Assembly: GCA_020344375.1 (NCBI GenBank)
Contig: CP070823.1
Span: 1,363,569 to 1,405,920 of the forward strand
Reading direction: 5' to 3'
From: Gemmatimonadota bacterium
Lineage (GTDB): Bacteria > Gemmatimonadota > Gemmatimonadetes > Palauibacterales > KS3-K002
DNA: 42,352 nt
This document shows, one piece after another, positions 1-42,352 of this stretch. Position numbers and translations under genes: made by a program. The first letter of the stretch is position 1. Each line of letters begins with the position of its first letter. The notes beneath the pieces were generated by a model, which worked only from the letters and a program-made list of their open reading frames with translations, searched no databases and was not told the origin of the DNA.

Positions 1-1496
1 GCGTACGGCGTACCCAGATCGATGGCGCGTGGCGCATGCCAGTCGTAGGGGTTGCCGGCGGTCTCGATGTGGAGGGTGCCGAGGCCAAGCCGACGCTGGA
101 AGGGCGACTGTCGGAGATGTAGCGCCTGGACCCTGCGGATGGGCACGATGTAGGTTCGTCTGTTCCACAGGCCCTCACGCACCAGTATATACTCCCCGGC
201 ACGCGCGTGGCCCAGGTGCCGGTAATGCGCGGCGGCGAGAAACCACGCTGGAACCAGTGCAATCAGCAGCACGAGAGCCAGTTGACCCTGCCAGACCGCC
301 AGCAGCCCGCTAGCCAGGATGACCGCTAACGCCCTGCGGATGAACAGTCGGCGCTGAGCCCGTGGATGCGACGGGCGCCAGTCCACGCTCTCCCAGTGGA
401 AACTGGGATAGACGGCGGTCAGGTAGCTCGGGATCTCTCGCGCCTGAGTGATCGGGGTAAGCGTCTCCATCCGCTCTTCGGATTTCATCTGCGGCCCATA
501 TCCGGCAGTCTGTACGCGCAGCGAGGCCAGCCCCAACCAGCGGCGCAGGATCGACTCCTCGATCTGAACGTTCTGCACGCGGCTGCGGCGGAAACCCTTC
601 TCGCGGCGCGTGAACAGGCCGTAACTGACCTGCAGCTGGCCGCCGCTCTGCCTCAGAGTGAAGTCGAAGTAGCGGATGACGCTGAGCACGACCGAGATCG
701 CCCAGCCGGCCAGGGCGAAGAACAGCATCAACACGATTAGTCCCGTCAGAAAGGCCCGGAGATCATGCTGTGCCGCCTGGACAAGGCTGTTCACGGCGGT
801 GCCCGGTTCGACCAGCTCAGGCGGCAGAAGGCGTTGCAGGAGCCAGTCCGTGGGTACGAAGTCGAACAGGTAGTCGCCGCCGAGCAAGAGTCCCACCAAC
901 AGGCCGGCACGGTTGGCGGTGGCGCCTGCGATCATCAGGTCGAGGGGCGTGACGCGGCGCATAAGCGTCTCGTGCTCGAGAGGTTGCACGATGGGCGCCG
1001 CCGCTAGCTCACCAGCCGGTCGGGTGACGGTCTCCGCCACCGCGGCTGGCGCCTGGGGTCTAGCTCGAGCTACCAGCGCCGCTCTCAGGTGAATACCCTC
1101 GGCCCGGCTCACGACGTGCAGAGTGGCCTCCGTCCCGCGGCCGCCGGCGGTCTCGATTCGCGCGGTCGTGACGCCCAGCATCTGCTGCAGGACGCCTGCA
1201 CGCAGGTCAACGTTCTGGATGCGTGAGCGCGGAATGACGCGTCGCTGACGGAAGAGGACGCCATGTGTGATGATCAGGCTCTCTTCGGTCAGCCGATAGC
1301 GAAAGCGCAGGTAGGCGAGGGTGATCCAGGCCGCGATCGCGAGTCCGGCGGCCAGCAGAACAACGAGCACCGCACCGACGCCCGTCGACGCGGCGATGGC
1401 GCCGAAGGCGAAGGCGTAGAGAAGTTGTACCGAGCGCAGGAACGGTGTGGCAGGATGCAGCCGCTGCCAGCCTTCCCCGCCCTCAGGTACGTTCAT
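1..1496 (-). CDS. ydbT: YdbT-like triple PH-domain membrane protein (partial, runs off left edge)
   Basis: The minus-strand frame is open from an ATG at 1496 to the window edge, so the C-terminus is missing. The protein starts MNVPEGGEGWQRLHP and carries three copies of the bacterial PH (bPH2) signature: IPRSRIQNVDLR near residue 90, RRSRVQNVQIEESILRRWLG near 260 and VPIRRVQALHLRQSPFQRRL near 450. Each ends in an (I/V)(E/Q)TAG strand. Hydrophobic segments between the domains (about residues 20-60, 240-265 and 370-390) predict a multi-pass membrane protein. The family usually accompanies YdbS, as it does here: the two genes overlap by 14 bases. The biochemical role of the family is poorly known; membrane or envelope maintenance has been proposed. 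The assignment to the family is firm; function is not. Confidence 0.88.
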   Translation of the reverse strand, partial: MNVPEGGEGWQRLHPATPFLRSVQLLYAFAFGAIAASTGVGAVLVVLLAAGLAIAAWITLAYLRFRYRLTEESLIITHGVLFRQRRVIPRSRIQNVDLRAGVLQQMLGVTTARIETAGGRGTEATLHVVSRAEGIHLRAALVARARPQAPAAVAETVTRPAGELAAAPIVQPLEHETLMRRVTPLDLMIAGATANRAGLLVGLLLGGDYLFDFVPTDWLLQRLLPPELVEPGTAVNSLVQAAQHDLRAFLTGLIVLMLFFALAGWAISVVLSVIRYFDFTLRQSGGQLQVSYGLFTRREKGFRRSRVQNVQIEESILRRWLGLASLRVQTAGYGPQMKSEERMETLTPITQAREIPSYLTAVYPSFHWESVDWRPSHPRAQRRLFIRRALAVILASGLLAVWQGQLALVLLIALVPAWFLAAAHYRHLGHARAGEYILVREGLWNRRTYIVPIRRVQALHLRQSPFQRRLGLGTLHIETAGNPYDWHAPRAIDLGTPY

Positions 1497-1956
1497 CCAA
1501 CTCTTCGAGTCGGGCAAGCTCATCGCGTAGGCGTTCGGCGTCCTCGGCGGCGAGACCGGGGATCTCAGCGTCGGCGCCGCGAGTACCGGCGGTGTAGATG
1601 ATCAGTGAGCTGAGGCCGAGCCAGCGCTGTAGCGGGGAGGAACGCGTGTCTACATGCTGGACACGGACCCTGGGGATGAGCGAGCGCGAGCGCCAGACGA
1701 CGCCCTTCTGAATCAGCACGCGGTCGGGTTCGATCTGCCAGCGCCAGTATCGATAGCGCAGGGTGGGCCAGACGATCGCTAATGACAGGGTCGAGGCAGC
1801 GATCAATCCGGTGAGGAGCCCTGGCGTTAGGAGCACGGCACCCTCCGGGTTGAGGGCCACTGCCTCAAAAGCGCCGACCAGCGCGGTCAGCACGAGGGCG
1901 GCGAGGACTCCTCCGAGCCGCCAGGCGATCGTGACGCGTGGATGGAGTCGGTTCAA
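1483..1956 (-). CDS. ydbS: YdbS-like single PH-domain membrane protein
   Basis: A 157-residue protein with two adjacent hydrophobic helices (about residues 14-32 and 40-62), followed by one bPH2 domain whose core reads LIPRVRVQHVDTRSSPLQRW and ends in an IYTAGTRG strand. This size and layout match YdbS, the small partner of YdbT. The stop codon lies inside the ydbT start region (14-base overlap), so the two are translated together. The start codon is 10 bases after the stop of the lipoprotein gene upstream, making it part of the operon that begins with the barrel protein at 5013. The precise biochemical role is unknown. Confidence 0.85.
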   Translation of the reverse strand: MNRLHPRVTIAWRLGGVLAALVLTALVGAFEAVALNPEGAVLLTPGLLTGLIAASTLSLAIVWPTLRYRYWRWQIEPDRVLIQKGVVWRSRSLIPRVRVQHVDTRSSPLQRWLGLSSLIIYTAGTRGADAEIPGLAAEDAERLRDELARLEELDERT

Positions 1957-1966
1957 CTGTCCGGAC

Positions 1967-3697
1967 TCAGTAGGCGCGCCCGACGATCCGGTAACCCGCT
2001 TCCTCGACCGGCAGGAGGTAGATGCGTACCGAGCGCGGTCGCGGCGCGTCGTCTGCCGCGATCGCTCTAAGCTCGAGCATGGCCAGCTGTTTCGCTATTG
2101 CCTGGCTACGCAACTCCTGCCAGAACGCGGCGTCGCTCGGGGGTCCGGGAAGCTCCAGCTGACCCTCCCCGCCAGCGGAGATCCGCGGCTCTCTCACGTG
2201 CTCGGTACGGATGCGAGCTGCCGGGAAGTCGAAGCGCATCTCGTAGCGGCGTCCGTCAGCAGGCACAACGCCCTCGGACACCGCCAGGTCTCGGAAGCCG
2301 AGGATAGGAGCCTGGGCGGATCCTTCTATGCTCAGCTCTTCAAGGGGCGTTACCCTGAGGTACCAGTAGGCGACGGTGAGATCTCGGCGAGCGATGATCG
2401 CGCGGGTCAGCGCGTCTGCCGCCCCCGGATCACTCAGCTGGCCTGCTGCGACAGCGGCCCGAATTTGCTCCTCGTCGAAGCTGGCCACCAGCTTGGCGCC
2501 CCAGTACCCGTCCCGCACAGTATGGTTCTGAAAGGCGGGGTTAGGGTAGTTGTTCTTCCAGTTCCCAGGATCGAAGAGGTCCGCTGAATAGAAACCGACC
2601 GCAGGGTGGGTCGGCGGCTGGCGATACCGCTCCCAGCTCTTGCTATAGAACCCGGCAGTGACCCAGCGGGCGCCGATCGCAGCGAGATCAACGTCGTGCT
2701 CGACGCCATCACGCGGTGCGTTGGGTCGGAGGGCCGCGCTGCCCAGGCTGGAGCCGAAGTCGATCAAGTAGTGGACGACACGTTTCTGACCGCCCTCATC
2801 GACGAGGATATCCAGTGAGTTGTGCTGTTTGGTGTCGAGGTGGTTAAGCCATGCCGCCAAGACATACAGTCCTCTCAGTTCACGGCGATGCTCATGCGGG
2901 ATACTGTCAGCCGGGTCCTCGTCTCGCATGCCCTCATAGTCGAAGGGCCCGAGCGTCCCGGATAACAGCTTACAGGCTGCTGCTCGAACCTTACCGTCGG
3001 CACGTCTCGGGACGGGTCGCAATAGCTCTTGGACGAAATCGTCGCCGACCGGGCTCTCGCGCCCGAGCGGATCCTCGAAGGTCAAACCTTCCGCAGCTCG
3101 GACGTTGGATGGATCGATGTACGTGACGGCGCATTCCGGCACGAAGTAACCGCTGGCGTGCAACAGCCGGCTGGTGATCACCTCAGCGGAGGACGCCAGC
3201 TCAGCGTAGTCCGGCGGATCGAATTTGACCAGATAACCGACTCCTGCCGCGTCCTGGAGCATGAACCCTGGAGTCACGCCTTCCTTATTGGCCCTGAACA
3301 CGGTCCATGTCCCACTGGTGTCTGGCCCCGTGCCGTCACCCGGTCCGCGTGCGACCTCGTCGCGCGTCATCCGCCGCTTGCCGTTCCTGTGGGTGAACCA
3401 GCTGGAGTTCACCACATCGTCCTCGGCAGTCGGGTTGTACGCCTCGACCTTGCTGCCCAGCCAGCTGCGCAGGGCGCGCGGCGGAATGAAGACGTGACTC
3501 AACGGTCTGCGGACGCTGTATTCTAGGAAGTCCACGATCACGTTCGGGTCGCGCTCGACCGGAGCCTCGCTCAGCGCTGGCGCCTCCGGGGCCGGGCGGG
3601 GCGCCTGAGTGACCGTGAGACGGTTCTTGGAGCATGCGCCCAGGAGCGCGCCGAGGGCGAGAGTAGCCAGGAAAATGTGCACTTTACACATCATCAT
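1967..3697 (-). CDS. Exported lipoprotein with HipA/PI4K-like (protein-kinase-like) fold signatures
   Basis: A 576-residue protein with a lipoprotein signal (lipobox LGAC, Cys22). I do not recognise a named family, but residues about 150-320 carry the hallmarks of an atypical kinase fold. K158 lies in a YLVKF strand, E172 in a following helix (ASSAEVITSRLL), D288 and N293 form a D-x4-N catalytic-loop pattern (WLNHLDTKQHN), and D313 starts a DFG in HYLIDFGSS. HipA and lipid-kinase-like families share this K/E/D-x4-N/D order. The lipobox places the domain outside the cytoplasm, which is unusual for an ATP-dependent enzyme. The C-terminal third (from about residue 440) matches nothing I know. 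The gene overlaps the barrel gene upstream by 4 bases (ATGA), so the two are translationally coupled. Lipoprotein status is well supported; kinase activity is inference. Confidence 0.7.
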   Translation of the reverse strand: MMMCKVHIFLATLALGALLGACSKNRLTVTQAPRPAPEAPALSEAPVERDPNVIVDFLEYSVRRPLSHVFIPPRALRSWLGSKVEAYNPTAEDDVVNSSWFTHRNGKRRMTRDEVARGPGDGTGPDTSGTWTVFRANKEGVTPGFMLQDAAGVGYLVKFDPPDYAELASSAEVITSRLLHASGYFVPECAVTYIDPSNVRAAEGLTFEDPLGRESPVGDDFVQELLRPVPRRADGKVRAAACKLLSGTLGPFDYEGMRDEDPADSIPHEHRRELRGLYVLAAWLNHLDTKQHNSLDILVDEGGQKRVVHYLIDFGSSLGSAALRPNAPRDGVEHDVDLAAIGARWVTAGFYSKSWERYRQPPTHPAVGFYSADLFDPGNWKNNYPNPAFQNHTVRDGYWGAKLVASFDEEQIRAAVAAGQLSDPGAADALTRAIIARRDLTVAYWYLRVTPLEELSIEGSAQAPILGFRDLAVSEGVVPADGRRYEMRFDFPAARIRTEHVREPRISAGGEGQLELPGPPSDAAFWQELRSQAIAKQLAMLELRAIAADDAPRPRSVRIYLLPVEEAGYRIVGRAY

Positions 3698-5013
3698 TGC
3701 CCCATTGCGAAGCCAAGGTTGACCCGGAAGCCTTCATCGCCGCCCGCCAGTTCGATACGGCCGCCTCCGTACGCGCCGGCGAGCGCGCTCAGGGCGATGC
3801 CGTAGCTCGGCTTCAAGTGCTTGAACGCGAAGTCATCTATTAGGTCCCAGGCGACCATACCGCCGTCTAGGAAGACGGAAGCGATCAATGCCATGCCTTC
3901 GTCGGAGAGGGCCCACAAGCGGTAGAAATACTCGGAGCGGCCGAGAATCAGGTCGCGATCGCGGAACCGGCTCGTGAGATAGGCCGGTGCCGTTGAGGAG
4001 CCGCCGAGCGCTGGCAACCGATAGAAGGGGAGTTCGCCATCGCCGCTGGCGCGGACGCTCCTGAACAGGACACCGAGGGCCAGGCTGCGGCGGTCGTAGT
4101 CGAAAGGCAGATCGACGCCCGCGCTGGCCTCAAGCTCTGTGAAATCGGCGGCCCCGGTGCTGCGGCTGTCGTTCCAGCGGAAACCGACGCGCAGCCACCG
4201 CCCCGCGCCCAGTAGGGGTCGGTCGTAGCCACTTCGCCATTCGCCTGCGACGCCGATCCCCAAGTAGCGATCCTCGTCACCGAAACGCGAGACCGCGGCG
4301 GGGTCGAAGATGGAATCGAGGTCGGGAAGCCGAGGGTTGTTTCCAGGCCCGCTCTCGACGGTTGACCAATCGAGGCCGACTCTGATGGCGATGGTTCGAA
4401 TGGGCGCCAGGCCGAGCTCGACACCCACGGCCTGGCGGTCCAGTTCGAAGTCCGACTTATCCTGCTCGCGGCTCTCTTTCCCGATTCCGAAGAACTCGTC
4501 GCGGTCGCGGTGGATGATCGAGCCGAAGGCGTGAATCCCGAAGCGGCGCGGGTCACCCGGTACGAACTCCTCCATTCCGTAGCCGATCCGGGCCACGACA
4601 CCCCAGTACTGCTTGTAGGTCACATCTCCGCGGACATAGCCCCATACCAGGCGGTCATCGTCCGGTACGCCTAGCAGCAGGGCGGCGCCAAATCCCGACC
4701 CGGAGCCCAGGCTTCCGGCCCCGGGATACAGGTAGTTGGCGTTGAGCCGCTGGTTGTAGTAGGTGACCCACTCGATGAGATGGATGTCGTCCGCGGCGCC
4801 TGCCGCCCGCCCGAGCCCAAGCGCCAGCAGGTAGAGCGGTGCCGTGGCGATCTTGAACGGGAATTCCGCGACATCCCAGGCATCGACGCCAGGAGCCCCG
4901 CGCTCGACCACGAAGATGGAGTCTGACGGGGTGTCCTGAGCCACACCAAGGCCGGGCCAACTGATAGTCAGTATGGCGATGAGTACTGGGATTTGTGCTG
5001 TTACCCGCCGCAT
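3694..5013 (-). CDS. Outer-membrane beta-barrel protein (BamA/surface-antigen-like)
   Basis: A 439-residue protein with a cleavable signal peptide (MRRVTAQIPVLIAILTISW, then GVAQ). The rest is a run of alternating amphipathic strands with many Gly/aromatic turns, for example RVGFRWNDS, ASAGVDLPFDYDRR and SYGIALSALAGAYGGGRIELAG. That pattern is typical of the 'surface antigen' barrel class related to Omp85 proteins. No POTRA domains are evident, so it is a bare barrel rather than a BamA orthologue. It is the first gene of an operon (barrel, kinase-like lipoprotein, ydbS, ydbT) with overlapping junctions. A TATAAT element about 115 bases upstream of its start gives a plausible promoter. The barrel assignment is confident; substrate or partner is unknown. 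Confidence 0.75.
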   Translation of the reverse strand: MRRVTAQIPVLIAILTISWPGLGVAQDTPSDSIFVVERGAPGVDAWDVAEFPFKIATAPLYLLALGLGRAAGAADDIHLIEWVTYYNQRLNANYLYPGAGSLGSGSGFGAALLLGVPDDDRLVWGYVRGDVTYKQYWGVVARIGYGMEEFVPGDPRRFGIHAFGSIIHRDRDEFFGIGKESREQDKSDFELDRQAVGVELGLAPIRTIAIRVGLDWSTVESGPGNNPRLPDLDSIFDPAAVSRFGDEDRYLGIGVAGEWRSGYDRPLLGAGRWLRVGFRWNDSRSTGAADFTELEASAGVDLPFDYDRRSLALGVLFRSVRASGDGELPFYRLPALGGSSTAPAYLTSRFRDRDLILGRSEYFYRLWALSDEGMALIASVFLDGGMVAWDLIDDFAFKHLKPSYGIALSALAGAYGGGRIELAGGDEGFRVNLGFAMGQ

Positions 5014-5125
5014 GAGACGAGCTCCTTCGGTGAGGCCAACGAACAGCTGATGCCTACATGATTAGCCTGGCGACCTCACTCGGTCGCTTTCGCTGCGTGG
5101 GACTGAGCTGAAGAGACTGAACAGC

Positions 5126-5131
5126 ATTATA
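5126..5131 (-). promoter_or_regulatory. Candidate -10 element (TATAAT) for the barrel/kinase-lipoprotein/ydbST operon
   Basis: On the minus strand an exact TATAAT lies 113 bases upstream of the barrel start codon at 5013 and just after the stop of the binding-protein gene. The 17-base-spaced -35 position reads TGTTCT, a weak match. In such G+C-rich DNA a perfect -10 hexamer in the only gap is suggestive, but not proof. Confidence 0.45.
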
Positions 5132-5132
5132 C

Positions 5133-6122
5133 TCACCGCTTGAGCTGCAGAACAGTCCGTCCTTTTGCTGCAAGTCGCGGTCGAGGCTCGTGAGGCCCGT
5201 TCGATCCCGAGGCGGCATCCGTGTCCGGGACATGGACGGCTAGCCACTCCCTCACCACGAGCGGCATGTCACGATGCTCGACGTCCACGAGGCGGTTCAG
5301 CCTCCGCATCTCCTCGTCGGAGATCCGACCGCCGAGTTCGTCCAGCGCGGCACCCACCTCGGGGTGGCGATCGAGCACGTCGGCCCGGATGATGGGCGCG
5401 GCCTCGTAAGGCGGGAAATAGGACTTGTCGTCTTCCAACTGCTTCAGATCGAGCGCCTCGATCAACCCATCGGTGGAATTACCAGCGATGAGATCCACCT
5501 GGCCATCAGCCAGGGCGCGATAGGTGAGGCCGAGGTCCATGGTCCGGGGAGGTGCGGCGAAGGCCAAACCGTAGGTGGCCGCCAGGCCGGGTAACCCGTC
5601 CTGACGCTCCGCGAACTCGTAGCCAAAGCCGGCGCGCCAGTTCGGCGTGTAGGCAGCGACCTGAGAGATGGTCTCGAGTCCGAAGCGCCGCGCGTCGCTG
5701 CCACGGATGAGGATGGCGAAGGTGTTGTTAAAGCCGAGGGGTCTGCCCCAGACCAGCTCGAAGCGGTCGGCGTACTCCTGTTTGACGGCCCGGTAGACGG
5801 CCTCGCGGTCGTGCAGGGGTGGCTGCCCCAGGATCGCGGTGAGGGCCGTGCCCGTATACTCCACGTAGATATCGACCTCGCCCGACAGGATGGCGCGGTG
5901 GCAGACAAAGGTGCCGCCGAGGTAGAAGCGCCGGTCGACCGTCAGTCCGGTACGCCGCTCAAGCTGCTGGGCCACGAGCTCGGCCAAGATGGTCTGCTCG
6001 GTGAAGTTCTTGGAGGCGACGACGATGTGCTCCTCGCCCCAGGCGCCGCAGCCCAGGCTCGAAAGAGTCACAACGGTTGTGATTCCTGTTGCGAGGAGCG
6101 TTGCCCGCACTGCGGATCTCAT
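5133..6122 (-). CDS. opuBC: Glycine betaine/choline-type ABC transporter substrate-binding lipoprotein
   Basis: A 329-residue OpuAC/OsmX-family binding protein. A lipobox (SLGC, Cys25) is followed by the family opening IVVASKNFTEQ and by the hallmark VDIYVEYTGTAL; GNSTDGLIEALDL closes the ligand cleft later on. It should capture a quaternary ammonium osmolyte (glycine betaine, choline or carnitine) outside the inner membrane and deliver it to the permease. The ligand cannot be told from sequence alone. It overlaps the permease gene by 4 bases (ATGA). After residue about 300 there is a basic, proline-rich tail that most family members lack. Confidence 0.9.
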   Translation of the reverse strand: MRSAVRATLLATGITTVVTLSSLGCGAWGEEHIVVASKNFTEQTILAELVAQQLERRTGLTVDRRFYLGGTFVCHRAILSGEVDIYVEYTGTALTAILGQPPLHDREAVYRAVKQEYADRFELVWGRPLGFNNTFAILIRGSDARRFGLETISQVAAYTPNWRAGFGYEFAERQDGLPGLAATYGLAFAAPPRTMDLGLTYRALADGQVDLIAGNSTDGLIEALDLKQLEDDKSYFPPYEAAPIIRADVLDRHPEVGAALDELGGRISDEEMRRLNRLVDVEHRDMPLVVREWLAVHVPDTDAASGSNGPHEPRPRLAAKGRTVLQLKR

Positions 6123-6781
6123 ACCGCCCGCACCTCGGCCAGCTGGCCGCGCGCGGGCGCGAAATGGCGCTCGAGGCGGCCGAGCAGGAAGTCGGCGACC
6201 AGGGCGATGAGGGCCGCGGGCACGGCACCGGCCAGGATCAGCGTGTTGTTCACCATGGCGACGCCCCGGAAGATGAAGACCCCGAGGCCGCCCGCACCGA
6301 TGGCGGCGGCGATAGTGGCGACGCCGACGCCGATCACGGTCGCGACGCGTATCCCGGCCAGGATGACTCCGAAGGCGAGAGGGATCTCCACCATGAGCAG
6401 GAGCTGTCGGTCTGTCATTCCCATGCCGCGTCCCGCCTCGCGCACGGCCGGATCGATTCCCTGAATACCCGCGTAGGTGTTGCGGATGATCGGTAACAGC
6501 GCATAGAGCACCAGGGCGACGATCGCGGTGCGGGCACCGACGCCGCCGATGAACGGGAGTGGGATGAGGAACCCGAAGAGCGCCAGGCTGGGAATCGTCT
6601 GGAAGATGTTGGCGAGCCCCAGCACGGATGGGCTAAAGCGTGGCCTGCGGGTCAAAAGGATCCCCAGCGGCACGCCGACGACGAGCGCGATTCCGGTCGA
6701 GACGCCTACCAGGAAGAGGTGCTGCAGCGTCAGCGTGATGAACTCCGCGCGGTTCCTTAAGAGGAAGTCGATGAGGTTCAT
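6119..6781 (-). CDS. opuBB: Glycine betaine/choline-type ABC transporter permease
   Basis: A 220-residue integral membrane protein of the OpuAB/OpuBB type with about five or six hydrophobic helices. The cytoplasmic EAA loop that docks on the ATPase is visible as EAGRGMGMTDRQLLLMVEIP (about residues 115-135). The length is normal for a single-domain permease. Only one permease gene is present, so the channel is presumably a homodimer, unlike systems with two permeases. The start ATG is at 6781 with a weak ribosome site. It lies 90 bases downstream of the ATPase gene, a gap that contains a strong hairpin, and it overlaps the binding-protein gene. Confidence 0.9.
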   Translation of the reverse strand: MNLIDFLLRNRAEFITLTLQHLFLVGVSTGIALVVGVPLGILLTRRPRFSPSVLGLANIFQTIPSLALFGFLIPLPFIGGVGARTAIVALVLYALLPIIRNTYAGIQGIDPAVREAGRGMGMTDRQLLLMVEIPLAFGVILAGIRVATVIGVGVATIAAAIGAGGLGVFIFRGVAMVNNTLILAGAVPAALIALVADFLLGRLERHFAPARGQLAEVRAV

Positions 6782-6812
6782 TCGGGCTCTACTGTAGATG
6801 GTGCGTTGTCAG

Positions 6813-6830
6813 GTTCGCCGGCTGGCGAAC
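6813..6830 (-). other. Intercistronic hairpin between ATPase and permease genes
   Basis: A perfect 7-base stem (GTTCGCC/GGCGAAC) with a 4-base loop lies in the 90-base gap between the ATPase stop and the permease start. It has no following T run on the minus strand, so it is more likely a processing or partial-attenuation structure than a full terminator. This is inferred from base pairing only. Confidence 0.4.
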
Positions 6831-6871
6831 GGCGAGCGGCGCGCACGGGCGAAGACTGCCGATTTCGTTCG

Positions 6872-7639
6872 TCATTCATTCGCAGTTGTGTCGGTGTCCT
6901 TCAGCGCTTTAACGAAAGCGCGGGCCTCCGGATTCTCGGAGCGGAGGAACTCGTGCGGTGAGCCCAGAAATGCCAGCGCGCCCTCTCGGAACAAGGCGAT
7001 GCGCGATGCGAGGAACAGCCCCTCACGGACGTCGTGCGTCACGAAGACCAGCGTCTTGTGCAGACGAGCCTGGAGTGCTTTGAGTTCGCGCTGCAGCTCG
7101 AGGCGTGTCAGGGGATCGAGGGCACCAAAGGGCTCATCGAGCAAGAGTAGCGGAGGGTCGGCGGCGAGGGCGCGGGCGACGCCGACGCGCTGCTTCTGAC
7201 CGCCGGAGAGTTGCGAAGGGTAGCGGTCGGCGAAGCTGGCAGGATCGAGGGCGACCAGATCGAGCAGCTCGCGGACTCGTTCGCGCTTTCGCCGCTCGTC
7301 CCAACCTTCGAGGGTGGGCACAACGGCCACGTTCCGGGCAACCGTGAAGTGTGGGAAGAGACCGATGTCCTGGATGACGTAGCCGATGCGGCGGCGCAGC
7401 TTTGTGGGATCCCATTCCACCGTCGATCTGCCTTCGACAGTCACCTTGCCCTCACTGGGAAGGAGCAGTCGATTGATCAGCTTCAGGGTGGTTGTCTTGC
7501 CGGAGCCGCTCCGCCCCAGGAGGACAAGGATTTCGCCGGGCCGCACGTCGAAACTGATACCTGAGACGATGGGTCGGCCGTCGGCGAGTCGGAGGGCCAC
7601 GTCGAGGAACTGAACGACCGGTGCGCGAGTTTCGTTCAC
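6872..7639 (-). CDS. opuBA: Glycine betaine/choline-type ABC transporter ATP-binding protein
   Basis: A 255-residue ABC ATPase. Walker A is GRSGSGKTT (residues 42-50), the signature is LSGGQKQRVGVARAL, Walker B is LLLLDEPFGALD, and the H-loop is FVTHD. The family lead FDVRPGEILVLLG matches OpuA/ProV-type importers. It ends soon after the nucleotide-binding domain, lacking the tandem CBS domains by which longer OpuA-type ATPases sense ionic strength. Osmotic gating, if any, must therefore come from elsewhere. It is the first gene of the three-gene importer operon and is transcribed away from the flavoprotein gene at 7956. Confidence 0.9.
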   Translation of the reverse strand: MNETRAPVVQFLDVALRLADGRPIVSGISFDVRPGEILVLLGRSGSGKTTTLKLINRLLLPSEGKVTVEGRSTVEWDPTKLRRRIGYVIQDIGLFPHFTVARNVAVVPTLEGWDERRKRERVRELLDLVALDPASFADRYPSQLSGGQKQRVGVARALAADPPLLLLDEPFGALDPLTRLELQRELKALQARLHKTLVFVTHDVREGLFLASRIALFREGALAFLGSPHEFLRSENPEARAFVKALKDTDTTANE

Positions 7640-7955
7640 GACTCCAGGCTCCTGGCTGGCGCGGCCGGCTCTCCAGAGGCTCTCTCGTTCCGCTTCTGAT
7701 CTCCCTCGAGCTATGGGAGGCTGGGTGCCACGCCATTCAAGCTAGCCTCAGTAGGCGCCGCTGGCCAAGCCGTGGGAAGCGGGGTTGATCGGGGTGGGGT
7801 GATGACAGATACTCCAGTCCATCTTGAGCCGGCTCTGCCGATCGCACGTAACCACTCGGGAGAACACAGGGTTTGAGCAGGTCCGAATGGCGAGGAAGCG
7901 GGATCGAACCCCGCGTGAGGGACACTCTCCAGGCAAGCGATAGACGGAGGATTGG
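7640..7955. other. Divergent intergenic region with a T-arm-like hairpin
   Basis: These 316 bases separate the importer operon (minus) from the flavoprotein gene (plus) and must hold both promoters, but I find no convincing hexamer pair. GGAGG at 7946-7950 is the ribosome site for the gene at 7956. At 7898-7914 a 5-base stem (GCGGG/CCCGC) encloses a 7-base loop; read on the minus strand it contains GGTTCGATCCC, like a tRNA T-arm, and is followed by CCTCGCCA. No matching acceptor, D-arm or anticodon arm is present, so it is not a tRNA gene. Confidence 0.4.
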
Positions 7956-9326
7956 ATGAAGGTCGACGTGATCGTGATCGGTAGCGGTCAGGCGGGTGTC
8001 CCGCTGGCGGCTCGCCTCGCCGGGTCGGGAAGAGACGTGATCATCGTCGAGGCTAACCACCTGGGTGGGTCCTGTGTGAACGTCGGCTGCACGCCCACGA
8101 AGACGATGGTGGCGAGCGCCCGGGCGGCGCATGTGGCGCGGGGAGCGGCCCGACTCGGTGTGCGGACTGGCGAAGTGAAGGTTGACCTTGCCGCCGTCGT
8201 CGATCGCAAGGACGCGATCGTGCAGCAGTTTCGCAATGGTGTACGTCGGCGTCTGGAGCGCGCCGGCGAGCGACTCAAGCTGATCGAGGGCCGGGCACGG
8301 TTCGTGGGTGAGCGCGAGATCGAGGTCAACGGCGAGCGCCATGCGGCCGAGACGGTAATCGTGAACGTGGGAGCGCGCCCGAGAAGACCGCCGGTCAGAG
8401 GCCTCGACCGGGTCGATTGGCTCAGTAGTTCCAGTATAATGGAACTGCGCCAGCGTCCCGATCACCTGGTGATCATGGGTGGCGGCTACATCGCCTGTGA
8501 GTTCGGCCAGATGTTCCGCCGCTTCGGCTCGCAGGTGACGATCATGCAGAAAGGTGAGCACCTGCTGGCGCGGGAGGACACAGAGATCTCCCAGGCCATT
8601 GAGGAAGCGTTTCGCTCCGAGGGGATCGAGGTGGTTCTGAACGCTGAGGTCGTGGAGGTCGAGAGGCGCGGCGGAGAGGTGGCCGTGCGTTGCGCCGGCG
8701 GCCAGGAGACCCAGGGCTCCCACCTCCTGGTTGCTGTGGGGCGCATCCCCAACACGGACGAGCTGGGCTGCGCGACCGCCGGGATCGAGCTCGACGATCA
8801 GGGCTTCATCAAGGTGGACGACAGCTACCGCAGCAGCGCGGCGGGCGTCTACGCGGTCGGCGACTGCAACGGCGGACCACAGTTCACGCACACGTCCTGG
8901 GACGACCATCGCATCCTTTACGACATCCTGATGGGCCGCCGCGAGGGCGGCCGTGACGGTCGCATCGTACCGAGCACGGTGTTCACGGATCCGCAGGCAG
9001 CGCGTGCTGGGCTATCGGAGCGTGAGGCGAAGGCTCTGGGCATCGAGTGTGAGGTGGCGACGATGCCTTTCGGATACATCGCAAGGGCGATTGAGATGGA
9101 TGAGACGGTGGGGGTCATGAAAGTGCTGATCGATCCGAAGACGGAAAGGATCCTCGGCGCCGCCCTTGTCGGCCATGAGGCAGGCGAGCTACTCCATTCG
9201 TTCCTCATGCTGATGCAGGCGGGCGTGTCGGCCCGCGCCATGGTGGACGCACAGATGGTGCACCCGGCGCTGGCCGAGGGTCTACAGGCCCTGGTGATGA
9301 AGCTCGAGCGGTTCGCGCTCAGGTAG
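7956..9326 (+). CDS. Mercuric-reductase-like FAD/NAD(P)-dependent disulfide oxidoreductase
   Basis: A 456-residue class I pyridine-nucleotide disulfide oxidoreductase. It has an N-terminal FAD motif (VIGSGQAGVPLA, residues 7-18), the redox-active C40-VNVG-C45 in a GGSCVNVGCTPTK context, a second dinucleotide site (MGGGYIACEFGQMF), the FAD-binding YAVGDCNGG, and a C-terminal dimer domain with H436/E441 in HPALAE. The pattern is closest to MerA-like reductases. It lacks an N-terminal heavy-metal-binding domain and the C-terminal Cys pair that MerA needs for Hg(II), and no merR/merT is nearby. Detoxification of mercury is therefore doubtful. It is probably a general dithiol/NAD(P)H oxidoreductase. 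Start: ATG at 7956 after GGAGG. Confidence 0.85.
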   Translation: MKVDVIVIGSGQAGVPLAARLAGSGRDVIIVEANHLGGSCVNVGCTPTKTMVASARAAHVARGAARLGVRTGEVKVDLAAVVDRKDAIVQQFRNGVRRRLERAGERLKLIEGRARFVGEREIEVNGERHAAETVIVNVGARPRRPPVRGLDRVDWLSSSSIMELRQRPDHLVIMGGGYIACEFGQMFRRFGSQVTIMQKGEHLLAREDTEISQAIEEAFRSEGIEVVLNAEVVEVERRGGEVAVRCAGGQETQGSHLLVAVGRIPNTDELGCATAGIELDDQGFIKVDDSYRSSAAGVYAVGDCNGGPQFTHTSWDDHRILYDILMGRREGGRDGRIVPSTVFTDPQAARAGLSEREAKALGIECEVATMPFGYIARAIEMDETVGVMKVLIDPKTERILGAALVGHEAGELLHSFLMLMQAGVSARAMVDAQMVHPALAEGLQALVMKLERFALR

Positions 9327-9379
9327 GGCGGCGCCTGGAGGGGCTCAGCTTAAGCAACACGAGGTTGGAGGGAAGGTGG

Positions 9380-9399
9380 CGCCGGTGTGTTGGCCGGCG
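9380..9399. terminator. Hairpin between convergent genes (flavoprotein/S9 peptidase)
   Basis: A 6-base perfect stem (CGCCGG/CCGGCG) with an 8-base loop lies 54 bases after the flavoprotein stop and beyond the S9 peptidase stop on the other strand. Neither side has a T run, so it is only a candidate bidirectional stop structure. Confidence 0.35.
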
Positions 9400-9401
9400 G
9401 T

Positions 9402-9473
9402 TCAGATCTTCCGCTCCAGCCACTCCAGGACCTTAACGATCAAGCGAAGAATCGGTCTCAACAGCCTCAGCAT
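9402..9473 (-). CDS. Possible 23-residue small protein, cationic amphipathic helix
   Basis: Downstream of the S9 peptidase on the same strand, an ATG at 9473 is preceded by GGGGG about 10 bases upstream and opens a 23-codon frame, MLRLLRPILRLIVKVLEWLE then RKI. It is strongly helical, hydrophobic and basic, like a membrane-surface peptide. An in-frame ATG at 9497 would lengthen it to 31 residues. I recognise no family. Supporting evidence is limited to ribosome site, composition and position, so it may be chance. Confidence 0.3.
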   Translation of the reverse strand: MLRLLRPILRLIVKVLEWLERKI

Positions 9474-9541
9474 AGTAGTCGTCCCCCTTGCTCCCATCTC
9501 CTACGTAAAGGGAAAGGATTCGGTTTCGCTAGGGCCTCGCC

Positions 9542-11611
9542 TCAGTCGCGTGCTCCCTCCTCGCCCAGAATGTAGTGGTCGAGCCAACGGATCTCAGCCT
9601 GCACCTTGGTCAGCTTGTGGACAGGCTGCACGAAGCCGTGATCCTCGCCGGGGAAGATCAGCAGCTCCGCGGGCACGCCGAGCCGGACCAGCGCCCGGTA
9701 GAGCTCGTAACCCTGGGTCGTGGGCACCCGGCGATCGGCGCCGCCGATGACGATCAAAGTCGGCGTGATAATGTTGCCGGCACCGCTGATCGCTGACTCC
9801 TCCCAGTAGTTCTGCAGGTTCTCCCAGGGCGCCAGCCCTAGGTTGCGGACATCATTCTGGATGAAGTTGTCGGCGGTACCGAAGTAGGAGATGTCGTTCC
9901 AGAGGCCGGCTCCGGAGGCAGCGGCACGGAAGCGATCGGTCTTGGTGATCAGGCAGTTGGTCATCAGGCCGCCGTAGCTGTAGCCCATGACGCCCATGCG
10001 GTCGGGGTCGGCCCAGCCCTGCTGGACGAGGTAGTCGACGCCGGTGAGGACGTCAATGGCGGGGCGTGAGCAGGAATAGCCCTCGATGGCGTGGAGGAAG
10101 GCGTCGCCGCGGCCGGTGCCGCCACGGTAGTTGGGCTCGAGGACCAGGTAGCCGCGGGAGGCCAGCAGCGCCGGATAGTAGGCGAAGCCGAACGGTCCCA
10201 GGTTCTCGGTCCTGACCGACCAGGGGCCGCCGTGGATGTCCACGATCAGCGGCAGGTTTGCGTCACCGCGTTGGCCCGGCGGCCAGTAGAGCACGCCTTC
10301 GATCTCGTCACCCTCACCGTTCGGCCAGCGGGTCGCCTCGATCTCGGGCCTCGGCAGCGAGTTGAACTCGGTATTGAAGTCTGTGACGCGACGGGCGTTC
10401 CTCAGGTCGCTCACGCCGCTCGCCACGTAGACCTCTGGAGCGGACTGGTCGGTCACGAGCGCGAAGGCGATCACCTTGCCGTCGGGGGAAACCGACAGGT
10501 TGGAGACGGCGCCGCGGAAATCCGTCAGCGGCTCGACACGCCCCGCGTCAGGATCGACCCGGTAGATGTTCGTGCGGGTGGAGACCACCGCGCTGGTCAG
10601 CAGCGAGCCGTCGGGCAATTGCGTGAAGGGTCCGTCAGCGTAAGGTGGACCCAGCTCGCCTGGGAAGCCCGGGGCCACGTTCTCGACGCGCCCGTCCATG
10701 GCGATGCGGAAGATCCGCCCCTGGGTCCAACGTCCCCGCGTGGCGTCCACGTAGCCGAGCCCGGTCGCGTACAGGCCCTCGCCTCTGCGGCGCCACTGGA
10801 TGAGGTTCTCCTGCACGAAGTTGTGGGTGAGCTGGCGAACGTCGCTCTCACCGTTGGCGCGAACGAGATACAGCTCGTTCTCAGCGAAGTCGTTGTAGAA
10901 TCGCTGCGGTTTCGAAAGTGCGTCCGAGACCAGGGCGATCCAGCTGCCGTCCGGTGAGGTCCGCAGAGTCGCGACGGGAAAGTCGACGGTGGCGATCCGC
11001 TGGGCAGGTTCAGCCGCCAGGGCGACCCTCACACGCTCGACTGTCGAACGCTCCCGCCGCTCAGCGAAGCGCATCACGTCACCGTAGAACGTTTCATGGG
11101 CGTGTTTCTCCTCCGGCGTCTGTGGGAGGGATGCCGCGAAGATGATCTCTGTGCCGCCTGGCGCCCAGTCATAGGTCGAGATCCCGTCGCTGAAGCGTTC
11201 TGGGTCGGCGAGCCGCCAGGGCTCGCCGCCCCGCATGTCGAGAACGTAGAGCTGTCTAGTGTCCCCCTCCTGTTTGCTGGAGAGGAACGCGAGATAGCGG
11301 CTGTCAGGTGACCAGCGGAGCTGCGAGTAGGAGCGCGCCGAGGCGGCGAGCCGCACCCTCTCGGTCACGCGCACGCGCCGATCCAGGTCGATCCGCCAGA
11401 TCGCCGATTCGCGCCGGTTGCGCTCGAAGTTGTCGGCCTGGCTAACGAGCGCCACGTATCGGCCGTCGGGCGATACCGTGACCTGGCTGAAGGCGGTGAC
11501 GCTGAGGAAGTCCTTGATGGAGTAGCCCGGCTCTTCTTGTGCTTGCGCGCTCGCTGCGGTCATGCTGGCGGCGAACAGCGCGAGGGATACGATGGCTACG
11601 GCGCTACGCAT
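9542..11611 (-). CDS. S9 family peptidase (prolyl oligopeptidase/acylaminoacyl-peptidase type), exported
   Basis: A 689-residue serine peptidase with an N-terminal beta-propeller (about residues 40-380: repeated SPDGRYVALVS, SPDSRYLAFLS, SPDGSWIALVS) and a C-terminal alpha/beta hydrolase. The nucleophile is S545 in GYSYGG, with D626 in GGADRRV and H658 in GEDHGF. I chose the ATG at 11611, because it begins a clean signal peptide (MRSAVAIVSLALFAASMTA, cleaved near ASAQAQ). An upstream in-frame ATG at 11656 would add 15 polar residues ahead of it. It should trim oligopeptides in the periplasm. The gene appears monocistronic, divergent from the PLP enzyme gene. Confidence 0.92.
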   Translation of the reverse strand: MRSAVAIVSLALFAASMTAASAQAQEEPGYSIKDFLSVTAFSQVTVSPDGRYVALVSQADNFERNRRESAIWRIDLDRRVRVTERVRLAASARSYSQLRWSPDSRYLAFLSSKQEGDTRQLYVLDMRGGEPWRLADPERFSDGISTYDWAPGGTEIIFAASLPQTPEEKHAHETFYGDVMRFAERRERSTVERVRVALAAEPAQRIATVDFPVATLRTSPDGSWIALVSDALSKPQRFYNDFAENELYLVRANGESDVRQLTHNFVQENLIQWRRRGEGLYATGLGYVDATRGRWTQGRIFRIAMDGRVENVAPGFPGELGPPYADGPFTQLPDGSLLTSAVVSTRTNIYRVDPDAGRVEPLTDFRGAVSNLSVSPDGKVIAFALVTDQSAPEVYVASGVSDLRNARRVTDFNTEFNSLPRPEIEATRWPNGEGDEIEGVLYWPPGQRGDANLPLIVDIHGGPWSVRTENLGPFGFAYYPALLASRGYLVLEPNYRGGTGRGDAFLHAIEGYSCSRPAIDVLTGVDYLVQQGWADPDRMGVMGYSYGGLMTNCLITKTDRFRAAASGAGLWNDISYFGTADNFIQNDVRNLGLAPWENLQNYWEESAISGAGNIITPTLIVIGGADRRVPTTQGYELYRALVRLGVPAELLIFPGEDHGFVQPVHKLTKVQAEIRWLDHYILGEEGARD

Positions 11612-11715
11612 CGGCGGCCTCCTCTCGTGTGGACGACTGTGGGCGTGGGGTGACAAGAACGTAGTTGTTCGCGGCGAGACTTGCGATAGGCACAGGAGCC
11701 GGGTAATAGGGGCGT

Positions 11716-12648
11716 ATGGCCTTGGTTGAGGATAGTGTGCTGGGCCTGATTGGCAGCACGCCGCTGGTCAGGCTCGATCGCATCCATGCTGGAGCGGGCG
11801 GCGTGTTTGCCAAGGCGGAGTTCGTGCAGCCGGGCGGTAGCGTCAAGGACCGCGCAGCGCTCTGGATTATCCGCGATGCCCACGCCAGCGGACGGCTCGT
11901 GTCAGGGCGATCCGTAGTCGAGATGACGAGCGGCAACATGGGAGCGGGTCTGGCGGTGGTCTGCAACGTGTTGGGACACCCGCTCATCGCCACCATGTCG
12001 GAGGGTAACAGCCCGGCGCGGGCGCGTATGCTGGAGGCGCTGGGCGCGGAGGTCGTGCTCGTCCCACAGGTGGAGGGCACGCCTGGCCGGGTGACAGGCG
12101 CTGACATCCGGGCGGCGACGGAGCGTGCGATCGAGATCGCGCAGGAGAGAGGCGCCTTCTATGTCGACCAGTTCAACAATCCCTCATGCGTGCGTGCCCA
12201 CGAGGAGAGCACCGCCCCCGAGATCTGGGACGCGCTCGGCGGTGAGCTCGATGCGTTCGTGGCGGCAGTGGGCACGGGCGGGACGTTCGTCGGCGTGAGC
12301 CGGTTCCTGAAGGGGAAGAGGCCGGACATATGGTGTGTCGCCGCCGAGCCTGAAGGGGCGGAGGTGCTAGCGGGAAAGGAGCTGAGGAGGCCGGAGCACT
12401 TGCTCCAGGGCACGGGTTACGGGTTCGTGCCTCCTCAGTGGGACGCGAGCCTGGCCGACGACTTCATCGCGGTCTCAGATGAGGAGGCTATGAGTTTTCG
12501 CCGGCTGCTCGCGAAGAAGGAGGGTCTGCACGTGGGCTACTCGGCGGCCGCCAACGTGTGTGCCGCGGTGAAGTTGATCGAGAGCGGCCGCCTGGGCCAC
12601 AGTCCGAGGGTGGCGACCATCCTGTGTGACAGCGGCCTGAAGTATTAG
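11716..12648 (+). CDS. cysK: Cysteine synthase family PLP-dependent enzyme
   Basis: A 310-residue fold-type II PLP enzyme. The Schiff-base lysine is K44 in GGSVKDRA, and the glycine-rich phosphate loop is GTGGTFVG near residue 190. The substrate loop TSGN (71-74) is followed by Met75, where O-acetylserine sulfhydrylases normally have Thr (TSGNTG). The C-terminal serine that contacts the pyridine nitrogen is present in CDSGLKY. The likely reaction is beta-replacement on an activated serine to make cysteine or a related product. The Thr-to-Met change in the carboxylate-binding loop suggests a different substrate or a diverged role. Start: ATG at 11716, with only a weak ribosome site. Divergent from the S9 peptidase, convergent with rpsU. 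Confidence 0.82.
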   Translation: MALVEDSVLGLIGSTPLVRLDRIHAGAGGVFAKAEFVQPGGSVKDRAALWIIRDAHASGRLVSGRSVVEMTSGNMGAGLAVVCNVLGHPLIATMSEGNSPARARMLEALGAEVVLVPQVEGTPGRVTGADIRAATERAIEIAQERGAFYVDQFNNPSCVRAHEESTAPEIWDALGGELDAFVAAVGTGGTFVGVSRFLKGKRPDIWCVAAEPEGAEVLAGKELRRPEHLLQGTGYGFVPPQWDASLADDFIAVSDEEAMSFRRLLAKKEGLHVGYSAAANVCAAVKLIESGRLGHSPRVATILCDSGLKY

Positions 12649-12667
12649 GCGCGCAGAGTGACGCGCC
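12648..12667. terminator. Hairpin between convergent cysK-like and rpsU genes
   Basis: A 6-base G+C stem (GGCGCG/CGCGCC) with an 8-base loop begins at the last base of the PLP-enzyme stop codon, in the 53-base gap before the rpsU stop. There is no T tract. A bidirectional terminator is plausible from position, not certain. Confidence 0.4.
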
Positions 12668-12701
12668 GGCCGAGTCGTCTCGTTTCACCGTCGGCAGGGG
12701 T

Positions 12702-12899
12702 TCAGTCGCGGCTCGACCGCTGGGTGCGCCGGCGGCGACGCTCAGCGGCTTTGACTTTCCGCCTCCGGGTCTCGCTCGGCTTCTCATAGTACCGCCTCCG
12801 CCGCATCTCGCGATACAGCCCGGCACGGATCATCTTGCGACGCAGCTTCTTGAGCGCCCGCTCGACACTATCGTTCTCCGAGAGGACGACACTGACCAT
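12702..12899 (-). CDS. rpsU: 30S ribosomal protein S21
   Basis: A 65-residue, very basic protein. Its start (MVSVVLSENDSVERALKKLR), the central RRKMIRAGL and the RRRYYEKPSE helix are diagnostic for bacterial S21. S21 sits on the small-subunit platform near the anti-Shine-Dalgarno region and aids initiation. I place the start at the ATG at 12899, because a full AGGAGGTGA complement to 16S rRNA lies 8 bases upstream. The GTG at 12911 falls inside that ribosome site. The basic C-terminal tail (RRRKVKAAERRRRR) is normal for the family. Confidence 0.95.
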   Translation of the reverse strand: MVSVVLSENDSVERALKKLRRKMIRAGLYREMRRRRYYEKPSETRRRKVKAAERRRRRTQRSSRD

Positions 12900-12907
12900 G
12901 TAGTGGC

Positions 12908-12916
12908 TCACCTCCT
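12908..12916 (-). promoter_or_regulatory. Perfect ribosome binding site of rpsU
   Basis: AGGAGGTGA on the minus strand matches all nine bases of the anti-Shine-Dalgarno end of 16S rRNA, 8 bases before the ATG at 12899. It fixes the S21 start. Confidence 0.7.
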
Positions 12917-13107
12917 CTGCCTGGCGTCGTCAGGTCCCTCCTTTCCAGTGAAAACGGGGCTCCGGCTGAAAGCGAGTCTCCCGGCAACCCCGCGTAAGCA
13001 ACTGGCTCCTCCTCGGCTCCTGGTGGAGCTCGAAGGGCTGAACTATTTGTCAATAAATAACTTATCCGGGTCGGCGGCCAATGTCCAGCCCAGCGCGCCG
13101 AGCCCCG

Positions 13108-13686
13108 TCACTGTGGACGGAACAGCTCCGTGCGCGCCCGGTACTTGCGGGTGGAGAGCCCGATCAGGCGGATGAACAACCGCTTGAGCCCGCGACCGAC
13201 GGCGCCGCCGAAGTCACTCTCCTCGGAAACCTCGCCGCGCAACCAGTGCTCGAGCTCGTCGAGGTCTCCCAGCGACAGGATCTCGACTTCGAGGCGTGCC
13301 TCATAGTAGTAGGTGCCGGTGCGGGGATTGGGCCCGGCGATGGGTGAGACGTACCAGCGTTCGACGGCCTGGGCAGCCGCCTCGAAGGTGGCGAACCACT
13401 CATCGGCATCGGGGTCCCAGGAGCGGGTGAGGTTGTAGTCGCTGGAGAGCGGTTCTTGATAGAGGATCAGCGACCAGGCGGCGCGATCCACGAGCCCGTC
13501 GGTGAGGAAGCGGTCGCTCCAGAGCTCGAGCTGGAAGTGGAAGCGGAGCGGCAGACCTGAGAGGAGTGGGCGGATGAGCGCGGAGTCGGAGAGCAGGTCG
13601 ACCGGTCGGACAGCGGCGCGCCAGCCGTTCTCAGGTGTGCCGGGTGAGAGGGACAGATGTGGCTCCTGGGCCGCCGCCGGGAGCAC
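13108..13686 (-). CDS. DUF4390 family exported protein
   Basis: The frame gives 192 residues from a GTG at 13686. The body (FHFQLELWSDRFLTDGLVDR, ARLEVEILSLGDLDELEHWL) matches DUF4390, a family of unknown function that in many proteobacteria is encoded beside the NtrY/NtrX two-component genes. Here too it lies just downstream of a sensor kinase and NtrC-type regulator. The conserved linkage is from memory of family context. The GTG gives only a stub of signal sequence. The frame stays open upstream and reads ILIAATLAAVPAAVLPAAAQ, a better signal peptide, but without ATG, so a CTG near 13722 or another rare start overlapping the barrel gene is possible. Translational coupling to that gene is likely. 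Confidence 0.75.
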   Translation of the reverse strand: MLPAAAQEPHLSLSPGTPENGWRAAVRPVDLLSDSALIRPLLSGLPLRFHFQLELWSDRFLTDGLVDRAAWSLILYQEPLSSDYNLTRSWDPDADEWFATFEAAAQAVERWYVSPIAGPNPRTGTYYYEARLEVEILSLGDLDELEHWLRGEVSEESDFGGAVGRGLKRLFIRLIGLSTRKYRARTELFRPQ

Positions 13687-13718
13687 GGCGGCCGGGACCG
13701 CGGCGAGTGTGGCCGCGA

Positions 13719-15398
13719 TCAGAATCTGCCGGTGAGCCTGACGAAGAAGTTGAATCCTCCCGATCCTGTGAAAGGATAGGCGAGGTACACACCGAGGCCG
13801 CCGAAGTCGAGTCCGGCGCCCACGTCCGCTACCCAGTTGTTGCTGTGACCGAGATACTCGAAGAAGTCTTCATCCGTGTCCCAGGCGGCACCCGCGTCAT
13901 AGAAGAGGACGATCGTGGGCTCGAATTCGACGCTGAAGATGTCAGGGTCGAAGTCTGGGAACTGCTCGTGGTCCCAATGGAAGCGGAAGTCCAGACCGCT
14001 ACGGTACTCAGCCTGGAAGAGGAAGAAGCGCTGGCAGCCGTAGGCGGGCTGGTTCGCGAAGTCGGGGTCAGTACGGGCGCCGCAGTCGTCCCGTAGCTGA
14101 TCGTACGCGGGCAGGCTCCCCACACCGCCGATGACGTGCTGGCGCTGTGCCGGAAGGAGATCACTACCGATCCGGCCGCCGCCGACGGCTCGTAGAGCGA
14201 CCATCGAGTTGCGGCTGACGCGTGTGTAGCGTCTGAAGTCGAGGAAGAAATGGGTAAACTCGGCGTCGGCGCGGCTCAGCTGGCCGCCCACAGCCCGCTC
14301 GATGCGAGCCCGGTTGTACCAGCCCGCCCAGGGGTCATCCGGGTCGTTGCGGGTATCGAGTCCTATCGTCAGCGCGACACTCTGCAGGTCGCCCGCGTCG
14401 ATCGCCGCGTTTGGCTGATAGTCGTCGTCTGTGTTGAAGAAGACCGTCCAGACGTTCTGTGTCGTGACGCTGCGCTGCCTCTCGTCACGGTACTCGACGG
14501 AGCCGGAGAGGCTACGGAAACGCCAGCCGAGCTCTCCGTACCAGCCTTCGCGCTCGTAGTAGTCGCGGTAATCGCGGCGGAAGAGGAACAGCGACAGCGA
14601 GTTCTCGAGGTTGGTGAGCCGCCATCTCTCGATGGGGTCGATAATCGACTGCAAGCCGCCTTCTAGCCAGATGTCGCGATGGCCGCCGAGCCACTGCCGG
14701 GCCCGCACCTGGTAGCCGATGTCTTCCTCCCTGGGGTCGAAGCCGGCTTGTGTGCGGTAGATGAGCAGCGCCTCGATACGCAGTGGGTTGCGGCCGCCGG
14801 TGGTGATACGGGGTCCCATCGCAATGGGCAGCGCTTCGATCCGGTTGTACGCACGGGCCGAGACGTAGATCTCACTGTCGCCCATGGTCCAGCGCGGCAG
14901 TCGGAGGCGCCTGGGACCGCGCCACACGTGAGGTTCACGTTCCGAGCCCAGGTATTCGATCTCGCCGTCGGTCCAGCGGTAGCGGAAGACGGCCATGTAC
15001 GTGGTGACAACGCCGGCTACGTAGCCTTCGTCGAGGCCGCTGACCACGCCGCCAACGATGGTCAGGTCGCCCTCGATGCGGGAGCCGTCTAGAAGTCCGA
15101 CGTCGCCGTTCAGCACGATCACGTCGCCTTCGATGCGACCGGCCAGCTCGACCGGTCCACCGAGGATGGCGACATCACCGATGATGGTACGGTCGGCTGG
15201 TATGCGGGTCCGACCGGTGAAGCGGATGGTGCTGGGGCGGTTATAGAACTCGACCACCGTCCGGGCGACGCGTCTGGGCAGCTCCTGACGGGGTGCTTGC
15301 GCGCGCACGCCCACTCTGACCGTGTCCTGGGCCGCGAGGGCTCCCGGCCCGGCGAGGAGCAGGGTGGACGCGACTAGGATCCTGTGCACCGCTTTCAT
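13719..15398 (-). CDS. Outer-membrane beta-barrel with bactofilin-like N-terminal repeat
   Basis: A 559-residue protein with a signal peptide (MKAVHRILVASTLLLAGPGA, cut near LAAQ). Residues about 60-125 form short beta-solenoid-like repeats (IIGDVAILGGPVELAG, RIEGDVIVLNGDVGLLDG, RIEGDLTIVGG), reminiscent of bactofilin or polymer-forming domains. The rest is a transmembrane barrel ending in RLTGRF with a terminal Phe, the classic barrel-assembly signal. Omp85/surface-antigen-like strand patterns such as MVALRAVGGGRIG support this. The start at 15398 follows GGAGG; an upstream in-frame ATG at 15446 would spoil the signal peptide and sits in the promoter. A sigma-54-type promoter lies 44 bases upstream. 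The DUF4390 gene follows closely. Ligand or role unknown. Confidence 0.75.
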   Translation of the reverse strand: MKAVHRILVASTLLLAGPGALAAQDTVRVGVRAQAPRQELPRRVARTVVEFYNRPSTIRFTGRTRIPADRTIIGDVAILGGPVELAGRIEGDVIVLNGDVGLLDGSRIEGDLTIVGGVVSGLDEGYVAGVVTTYMAVFRYRWTDGEIEYLGSEREPHVWRGPRRLRLPRWTMGDSEIYVSARAYNRIEALPIAMGPRITTGGRNPLRIEALLIYRTQAGFDPREEDIGYQVRARQWLGGHRDIWLEGGLQSIIDPIERWRLTNLENSLSLFLFRRDYRDYYEREGWYGELGWRFRSLSGSVEYRDERQRSVTTQNVWTVFFNTDDDYQPNAAIDAGDLQSVALTIGLDTRNDPDDPWAGWYNRARIERAVGGQLSRADAEFTHFFLDFRRYTRVSRNSMVALRAVGGGRIGSDLLPAQRQHVIGGVGSLPAYDQLRDDCGARTDPDFANQPAYGCQRFFLFQAEYRSGLDFRFHWDHEQFPDFDPDIFSVEFEPTIVLFYDAGAAWDTDEDFFEYLGHSNNWVADVGAGLDFGGLGVYLAYPFTGSGGFNFFVRLTGRF

Positions 15399-15441
15399 GG
15401 GACTCCTCCGGATAAGCAAACTGCTACATACGCGCGTTTGG

Positions 15442-15457
15442 AGCAAACCCGGTGCCG
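15442..15457 (-). promoter_or_regulatory. Sigma-54-type (-24/-12) promoter upstream of the bactofilin-like barrel gene
   Basis: On the minus strand CGGCACCGGGTTTGCT matches the RpoN consensus TGGCAC-N5-TTGCW except for the first base. It has the required GG-N10-GC spacing exactly. Transcription would start near 15431, giving a leader of about 33 bases before the ATG at 15398. The gene immediately upstream (15562-16932) encodes a sigma-54-dependent activator, which strengthens the call. Confidence 0.7.
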
Positions 15458-15561
15458 GTACCGCTGCCTCGGGAGGCCAGTCGCTACGCGCCTGGTGGGG
15501 TAACGGCGGTTGGGGGTCGTGTCATTTGGAAACGTCCGGCGTGCTCGAGACGCACAGGCCG

Positions 15562-16932
<1,371 letters not shown>

Positions 16933-16938
16933 CGTGCG

Positions 16939-19155
16939 CTATAGCATACCTGCGAGGTACAGCTCGAACATAGGGTCACCCGACTCGGGGAACGCAAGGT
17001 CGGCTCGCAGGGCGCCCCAAAGAAGACTCACGCCGGCGCCCACGGACCAGGTCGGATCGTCCCCCGGCCACTCTTCGGTATCGCCGGCCCAGGCGAAGTC
17101 GGCGAAGACGACGGGCGCGATCGCTCCGCGCTTGTAGGCTGCCTCGATGCGCCCTGCCCAGAAGGAATCGCCCTGGCCAACTGCGTATTCGTATCCCCGC
17201 AGGGTCTGGAGGCCGCCGATTCGCCACTCTCGCTGCGGCGGTACTTCGCCGCCGGTCCAGCCGGCGTCTGCGGCCAGCGCGATCGAGATGAGTCCGCCGA
17301 GGTCGACGCGGCCCCGCAACGCGGCTCGGGGCTGAACGTACTCGATGGAGCCGGGCCCCGCACCGACCTCGAAACCCAGCGTCAACTCCGCACGGTCGGT
17401 GGGGCGCGTCCACTCACCGAGGTAAAGGGTACCCCCTACATCGCCGCGCCAAAAACCGCCCTCAACCGCCTGCGGGTTGGGTCGGAAGATCGAATCCTCC
17501 CAGATTCTGGGGAGTGCGACCTGGGTGTTACGGTCGACCGAACGGTGGTCCTCGTAGCCCACACCGACCCGACCACGTAGTCTGCCCCAGCGCTTGCCCA
17601 GGGTCAACGCCGCGCCGCTTGCGCGGTAGTAGTCCGCATCGTCACGCCCGAGGAACAGGGCGCGTAGGGCGTTGCCATAAGCGCGTCTCTCGTCGGTCAG
17701 GGTTGAGCTCGCCAGGTGGAGTTCACTGTAAGCGCTGAGATCGATGCGGGCACCCGGGGGATCGTAGCGCAAGCCCAGCCTGCCCTTGGGCTCCAGATCC
17801 GCCAGTCCGAATCCCACGCTGCCACCCACCGACCAGAAGGCGCGCCGCGGGATATCCCAGCGCGCCGACAGACCGAGGCCGAGCGCCTCGACACGATTGT
17901 AGCGGATCAGTTCGGGTAGGCGATCGTACTGGATGGCGAAGGTCTTGCGACCGGCAATCTCGGGCGCCAGCTGCCGAGCGCGCCGCTCCAGCTCTGCCGC
18001 CGATGGGAGCGTGATACGGGACGCGGGCGTCTCCAGCGGCTGGTCCCATTCGTCGTAAGCGAGCAGCGAGTCGTCGGGCGGGCGGATGATCTCCCACCCC
18101 CCTTCCCAGGGCCCGGCCGTGACCGTCGTGCGTGCGCGAGCGCTGTCCTCCGGCTCGTCCTCTGACCCGATCGTTATCGTCAGCCTCGCGTCGGGTTCGC
18201 GCTCTGTATGCTCCTCCCCGCCTGCCGGGCGCGGCGTGCGTGCCGAGTCAGGTGAGAGCCAGGCGATGGGTTCACCCGTGTTCACGTCGTAGCGGCCGAA
18301 CTCGTTGCGGAACACGATGGGGACGGCAACCTCGCTGATGAAGGGGATGTGCACCATGAGCTCGAGCTCCTGGTGGTGCGGCAGCCAGAAGCGCGACTCC
18401 CAGAGCCCATGCTCCAGCGTGGCGGAGACGGCGAGGATACGGTTGGCCCAGGTCGAGCCCTCTGGATCATCCTCGTCAGCCCAGAGCGGTTTCCCGACGA
18501 AGCGGATCTGCATGGCGCCGACGTCGCCGGTTTCCGCCGCTACCCAGAGCGAACCGACCACGAGCGCTTCGTCACCTCGGATCGGTACGGCCTTTACCTC
18601 CACGAGCTCGACCTGTCCAGTGGGGGTGAGGAGCGTTACGGTGTCTCCGAGTTCGTAGCGGTAGTAGCGATCGGCGCCTTGGGCGAAAGGGTGAACGGCC
18701 GCACGGGTTGGCAGCTCGATGCTGCCGAGCACCCGCAAGCTGTCGCCCGGTGCGGTGGCCACGAACCACGGTTGGCTGAAATCGAGGCCTGCTTCAGCGT
18801 CTCTGCCGAAAGAGGTCACATAGCGCTGGCCCAGCATGCGGATCTGCAGGCCACGCTCCCGCTGCCAGCTTACGGCGGAGGCGAGCTCGCTGGCGACCAG
18901 GAGTTGGGGCGGCGCCAGGCGATCCACGATCAGCCCGGCGCTGACCAGCGTGTTGAGGCGGGAGCGGTAGTCGATGAGCGCAGTGTCCGGGTGGCTGTGG
19001 CGCCGGCGGGCCAGCTCGACGATGTCCTGGCCGCGCGTCTGCGTGAGCGGTAGGTGAAGCAGGATCAGCACTGCGCCCGCGCCGCGTGCCAGTCGGGTCC
19101 CTACGCGTCGCGCTGAGCGAACGTACGCGTTACGGTCGTATCGAGCTGAGAACAT
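16939..19155 (-). CDS. Large outer-membrane beta-barrel protein of unknown role
   Basis: A 738-residue protein. A basic N-region is followed by a hydrophobic segment (GAGAVLILLHLPL, about residues 24-37) that serves as signal peptide. The middle (about 40-400) is a soluble domain with no family I recognise, including an acidic SEDEPEDSA stretch near 330. From about residue 430 the pattern is a barrel (RRAFWSVGGSVGFGLADLEP, GYEYAVGQGDSFWAGRIEAA, FADFAWAGDTEEW) reminiscent of BamA/TamA or two-partner-secretion barrels. Its start overlaps the metallopeptidase gene by 26 bases, and the response regulator follows after 6 bases. Being inside a two-component operon suggests it senses, or is maintained with, the regulated envelope function. 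Confidence 0.7.
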   Translation of the reverse strand: MFSARYDRNAYVRSARRVGTRLARGAGAVLILLHLPLTQTRGQDIVELARRRHSHPDTALIDYRSRLNTLVSAGLIVDRLAPPQLLVASELASAVSWQRERGLQIRMLGQRYVTSFGRDAEAGLDFSQPWFVATAPGDSLRVLGSIELPTRAAVHPFAQGADRYYRYELGDTVTLLTPTGQVELVEVKAVPIRGDEALVVGSLWVAAETGDVGAMQIRFVGKPLWADEDDPEGSTWANRILAVSATLEHGLWESRFWLPHHQELELMVHIPFISEVAVPIVFRNEFGRYDVNTGEPIAWLSPDSARTPRPAGGEEHTEREPDARLTITIGSEDEPEDSARARTTVTAGPWEGGWEIIRPPDDSLLAYDEWDQPLETPASRITLPSAAELERRARQLAPEIAGRKTFAIQYDRLPELIRYNRVEALGLGLSARWDIPRRAFWSVGGSVGFGLADLEPKGRLGLRYDPPGARIDLSAYSELHLASSTLTDERRAYGNALRALFLGRDDADYYRASGAALTLGKRWGRLRGRVGVGYEDHRSVDRNTQVALPRIWEDSIFRPNPQAVEGGFWRGDVGGTLYLGEWTRPTDRAELTLGFEVGAGPGSIEYVQPRAALRGRVDLGGLISIALAADAGWTGGEVPPQREWRIGGLQTLRGYEYAVGQGDSFWAGRIEAAYKRGAIAPVVFADFAWAGDTEEWPGDDPTWSVGAGVSLLWGALRADLAFPESGDPMFELYLAGML

Positions 19156-20647
19156 CGGTTGCCCAACCGTCCAGGCTCACCAGCCTGCCGTTGCGCCATA
19201 CGAGCCGGTAACGCTCGAGCCGTTCGTCCCAGTCGGGGTTGGCCCCGTTGGTGAGCCAGTCCTGTATCCATTCGTTCTCAGGCACTGTGCCGAGTGCCGC
19301 TGTCAGACTCTCTTGGCTGACATGTGTGCCGCGGCGCGCCTCCTTCAGCGCGCGCTCCAGGGAACCGCCGCGGTCCTGGAAGCCTAGGTCAAGCAGGAAG
19401 GCCGCTGCGGCGCCGCCATCGTAGATGTAGCGGTAGACGTCGTCCTCCCAGAAGTCCGCCTGGGCCTCGGCGATCGACCGTTCGCCGTAGAGAGGGCTCT
19501 CGCGATAGCGCGTCAGGCGCGCAGCGATCTCGTCCAGGAAGTTCTGCGGCGCGATCAGTTCGCCGACCAGCAATGTTTTCAAAGCCACGTAGTCGGTGAA
19601 GCCTTCGGCGAACCACGAGGGTTGGGTACCCCGGAAGCGGAAGGCTGTGGGGATGTACCAGTGCAAGAGCTCGTGCGCCGTGGTGTACATCCAGCGCTGG
19701 AATTCGAGCTCGCCGGGACCGGATCCTCCCACGTAGACGATCGCGGACTTGCCGATCACCTGGCCGCCGGTGCTCAGGCCGGGGATCCTCGGGGGCACGC
19801 GGCCGGCTCCCAGGAGGTGGTCACCGCCGGCCCAGCCGTCGCTGGCGATGCGGTGCAGCGCGCCGGCGATCTGGTTCACGGCGTTCACCACCCGCTCGTC
19901 GGGGACGGGCCAGCGGCCGTGGATGGCGGTGGTCAACGACCTCGGCCCCAAGCTTTGCCGGTGGGTGCGGAGCCGACCGACGACGAAGACGGCGTCCATG
20001 ATATCCTCGGTCTCGTAGCCGGTGCCGGCGCGGCGTTCAATGGTGGCGACGCGCCAGCTGCCAGGCATGCCGCTGAACCAGAGGCGTGCACGTTGCGGAC
20101 CGTGACGCGGAGCACCGACCCAGACGCGCGGTAGCAGGTCGGCGCCGAGCAGGTGGCCGCCGTCGGCGTCGAGCTGGGAGGCTCGGTGGTAGAAGTGCGA
20201 CTCCTGGGGCGGCGTGAGGACCGTCGTGAAGGCGACGGTGACACGCTCCGCGTGTGTGGCCTCGACGATGTGGTGCGCGGGGCCCAGCTGACCGGCGCCC
20301 ATGGCGACGGGCAGAGCGCCGCTTGGCCCCCAAGCCTCCAGCCTGCGGAGCCGAGATTCCAGTCCGGGGTAGCCGTCCCACTCGCCGCGGAAGAGGAGGT
20401 GGATCGAGTCCGGTGCGGGCAGGTCGATCTCCAGGCGAGCTTCAACGCTGTGTGTAGCCGGATCGATGCGCAGGCGATACTCGGGGACGACGTCGATCGG
20501 GGCACGCGCAGGTTCTTGCGTTGGGCGGGCCGCAACAGGTTGGTCGGGGGCGGCGCCCGGGCTCTCGCGTCGGGTGTCGCGGCTCGCAGGTTCCCGGCAC
20601 GAGGCGAGCGACAGGACGCCCAGCAGGAGGGCGAAGCCGCGCCTCAA
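19130..20647 (-). CDS. M61-like gluzincin metallopeptidase lipoprotein
   Basis: An exported zinc peptidase with a HELLH motif and, 18 residues later, a glutamate in WFAEGFTDY. HExxH-x18-E is the gluzincin pattern of the M1/M61 families, and the N-terminal beta domain (YRLRIDPATHSVEARLEIDL) fits M61. I favour a TTG start at 20647. It overlaps the kinase stop as TTGA and gives a compact lipoprotein signal (MRRGFALLLGVLSLASC, lipobox Cys17, 505 residues). The upstream ATG at 20689 (519 residues) would add 14 residues inside the kinase gene. It lies between the sensor kinase and the large barrel gene, so it probably works at the outer membrane with that barrel. Substrate unknown. Confidence 0.75.
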   Translation of the reverse strand: MRRGFALLLGVLSLASCREPASRDTRRESPGAAPDQPVAARPTQEPARAPIDVVPEYRLRIDPATHSVEARLEIDLPAPDSIHLLFRGEWDGYPGLESRLRRLEAWGPSGALPVAMGAGQLGPAHHIVEATHAERVTVAFTTVLTPPQESHFYHRASQLDADGGHLLGADLLPRVWVGAPRHGPQRARLWFSGMPGSWRVATIERRAGTGYETEDIMDAVFVVGRLRTHRQSLGPRSLTTAIHGRWPVPDERVVNAVNQIAGALHRIASDGWAGGDHLLGAGRVPPRIPGLSTGGQVIGKSAIVYVGGSGPGELEFQRWMYTTAHELLHWYIPTAFRFRGTQPSWFAEGFTDYVALKTLLVGELIAPQNFLDEIAARLTRYRESPLYGERSIAEAQADFWEDDVYRYIYDGGAAAAFLLDLGFQDRGGSLERALKEARRGTHVSQESLTAALGTVPENEWIQDWLTNGANPDWDERLERYRLVWRNGRLVSLDGWATDVLSSIRP

Positions 20648-21873
20648 CCGGAACTTCGCGGTCTCACGGGCAAGCGCACTACGAAGCATGCCCCCTCATC
20701 GCTGCTTCTCAGCTCGATCTCGCCGCCGTGGGCTCGGACCGTCTGCCGGACCAGCGCCAGCCCAAGGCCAGTGCCCTTCTTCCTGGTCGTGAAGTCGGGA
20801 TCCCAGATACGCTCACGGTGCTCGGCTGGAACGCCAGGTCCGTTGTCGGCGATGGCGACCTCCACAGTGGCGTCGCTCGAGGTGATCGTCACATCAATGC
20901 GTGCGTCAGGCCGATCACCCAGTGCGTCCACCGCGTTGCCCAGCAGATTTCGGAAGGCACGGCTCAGGGCTGCCAGGTGCCCTTCCACTCGCGGCAGCGC
21001 CGCATCGGCGGTGAGTGTGCCGGTGACCGAATCGGGCAGGTCGCTTGCCATCAGCTCGCCTAGCATCTCCTCCAGATCGATCTCACTGGTCGGACCCTCC
21101 GGCAGCCGACCCAGCTGGGAGAAGCTCCGCGCCATCTCGTCGAGTCGTTCCGCTTCCGCCGCTATGACGCGCAAGGGCTCGTCGAGCTCTTCGACCTGGC
21201 CCCGCCCTGCGAGATGCCGAGCTTGCCTGAGCGCCAGCATCAGCGGCGTAAGTGGGTTCTTGATCTCGTGGGCGACGCGCCGGGCCATCTCGGTCAGGCC
21301 GCGCAGGCGTTCCGCCTCGAGCGCCTGGCGCCGCCCCTCGGCGAGACGCTCTGCCATGTGACGAAAGGCGTCTCGCAGCACGGCGAACTCCGGCGGCCCC
21401 TGCGCGTCGGCTGCCCGCGGCCGGGGCAGCGGCTCGGCGCGGGCCACACGCCCGGCCCAATCGACGACCTCACTCACCGGCCGGCCCAACCCTCGGGCGA
21501 GCTGACGTGCCGCCAGGGCCGCGACGGCGGCCAGGGACAGCCCCAGAACCAGAGCCACCCAGGGCAAGGCGCGGGCCAAGCGCCCAGCGATCAGATCCCA
21601 GCGGCGGGCGAGACGAACGGAGCGGGACAGCTCTTCCTCGTGCTCGGCAGCCGCCGCCCGCACGAGCGAGTCGGCGCCCGCACCTTCCACGGCCTCGAGG
21701 AGATCGCGGCCTGTATCGCTGACTCCTCTCCAGGCGCCGGCGCCGCCAGCGAGTTCCACGTAGTTGCGCAGTCCCCAGGTCGCCAGCCCGAGCAGCGCGA
21801 CTGACGGGACGGCCGACAACAGAAAGAGCATAAAGAAGAGCCGGGTCGCGAAAGGTAGCCGGCGTTGTCGCAT
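20644..21873 (-). CDS. NtrY-like sensor histidine kinase
   Basis: A 409-residue membrane sensor kinase. Transmembrane helices at about 12-34 and 102-122 enclose a periplasmic loop of only about 65 residues. A HAMP-like linker follows, then the dimerisation helix with H202 in RRVAHEIKNPLTP, the style typical of NtrY/NtrB kinases. The ATPase domain has an N box (NLLGNAVDAL), G1 (DNGPGVP) and G2 (GTGLGLAL). The likely phosphorylation partner is the NtrC-type regulator two genes downstream. The small sensor loop fits detection of membrane state or of a protein partner, and the two genes between kinase and regulator encode outer-membrane-directed proteins. That functional link is inference. Confidence 0.9.
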   Translation of the reverse strand: MRQRRLPFATRLFFMLFLLSAVPSVALLGLATWGLRNYVELAGGAGAWRGVSDTGRDLLEAVEGAGADSLVRAAAAEHEEELSRSVRLARRWDLIAGRLARALPWVALVLGLSLAAVAALAARQLARGLGRPVSEVVDWAGRVARAEPLPRPRAADAQGPPEFAVLRDAFRHMAERLAEGRRQALEAERLRGLTEMARRVAHEIKNPLTPLMLALRQARHLAGRGQVEELDEPLRVIAAEAERLDEMARSFSQLGRLPEGPTSEIDLEEMLGELMASDLPDSVTGTLTADAALPRVEGHLAALSRAFRNLLGNAVDALGDRPDARIDVTITSSDATVEVAIADNGPGVPAEHRERIWDPDFTTRKKGTGLGLALVRQTVRAHGGEIELRSSDEGACFVVRLPVRPRSSG

Positions 21874-21904
21874 CTTCCCCTACGGCAGCTCCAGTTACGG
21901 TGAT

Positions 21905-23479
21905 TCAGGCGAATAGGGCCTCGTAGACCCGGGTCGCCACACCCTGGAAGTCACCCGACGTGTCGACGGAGATCAGGTGCTCCGCCTCGTCGGGGCTCGG
22001 CGCCTCATAAGCTGCGCGCTGGTCGTCCAGCAGCTCGATCCGCCCATCGGTGATCGGCCGGTTCGGGCTGGAGAGCCGCGCTTTGAGCACCTCTTCGGGC
22101 GCGTTGCACTCAACGATCGCGAACATGGCTTCCCGCTCCGCCGCGGCTTCCCACGCCCAGGCGCGGTGGCACGCCTTCGACCATGAGGCGTCCAGCACAA
22201 CAGAGTTCCCCAGGGCGAGCTCGCTGCGGGCCTCATCGACCAGCGCGCGGTAGGCCCGCTCGGTCCAATCGTTCGCGTAGATCCCGGTTCCGAAGGGCAC
22301 GCGCTGCTCCTTTTCCGGAGCGAGTCCGGCGAGCTGCTTGCGGACGACGTCGCTATGCAGCACGCGGGCGTCGGCACGGCGGCCCAGCTCATCCGCGTGC
22401 CGGGTCTTTCCACTTCCCATCAGTCCAGTGACGAGAACCAGGCGCGGTTGTAGACGTAGCGCGTCGGTCAGCGATTGGTCGAAGAAGCGTCGCGCCTCTT
22501 CCGTTGCCGTGGCCTTCTCCCCGGCGCTCAGCCCCGGCTGATCGATCACGAAGGAGCGGACCTTGCCGCGTACGTAGGCGCGGTACGACTCGTAGAAACG
22601 GAGCAGGGATGGCAAGCGCTCGTCATCAGAGTGCTGGTAGTACGCTTCGAGGAACGCTTCGGCGAGTTGGTGAGCGCCGCGATTTCGCAGGTCCATGGAC
22701 AGGAAGGCGGTGTCCGCCAGGGTGTCGGAGTATCGGAACCGCTTGTTGAACTCGATGCAGTCCAGGATGTACGCGGCACCCGTCTCGCGGTCGATGAATA
22801 TGTCGTCCGTCTGCAGATCGCCGTGGCAGTCACGGACCCGGCCCTCGCTGATGCGCTGCTCGAAGAGGTCAGCGTAGGCACGCACGTAGCGCTCGATCTC
22901 GGCGCGGCAGGTCTGCCACGTCTTGTAGGTCAGTGTGCGGCCGATGAACGGCTCGGTCTGCTCGAAGTTCTCATCCCAGTTCTGCTTGACGGTCTCCAGC
23001 GACCCGTATGTTGCGATCTCCGGCGACGTCTCGGCCCGCTGGTGGAAGTGGGCGACAAGGCGGCCGAGTTCGTGCATCAGTTCGCGCGGCACGGTGCCCG
23101 CTTCGATGAGCTTGGACAGGCGCCCCTCCTCGGGCAGTCGGAGCATCACGACCGCGACCTCCTCGACGATGGCGGGCACGTTGAAGCTCAAGCGGCCTTC
23201 CTCATCGCGGTGCACGGCAGCGACGTCCAGGTAGACGTCAGGGGCGATGCGGCGATTGAGTTCGAGCTCGGCGATCGCCGCGGTTCGGCGTTTCTCGAGC
23301 GTAGAGAAGTCGAGGAAGCCGAGGTTCACCGGCTTCTTCAGCTTGTAGACGTAGTCGCCGGCGAAGAAGAGGTGCGAGATATGAGTCTGGCGGTGCTCGA
23401 CGCGGTCGACCTCGTGCTGATAGCTGCGTGCGTCGAGGAAGAAGTCGATGATCTCTTGCGGTGTGGCGGCCTGGGTCAC
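21905..23479 (-). CDS. Fused APH-like phosphotransferase and P-loop kinase
   Basis: A 524-residue two-domain protein. The N-terminal aminoglycoside-phosphotransferase-like fold (about 30-310) has the nucleotide lysine in YVYKLKKP (46/48), a catalytic loop HGD (219-221) and the metal aspartate D240 in LDCIEFN. The C-terminal kinase has a P-loop GLMGSGKT (352-359) and a lid region. The family (COG2187 joined to COG0645) is widespread and poorly characterised; despite the name it is not evidence of drug resistance. At 226 an Asp replaces the Asn usual five residues after the HGD Asp, which may alter metal binding. Start: GTG at 23479, overlapping the previous stop as GTGA; upstream in-frame starts lie inside the neighbouring gene. 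Confidence 0.8.
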   Translation of the reverse strand: MTQAATPQEIIDFFLDARSYQHEVDRVEHRQTHISHLFFAGDYVYKLKKPVNLGFLDFSTLEKRRTAAIAELELNRRIAPDVYLDVAAVHRDEEGRLSFNVPAIVEEVAVVMLRLPEEGRLSKLIEAGTVPRELMHELGRLVAHFHQRAETSPEIATYGSLETVKQNWDENFEQTEPFIGRTLTYKTWQTCRAEIERYVRAYADLFEQRISEGRVRDCHGDLQTDDIFIDRETGAAYILDCIEFNKRFRYSDTLADTAFLSMDLRNRGAHQLAEAFLEAYYQHSDDERLPSLLRFYESYRAYVRGKVRSFVIDQPGLSAGEKATATEEARRFFDQSLTDALRLQPRLVLVTGLMGSGKTRHADELGRRADARVLHSDVVRKQLAGLAPEKEQRVPFGTGIYANDWTERAYRALVDEARSELALGNSVVLDASWSKACHRAWAWEAAAEREAMFAIVECNAPEEVLKARLSSPNRPITDGRIELLDDQRAAYEAPSPDEAEHLISVDTSGDFQGVATRVYEALFA

Positions 23480-24675
23480 GGCAGCTCGCCCTCCCAATCG
23501 ATCGCGAAGCCTACGAGCCGCTGCAGGGTGCGCGCCCGGATCTCCGAGGGCTGGGGCTGCGGGCCGACCGGCTGTCCGCCCTGCATCTGTGGAGCGATGA
23601 GCGGCCGGACGGCGGACCCACAGTCGGGGCAGCGCTCGGGCCACTCCTCTGTTTTCTGCAGCGGCACGATGTCGTCCTCGTGGCAGCCACTGCAGCGCAG
23701 CACCTGCTTGGCGCCCGACCGCTTGCCGCGCTTGGCCAGCGGCTCGCCGTCGATCTCGACGATGTCCATGCTGAAATCGACGATAGGTGCGGCGCTGATC
23801 CAGGTGCCGACGCCGTAGCCGCTGACTACGGGGTTGAGCTGGCGGATCGTCTCCTCGTCGATGCCGCCGCTCACGAACAGGCCGATATCGGAGTAGCCGC
23901 GCAGGTCGAGCTCCCAGCGCACCTCGCTGAGAATCTCGAAGAAGTCGCCGCGCCGGCTGCTTGGCGTGTCGAGCCGCAAGGCGGTGAGCCGGGAACCGAG
24001 CGCCTTGGCGACCTCGAGGGCCGCGAACTTCTCGTCGTTGAACGTATCGATGAGCGAGATGCGGGGGATCTTCTTGTCGATCACCTCGTCGAAGGCCTGG
24101 GTGGCACGGATCGTGTCGCCCATGAGCAGGACGAGGGTGTGGGGGATGGTGCCCACCGGCTCGGTGCCGAGGAGTTCGGCGCTGGCGACAACGGCCACGC
24201 CGTCGCAGCCGCCGAGGTAAGCGGCGCGCTCGATCATGGGCGCGATCGCCGGGTGCATGCGCCGGGCGCCGAAGCTGATGAGCTTGCGCTCGGAGCCCGC
24301 CGCCAGGCGGCAGCGGGCGGCGCGGGTGGCGATACCGGAGGCCTGGCAGATGAGTCCTAGCACGGCGGTCTCGTAGACGCCGAACTCACGGTAGCTGCCC
24401 TCGATTTCGATCACCGGCTCGAGGGGCCTGAAGATTTCACCCTCCTCCATCGCCCGCACGTTCACATCGATGCCGTCGAGCAGGTGGTTCACCTCGGCGA
24501 GTCCCGCGAAGACGGCCCACTCCCAGCCGTCGTAGAACGACTTGGCGATGAACTCGGCCCGTACGTGGGCATCGACCCCCTTGGCGTCGAGGATCGCGGC
24601 CGTACGCTGGAAGTAGACGTCGGTGACCGCGCCGGCCTTGATCTGCTCTGGTGTGGCGATGTGGAAGCCCTTCAC
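23476..24675 (-). CDS. Nicotinate phosphoribosyltransferase
   Basis: A 399-residue enzyme that joins nicotinate to phosphoribosyl pyrophosphate to feed NAD salvage. Family features are the start FHIATPEQIKAGAVTDVYF, the ISFGARRMHPAIAPMIE segment, the LIDTFNDEKF strand and the phosphate-binding LFVSGGIDEE. The C-terminus carries a zinc ribbon (CSGC and CPDC), as in the archaeal-type enzymes such as that of Thermoplasma. I place the start at GTG 24675, where homology begins; translation from 24813 would run through the zinc-ribbon gene in another frame. It lies 4 bases after that gene and overlaps the APH-like kinase gene by 4 bases (GTGA). Confidence 0.87.
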   Translation of the reverse strand: MKGFHIATPEQIKAGAVTDVYFQRTAAILDAKGVDAHVRAEFIAKSFYDGWEWAVFAGLAEVNHLLDGIDVNVRAMEEGEIFRPLEPVIEIEGSYREFGVYETAVLGLICQASGIATRAARCRLAAGSERKLISFGARRMHPAIAPMIERAAYLGGCDGVAVVASAELLGTEPVGTIPHTLVLLMGDTIRATQAFDEVIDKKIPRISLIDTFNDEKFAALEVAKALGSRLTALRLDTPSSRRGDFFEILSEVRWELDLRGYSDIGLFVSGGIDEETIRQLNPVVSGYGVGTWISAAPIVDFSMDIVEIDGEPLAKRGKRSGAKQVLRCSGCHEDDIVPLQKTEEWPERCPDCGSAVRPLIAPQMQGGQPVGPQPQPSEIRARTLQRLVGFAIDWEGELP

Positions 24676-24679
24676 GAGT

Positions 24680-24844
24680 TCAACTCTTCTTGGCCGTCTT
24701 TGCGAAGAACGAACTGAACTTCTGTTCCAGCTTCCGGCTGCCGCACTTGGGGCATTTCGGGCGCTTCTTCTCATGCTCCTCGATATGCAGCCGGAGGCTG
24801 AAGACTTCGCCACATTCCTTGCACTGGTACTCGTAGAGCGGCAT
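24680..24844 (-). CDS. FmdB-type zinc-ribbon small protein (54 residues)
   Basis: A short gene on the minus strand with ATG at 24844 after a strong GAGGAGGG ribosome site. The product starts MPLYEYQCKECGEVFSLRL and has CxxC pairs at 8/11 and 31/34 (PKCPKCGS), the exact layout of the FmdB regulatory-protein zinc ribbon. It ends in a lysine-rich tail. Function is not known for most family members; nucleic-acid or protein binding through zinc is likely. It is the first gene of the run leading to nicotinate phosphoribosyltransferase (4 bases downstream) and the sensor kinase operon. Confidence 0.88.
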   Translation of the reverse strand: MPLYEYQCKECGEVFSLRLHIEEHEKKRPKCPKCGSRKLEQKFSSFFAKTAKKS

Positions 24845-25038
24845 TGCTGGCCCTCCTCAAGGCGTTTGAGAACGGCTCACTCCGGTTGGGGTGTAAGTGC
24901 TCTTCGGGGGCTAAACTAACACGGGTTTTGTCTCAGCGGGAGGGAAATCCGGGCCGGGACCCGGCGGCCGATCGGTGACGGGGGCGACGTGGGCGGTTAG
25001 CTTGTAGGATAGGGTCTCGAGGCGCAGCGGGAGGGTAG

Positions 25039-25485
25039 ATGGGCGAGGCCGCGTGGCGTTGGCGGACCATAGAGCACACCGGCGACTTGGCCATCGAGGT
25101 CGAGGCGCCGTCGCTAGGACAATTGTTCCTGGCCGGCGCCCACGGCCTGGTTGGAGTGCTGTTGGGGGAAGAGGCCGGGCCGGAGAAGCCGGAGCGGCCG
25201 AAGGCGACGGTCTGGCGGGAACTGGCTCTTGAAGGGCCGGACCGGGAAGTCCTTCTCGTGGACTGGCTGCGCGAGTTGCTTTACATCCAGATGTCGGAGG
25301 ACCTGCTCCTGGCTGAGGCCGAGATCGGGGAGCTCGCCGAGACGAGGCTGGTAGCACGGGCTGGGTTCGCGCCGCCGCCCCCCGGAAAGGGTGTGGAGCG
25401 CGAGCTCAAGGCCGTCACCTACCATGATCTCGAGGTGAGCTGGCGCGGGAATAGCTGGTACGCGCGGATCGTGTTCGACATATAG
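25039..25485 (+). CDS. Archease
   Basis: A 148-residue archease-family protein. The start carries the diagnostic EHTGDLAIEV segment, the middle has LLVDWLRELLYI, and the C-terminus ends SWYARIVFDI, where the conserved Asp helps bind calcium. Archease activates the RNA ligase RtcB, broadening nucleotide use and promoting guanylylation. The rtcB gene follows 37 bases downstream, which confirms the pairing. Start: ATG at 25039 after GGGAGGG. No promoter with clear hexamers was found upstream. Confidence 0.93.
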   Translation: MGEAAWRWRTIEHTGDLAIEVEAPSLGQLFLAGAHGLVGVLLGEEAGPEKPERPKATVWRELALEGPDREVLLVDWLRELLYIQMSEDLLLAEAEIGELAETRLVARAGFAPPPPGKGVERELKAVTYHDLEVSWRGNSWYARIVFDI

Positions 25486-25522
25486 GGAGAGGGACTTCAG
25501 CAGCCAAGCTGTAGAGGTTGCC

Positions 25523-26974
25523 ATGGCAGTCGAAGGATACAGGCTAGAGAAGATCGACGACTATCGCTGGCGCGTCCCGCGGATCGGCCCGATGCTGACC
25601 GAGGGGCTCGTGTTCGCCGACCAGGATTTGATTCCGCACATCGAGCAGGACAAGAGCCTGCAGCAGGTGGCCAACGTCGCCTGTCTGCCCGGCATCCAGG
25701 GCCCCTCCATCGCCATGCCTGACATCCACTGGGGCTACGGCTTCCCGATCGGTGGGGTTGCGGCCTTCGACCTCGATGAGGGGGTCATCTCGCCGGGCGG
25801 TGTGGGTTACGACATCAACTGCGGTGTGCGCCTGCTGCGGTCGGATCTCACGGTGCAGGACCTGCGGCCGCAGTTCGGCAAGCTGATGGACACGCTCTAT
25901 CGGAACGTGCCGTCGGGTGTCGGGTCCTCGCGCTCCGATATCAGGCTCGGGGTGAAGCAGGTCACGGAGGTGCTGCTCAAGGGCGCGGCCTGGGCGGTGA
26001 AGCAGGGCTACGGCTGGCCGGAGGACCTGGAGCGGATCGAGGCGGGCGGTACGATCGAGGGGGCGGATCCGGACTACGTCTCGCAGCGGGCGCTGGAGCG
26101 CGGGCGCCAGCAGGTGGGCACGTTGGGCTCGGGCAACCACTTCATCGAGGTCGGCTACGTCCGTGAGGTCTACGATGAGGTGGCGGCGGCAGCGCTGGGC
26201 CTGGAGGAGGGGACGGTGACGGCCTTCATCCATTCGGGCTCGCGCGGCCTGGGCTATCAGGTGTGCGACGACTACCTGAAGACGATGCTGCGGGCGTCGG
26301 AGAAATACGGGATCGTGTTGCAGGACCGTCAGCTCTGTGCGGCACCGCTGCCGTCGGATGAAGCGCGACGCTATCTGGGTGCGATGCGGGGTGCGGCGAA
26401 CTATGCGTTCTGCAACCGTCAGATGATGGCGCACTGGGTGCGGGAGACGTTCTCCGGGGTGTTGCGGCAGAGCGCCGAGCGGTTGGGCCTGCGGCTGGTC
26501 TACGATGTGGCCCACAACATTGCCAAGATCGAGACGCACCGGGTGAACGGCAGCGAGAAGAGGGTCTGCGTGCACCGCAAGGGTGCGACGCGCGCCTTCC
26601 CGCCCGGGCACCCAGAGGTGCCGGAGGCCTACCGCCAGGTCGGGCAGCCGATCTTCATCCCCGGCGACATGGGTCGCTACAGCTACGTGCTTGTCGGCAC
26701 CGAGGGTGCCTACAACGAGACGTTCGGTTCGACCTGCCACGGCGCGGGACGGATGATGAGCCGCAAGCAGGCGAAGCGGACAGCGCAGGGGCGTGCAATC
26801 GTGCGGGAGCTTGAGGACCGGGGAATCCTGATCCGGGCGGCCTCGCGGGCGACGGTGGACGAGGAGATCTCGGAGGCCTACAAGGACGTGAAGAACGTGG
26901 TGGAGGTAGTGCACCACGCAGGGATCGGCAAGATGGTGGCGCAGCTCAGGCCGCTGGGCGTGCTGAAGGGATAG
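25523..26974 (+). CDS. rtcB: RNA-splicing ligase RtcB
   Basis: A 483-residue 3'-phosphate/5'-OH RNA ligase. All catalytic signatures are visible: D97 and C100 in GYDINCG, H206 in GSGNHFIEV, H237 in IHSGSRGLG, H331 in YDVAHN, and the guanylylated H406 in CHGAGRMMSR. The protein ends in the usual HHAGIGKMVAQLRPLGVLKG. It joins broken RNAs with 2',3'-cyclic phosphate or 3'-phosphate ends using GTP and manganese, for RNA repair and, in some organisms, tRNA splicing. It is downstream of archease and 3 bases upstream of a stress-protein gene, pointing to RNA repair under stress. Confidence 0.97.
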   Translation: MAVEGYRLEKIDDYRWRVPRIGPMLTEGLVFADQDLIPHIEQDKSLQQVANVACLPGIQGPSIAMPDIHWGYGFPIGGVAAFDLDEGVISPGGVGYDINCGVRLLRSDLTVQDLRPQFGKLMDTLYRNVPSGVGSSRSDIRLGVKQVTEVLLKGAAWAVKQGYGWPEDLERIEAGGTIEGADPDYVSQRALERGRQQVGTLGSGNHFIEVGYVREVYDEVAAAALGLEEGTVTAFIHSGSRGLGYQVCDDYLKTMLRASEKYGIVLQDRQLCAAPLPSDEARRYLGAMRGAANYAFCNRQMMAHWVRETFSGVLRQSAERLGLRLVYDVAHNIAKIETHRVNGSEKRVCVHRKGATRAFPPGHPEVPEAYRQVGQPIFIPGDMGRYSYVLVGTEGAYNETFGSTCHGAGRMMSRKQAKRTAQGRAIVRELEDRGILIRAASRATVDEEISEAYKDVKNVVEVVHHAGIGKMVAQLRPLGVLKG

Positions 26975-26977
26975 CCA

Positions 26978-27859
26978 ATGACGGGACTGAGGAGCATACT
27001 GGCCGCGACGGATGGTAGCGAGCACGGTTTGGGCGCCGTAGTGACGGGCGCTGCGCTGGCGGAGCGAGCGGGCGCCGACTTCCATATCACCACGGTGGTC
27101 GAGGTCGTGCTGATACCGCCTGCCTATATCCCGCCGGGCGTAGACGCCGCGCGTTACGAGCCGGATTTCATCCGGGAGGCGCGCGAGAGGGCGGAGGCGC
27201 AGGCGCGGGAGGCGGCGGCGGCCGCTGCGCAGCTGCACGTGCGCGCCGGCTTCGCACCGCAGCTCATCAACAGAGTCGCTGAGGAGGCGGGTGCGGACCT
27301 CATCGTCGTGGGCGCCAACCCGCACCCTGCGTTGGCCCGGAGCCTGGTGGGCACGACCGGGAGGCGCGTGCTGTACCTTGCCAGCCGTCCGGTCCTCGTG
27401 GCGAGCGAGGCGCGGCGTGAGCCGTTCCGGCGCGTCCTCGCGGCGGTCGATCTCTCCGAGGTCTCACGGGGCGTTGTGAGGAACGCCTGGGCCATCGCCC
27501 GAGCCGATGGCGCGGAGCTGAGGGCGCTCTATGTCCTCGAGCCGCTTCCGATGATGCTGGCGAGGGTCGCGGGGGATAAGGAAGAGGAGCGCCGTCGCCA
27601 TGGCCGTGAGCAGATGGCGTGGGTGCTCGAGGCCGCGGACTTGGTCGGAGAGGAGGCTGTCGGCGCGCACATGCGACAGGGGCATGCGGGTCGAGAGATC
27701 CTGGAGGAAGCGCAACAGTGGAACGCCGATCTCGTCGTGTTGGGCACGCACGGCTTCAATTTCTTCGATCGGCTGCTGCTAGGCAGCACATCGCTCTATG
27801 TGCTGCGGCACGGGCAGTTGGCGACGCTGGTGGTCCCCTGCGTGCAGGGGCGTGACTAG
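26978..27859 (+). CDS. Tandem-domain universal stress protein
   Basis: A 293-residue protein with two UspA domains (about 1-145 and 148-290). Each opens with a strand and Asp (ILAATDGSEHG, VLAAVDLSE). Only the second has the intact ATP-binding pattern G-2x-G-9x-GS (GTHG...GS); the first reads GANP and has lost the second glycine. This asymmetry suggests one nucleotide site per chain. Start: ATG at 26978, 3 bases after the rtcB stop, so it belongs to the archease-rtcB operon. A close paralogue follows. Function: cytoplasmic stress adaptation; no specific target can be read. Confidence 0.88.
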   Translation: MTGLRSILAATDGSEHGLGAVVTGAALAERAGADFHITTVVEVVLIPPAYIPPGVDAARYEPDFIREARERAEAQAREAAAAAAQLHVRAGFAPQLINRVAEEAGADLIVVGANPHPALARSLVGTTGRRVLYLASRPVLVASEARREPFRRVLAAVDLSEVSRGVVRNAWAIARADGAELRALYVLEPLPMMLARVAGDKEEERRRHGREQMAWVLEAADLVGEEAVGAHMRQGHAGREILEEAQQWNADLVVLGTHGFNFFDRLLLGSTSLYVLRHGQLATLVVPCVQGRD

Positions 27860-27882
27860 TAGCGGTAAGCGTGGGGGACGAC

Positions 27883-28746
27883 ATGTTTGAGCTGAGGCGC
27901 GTGCTGGCGGCGACGGACGGAACCGAGCACGGTCTGAGCGCTGTGGTGACGGGCGCCGCCTGCGCTCGTCGACTCGGCGTTCCGCTGGACATCGTCACCG
28001 TCGTTGAGACGCTCGCGTTCCCGTTCGGCGTCGAGTCAGCTGACTATCACGACGCCTATGGCGAGGAGTTGCGCCGGAAGGTCGCGACTCAGGCCGGGGC
28101 GGCAGACGCCAGCGACGCGCCGGTCCACGTGCGCAGCGGCCTGGCGGCGCCGCTGATCACGGATCTAGCGGACGAACTGGAGTTGTGTCTGATCGTGGTG
28201 GGTGCGCATCCCCGGCCGGCGGTCGCCCGCTTCCTTGTGGGCTCCACGGCGGAGCGGGTGATGCGGTTGGCGCACTGCCCGGTGCTTGTGGCAACGGAGG
28301 CGCGGCTTGAGCCTTTTCAGCGTATCCTGACCGCCATCGATCTCTCACGTCAGTCTTTCCGGGTGCTGGAGATGGCGGCGGCACTGTCGCAGTCGGACGG
28401 GGCAGAGTTGCGGACGCTCTACGTACAGGACCGGCTCACCCCGACGCTGCTGGAGGCGGCGCTGTTCGACGAGAGGGAGTCGCGTCATCACGCGCGCAGC
28501 CAGTTCGCGCGGACGCTCGCGCAGGTCGCCCTGCCGTCGGAGCTGATGGTCAGTCGCACCATCAAAGAGGGTCACGCCGGGCACGAGATTCTGCACGAGG
28601 CTCAGGATTGGGATGCCGATCTCGTGGTGATGGGTTCACACGGATTCGGCTTCTTCAATCGGCTGCTGTTGGGTAGCACGTCGGTCTACGTGTTACGACA
28701 CGGGCATCGGGCGACCCTGGTCGTGCCGCGCGAGAAGGGCGACTAG
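27883..28746 (+). CDS. Tandem-domain universal stress protein, paralogue
   Basis: Two UspA domains, about 287 residues, clearly duplicated from the previous gene (VLAATDGTEHGLSAVVTGAA here against ILAATDGSEHGLGAVVTGAA there). As in that protein, the first domain has GAHP, lacking the second glycine, while the second domain keeps G-2x-G-9x-GS (GSHG...GS). Two starts are in frame: GTG at 27871 and ATG at 27883. I choose the ATG, since the GTGGGGG at 27871 makes a better ribosome site for it. The gene lies 23 bases downstream of its paralogue and closes the plus-strand operon. Confidence 0.87.
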   Translation: MFELRRVLAATDGTEHGLSAVVTGAACARRLGVPLDIVTVVETLAFPFGVESADYHDAYGEELRRKVATQAGAADASDAPVHVRSGLAAPLITDLADELELCLIVVGAHPRPAVARFLVGSTAERVMRLAHCPVLVATEARLEPFQRILTAIDLSRQSFRVLEMAAALSQSDGAELRTLYVQDRLTPTLLEAALFDERESRHHARSQFARTLAQVALPSELMVSRTIKEGHAGHEILHEAQDWDADLVVMGSHGFGFFNRLLLGSTSVYVLRHGHRATLVVPREKGD

Positions 28747-28800
28747 TACCGCTCGAGCTTCTCGGGCTGGCCAGGAGCCGGTTCCTACTTGAGGCGGCTC

Positions 28801-30030
28801 TCAGTCTTTCAATAGCGCGTAGAGGTGTATGTGCTCGACGTCGAGATCGTCACGCCAGCGGCCGAGCACGAAGTCGGAGCCGATCTGGTACACTGTGAAC
28901 CGCGGCGGCATCTCTACTACTCCGAGCATCACGCCGTCGGGATTGAACACCGTCCGGCGCGGCTGGTCCTCCCCTGGTCGCTGGTAGTCCTCGACCCACA
29001 GGTTCCCGTCCACGTCCACCGAGACGTCGCTGTACGCGGGCATCGTCTCAGGGAAGGGTAAGCCGGCGTACAGGTGCTCGATCTCGCGACGCTCATCCTC
29101 GTCCTCAATTCCCGCGAGTTGGCGCTGCATGTAGCGCTCGATGTCCGCTGCCGAGACGCGTGTGCGAGGTTGAATCCTGCGAATCGAGCGTACGAGCCTA
29201 CCTTCTGTCGAGTAGTAGGCGATCTCGTAGGAGTCGCCTCTTCCGAAGTAGAAGCCGTCTGTGTAAGCACTCAGGTGGGGGGAAGGTGCGAACGGCAGCG
29301 GTACGAGCTCGATTCCCTGATCGTGCGCGAGAATGTACACCTCGGCTCCCAGTTGACGGCCGATCGTATCGGTCAAGACGCCCTGCTGGTCGAAGCGGAG
29401 ACAGAAGATGGAGTCGTGGTACACACCGGTCCTGATCTCGCCCGAGGCGAACAGGCGCTGTGCACCGATGAGGACTGAGCCATCGGCGAAGAGGCCGAGA
29501 TGTATGTGGGATGGTGGCGCTTGCGCGAGGGTCCGTAGGGTGAACGCTCTTTCAAACTTGCCGTCGGCATCGAAGATGGAGACTCGTCGGTTGCGCCAGT
29601 CGTAGGCCACGAGCGAGTCGCCTCTCAACGTTCCGAGCCAGCGCAGAAACTCGAACTCGCCGGGTCCACGGCCTCTGCGCCCGGCAGACGAGAGGTATCT
29701 GCCCGCCGGATCGTAGAACCGGAGCTCGCCCGTCCCGGCATTGGCGATTACGATGCGGCCATCGGTCAGCCTTACCGCGCCGGCGACTTGGAAGAGCTGG
29801 TAATCCGCAGCTCCCTCCAGTACACCGATGTCAAGCAAGGGCTGGTCTGACAGTCGCCAGCGCCGGTTTTCCGTCCACAATGGCTCCTGGTTCTCGACGA
29901 TACGGATGCCCGCGCTGTCGCGCACCGCGGCGCCGGAGTCGGGGCCTCCGCCGCTGCACGCTGCCAGAGAGATGGCGAGAGCGATGCAGAGGTGAGGGGT
30001 GGGGAGAGGGATCTGTCGCTCGTTAGTCAT
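28801..30030 (-). CDS. 6-bladed beta-propeller lipoprotein
   Basis: A 409-residue lipoprotein (lipobox SLAAC in a signal starting MTNERQIPLP). The body has repeating propeller strands: DGRIVIANAGTGELRFYDPA, GPGEFEFLRWLGTL and RRVSIFDADGKFERAF. A C-terminal blade has VDVDGNLWVEDYQRPGED. This belongs to the NHL-like 6-bladed propeller group common as surface or periplasmic lipoproteins; ligands are unknown. It overlaps the upstream paralogue by 4 bases (ATGA). Its 3' end is nearly identical in DNA to the paralogue, pointing to recent conversion. Confidence 0.8.
   Translation of the reverse strand: MTNERQIPLPTPHLCIALAISLAACSGGGPDSGAAVRDSAGIRIVENQEPLWTENRRWRLSDQPLLDIGVLEGAADYQLFQVAGAVRLTDGRIVIANAGTGELRFYDPAGRYLSSAGRRGRGPGEFEFLRWLGTLRGDSLVAYDWRNRRVSIFDADGKFERAFTLRTLAQAPPSHIHLGLFADGSVLIGAQRLFASGEIRTGVYHDSIFCLRFDQQGVLTDTIGRQLGAEVYILAHDQGIELVPLPFAPSPHLSAYTDGFYFGRGDSYEIAYYSTEGRLVRSIRRIQPRTRVSAADIERYMQRQLAGIEDEDERREIEHLYAGLPFPETMPAYSDVSVDVDGNLWVEDYQRPGEDQPRRTVFNPDGVMLGVVEMPPRFTVYQIGSDFVLGRWRDDLDVEHIHLYALLKD
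28831..28903 (-). repeat. Near-identical tract shared with 30105-30177 (copy 1)
   Basis: These 73 bases, coding for the last propeller blade, match 30105-30177 in 72 positions, with a single mismatch at 28876. The offset is 1274 bases and the orientation is direct. Confidence 0.85.
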
Positions 30031-31328
30031 GATATCGGTTCGTTGCCGCTGTTCAGCGGTCGTTTAGCGCGGCCCAAGTCTTTGAGGAGGTGGTAGAGCT
30101 GTACGTGCTCGACGTCGAGATCGTCACGCCAGCGGCCGAGCACGAAGTCAGAGCCGATCTGGTACACTGTGAACCGCTGCGGCGTCTCTAGTACTCCGAG
30201 CATCACGCCGTCGGGATCAAACACCGTCCAGCGCGGCTGCTCGTCGCCGGGTCGCCGGTATTCCTCGACCCAGAGGTTGCCTTCTGTGTCCACCACGAGG
30301 CTACTGTAGGCCGGCATGGTCTCCGGGAACGGCATTTCCGCGTACATCTGCCGGATGAAAGCGCGTTGGCTCTCATCCTCGGCATCTGCCATTTCATCTT
30401 CGATGAGTCGCTCGGTGTCCTCGGCTGTGACGGGTAGGTTGGGCTGCGCCTTGCGGATCAGCCGCACCAGCCTACCGTGCTGATCGTACTGAGCAAGCTC
30501 GTAGGAATCGGTGTGCCCGAAGTAGAAGACGTCCCCGTATGCGGCGGCGACGGGACGACGGCCGAACGCTCTGGTGCTCGCCATCATCCGGTTCTCCTCG
30601 GTCTTGACGTACCACTCGTCTCCCGGGAACCGGCCGAGGGAGTCCACGTGTGCGCCTTCGGGGTCGCAGCGAAGGTAGAGGTTAGGCTCGCGCTGCAGGC
30701 CGCCCCTGATCTCAATACTTCCGAACTGGCTACCGACAATAAGGAGGGAGCCATCTGCGAAGGTTGCGACGACATACGGGAGGACGCCGGCTCCGATCAG
30801 CGTGTGCAGGTCGAAGGAGCGGACGAAGTCGCCGTTAGCGTTGAAGACCGAGACTCGGCGGTTCCTGAAGTCGTAGGTCAGCAGCGAGTCCTCGGCGAGC
30901 GTCCACAGGTCCGAGAGCCCCTGGAATTCGCCTGGGCCGCCTCCCTCGCGTCCGGCTGTGGAGAGGTACGCGCCGGCGCTGTCGTAGAAGCGGAGCTCGT
31001 TGGTGCCCGAGTTGGCGACGGCGATGCGGCCATCGCTCAGCCTGCGGGCATCGGTCACGCGGTAGAGTTGGTAGTTCGCATCGCCCTCCAACACGCCGAT
31101 GTCGATGACCGGAGCCTGCGAGAGGCGCCAGCCGGACGCTTCCGGCCAGCGCGGTCCCGCGTTCTCCACTATCTGGACCCCCGCGCTATCGCGTAGTGTG
31201 GGGCCCGAGGCGGGCATAGAGCCCCTGTCGCAAGCCGAAAGTGCGAGCGGGGCCAAGATCACACAGAGCGGGAATAGCGGTGCGCGAGCGTAATCGGGCA
31301 ACCTGATCTCCCGGATCGTTGCGATCAC
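30027..31328 (-). CDS. 6-bladed beta-propeller lipoprotein, paralogue
   Basis: A paralogue of the previous gene with the same domain plan: LRDSAGVQIVEN near the N-terminus, DGRIAVANSGTNELRFYDSA, GPGEFQGLSDLW, and VDTEGNLWVEEYRRPGDE, ending in the shared IGSDFVLGRWRDDLDVEH segment. The frame opens with GTG at 31328 (433 residues). An in-frame TTG at 31301, preceded by GGGAG, gives a shorter and more typical lipoprotein signal ending in lipobox LSAC. I report the longer form but think the TTG is at least as likely. Role unknown; it probably binds a ligand or protein at the cell surface or in the periplasm. Confidence 0.8.
   Translation of the reverse strand: MIATIREIRLPDYARAPLFPLCVILAPLALSACDRGSMPASGPTLRDSAGVQIVENAGPRWPEASGWRLSQAPVIDIGVLEGDANYQLYRVTDARRLSDGRIAVANSGTNELRFYDSAGAYLSTAGREGGGPGEFQGLSDLWTLAEDSLLTYDFRNRRVSVFNANGDFVRSFDLHTLIGAGVLPYVVATFADGSLLIVGSQFGSIEIRGGLQREPNLYLRCDPEGAHVDSLGRFPGDEWYVKTEENRMMASTRAFGRRPVAAAYGDVFYFGHTDSYELAQYDQHGRLVRLIRKAQPNLPVTAEDTERLIEDEMADAEDESQRAFIRQMYAEMPFPETMPAYSSLVVDTEGNLWVEEYRRPGDEQPRWTVFDPDGVMLGVLETPQRFTVYQIGSDFVLGRWRDDLDVEHVQLYHLLKDLGRAKRPLNSGNEPIS
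30105..30177 (-). repeat. Near-identical tract shared with 28831-28903 (copy 2)
   Basis: The second copy of the 73-base direct repeat inside the paralogous propeller genes; 72 of 73 bases agree. The flanking coding sequence is much less alike, so the tract stands out. Confidence 0.85.
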
Positions 31329-31456
31329 GTGATAGCTGCGGCCGGCGCCAAGCGCGGGATGTCCGTGCCTTCAATGTGTTAGACGCATTCCGCGCCGCAA
31401 AGGTGGCGTCGCCACGGGAGGGGGCGATCTGGCGATCCCGGTTCAGGCTTGGCAGG

Positions 31457-31513
31457 TTGAGACGGAAGGCCCGGGCGCCCGTGTAAACGGCGGGCGCGCT
31501 GGTCACGTCTCAA
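31457..31513. repeat. Nested inverted repeat in the leader of the ECF sigma operon
   Basis: Outer arms TTGAGACG (31457-31464) and CGTCTCAA (31506-31513) are perfect 8-base complements. Between them, GCGCCCG (31475-31481) and CGGGCGC (31491-31497) form a second perfect stem with a 9-base loop. The structure ends 16 bases before the GGGAG ribosome site of the sigma gene. It could be an RNA leader fold or a pair of protein sites. Confidence 0.5.
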
Positions 31514-31539
31514 GGTCGAGATGGCTACCGGGAGATCTG

Positions 31540-32136
31540 TTGAGCGAGCCGACGCGGATCGATGAAGGGATATCCGCCCTGGTCAGGGGCGCGCAGGCTG
31601 GAGATGAAGCGGCCTTCGAGCGGCTGGTCCGCCGGTACTACGAGCAGATCCACCGGTGGGCGCTGGCGCGGACCGGCGACCGGGACGACGCGGATGACGT
31701 CACCCAGGAGGTGCTGGTGAGACTGCATCGCCACCTAGCGAGCTTCGATGGCCGCTCGGCATTCAGCACCTGGCTGTACCAGGTGACGCGGAGCGCGGCG
31801 GCGGACCTCTTCCGCAAGCGGGCGCGGCGTGAGCGGTTGACCCTGAAGCTGGTGCGGGAGGCGCGGCCGGAGACGCACGATCCCCGGCAGGAGGAGTCGG
31901 CGACGGACGAACGGCGGGCCTCGGATCTGGTCCGAGCGTTTCTGGAGGAGCTGTCGGACCGGCAGCGTGAGGTGTTCGATCTAGTCGATCTGCAGGGGTT
32001 CGGGCCGGTGGAGGTGAGCGGGATGCTGGGAATGGAGCCGGTGACGGTGCGCTCGCACCTGTTCCGAGCCCGCAAGACGATACGCAGGAGGATATTGGAG
32101 AGCTGTCCGGAATTGGTGGAAGGCTATGGCGATTGA
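31540..32136 (+). CDS. ECF-type RNA polymerase sigma factor
   Basis: A 198-residue group-4 sigma factor. Region 2 carries DRDDADDVTQEVLVRLHRHL (core-binding and -10 recognition helix), followed by FSTWLYQVTRSAAADLFR. Region 4 has LSDRQREVFDLVDLQGFGPV and the helix-turn-helix leading to TVRSHLFRARKTIRRR. The start is a TTG at 31540, five bases after GGGAG; an ATG at 31521 is in another frame. It overlaps the anti-sigma gene by 11 bases, the usual sign of coupled synthesis. The subfamily and the target promoter cannot be told from the sequence alone. Confidence 0.92.
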   Translation: MSEPTRIDEGISALVRGAQAGDEAAFERLVRRYYEQIHRWALARTGDRDDADDVTQEVLVRLHRHLASFDGRSAFSTWLYQVTRSAAADLFRKRARRERLTLKLVREARPETHDPRQEESATDERRASDLVRAFLEELSDRQREVFDLVDLQGFGPVEVSGMLGMEPVTVRSHLFRARKTIRRRILESCPELVEGYGD

Positions 32137-32581
32137 GTGCAAGACCGCGTTGGAGCTACTGCTGGCGGCCGAGCCAACGGAGCTGGCGGGCCAAGGCGAT
32201 TCGGAGCTGGCGGCCCATATCCGTGAGTGCAAGCGGTGCGGTGCCGTGGCCGCGAGACTGCTTGCGGGCCAGGGTGAGCTAGCGGGCGCGCTGGGGGAGC
32301 TGGGCCCGCGCACGGATGTCGAAGAGGCACTGAGCGTCGCGCGGGCACGGCGTCGCAGGATCGGCTGGCAGCGACGCGGCTGGCGTGTGGCGGCACCGCT
32401 GGCGGCGGCAGCGGCGGTGGCGGCGCTGTTCCTGGCGCGGCTGCCGGACGGGCGGATGCCCGGGGAGATGGTTCTGCTTCCGGCGCCACGTATCGAGCCG
32501 GCGGTGGAAGCCCCGCTGGCTCAGAACGTCATGGTGTTCGAGACGCGAGATCGATCAGCGAAGGTTATTTGGTTCTACTAG
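32126..32581 (+). CDS. Zinc-finger anti-sigma factor, single-pass membrane protein
   Basis: A 151-residue protein. Its N-terminal domain has H31-x3-C35-x2-C38 (HIRECKRC), the zinc anti-sigma (ZAS) motif that clamps an ECF sigma. One transmembrane helix (about 87-104, rich in Ala) follows an arginine stretch, so the N-terminus is cytoplasmic and the last 45 residues are periplasmic. The order sigma then anti-sigma, with an 11-base overlap, fits. Release probably follows proteolysis or a signal received by the short outside tail. Confidence 0.85.
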   Translation: MAIECKTALELLLAAEPTELAGQGDSELAAHIRECKRCGAVAARLLAGQGELAGALGELGPRTDVEEALSVARARRRRIGWQRRGWRVAAPLAAAAAVAALFLARLPDGRMPGEMVLLPAPRIEPAVEAPLAQNVMVFETRDRSAKVIWFY

Positions 32582-32595
32582 TGGAGGAGCATGCG

Positions 32596-33309
32596 ATGAA
32601 AGCGGGAACGAAGCTGTTGAGTTGGGCTGCCGTGGGGGCGGAGCTGGCGCTCATCGCCAGCGGCGTGCTGGTGGCCGGCTGTCAGAGCGGGGGGTACAGC
32701 GATCTCGATGTCCGTACCTTCCAGCTCGAGTACATGGCGCCGGGGGCCGCGCATCAGATCATCGCTCCCTACGTGTTCGCAGATCGTGGCGGGATGATCA
32801 GCGTTGATGATCAGACGCGGACGATCACCGTCCGCGAGACGCCGGAGATGTTGTCGCGGATCGAGCAGGTGCTGGAGCAGTACGATCAGCCCGAGCCGAG
32901 CGTGCAGCTGCACTTCAGGATTGTCGAGGCGAACGGTGGCTCCAGGGCGCCGGACCCGGCGTTGGAGGATATCGAGGCCGCACTTCCCAAAGACGTCTTC
33001 CGGTTCCAGAACTACCGGCAGGTAGCCGAGGCCGTGATGGTGGGGACTGAGTGGACCCAGATCTCGCAGGTCGTTGCCGGTGTCGGTGGCACGTACGTGG
33101 TCAGAGGCAGGATCGGTGAGGTACGAGTTGCCGAGGATGGGGGCACCGTCCAGCTGGAGGTGGAGCTCTTGGCCGAGGAGTTCGGACAGGCGTTTCAAAC
33201 GTCGGTAAACGCGCGCGTCGGCCAGTTACTCGTCCTGGGGTCGGCTCAGCCGCAAGCTGACCGTGGCGCCCTGATCCTCGCGGTTCGGGCGGAACTTGTC
33301 ACGCCCTAG
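32596..33309 (+). CDS. Lipoprotein with secretin N-domain
   Basis: A 237-residue lipoprotein (lipobox VAGC, Cys29) starting at ATG 32596 after GGAGGAG. Residues about 40-115 match the short N1/N0-type (NolW-like) domain of secretins: VRTFQLEYMAPGAAHQII, then SVDDQTRTITVRETPEMLSR and IEQVLEQYDQPEPSVQLHFR. The rest resembles the strand-rich start of a secretin region (VQLEVELLAEEF), but the protein ends before a full barrel could form. So it is a secretin-like fragment or a partner rather than a pore. It lies 14 bases after the anti-sigma gene, and the last four bases of its stop region are shared with the convergent feoB gene. Confidence 0.8.
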   Translation: MKAGTKLLSWAAVGAELALIASGVLVAGCQSGGYSDLDVRTFQLEYMAPGAAHQIIAPYVFADRGGMISVDDQTRTITVRETPEMLSRIEQVLEQYDQPEPSVQLHFRIVEANGGSRAPDPALEDIEAALPKDVFRFQNYRQVAEAVMVGTEWTQISQVVAGVGGTYVVRGRIGEVRVAEDGGTVQLEVELLAEEFGQAFQTSVNARVGQLLVLGSAQPQADRGALILAVRAELVTP

Positions 33310-34706
33310 ATGAGGAGCCGCGCGGCCTGCGCCACGATGAAGCAGACGACGAAGGCGATGGCCAGTGGCATGAGCGCACCGATGGTCGTCCACCTGGCAC
33401 TGCCCGTCTCCTTGTAGATAGTCCAGATAGTGGTGGAACAGGGGTTGTGCAGCAGCGAGAAGAGCATGAGACAGACGGCGGTCAGGAGGGTCCAGCCCTC
33501 CTGGCCGACGAGCAGCTGCTGAAGCTCGCGGAGGCTATCGATCTCGATCATCATCCCCGCACCCGTATACGCCATCAGAATCGTCGGCACCACGATCTCG
33601 TTCGCCGGGATCGCGATGATGTAGGCGAGCAGGATGACGCCGTCGAGACCGATGGCGTGACCCAGAGGTCCGAGAAATCCGGATATCCAGCCCGTCAGCG
33701 AATCTCCACCCAGCGAGATGTTGCTCAGCAGCCAGATGACGCCGCCCGCCGGCGCGGCCATCAGCACGGCGCGCCAGAGCACGAAGAGTGTGCGGTCGAC
33801 GATCGAGGTGTAGAGGATCTGCCCGATGTTGGGGCGCCGGTAGGGTGGCAGTTCGAGCGTGAAACTGGATGCTTCACCCTTGAGCACGGTGCGGGAGAGT
33901 GTCCAGGAGACGAGCAGGGTGAAGAACACGCCGATCAGTACCACGCCGACTACCGAGCCAGCGGCGGCGATGGAGGCGACGGCCGGCGGGAACGCTGCGG
34001 CCACGAACACGATGCCCAGCATGATGAGCGTAGGGAAGCGCCCGTTGCACGGCACGAAGTTGTTGGTGAGGATGGCGATCAGGCGCTCGCGCGGCGAATC
34101 GATCACGCGGCACGCGATCACGCCGGCGGCGTTGCAGCCGAACCCCATACTCATGGTGAGGGCCTGCTTGCCGTGCGCACCGACCTTCTTGAACAGCCAG
34201 TCCATATTGAAGGCGACCCGGGGCAGGTAGCCGAGGTTCTCCAGTATCGTGAAGAGCGGGAAGAAGATGGCCATGGGCGGCAGCATCACCGACACCACCC
34301 AGGCGAGGCCGCGATAGATGCCATGCCAGAGGAACCCTGTCAGCCACCATGGCGCACCCAAGCTGTTGAACAGAGCCGAGGCCCAGTCTTCGATTTTGAA
34401 CAGGGCGAAGGCGATGGCCTGGGACGGGTAATTAGCCCCAATGATGGTGATCCAGAAGACCAGCGCCAAACCCGCGAGCATGATGGGGAAGCCCCAGAGC
34501 TTCGAGGTGAGGATGCGGTCGAGCTTCTCGTCCCAGGTGGGGCCAGCAGGCCTCTTGGCTCGTACGGCGTGCGAGGCGATTCTCTGTGCGTCGCTATAGA
34601 TGGCCTCGACGATCTGGTCGCGGAACGACAGGTCGAGTCCGCGGCGCAGGCGTTCGGCGCGCTCGAGGATCTCGGGGGGTGAAGGGGTCGCGGTGGTCGT
34701 CGTCAT
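33306..34706 (-). CDS. feoB: Ferrous iron transporter B, permease part (split FeoB)
   Basis: A 466-residue membrane protein equal to the FeoB permease without its G domain. Gate motifs are plain: [18 protein letters not shown], and [19 protein letters not shown] near residue 420, both with the Pro-Cys pairs thought to line the iron path. [20 protein letters not shown] also fits. About eight or more hydrophobic helices are visible. The start overlaps the G-domain gene by 4 bases, so the two halves are co-translated. The stop overlaps the convergent lipoprotein gene inside a shared CTAG. Function: Fe(II) uptake across the inner membrane. Confidence 0.92.
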
Positions 34707-35548
34707 CGTGCTGCGGCACCTGACGTGGCGACCTCGGCGGGCTCAAGCTCTCGCGACACCGCAAGCTGCGACAGCTCGCCCAGCCGCAGGGCGTCTTCCA
34801 CGCGCTTGTCGCCCTCCAGCAGGCGCATCGCGAGCCAGCGGGCGTTGGGCAGGCCGGGGTAGGCGGCTTCGATGAGTGCGACCAGCTCATCGACGGAGCG
34901 CGCCGTGTCGCCGGTGGCCGTGATGCGGTGCGGCCGGGTACGGATTCGTGCGCTGGCAACGCCGGCCACCGCCGCGACCAGCTCATTCATCCCATGGGCG
35001 GTCCGCGCCACCGTCGGTACGACGGGCACGCCCAGCTCACGCTCCAGCGTCTTGTGATTGACTCGAATTCCCTTGCGCCGGGCCTCGTCCATCAGGTTGA
35101 GGCAGACGACGGCCCGGTCGGTGATCTCGAGGATCTGCAGCGCCAGGTTCAGGTTGCGTTCGAGCACCGTGGCGTCCATTACGATGATCGTGCAGTCTGG
35201 TCGCCCGAAGAGGATGAAGTTCCGGGCGATCTCCTCATCGGTCGAGGCGCTGAGCAGCGAGTAGGTGCCAGGTAGATCGACCAGCTTGTACTTCTTACCC
35301 TCGTACGCGAAACCGCCCTCGGCGCGGGCCACCGTCTTGCCCGGCCAGTTGCCCACGTGTTGCCTGAGCCCGGTGAGGGCGTTGAACACCGTGCTCTTGC
35401 CGGTGTTCGGATTGCCCGCCAGCGCGACCACATAGTCCCAGTCGGTCGTGTCGATGCCGAGCTGGCGGAGCCCTTCCCGAAACGGCGGAACCGGCTCGAC
35501 GACCGGCAGCTTGCGTTCACGGATCGATTTTGGCCGTTTGCTGGTCAC
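34703..35548 (-). CDS. feoB: Ferrous iron transporter B, G-protein part (split FeoB)
   Basis: A 281-residue stand-alone FeoB G domain. The G1 loop is GNPNTGKS (45-52), the G2 threonine lies in GKTVARAEG (Thr72), G3 is DLPG (91-94) and G4 is NLMD (151-154). [12 protein letters not shown] is characteristic of FeoB rather than other small GTPases. Helical sequence after residue about 200 resembles the regulatory GDI domain ([20 protein letters not shown]). GTP turnover should gate iron uptake by the permease encoded next. It overlaps both neighbours by 4 bases. Its N-terminus has 35 extra basic residues before the first strand. Confidence 0.93.
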
Positions 35549-36564
35549 TGCGAGCCCTCCACGCTGACCGTGAACGGCTCGATCTCGATCTCATCGCCCT
35601 GCTCGCGGCGGAGCGCGATCAACGCGCCGCGTACTCGGTAGGCCCTCGGCTCACCTGCGGGGCCGGGGAACGCGCATTCCACCAGCGTCCCGGGCGTGAG
35701 ACCCAAGTCGAGCAGACGGCGTCGGTTGAGTCCCTCGCAGCGCAGCGCAATGATACGGCCGGCTTCACCTGGCTTCAGGGAGGAGAGTCTCGCAGGCGGC
35801 TGCACAGGATGCGGCAGCTCGCTGACGAAAACGTTGCTCGCGGCCAGCCGCGCCAGCTCTCTCTCGCTCTCACCGTCCCACAGCGCTAATCGCTGCTCAT
35901 CGCTCTCGCGCACCTCGATCTGCATGCCCAGGGCGAGGCCTGCCCCGACGATCAGGGTCATGACCTCCGGCGGCTCGTCCTCCAGATGGACGATCTTGGC
36001 GGGCATGCCGATCGGCCAGTCGCTGAGCGCCGTCGCTTCGACCGTCTCCAGCGTCCCCGCGCTGGTGGGAATCGGATCGCCGTGAGGATCCTGCTGCGGA
36101 TAGCCGAGCTGGGCTTCGAGCGCGTCTACCTCCTCGACCGTCATCGTGTGCTCGCGGCGGTCCGCGGTCGCGTGGATCGCCTCGAGCGGCATGCGCAGCT
36201 CGTCGACGAGGTAGCGCTCGAGTAGGCGGTGCGCGCGGATCACCCTCAGCGCGAGCTTGCGACCCTCGGGCGACAGCCGCAGCCCCGGCCCGGTGGACTG
36301 GATGAGTCCTCGACCTTGTATGTCGGAGATGAGCTGCAGCGCCCGCCTCACACCGACGTCCAGCTTTCCGGCGAGGGACTCGGGGGTGGCGAGGGTGCCG
36401 CGGAGCTCTCGGGCGTGTATGTGCTTGAGGGCGTCCTCGACGATCACGCGTTCCGCCAGCCGGCGGGCCCGGCGCCAGCGTGCCAGGAGCCCGCGGCGTG
36501 GCCAGAGGGTCAGGAGTGCGAGTGCGGCGGCGGCAGCGAGGCTAATCGCGAGGGACGGTTCCAT
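35545..36564 (-). CDS. Membrane-anchored DtxR-family regulator fused to FeoA domain
   Basis: A 339-residue fusion. Residues 4-20 are a hydrophobic helix followed by a basic stretch, so the rest should face the cytoplasm from a membrane anchor. Next come a DtxR/MntR-type winged helix (about 42-102) and a dimer domain with metal ligands in the right spacing: H112, E116 (AHRLLE), H131 (IHATAD), D135, E138 and H139 (REH). D135 replaces the DtxR cysteine, as in MntR-like members. Two SH3-like segments follow (about 176-250 and 258-332); the last is a FeoA domain ([20 protein letters not shown]). It probably senses Fe(II), represses its own operon, and aids FeoB. Start: ATG at 36564. Confidence 0.9.
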
Positions 36565-36580
36565 TTTAGTGTCACCTAAT
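36565..36580 (-). promoter_or_regulatory. DtxR-type operator box 1, abutting the fusion gene start
   Basis: TTTAGTGTCACCTAAT fits the pattern TTTAGG-4-CCTAAA with two arm mismatches. It directly precedes the start codon and covers the ribosome site (AGGTGA on the minus strand), so binding or folding there could also block translation. Its centre is 23 bases from box 2. Confidence 0.55.
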
Positions 36581-36587
36581 GCTTTTG

Positions 36588-36603
36588 TTTAGGCTAACCT
36601 AAA
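36588..36603 (-). promoter_or_regulatory. DtxR-type operator box 2 (iron box)
   Basis: TTTAGGCTAACCTAAA has perfect 6-base arms around a 4-base centre and closely matches the known DtxR/IdeR iron box (TTAGG...CCTAA). It spans the predicted transcription start of the operon whose first gene encodes a DtxR-family regulator, so autoregulation by iron is likely. Confidence 0.72.
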
Positions 36604-36609
36604 AAAAGT

Positions 36610-36638
36610 AATCTAGCTTGACCGCCGGCGAGCGGCAA
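36610..36638 (-). promoter_or_regulatory. Candidate sigma-70 promoter of the iron operon
   Basis: On the minus strand TTGCCG (-35, 36633-36638) and TAGATT (-10, 36610-36615) are separated by exactly 17 bases; each matches its consensus in four of six positions. Predicted start near 36603, inside operator box 2. Confidence 0.5.
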
Positions 36639-36901
36639 GGGGAGCGCTGGGGTCCGAAATCCTGAATGCGCCGCTTCGGGAAGCTGACGGCGTGTGGGTT
36701 GTCGGGGGCGTCGGCGCGGTCGGTTTTTCAGGCCTAATCCTTTGCACATCAACGAGTTACAGCATTGGGGCCTCTGGCTCATCCCTCGGGCACAGGCGTT
36801 GCTACTCTGGCCGTCAGCAACCCTGGCCGGATCCCCGTTCAAGTGACAGGGGTTCGACGTGCCGCTCAGGTCGGCTAGAGGGCTTAACGAGGAGGTCGAC
36901 G

Positions 36902-37339
36902 ATGGCTCGGCGGTTGTGCCTTGCGGTCTGTCTGTTGTTCCTGTCGTGTGAGGACGCCACTGCACCGGCCGGCGCCGAGGTCCCGCTGGACTCCGAGTTC
37001 AACCTGGCGCTGGGAGAGACGGTCACGGTCAGTGGTACGGGCCTCAGCATTAGGTTTGCAGGTGTGCCCGAGGACTCGCGCTGCCCGCCGGTGTGGTACT
37101 GTTTCTGGGCGGGCAACGCGCGGATCGAGCTGGAGGTGTCGGGGTGGCTGGCCGTCCGCGACTGGCGCCCAGGGATCAAGCTGGGTGGCGGGCCGGTGAG
37201 CCTCAACACCAATACGTCGATTGGACCGTCGGCGGTGAGAGTCGGGTGCTACGAGCTGAGGCTCATCTCGCTGGCACCGGAAAGCGCACCGCAGGTGCCC
37301 GGCGACTATGAGGCGACGCTTAGAGTCGTCCGGGACTGA
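36902..37339 (+). CDS. Small Cys-containing lipoprotein, unknown function
   Basis: A 145-residue lipoprotein (MARRLCLAVCLLFLSC, lipobox ending at Cys16) with a strong GAGGAGG ribosome site before ATG 36902. After the acylated Cys it has a compact all-beta domain containing EDSRCPPVWYCFWAGNARIE. The pattern S-R-C-P-x(3-4)-C-x-WAG is a recurring motif in small secreted lipoproteins of Gemmatimonadota and Bacteroidetes, without known function. The two cysteines of the motif and another at GCYELRL may form disulfides. It is alone, divergent from the iron operon and convergent with the M20 peptidase. Confidence 0.75.
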   Translation: MARRLCLAVCLLFLSCEDATAPAGAEVPLDSEFNLALGETVTVSGTGLSIRFAGVPEDSRCPPVWYCFWAGNARIELEVSGWLAVRDWRPGIKLGGGPVSLNTNTSIGPSAVRVGCYELRLISLAPESAPQVPGDYEATLRVVRD

Positions 37340-37386
37340 GGGGCGGGCCCTCAATGTGGCTGATGGGCGCGGCGGCGACCGTTCCT

Positions 37387-38529
37387 CTATGCGAGGAAGC
37401 GACGGGCCACCTCGGCCAGCAGGTGCGCGCAGCTAATCACGGAGTCCAGGTCCACCCACTCCACCGCGCCGTGAGCGCCAGCGCCGCCGGGACCGTAGTT
37501 GAGGGTGGGGATGCCGGCGGCGTCGAAGATGGCGGCGTCGGTCCAGTAGGCGACGCCGGTCTCCTCGGGCGGGGAGCCGGTGACCGTGTGGGCGGCCTCA
37601 CGCACGCAGCGGGCGATGGACGATTCGGGGTCGCAGACGAGCGGGGTGCGGTGGAAGAAGGATGTGACGGTGGCCTCCTCACCGGCTTCGCGGACGACTT
37701 CCTCTAGCTCCTCTCTCACCTGTTCCAGCGTTTCGCCGGGGAGTATGCGGCGCTCCACCTGTAGGCGGCATTCGGGCGCGTAGGTGCTGAGGCCGACGCC
37801 GCCTGCGATGGTGGCGCAGTGCAGCGAGGCGGGGCCGAGCACGGGATGGGTGCGCTCGCGTAGCTGTTCTTGGTCGAAGCGTTCCAGCGCAGCGACGATG
37901 CGGCCCATCTTGCCGATGGCGCTCACGCCCAGGTCCCAGCGGCTACCGTGTGCGGCAACGCCGTGCGTGATGAGCTCGCTCCAGACGAAGCCTTTGTGGG
38001 TGAGGATCAATCGGCCCTCGGTGGGTTCGGTGATGATGCAGGCGTCGGCCTTGTGCCGGGCGACGAAATCGTCGGCGCCGATGCTCGAGTGCTCCTCGTC
38101 GACGACCAGCGCGACGAGCACGCGCCCAGTGAGGTCTTCGTGGTTGAGCGCGGCTAAGGCCGCCATGACAGCGGCGACGCCCCCCTTCATGTCGTAACTA
38201 CCACGACCATAGACGCGCTTCCCTTCGAGCCGGGGCTGGAAGGGTGGGATCGACATTCCGGCGGCGCTCACCGTATCGATGTGGGCGCAGAGGACCAGTG
38301 TTGGCCCCTTGCCGCTTCCGGTCTCGGCCACGACGTTGGGCCGGCGGGGTGCGGCTTCTTCCAGCCAGGCATTGACGCCGTGGCTCGTGAGCCACTCGCG
38401 GGCGTACTCGGCGAGTGCGGCCTCGCCGTCCGACTCGTCGGGCGCGAGCGTGGGGTTGACCGAGGGGATGCGGATCAGCTCCTGCAGCAGTTGCAGCAGC
38501 GAGCCTTCGGAGAGGACGTCGGCGTGCAT
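37387..38529 (-). CDS. M20 family metallopeptidase (ArgE/DapE type)
   Basis: A 380-residue zinc peptidase. Metal ligands are seen in order: H83 and D85 (CAHIDTV), D113 (SYDMKGG), the E145/E146 pair (VVDEEHSS), E168 (ITEPTEG) and a late His in GAGAHGAVEWV. The inserted dimerisation domain lies at about 180-290 (HGVAAHGSRWDLGVSAIGKM). Members remove acyl groups from amino acids (ArgE, DapE) or cleave dipeptides; the exact substrate cannot be read, and no arginine or lysine genes lie nearby. I start at ATG 38529, which follows GGGAG; an open frame continues upstream but lacks family homology and overlaps the divergent promoter. Confidence 0.88.
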   Translation of the reverse strand: MHADVLSEGSLLQLLQELIRIPSVNPTLAPDESDGEAALAEYAREWLTSHGVNAWLEEAAPRRPNVVAETGSGKGPTLVLCAHIDTVSAAGMSIPPFQPRLEGKRVYGRGSYDMKGGVAAVMAALAALNHEDLTGRVLVALVVDEEHSSIGADDFVARHKADACIITEPTEGRLILTHKGFVWSELITHGVAAHGSRWDLGVSAIGKMGRIVAALERFDQEQLRERTHPVLGPASLHCATIAGGVGLSTYAPECRLQVERRILPGETLEQVREELEEVVREAGEEATVTSFFHRTPLVCDPESSIARCVREAAHTVTGSPPEETGVAYWTDAAIFDAAGIPTLNYGPGGAGAHGAVEWVDLDSVISCAHLLAEVARRFLA

Positions 38530-38557
38530 GGGATGGCTCCCGTTGTCCCGGCGTGGA

Positions 38558-38586
38558 TTGACGGCGGTGCCTAATGGCCAGACAAT
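38558..38586 (+). promoter_or_regulatory. Candidate sigma-70 promoter for the propeller lipoprotein
   Basis: TTGACG (38558-38563) and GACAAT (38581-38586) are 17 bases apart on the plus strand, about 90 bases upstream of the GTG start at 38677. Matches are five and four of six. Confidence 0.45.
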
Positions 38587-38676
38587 AGCGTGTGTCTGGG
38601 AGCAGAGGAAGATGGGCAGGAGGGGGGTGCGCGACAGGCTCAGCGCCATGACTGTACATAAGAGCTTGGAGGACGT

Positions 38677-39852
38677 GTGAACAGGACGGCATGTGCTCTT
38701 CTCGCTCTGGCCGTGACGGCTGTGTCCGGCTGTCGAGGGGAGGGGGGACGCGGTGGGATCGTCGTGGACACGATCGGCGGCGTGCCCTCGGTGATGAGCC
38801 CGGACCGGGGGCTGCTGGGCGACACAGTGCCGTGGGAGCTTGAGCAGTATCTGCTGGTGGCCGGCGATCAGCTCTACGATCGCAAGCCGGCGACGTTCGC
38901 CCTCGACGTGGGCATCCTGCCGAACGGCAACGTGGTGGTGCTGGATTCCGGGAACCAGCGTGTGCTGCGCTTCGGCCCACACGGCGAGTATCTGGGCTGG
39001 TTTGGTGGAGCGGGAGAGGGGCCGGGGCAATTCGAGAGGCCGCTCTTCCTGGAGGTGGCAGGCGACCGGATCTACACTCTGGATTCGGGGCTAAACCGGG
39101 TCACGGGGTTCGACACGGCGGGGATCTTTCTGTCTCGCTTCGAGGTCGATCTGGCGGGCCTGGCGGGGACCACGCCCATCTTCGCGGTCGGGGCGGCGGA
39201 CGAGATCTACGTGGCCGCGGAGCCGGTCGCGTTCTTGGAGACGGCGCGGGATACGGGCGAGGCGGTGCTTTACCGCATGAACCGGAACGGTGCCATCGTC
39301 GACACCGTCGTCACGTTCCCGCCGTCGCAGTGGACCCGGATCGAGCGACCTGAGGGCGGAGCCTCGTACGTGAAGCCGCGCCTGATGCCGGTGCCCAAGG
39401 TATCCGCTTCGGCCGGGGCCATCGCGGTCTGTCTGGGGTCCACCTACCTGATCGAGATTCGCGAGCCTGACGGATCGCTGATCCGGCGTGTGGCACGCCG
39501 CTATGAGAACGTGGCGGTGACGCCGGCCATCCGCGACAGCGTGCTGGCAGAGCTCGCGGAGGGCCCGACCGGATTGCCGCGGGAGGCGTTGGAGATGGTG
39601 CCGTTCGCGCCGGTGGTCCCGGCTATCGACGATATTCTGCTGGACGGAGAGGGCCGCCTGTGGGCGGACGTCTACGTGGGCGAGCGAACGCGCCGCGACA
39701 TCTTCGACGAGCAGGGGCGTTTCCTGGGCCCGCTGTACTTGCCGCAGCCGGTGGAGCTCGAGGATGTGCGTGGTGACCGTGCCTGCGGAGTGATGCGGGA
39801 GGTGTCGGGCCAGGCGGCGGTGGTCTGCTACCGGGTGACGCGGCGGCGCTGA
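38677..39852 (+). CDS. 6-bladed beta-propeller lipoprotein (third copy of the family)
   Basis: A 391-residue lipoprotein (lipobox VSGC, Cys19). It has the same repeat style as the genes at 28801-31328: LPNGNVVVLDSGNQRVLRFG, GEYLGWFGGAGEGPGQFERP and DGEGRLWADVYVGERTRR. It is clearly more distant than those two are from each other. Start: GTG at 38677 after TTGGAGGA. It stands alone in a divergent pair with the M20 peptidase. Likely a periplasmic or surface binding protein; ligand unknown. Confidence 0.82.
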   Translation: MNRTACALLALAVTAVSGCRGEGGRGGIVVDTIGGVPSVMSPDRGLLGDTVPWELEQYLLVAGDQLYDRKPATFALDVGILPNGNVVVLDSGNQRVLRFGPHGEYLGWFGGAGEGPGQFERPLFLEVAGDRIYTLDSGLNRVTGFDTAGIFLSRFEVDLAGLAGTTPIFAVGAADEIYVAAEPVAFLETARDTGEAVLYRMNRNGAIVDTVVTFPPSQWTRIERPEGGASYVKPRLMPVPKVSASAGAIAVCLGSTYLIEIREPDGSLIRRVARRYENVAVTPAIRDSVLAELAEGPTGLPREALEMVPFAPVVPAIDDILLDGEGRLWADVYVGERTRRDIFDEQGRFLGPLYLPQPVELEDVRGDRACGVMREVSGQAAVVCYRVTRRR

Positions 39853-39865
39853 TCTGCACTACAGG

Positions 39866-39908
39866 CGCCGAAGCCAGGCCGGCCTGTGCGGCGCGGCCTG
39901 GCTCGGCG
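39866..39908. terminator. Strong bidirectional hairpin between convergent genes
   Basis: AGCCAGGCC (39872-39880) pairs with GGCCTGGCT (39895-39903), and CGCCG (39866-39870) pairs with CGGCG (39904-39908) outside it, giving a 14-pair stem with a one-base bulge and a 14-base loop. It sits midway between the stops at 39852 and 39918. No T run follows on either strand, but the stem strength and location favour termination both ways. Confidence 0.6.
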
Positions 39909-39917
39909 GGTCGAATT

Positions 39918-42056
39918 CTAAGCTCTCCTTAGATCCTCGGGCCTGATCGGCAGGCGCCGGATCCGTGTACCGGTGGCGGCGAAGATGGCGTTAGCCACAG
40001 CCGGTGCGATGGGCGGCAGGCCGGGCTCGCCGATACCGGTGGGAGCCTCGCTGCTTGGCACGATGTGGACTTCCACCTTCGGCATCTCGTCGATGGTGAG
40101 CAGCGGGTAGTCGTGGAAGTTGCTCTGCACCACGCGGCCGCCCTCGATGGTGATGGCGCCCTTGAGCGCGGCGGTGAGACCGAGGACGATGCCACCCTCG
40201 ACCTGCGCGGCCAGGTTGTCCGGGTTGACCACGATCCCGCAGTCCACCGCGGCGACGACACGGTGCACCTTGACGGTGCCGTCGTCGTTCACCGAGACTT
40301 CGGCTACCTCGGCCACGTAGCTTCGGAAACAGTAGTGGACGGCGAGGCCGCGATAGCGGCTCGCTGGCAGCGGCTCGCCCCAACCCGCCTTCTGCGCGGC
40401 CAGCTCGAGCACGCCTCTGTGCCGCGGCTGGTCCTGCAAGAGCTCCGTGCGGAACTCGTAGGGATCCTTCCCGGCGGCGTGGGCCAGCTCGTCCAGGAAG
40501 CACTCGTTGGGGAACGGGGTCTGCGAGTTGTAGACCGATCGCCAATAGCCGACCGGCACGGCGGTGCTGGCCATGCAGTAGTCGACGCGGATGTTGGGGA
40601 TGACGTAGGGCAGATTGGCCGCACCGGTCGTCGCCTCGCCTGCTGCCTGCTGCTCGTTGGCGCCGCTCAGCACCGCGGCGATTGAAGGGGCCACGACCCG
40701 GTGCTTCCAGGCCACCACCCGCCCGGACGCATCGAGGCCGCCGCTCATCAGGTGGCGGCTGGCGGGGCGATACCAGTCGTGGTGCATGTCGTCCTCACGG
40801 GTCCAGACGACCTTGACCGGTGCGCCCACGGCCTTCGAGACATGTACGGCTTCGACCACGAAGTCGGGCATCAGCCGTCGCCCGAAGCCGCCGCCACTGA
40901 AGGTGACGTGCAGCGCGATGCTCTCCAGCGGCAGGCCGAGGGTCTCAGCCACGGCCCGATGAGCCCACTGCGGTGCCTGGGTCGGCGCCCAGATCTCGCA
41001 GCGATCCTCGCGCACATCGGCCGTGCAGTTCATCGGCTCCAGGGGCGCGTGAGAGAGGTAGGGAACCTCGTAGACCGCCTCGAGTCTGCGCGCCGCGGAC
41101 GCCAGGGCGGCGTCGGGATCGCCGTCATCGCGGGTCGCGATGCCCCGCTGACGCTGGCGCTCATCGAACAGCCTCACGATGCTGGCAGAGCTGAGATCAG
41201 CGTTCGGGCCGGGGTCGAACTGGCAGTTCAACGCCTGCCGGCCCTTCATGGCGGCCCAGGTGCTGTCGGCGACGACGGCGACGCCGGTCTCAACCTCGAC
41301 GACGTCACGTACGCCGTCCACGGCCTTCGCCGCAGCCTCGTCGTAGCTCTCGACGCTGCCGCCGTAGACCGGGCAGCGGGCCACACAGGCGTAGAGCATG
41401 CCCGGCACCTTCACGTCCAAGCCGACGGTGGCCTTGCCCTCGACGCGGGCGGGGTGGTCGAGCTGTGGCAGGGGCTTTCCGATGTAGCAGAAGTCCTCGG
41501 GATCCTTGAGGTGCGGATCGTCGGGCACCGACAGGGCCGCCGCTTTCTCCGCCAGTTCACCGTATCCGAGCGTACGCCCGCTGGGCTCGTGAACGACCTT
41601 GCTCTGAGACGCGCGGCACGTGCCGGGGTCAACACCCCACTCAGAGGCTGCGGCGGCGATGAGCATGGCCCGGGCCGTCGCGCCGGCCGCGCGCAGCGGC
41701 GCCCAGGACGTGCGCACCGAAGAGCTGCCGCCGGACGTCTGCGACCCGTATAGCGTGGAGGCGTCTGCCTGCTGGCGCTTGAACTTCGGCCACTCGACCT
41801 CGAGCTCGTCGGCGAGAATCATTGGGAGCGAAGTACGGGGCCCCTGCCCCATATCGGGCCGGTGAACCCAGAGGGTGACCTCCCCGTCGGGGTCAATGTG
41901 CAGCCATGCGTTGGGCATGAACCCGTCGGTAGATGCGCTCACCTCGTTGTGCGCGCAGCCCGCGAGGGGGAGGTGGAAGCCGAGGACCAGGCCGGTCCCG
42001 GCGACACCGGTGACCTTCAGGAACTCGCGCCGGCTGACCTTCGTGATCGTTGTCAT
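39918..42056 (-). CDS. iorB: Xanthine-dehydrogenase-family molybdenum subunit (IorB-like), Tat-exported
   Basis: A 712-residue large subunit of a molybdenum hydroxylase of the isoquinoline 1-oxidoreductase/aldehyde-oxidase type. The N-terminus has a twin-arginine signal (SRREFLK, followed by [13 protein letters not shown]), so the enzyme is folded with its cofactor and then exported to the periplasm. Cofactor-binding [12 protein letters not shown] and the catalytic Glu (about 677) in GIGEPGLPP are present. The substrate is probably an aldehyde or N-heterocycle, electrons passing via the 2Fe-2S subunit. Start: ATG at 42056 after AGGAGGTG, one base after the stop of the small subunit; an in-frame ATG at 42089 would lie inside that gene. 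Confidence 0.9.
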
Positions 42057-42057
42057 G

Positions 42058-42352
42058 TCACACCTCCTGCGCGGCGCGGTGGATGGCACGGCGGATCCGC
42101 TGGTAGGTCCCGCAGCGGCAGAGGTGCGGGGACATCGCCTCGTCGATGTCGGCGTCGGTCGGGCTCGGCGTCCGCGCGAGCAGCGCCGCCGCTCCCATGA
42201 TCTGACCCGGCTGGCAATAGCCGCACTGGGGCACCTGCTCGGCGATCCAGGCGTCCTTCAGCACCCGGCCGAGGTCGCCGTTGAGGCCCTCGATGGTGGT
42301 GACCTGTCGGTCGGCGGCGCTGGACACCGGGATCGAGCAGGAGGGGACGGGG
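42058..42352 (-). CDS. iorA: 2Fe-2S subunit of the molybdenum hydroxylase (IorA-like), partial
   Basis: Open from the right edge to its stop at 42058, so only the C-terminal 98 residues are seen. They include the end of the plant-type ferredoxin domain (PSCSIPVS with a cluster Cys) and the C-terminal helical 2Fe-2S domain with CGYCQPGQ and CRCGTYQRI, both diagnostic. This subunit carries electrons from the molybdenum centre to an outside acceptor such as a cytochrome. It is one base upstream of the large-subunit gene and surely in one operon with it. Confidence 0.92.

Follow-up and report, generated by a model that had tools for sequence, protein, structure and literature searches.

Exported lipoproteins with a predicted atypical-kinase fold, their Omp85 barrel partner, and their linkage to ATP/ADP translocases

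The absence of ATP is generally regarded as a limit on protein phosphorylation beyond the bacterial cytoplasm. The lumen of the endoplasmic reticulum, which has no ATP of its own, is supplied by the ATP/ADP exchanger AXER/SLC35B1 (PMC6113206, PMC12267056). FAM20C-type kinases of the secretory pathway resemble the protein described here in being exported and in having an atypical kinase fold (predicted in our case, with FAM20C as the best Foldseek match), and in both cases a compartment would be fed by an antiporter, in eukaryotes the endoplasmic reticulum, upstream of these kinases. However, our protein has no FAM20 sequence match, it is a lipoprotein of bacteria with an Omp85 barrel as its partner, and its putative carrier belongs to the NTT (TLC) family. 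HipA and CtkA share with it the order and spacing of K, D-x4-N, and D; CtkA is among its structural matches, and weak HipA_2 and HipA_C signals occur in the family. Unlike them, it falls below the Pfam cut-offs, is a lipoprotein, has no HipB, and carries an extra C-terminal β-sandwich. Fusions of the PlpD type join a patatin, POTRA domains, and a barrel, and thus also pair an enzyme with an Omp85 barrel, whereas the system described here consists of separate genes, has a predicted kinase rather than a patatin fold, and has no POTRA domain.

CotH, a bacterial kinase of the spore coat, is FAM20-like and has the D, N, D set (PMC12189002). The present family is likewise bacterial and has this set, but gave no match to PF08757. 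CotH is not known to have an Omp85 or NTT partner. NTT-HEAT and NTT-HEAT-cNBD proteins have been described in free-living bacteria of several of the phyla considered here, with their function given as unknown (Major et al. 2017, PMC5381601). The NTTs linked to our kinase family share exactly these architectures; the link to a kinase is described here and does not appear in the available part of that article. No report of exported bacterial HipA- or FAM20-like lipoprotein kinases, or of a kinase-NTT link, was found in the open-access literature.

The lipoprotein and its predicted fold

The window (the whole stretch of DNA analyzed, 42,352 nucleotides) comes from a Gemmatimonadota genome of 3.04 Mb assembled as one contig. 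The lipoprotein gene and its features, all on the minus strand, are as follows:

1967..3697 (−), exported lipoprotein with a predicted atypical-kinase fold, 576 amino acids, ATG start and TGA stop
3632..3634 (−), codon of the lipobox cysteine, Cys22, in LLGAC; of the 72 homologues ungapped at this column, 60 have Cys
2360..3307 (−), predicted kinase domain, residues 131 to 446, from AlphaFold2 secondary structure and Foldseek
3224..3226 (−), codon of K158, the predicted ATP-binding Lys, ending the third N-lobe strand (154 to 159 in the model); K in 83 of 84 homologues
3182..3184 (−), codon of E172 at the αC-helix position (helix 167 to 182 in the model), not conserved
2834..2836 (−), codon of D288, the predicted catalytic Asp; 84 of 84 homologues
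2819..2821 (−), codon of N293, a predicted metal ligand; 84 of 84 homologues
2759..2761 (−), codon of D313 of the DFG-like motif; 84 of 84 homologues
1970..2350 (−), predicted C-terminal FN3-like β-sandwich, residues 450 to 576 (the last 127), from AlphaFold2 and Foldseek; absent in L024

A sequence-only reading of this gene had proposed an exported lipoprotein with a lipobox at Cys22 and five atypical-kinase signature residues. The lipobox and export were upheld, and all five residues sit at the positions first noted: K158 in GYLVKFDP, E172 in SSAEV, D288TKQHN293, and D313FG. The two-lobed kinase fold it anticipated was recovered in an AlphaFold2 model built from an 84-row alignment (pLDDT 93.5, pTM 0.92). 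In the model, K158 closes the third N-lobe strand with E172 in the next helix, D288 to N293 lie in the loop after helix 277 to 284, and D313 follows the hairpin 294 to 311; as modeled, this arrangement is the layout of a kinase. A Foldseek search against the PDB placed FAM20C first (4kqb; E value, 3.3e−4), followed by CtkA (3akl; target TM-score, 0.52), Rio2 (4gyi), and PI4K-IIα (5eut), all of which are atypical kinases. Although the FAM20-type structures 4kqb and 4kqa were best (E values, 3e−4 to 9e−4), the E values were modest, their full-length TM-scores were low, and CtkA and Rio2 were close behind, so the fold class is clear and the nearest family is not.

Searches of the lipoprotein against Pfam, NCBIfam, and PDB sequences returned no match, including none to a FAM20 family in Pfam or PDB sequences. 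The leading recurrent Pfam signals among the family members, weak but specific, were HipA_2 (13 members) and HipA_C (11 members), with best E values of 0.004 and 0.03, below the curated cut-off. The HipA-type catalytic set (K, D-x4-N, and an Asp at the YD/DFG position) is present in the family, and the spacing of Asp and Asn, five residues apart, is that of HipA DAHGKN. The lipoprotein itself had no HipA match (PF07804 or PF20613) over the curated cut-off, genome-wide HipA scans did not contain it, and hhalign against Gemmatimonadota HipA gave a probability of 3% (E value, 0.015) over the N-lobe only. Its locus encodes no HipB-type antitoxin partner, the neighbors being an Omp85 barrel and bPH_2 proteins, and the protein has a lipobox. 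Membership in HipA was rejected on the Pfam cut-offs and the hhalign probability; identity with CotH (PF08757) was rejected since no profile match was obtained for the lipoprotein or other family members.

Relatives and the Omp85 barrel partner

When 84,980 species genomes were scanned with a profile, at least 315 relatives of the kinase emerged, distributed over approximately a dozen phyla; the 80 best were retrieved. Carriers include Gemmatimonadota, Zixibacteria, Calditrichota, KSB1, Latescibacterota, Poribacteria, Acidobacteriota, Aminicenantes, Nitrospirota, Balneolota, Eisenbacteria, and Krumholzibacteriota, among others, and most of the loci derive from metagenome bins. Among 100 genomes related to that of the window, 24 carry a homologue. 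The alignment comprised 84 rows, with homologues mostly 30 to 42% identical to the query; one kinase frame with an in-frame stop in the metagenome-assembled genome (MAG) as extracted (L050:7917-9713) was left out. The loci L033 and L035 are very similar, yet their MAGs are titled Calditrichaceae and Deltaproteobacteria, and one is probably misnamed.

Across this alignment, D288, N293, and D313 were invariant and K158 was missing only in L024; other invariant residues include R272, R275, G319, D396, W399, and R437. The conservation of the catalytic motifs is far beyond chance. As a signature, the proposed set of five residues shrinks to four, because the E172 column contained E in 55 homologues, G in 19, D in 6, and N in 4, so that the αC Glu is gone in 29 of 84, and E172 was dropped from the conserved signature. 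Such a loss in one third of members is unusual for an active kinase, yet it accompanies a complete K/D/N/D set. Several of the homologues without Cys22 begin with an apparent ordinary signal peptide. Together, the export signal and the residue conservation across relatives point to an exported protein whose active site is under selection, and the family is probably active as an enzyme. L024:1489-2502 is a distant, shorter member with Ile at the position of K158 and without the C-terminal β-sandwich; it may be a pseudokinase or a separate branch.

The neighbors of the lipoprotein gene in the window are:

3694..5013 (−), POTRA-less barrel of the Omp85 superfamily with an N-terminal helical region, from its model, Foldseek, and PF01103 in homologues
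1483..1956 (−), bPH_2 protein (YdbS-like), the next gene; linkage confined to the close clade
3..1523 (−), triple bPH_2 protein (YdbT-like), extending beyond the end of the window; linkage likewise confined to the close clade

The barrel open reading frame overlaps the start of the lipoprotein gene by 4 nucleotides (ATGA) on the same strand. Clustering placed a homologous barrel gene directly upstream of the kinase gene, in the same orientation, in 66 of 77 loci, with most exceptions being contig ends, and the PF01103 Omp85 domain was found in 57 of 62 barrel homologues. The window barrel is divergent, its own sequence matching only NF047779, and weakly; its model had 16 strands (pLDDT 86.5), and Foldseek matched it best to TamA and BamA (TamA 8us4; E value, 3e−10). 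No POTRA domain was present in this model, which has a helical N terminus (residues 45 to 92) instead. The barrel is a general partner of the kinase family. The family itself, made up of exported lipoproteins with a predicted kinase fold and an Omp85 partner dedicated to them, is real, widespread, and hitherto unnamed. Co-translation with both the barrel and YdbS/YdbT had been suggested from the sequence; the barrel adjoins the kinase nearly everywhere, but YdbS/YdbT were found only in three close relatives (L029, L030, and L032) and were rejected as an essential part of the system. The OpuAC-type ABC genes further upstream (5133-7639) were also rejected as partners, as they are not linked in relatives. 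Some loci carry more than one kinase gene: L082:4878-11025 reads barrel-kinase-barrel-kinase, and two kinases follow one barrel in L096:1644-5106, L104:7743-11055, and L106:6182-9407.

Translocases and a phosphatase at kinase loci

Clustering of neighbors revealed two further recurrent genes, encoding an exported calcineurin-like phosphoesterase and transporters of the TLC/NTT type. Candidate transporters were present at 36 loci, and 33 were confirmed as NTTs by Pfam; three detected with a home-made profile (L091, L070, and L071) were not confirmed and were excluded. Thus, a PF03219 NTT over the curated cut-off lies within 8 kb of the kinase in 33 of 80 loci. At a generous 0.02 per locus, the chance of 30 or more linked loci among 80 would be 4e−30. 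The remaining 47 loci had no confirmed NTT within 8 kb; some of these are short contigs, on which the absence of linked genes is uninformative. Some linked NTTs are fused to HEAT repeats and cyclic-nucleotide-binding domains, and the exported calcineurin-like phosphatase is also present in several of the NTT-linked loci. This genomic context, comprising the linkage to both NTT and phosphatase, is a new finding.

The linked NTT gene is mostly downstream of the kinase on the same strand; it is upstream on the same strand in L051, L053, L092, and L098 and convergent in L034, L084, L093, and L100. In L051, the order is NTT (4418-6691), barrel (6688-8007), and kinase (from 8007), and in L048 it is kinase, phosphatase, and NTT (2799-4166). 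Gene overlaps of a few bases in L051, L053, L047, and L048 indicate that these are operons. NTT-linked loci are spread over most major clades of the kinase tree, on which linkage is gained or lost at least 16 times, indicating that the association was kept or remade many times.

NTTs and the kinase also co-occur across genomes. An NTT was carried by 49 of 50 kinase-bearing genomes, the exception being G129, and by none of 14 control genomes. Among the 100 relatives, it was found in 23 of the 24 that have the kinase and in 39 of the 76 that lack it (Fisher p = 6e−5), a difference that is partly phylogenetic. An NTT does not imply the kinase, as the NTTs of kinase-lacking genomes have other neighbors. 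Neither an NTT nor a phosphatase lies beside the kinase at the window's own locus, and the NTT of this genome is encoded elsewhere:

L112:6352-8586, NTT-HEAT gene of the window's genome, 1.5 Mb from the kinase, following a histidine kinase gene (4811-6274)

L112:8757-10874, beside this NTT gene, was considered as a partner and discarded, as it has only a DUF481 barrel at its end. Two close relatives, bin464 and bin1194, carry the orthologous kinase and, within an NTT operon, another copy of the kinase gene (L051 and L053). In L142:5548-7197, L143:5609-7318, and L144:5459-7108, all from the same class, a gene of approximately 550 amino acids precedes an NTT-HEAT gene not linked to a kinase; apparently this is one recurring family.

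Proposed mechanism and its alternatives

We favor the reading that the lipoprotein is an active, ATP-dependent extracytoplasmic kinase, paired with the barrel and fed ATP by an NTT antiporter, with a probability of roughly 0.55. The enzyme, of an atypical FAM20/HipA/PI4K-like fold, would be a phosphoryl- or nucleotidyltransferase that acts, as a lipoprotein, in an extracytoplasmic location, either the periplasm or the outer membrane. NTT-type antiporters would bring ATP across the inner membrane in exchange for returned ADP, and the exported calcineurin-like lipoprotein phosphatase, encoded next door in many relatives, would reverse the reaction on an envelope substrate. The POTRA-less barrel may place the kinase at the outer membrane or present substrates there; alternatively, it may itself be the substrate. 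In the organism of the window, kinase and barrel would act together with an NTT-HEAT protein encoded elsewhere on the chromosome. The sequence-only reading had offered a donor other than ATP or a fold reused for binding as alternatives; both now rank behind the reading above, given an intact active site and the family's linkage to ATP/ADP translocases, which could supply extracytoplasmic ATP. This linkage also answers the objection that ATP is scarce outside the cytoplasm.

An active kinase could still be independent of the NTT, using another donor or ATP from lysis or other exporters, with the NTT linkage reflecting a shared nucleotide-salvage or regulatory operon. The NTTs that are often unlinked, the window's genome included, the 39 of 76 relatives with an NTT and no kinase, and G129, with a kinase and no NTT match, all agree with this; we nevertheless consider it unlikely given that linkage recurs in most tree clades with differing gene orders and overlapping operons and that co-occurrence reaches 49 of 50 genomes. 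Quite unlikely, in our estimate, is an exported, noncatalytic pseudokinase whose fold serves structure or sensing through a bound ligand (nucleotide, lipid, or protein), for example by acting as the barrel's plug or partner. The replacement of the αC Glu by Gly, Asp, or Asn in 29 of 84 homologues, the Ile of L024, and an extracytoplasmic location where ATP is normally scarce would suit such a protein, but it would not account for the retention of the phosphotransfer-specific K, D, N, and D in 83 to 84 of 84 homologues over approximately a dozen phyla, or for the linkage to ATP/ADP carriers. Very unlikely, finally, is the transfer of a different group in place of phosphate, such as AMP (the SelO case) or glutamate (the SidJ case), by an enzyme that still draws on extracytoplasmic ATP. 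A fold does not by itself determine the chemistry, and the departure of the αC Glu could be compatible with an altered nucleotide orientation; the linked exported phosphoesterases suit the removal of phosphate at least as well.

Returning to the NTT-fed kinase, the data suggest that some free-living bacteria export ATP to drive envelope phosphorylation. More tentatively, and at slightly less than even odds, approximately a dozen phyla may run an envelope phosphorylation module of lipoprotein kinase and Omp85 barrel, in many lineages with an exported phosphatase and a dedicated ATP-exporting NTT, as a bacterial counterpart of FAM20C and AXER. If true, the module would give NTTs a physiological role in free-living bacteria. 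The grouping of genes for an exported kinase, a phosphatase, and an ATP/ADP carrier makes both the question of extracytoplasmic ATP and that of the NTT role testable, and cultured species in which this could be done include Fodinibius sediminis and Nitrospira moscoviensis.

Two further genes recur near the kinase. One, a convergent NlpC/P60 gene whose product has SH3 domains, adjoins it in four loci from Gemmatimonadota (L051:9867-10688, L053:9678-10526, L074:2774-3601, and L091:9725-10546). In loci from Zixibacteria and Nitrospira (L038, L043, L081, L094, and L103), a gene for a PAP2-family phosphatase lies upstream of the barrel, approximately 1.5 kb upstream of the kinase.
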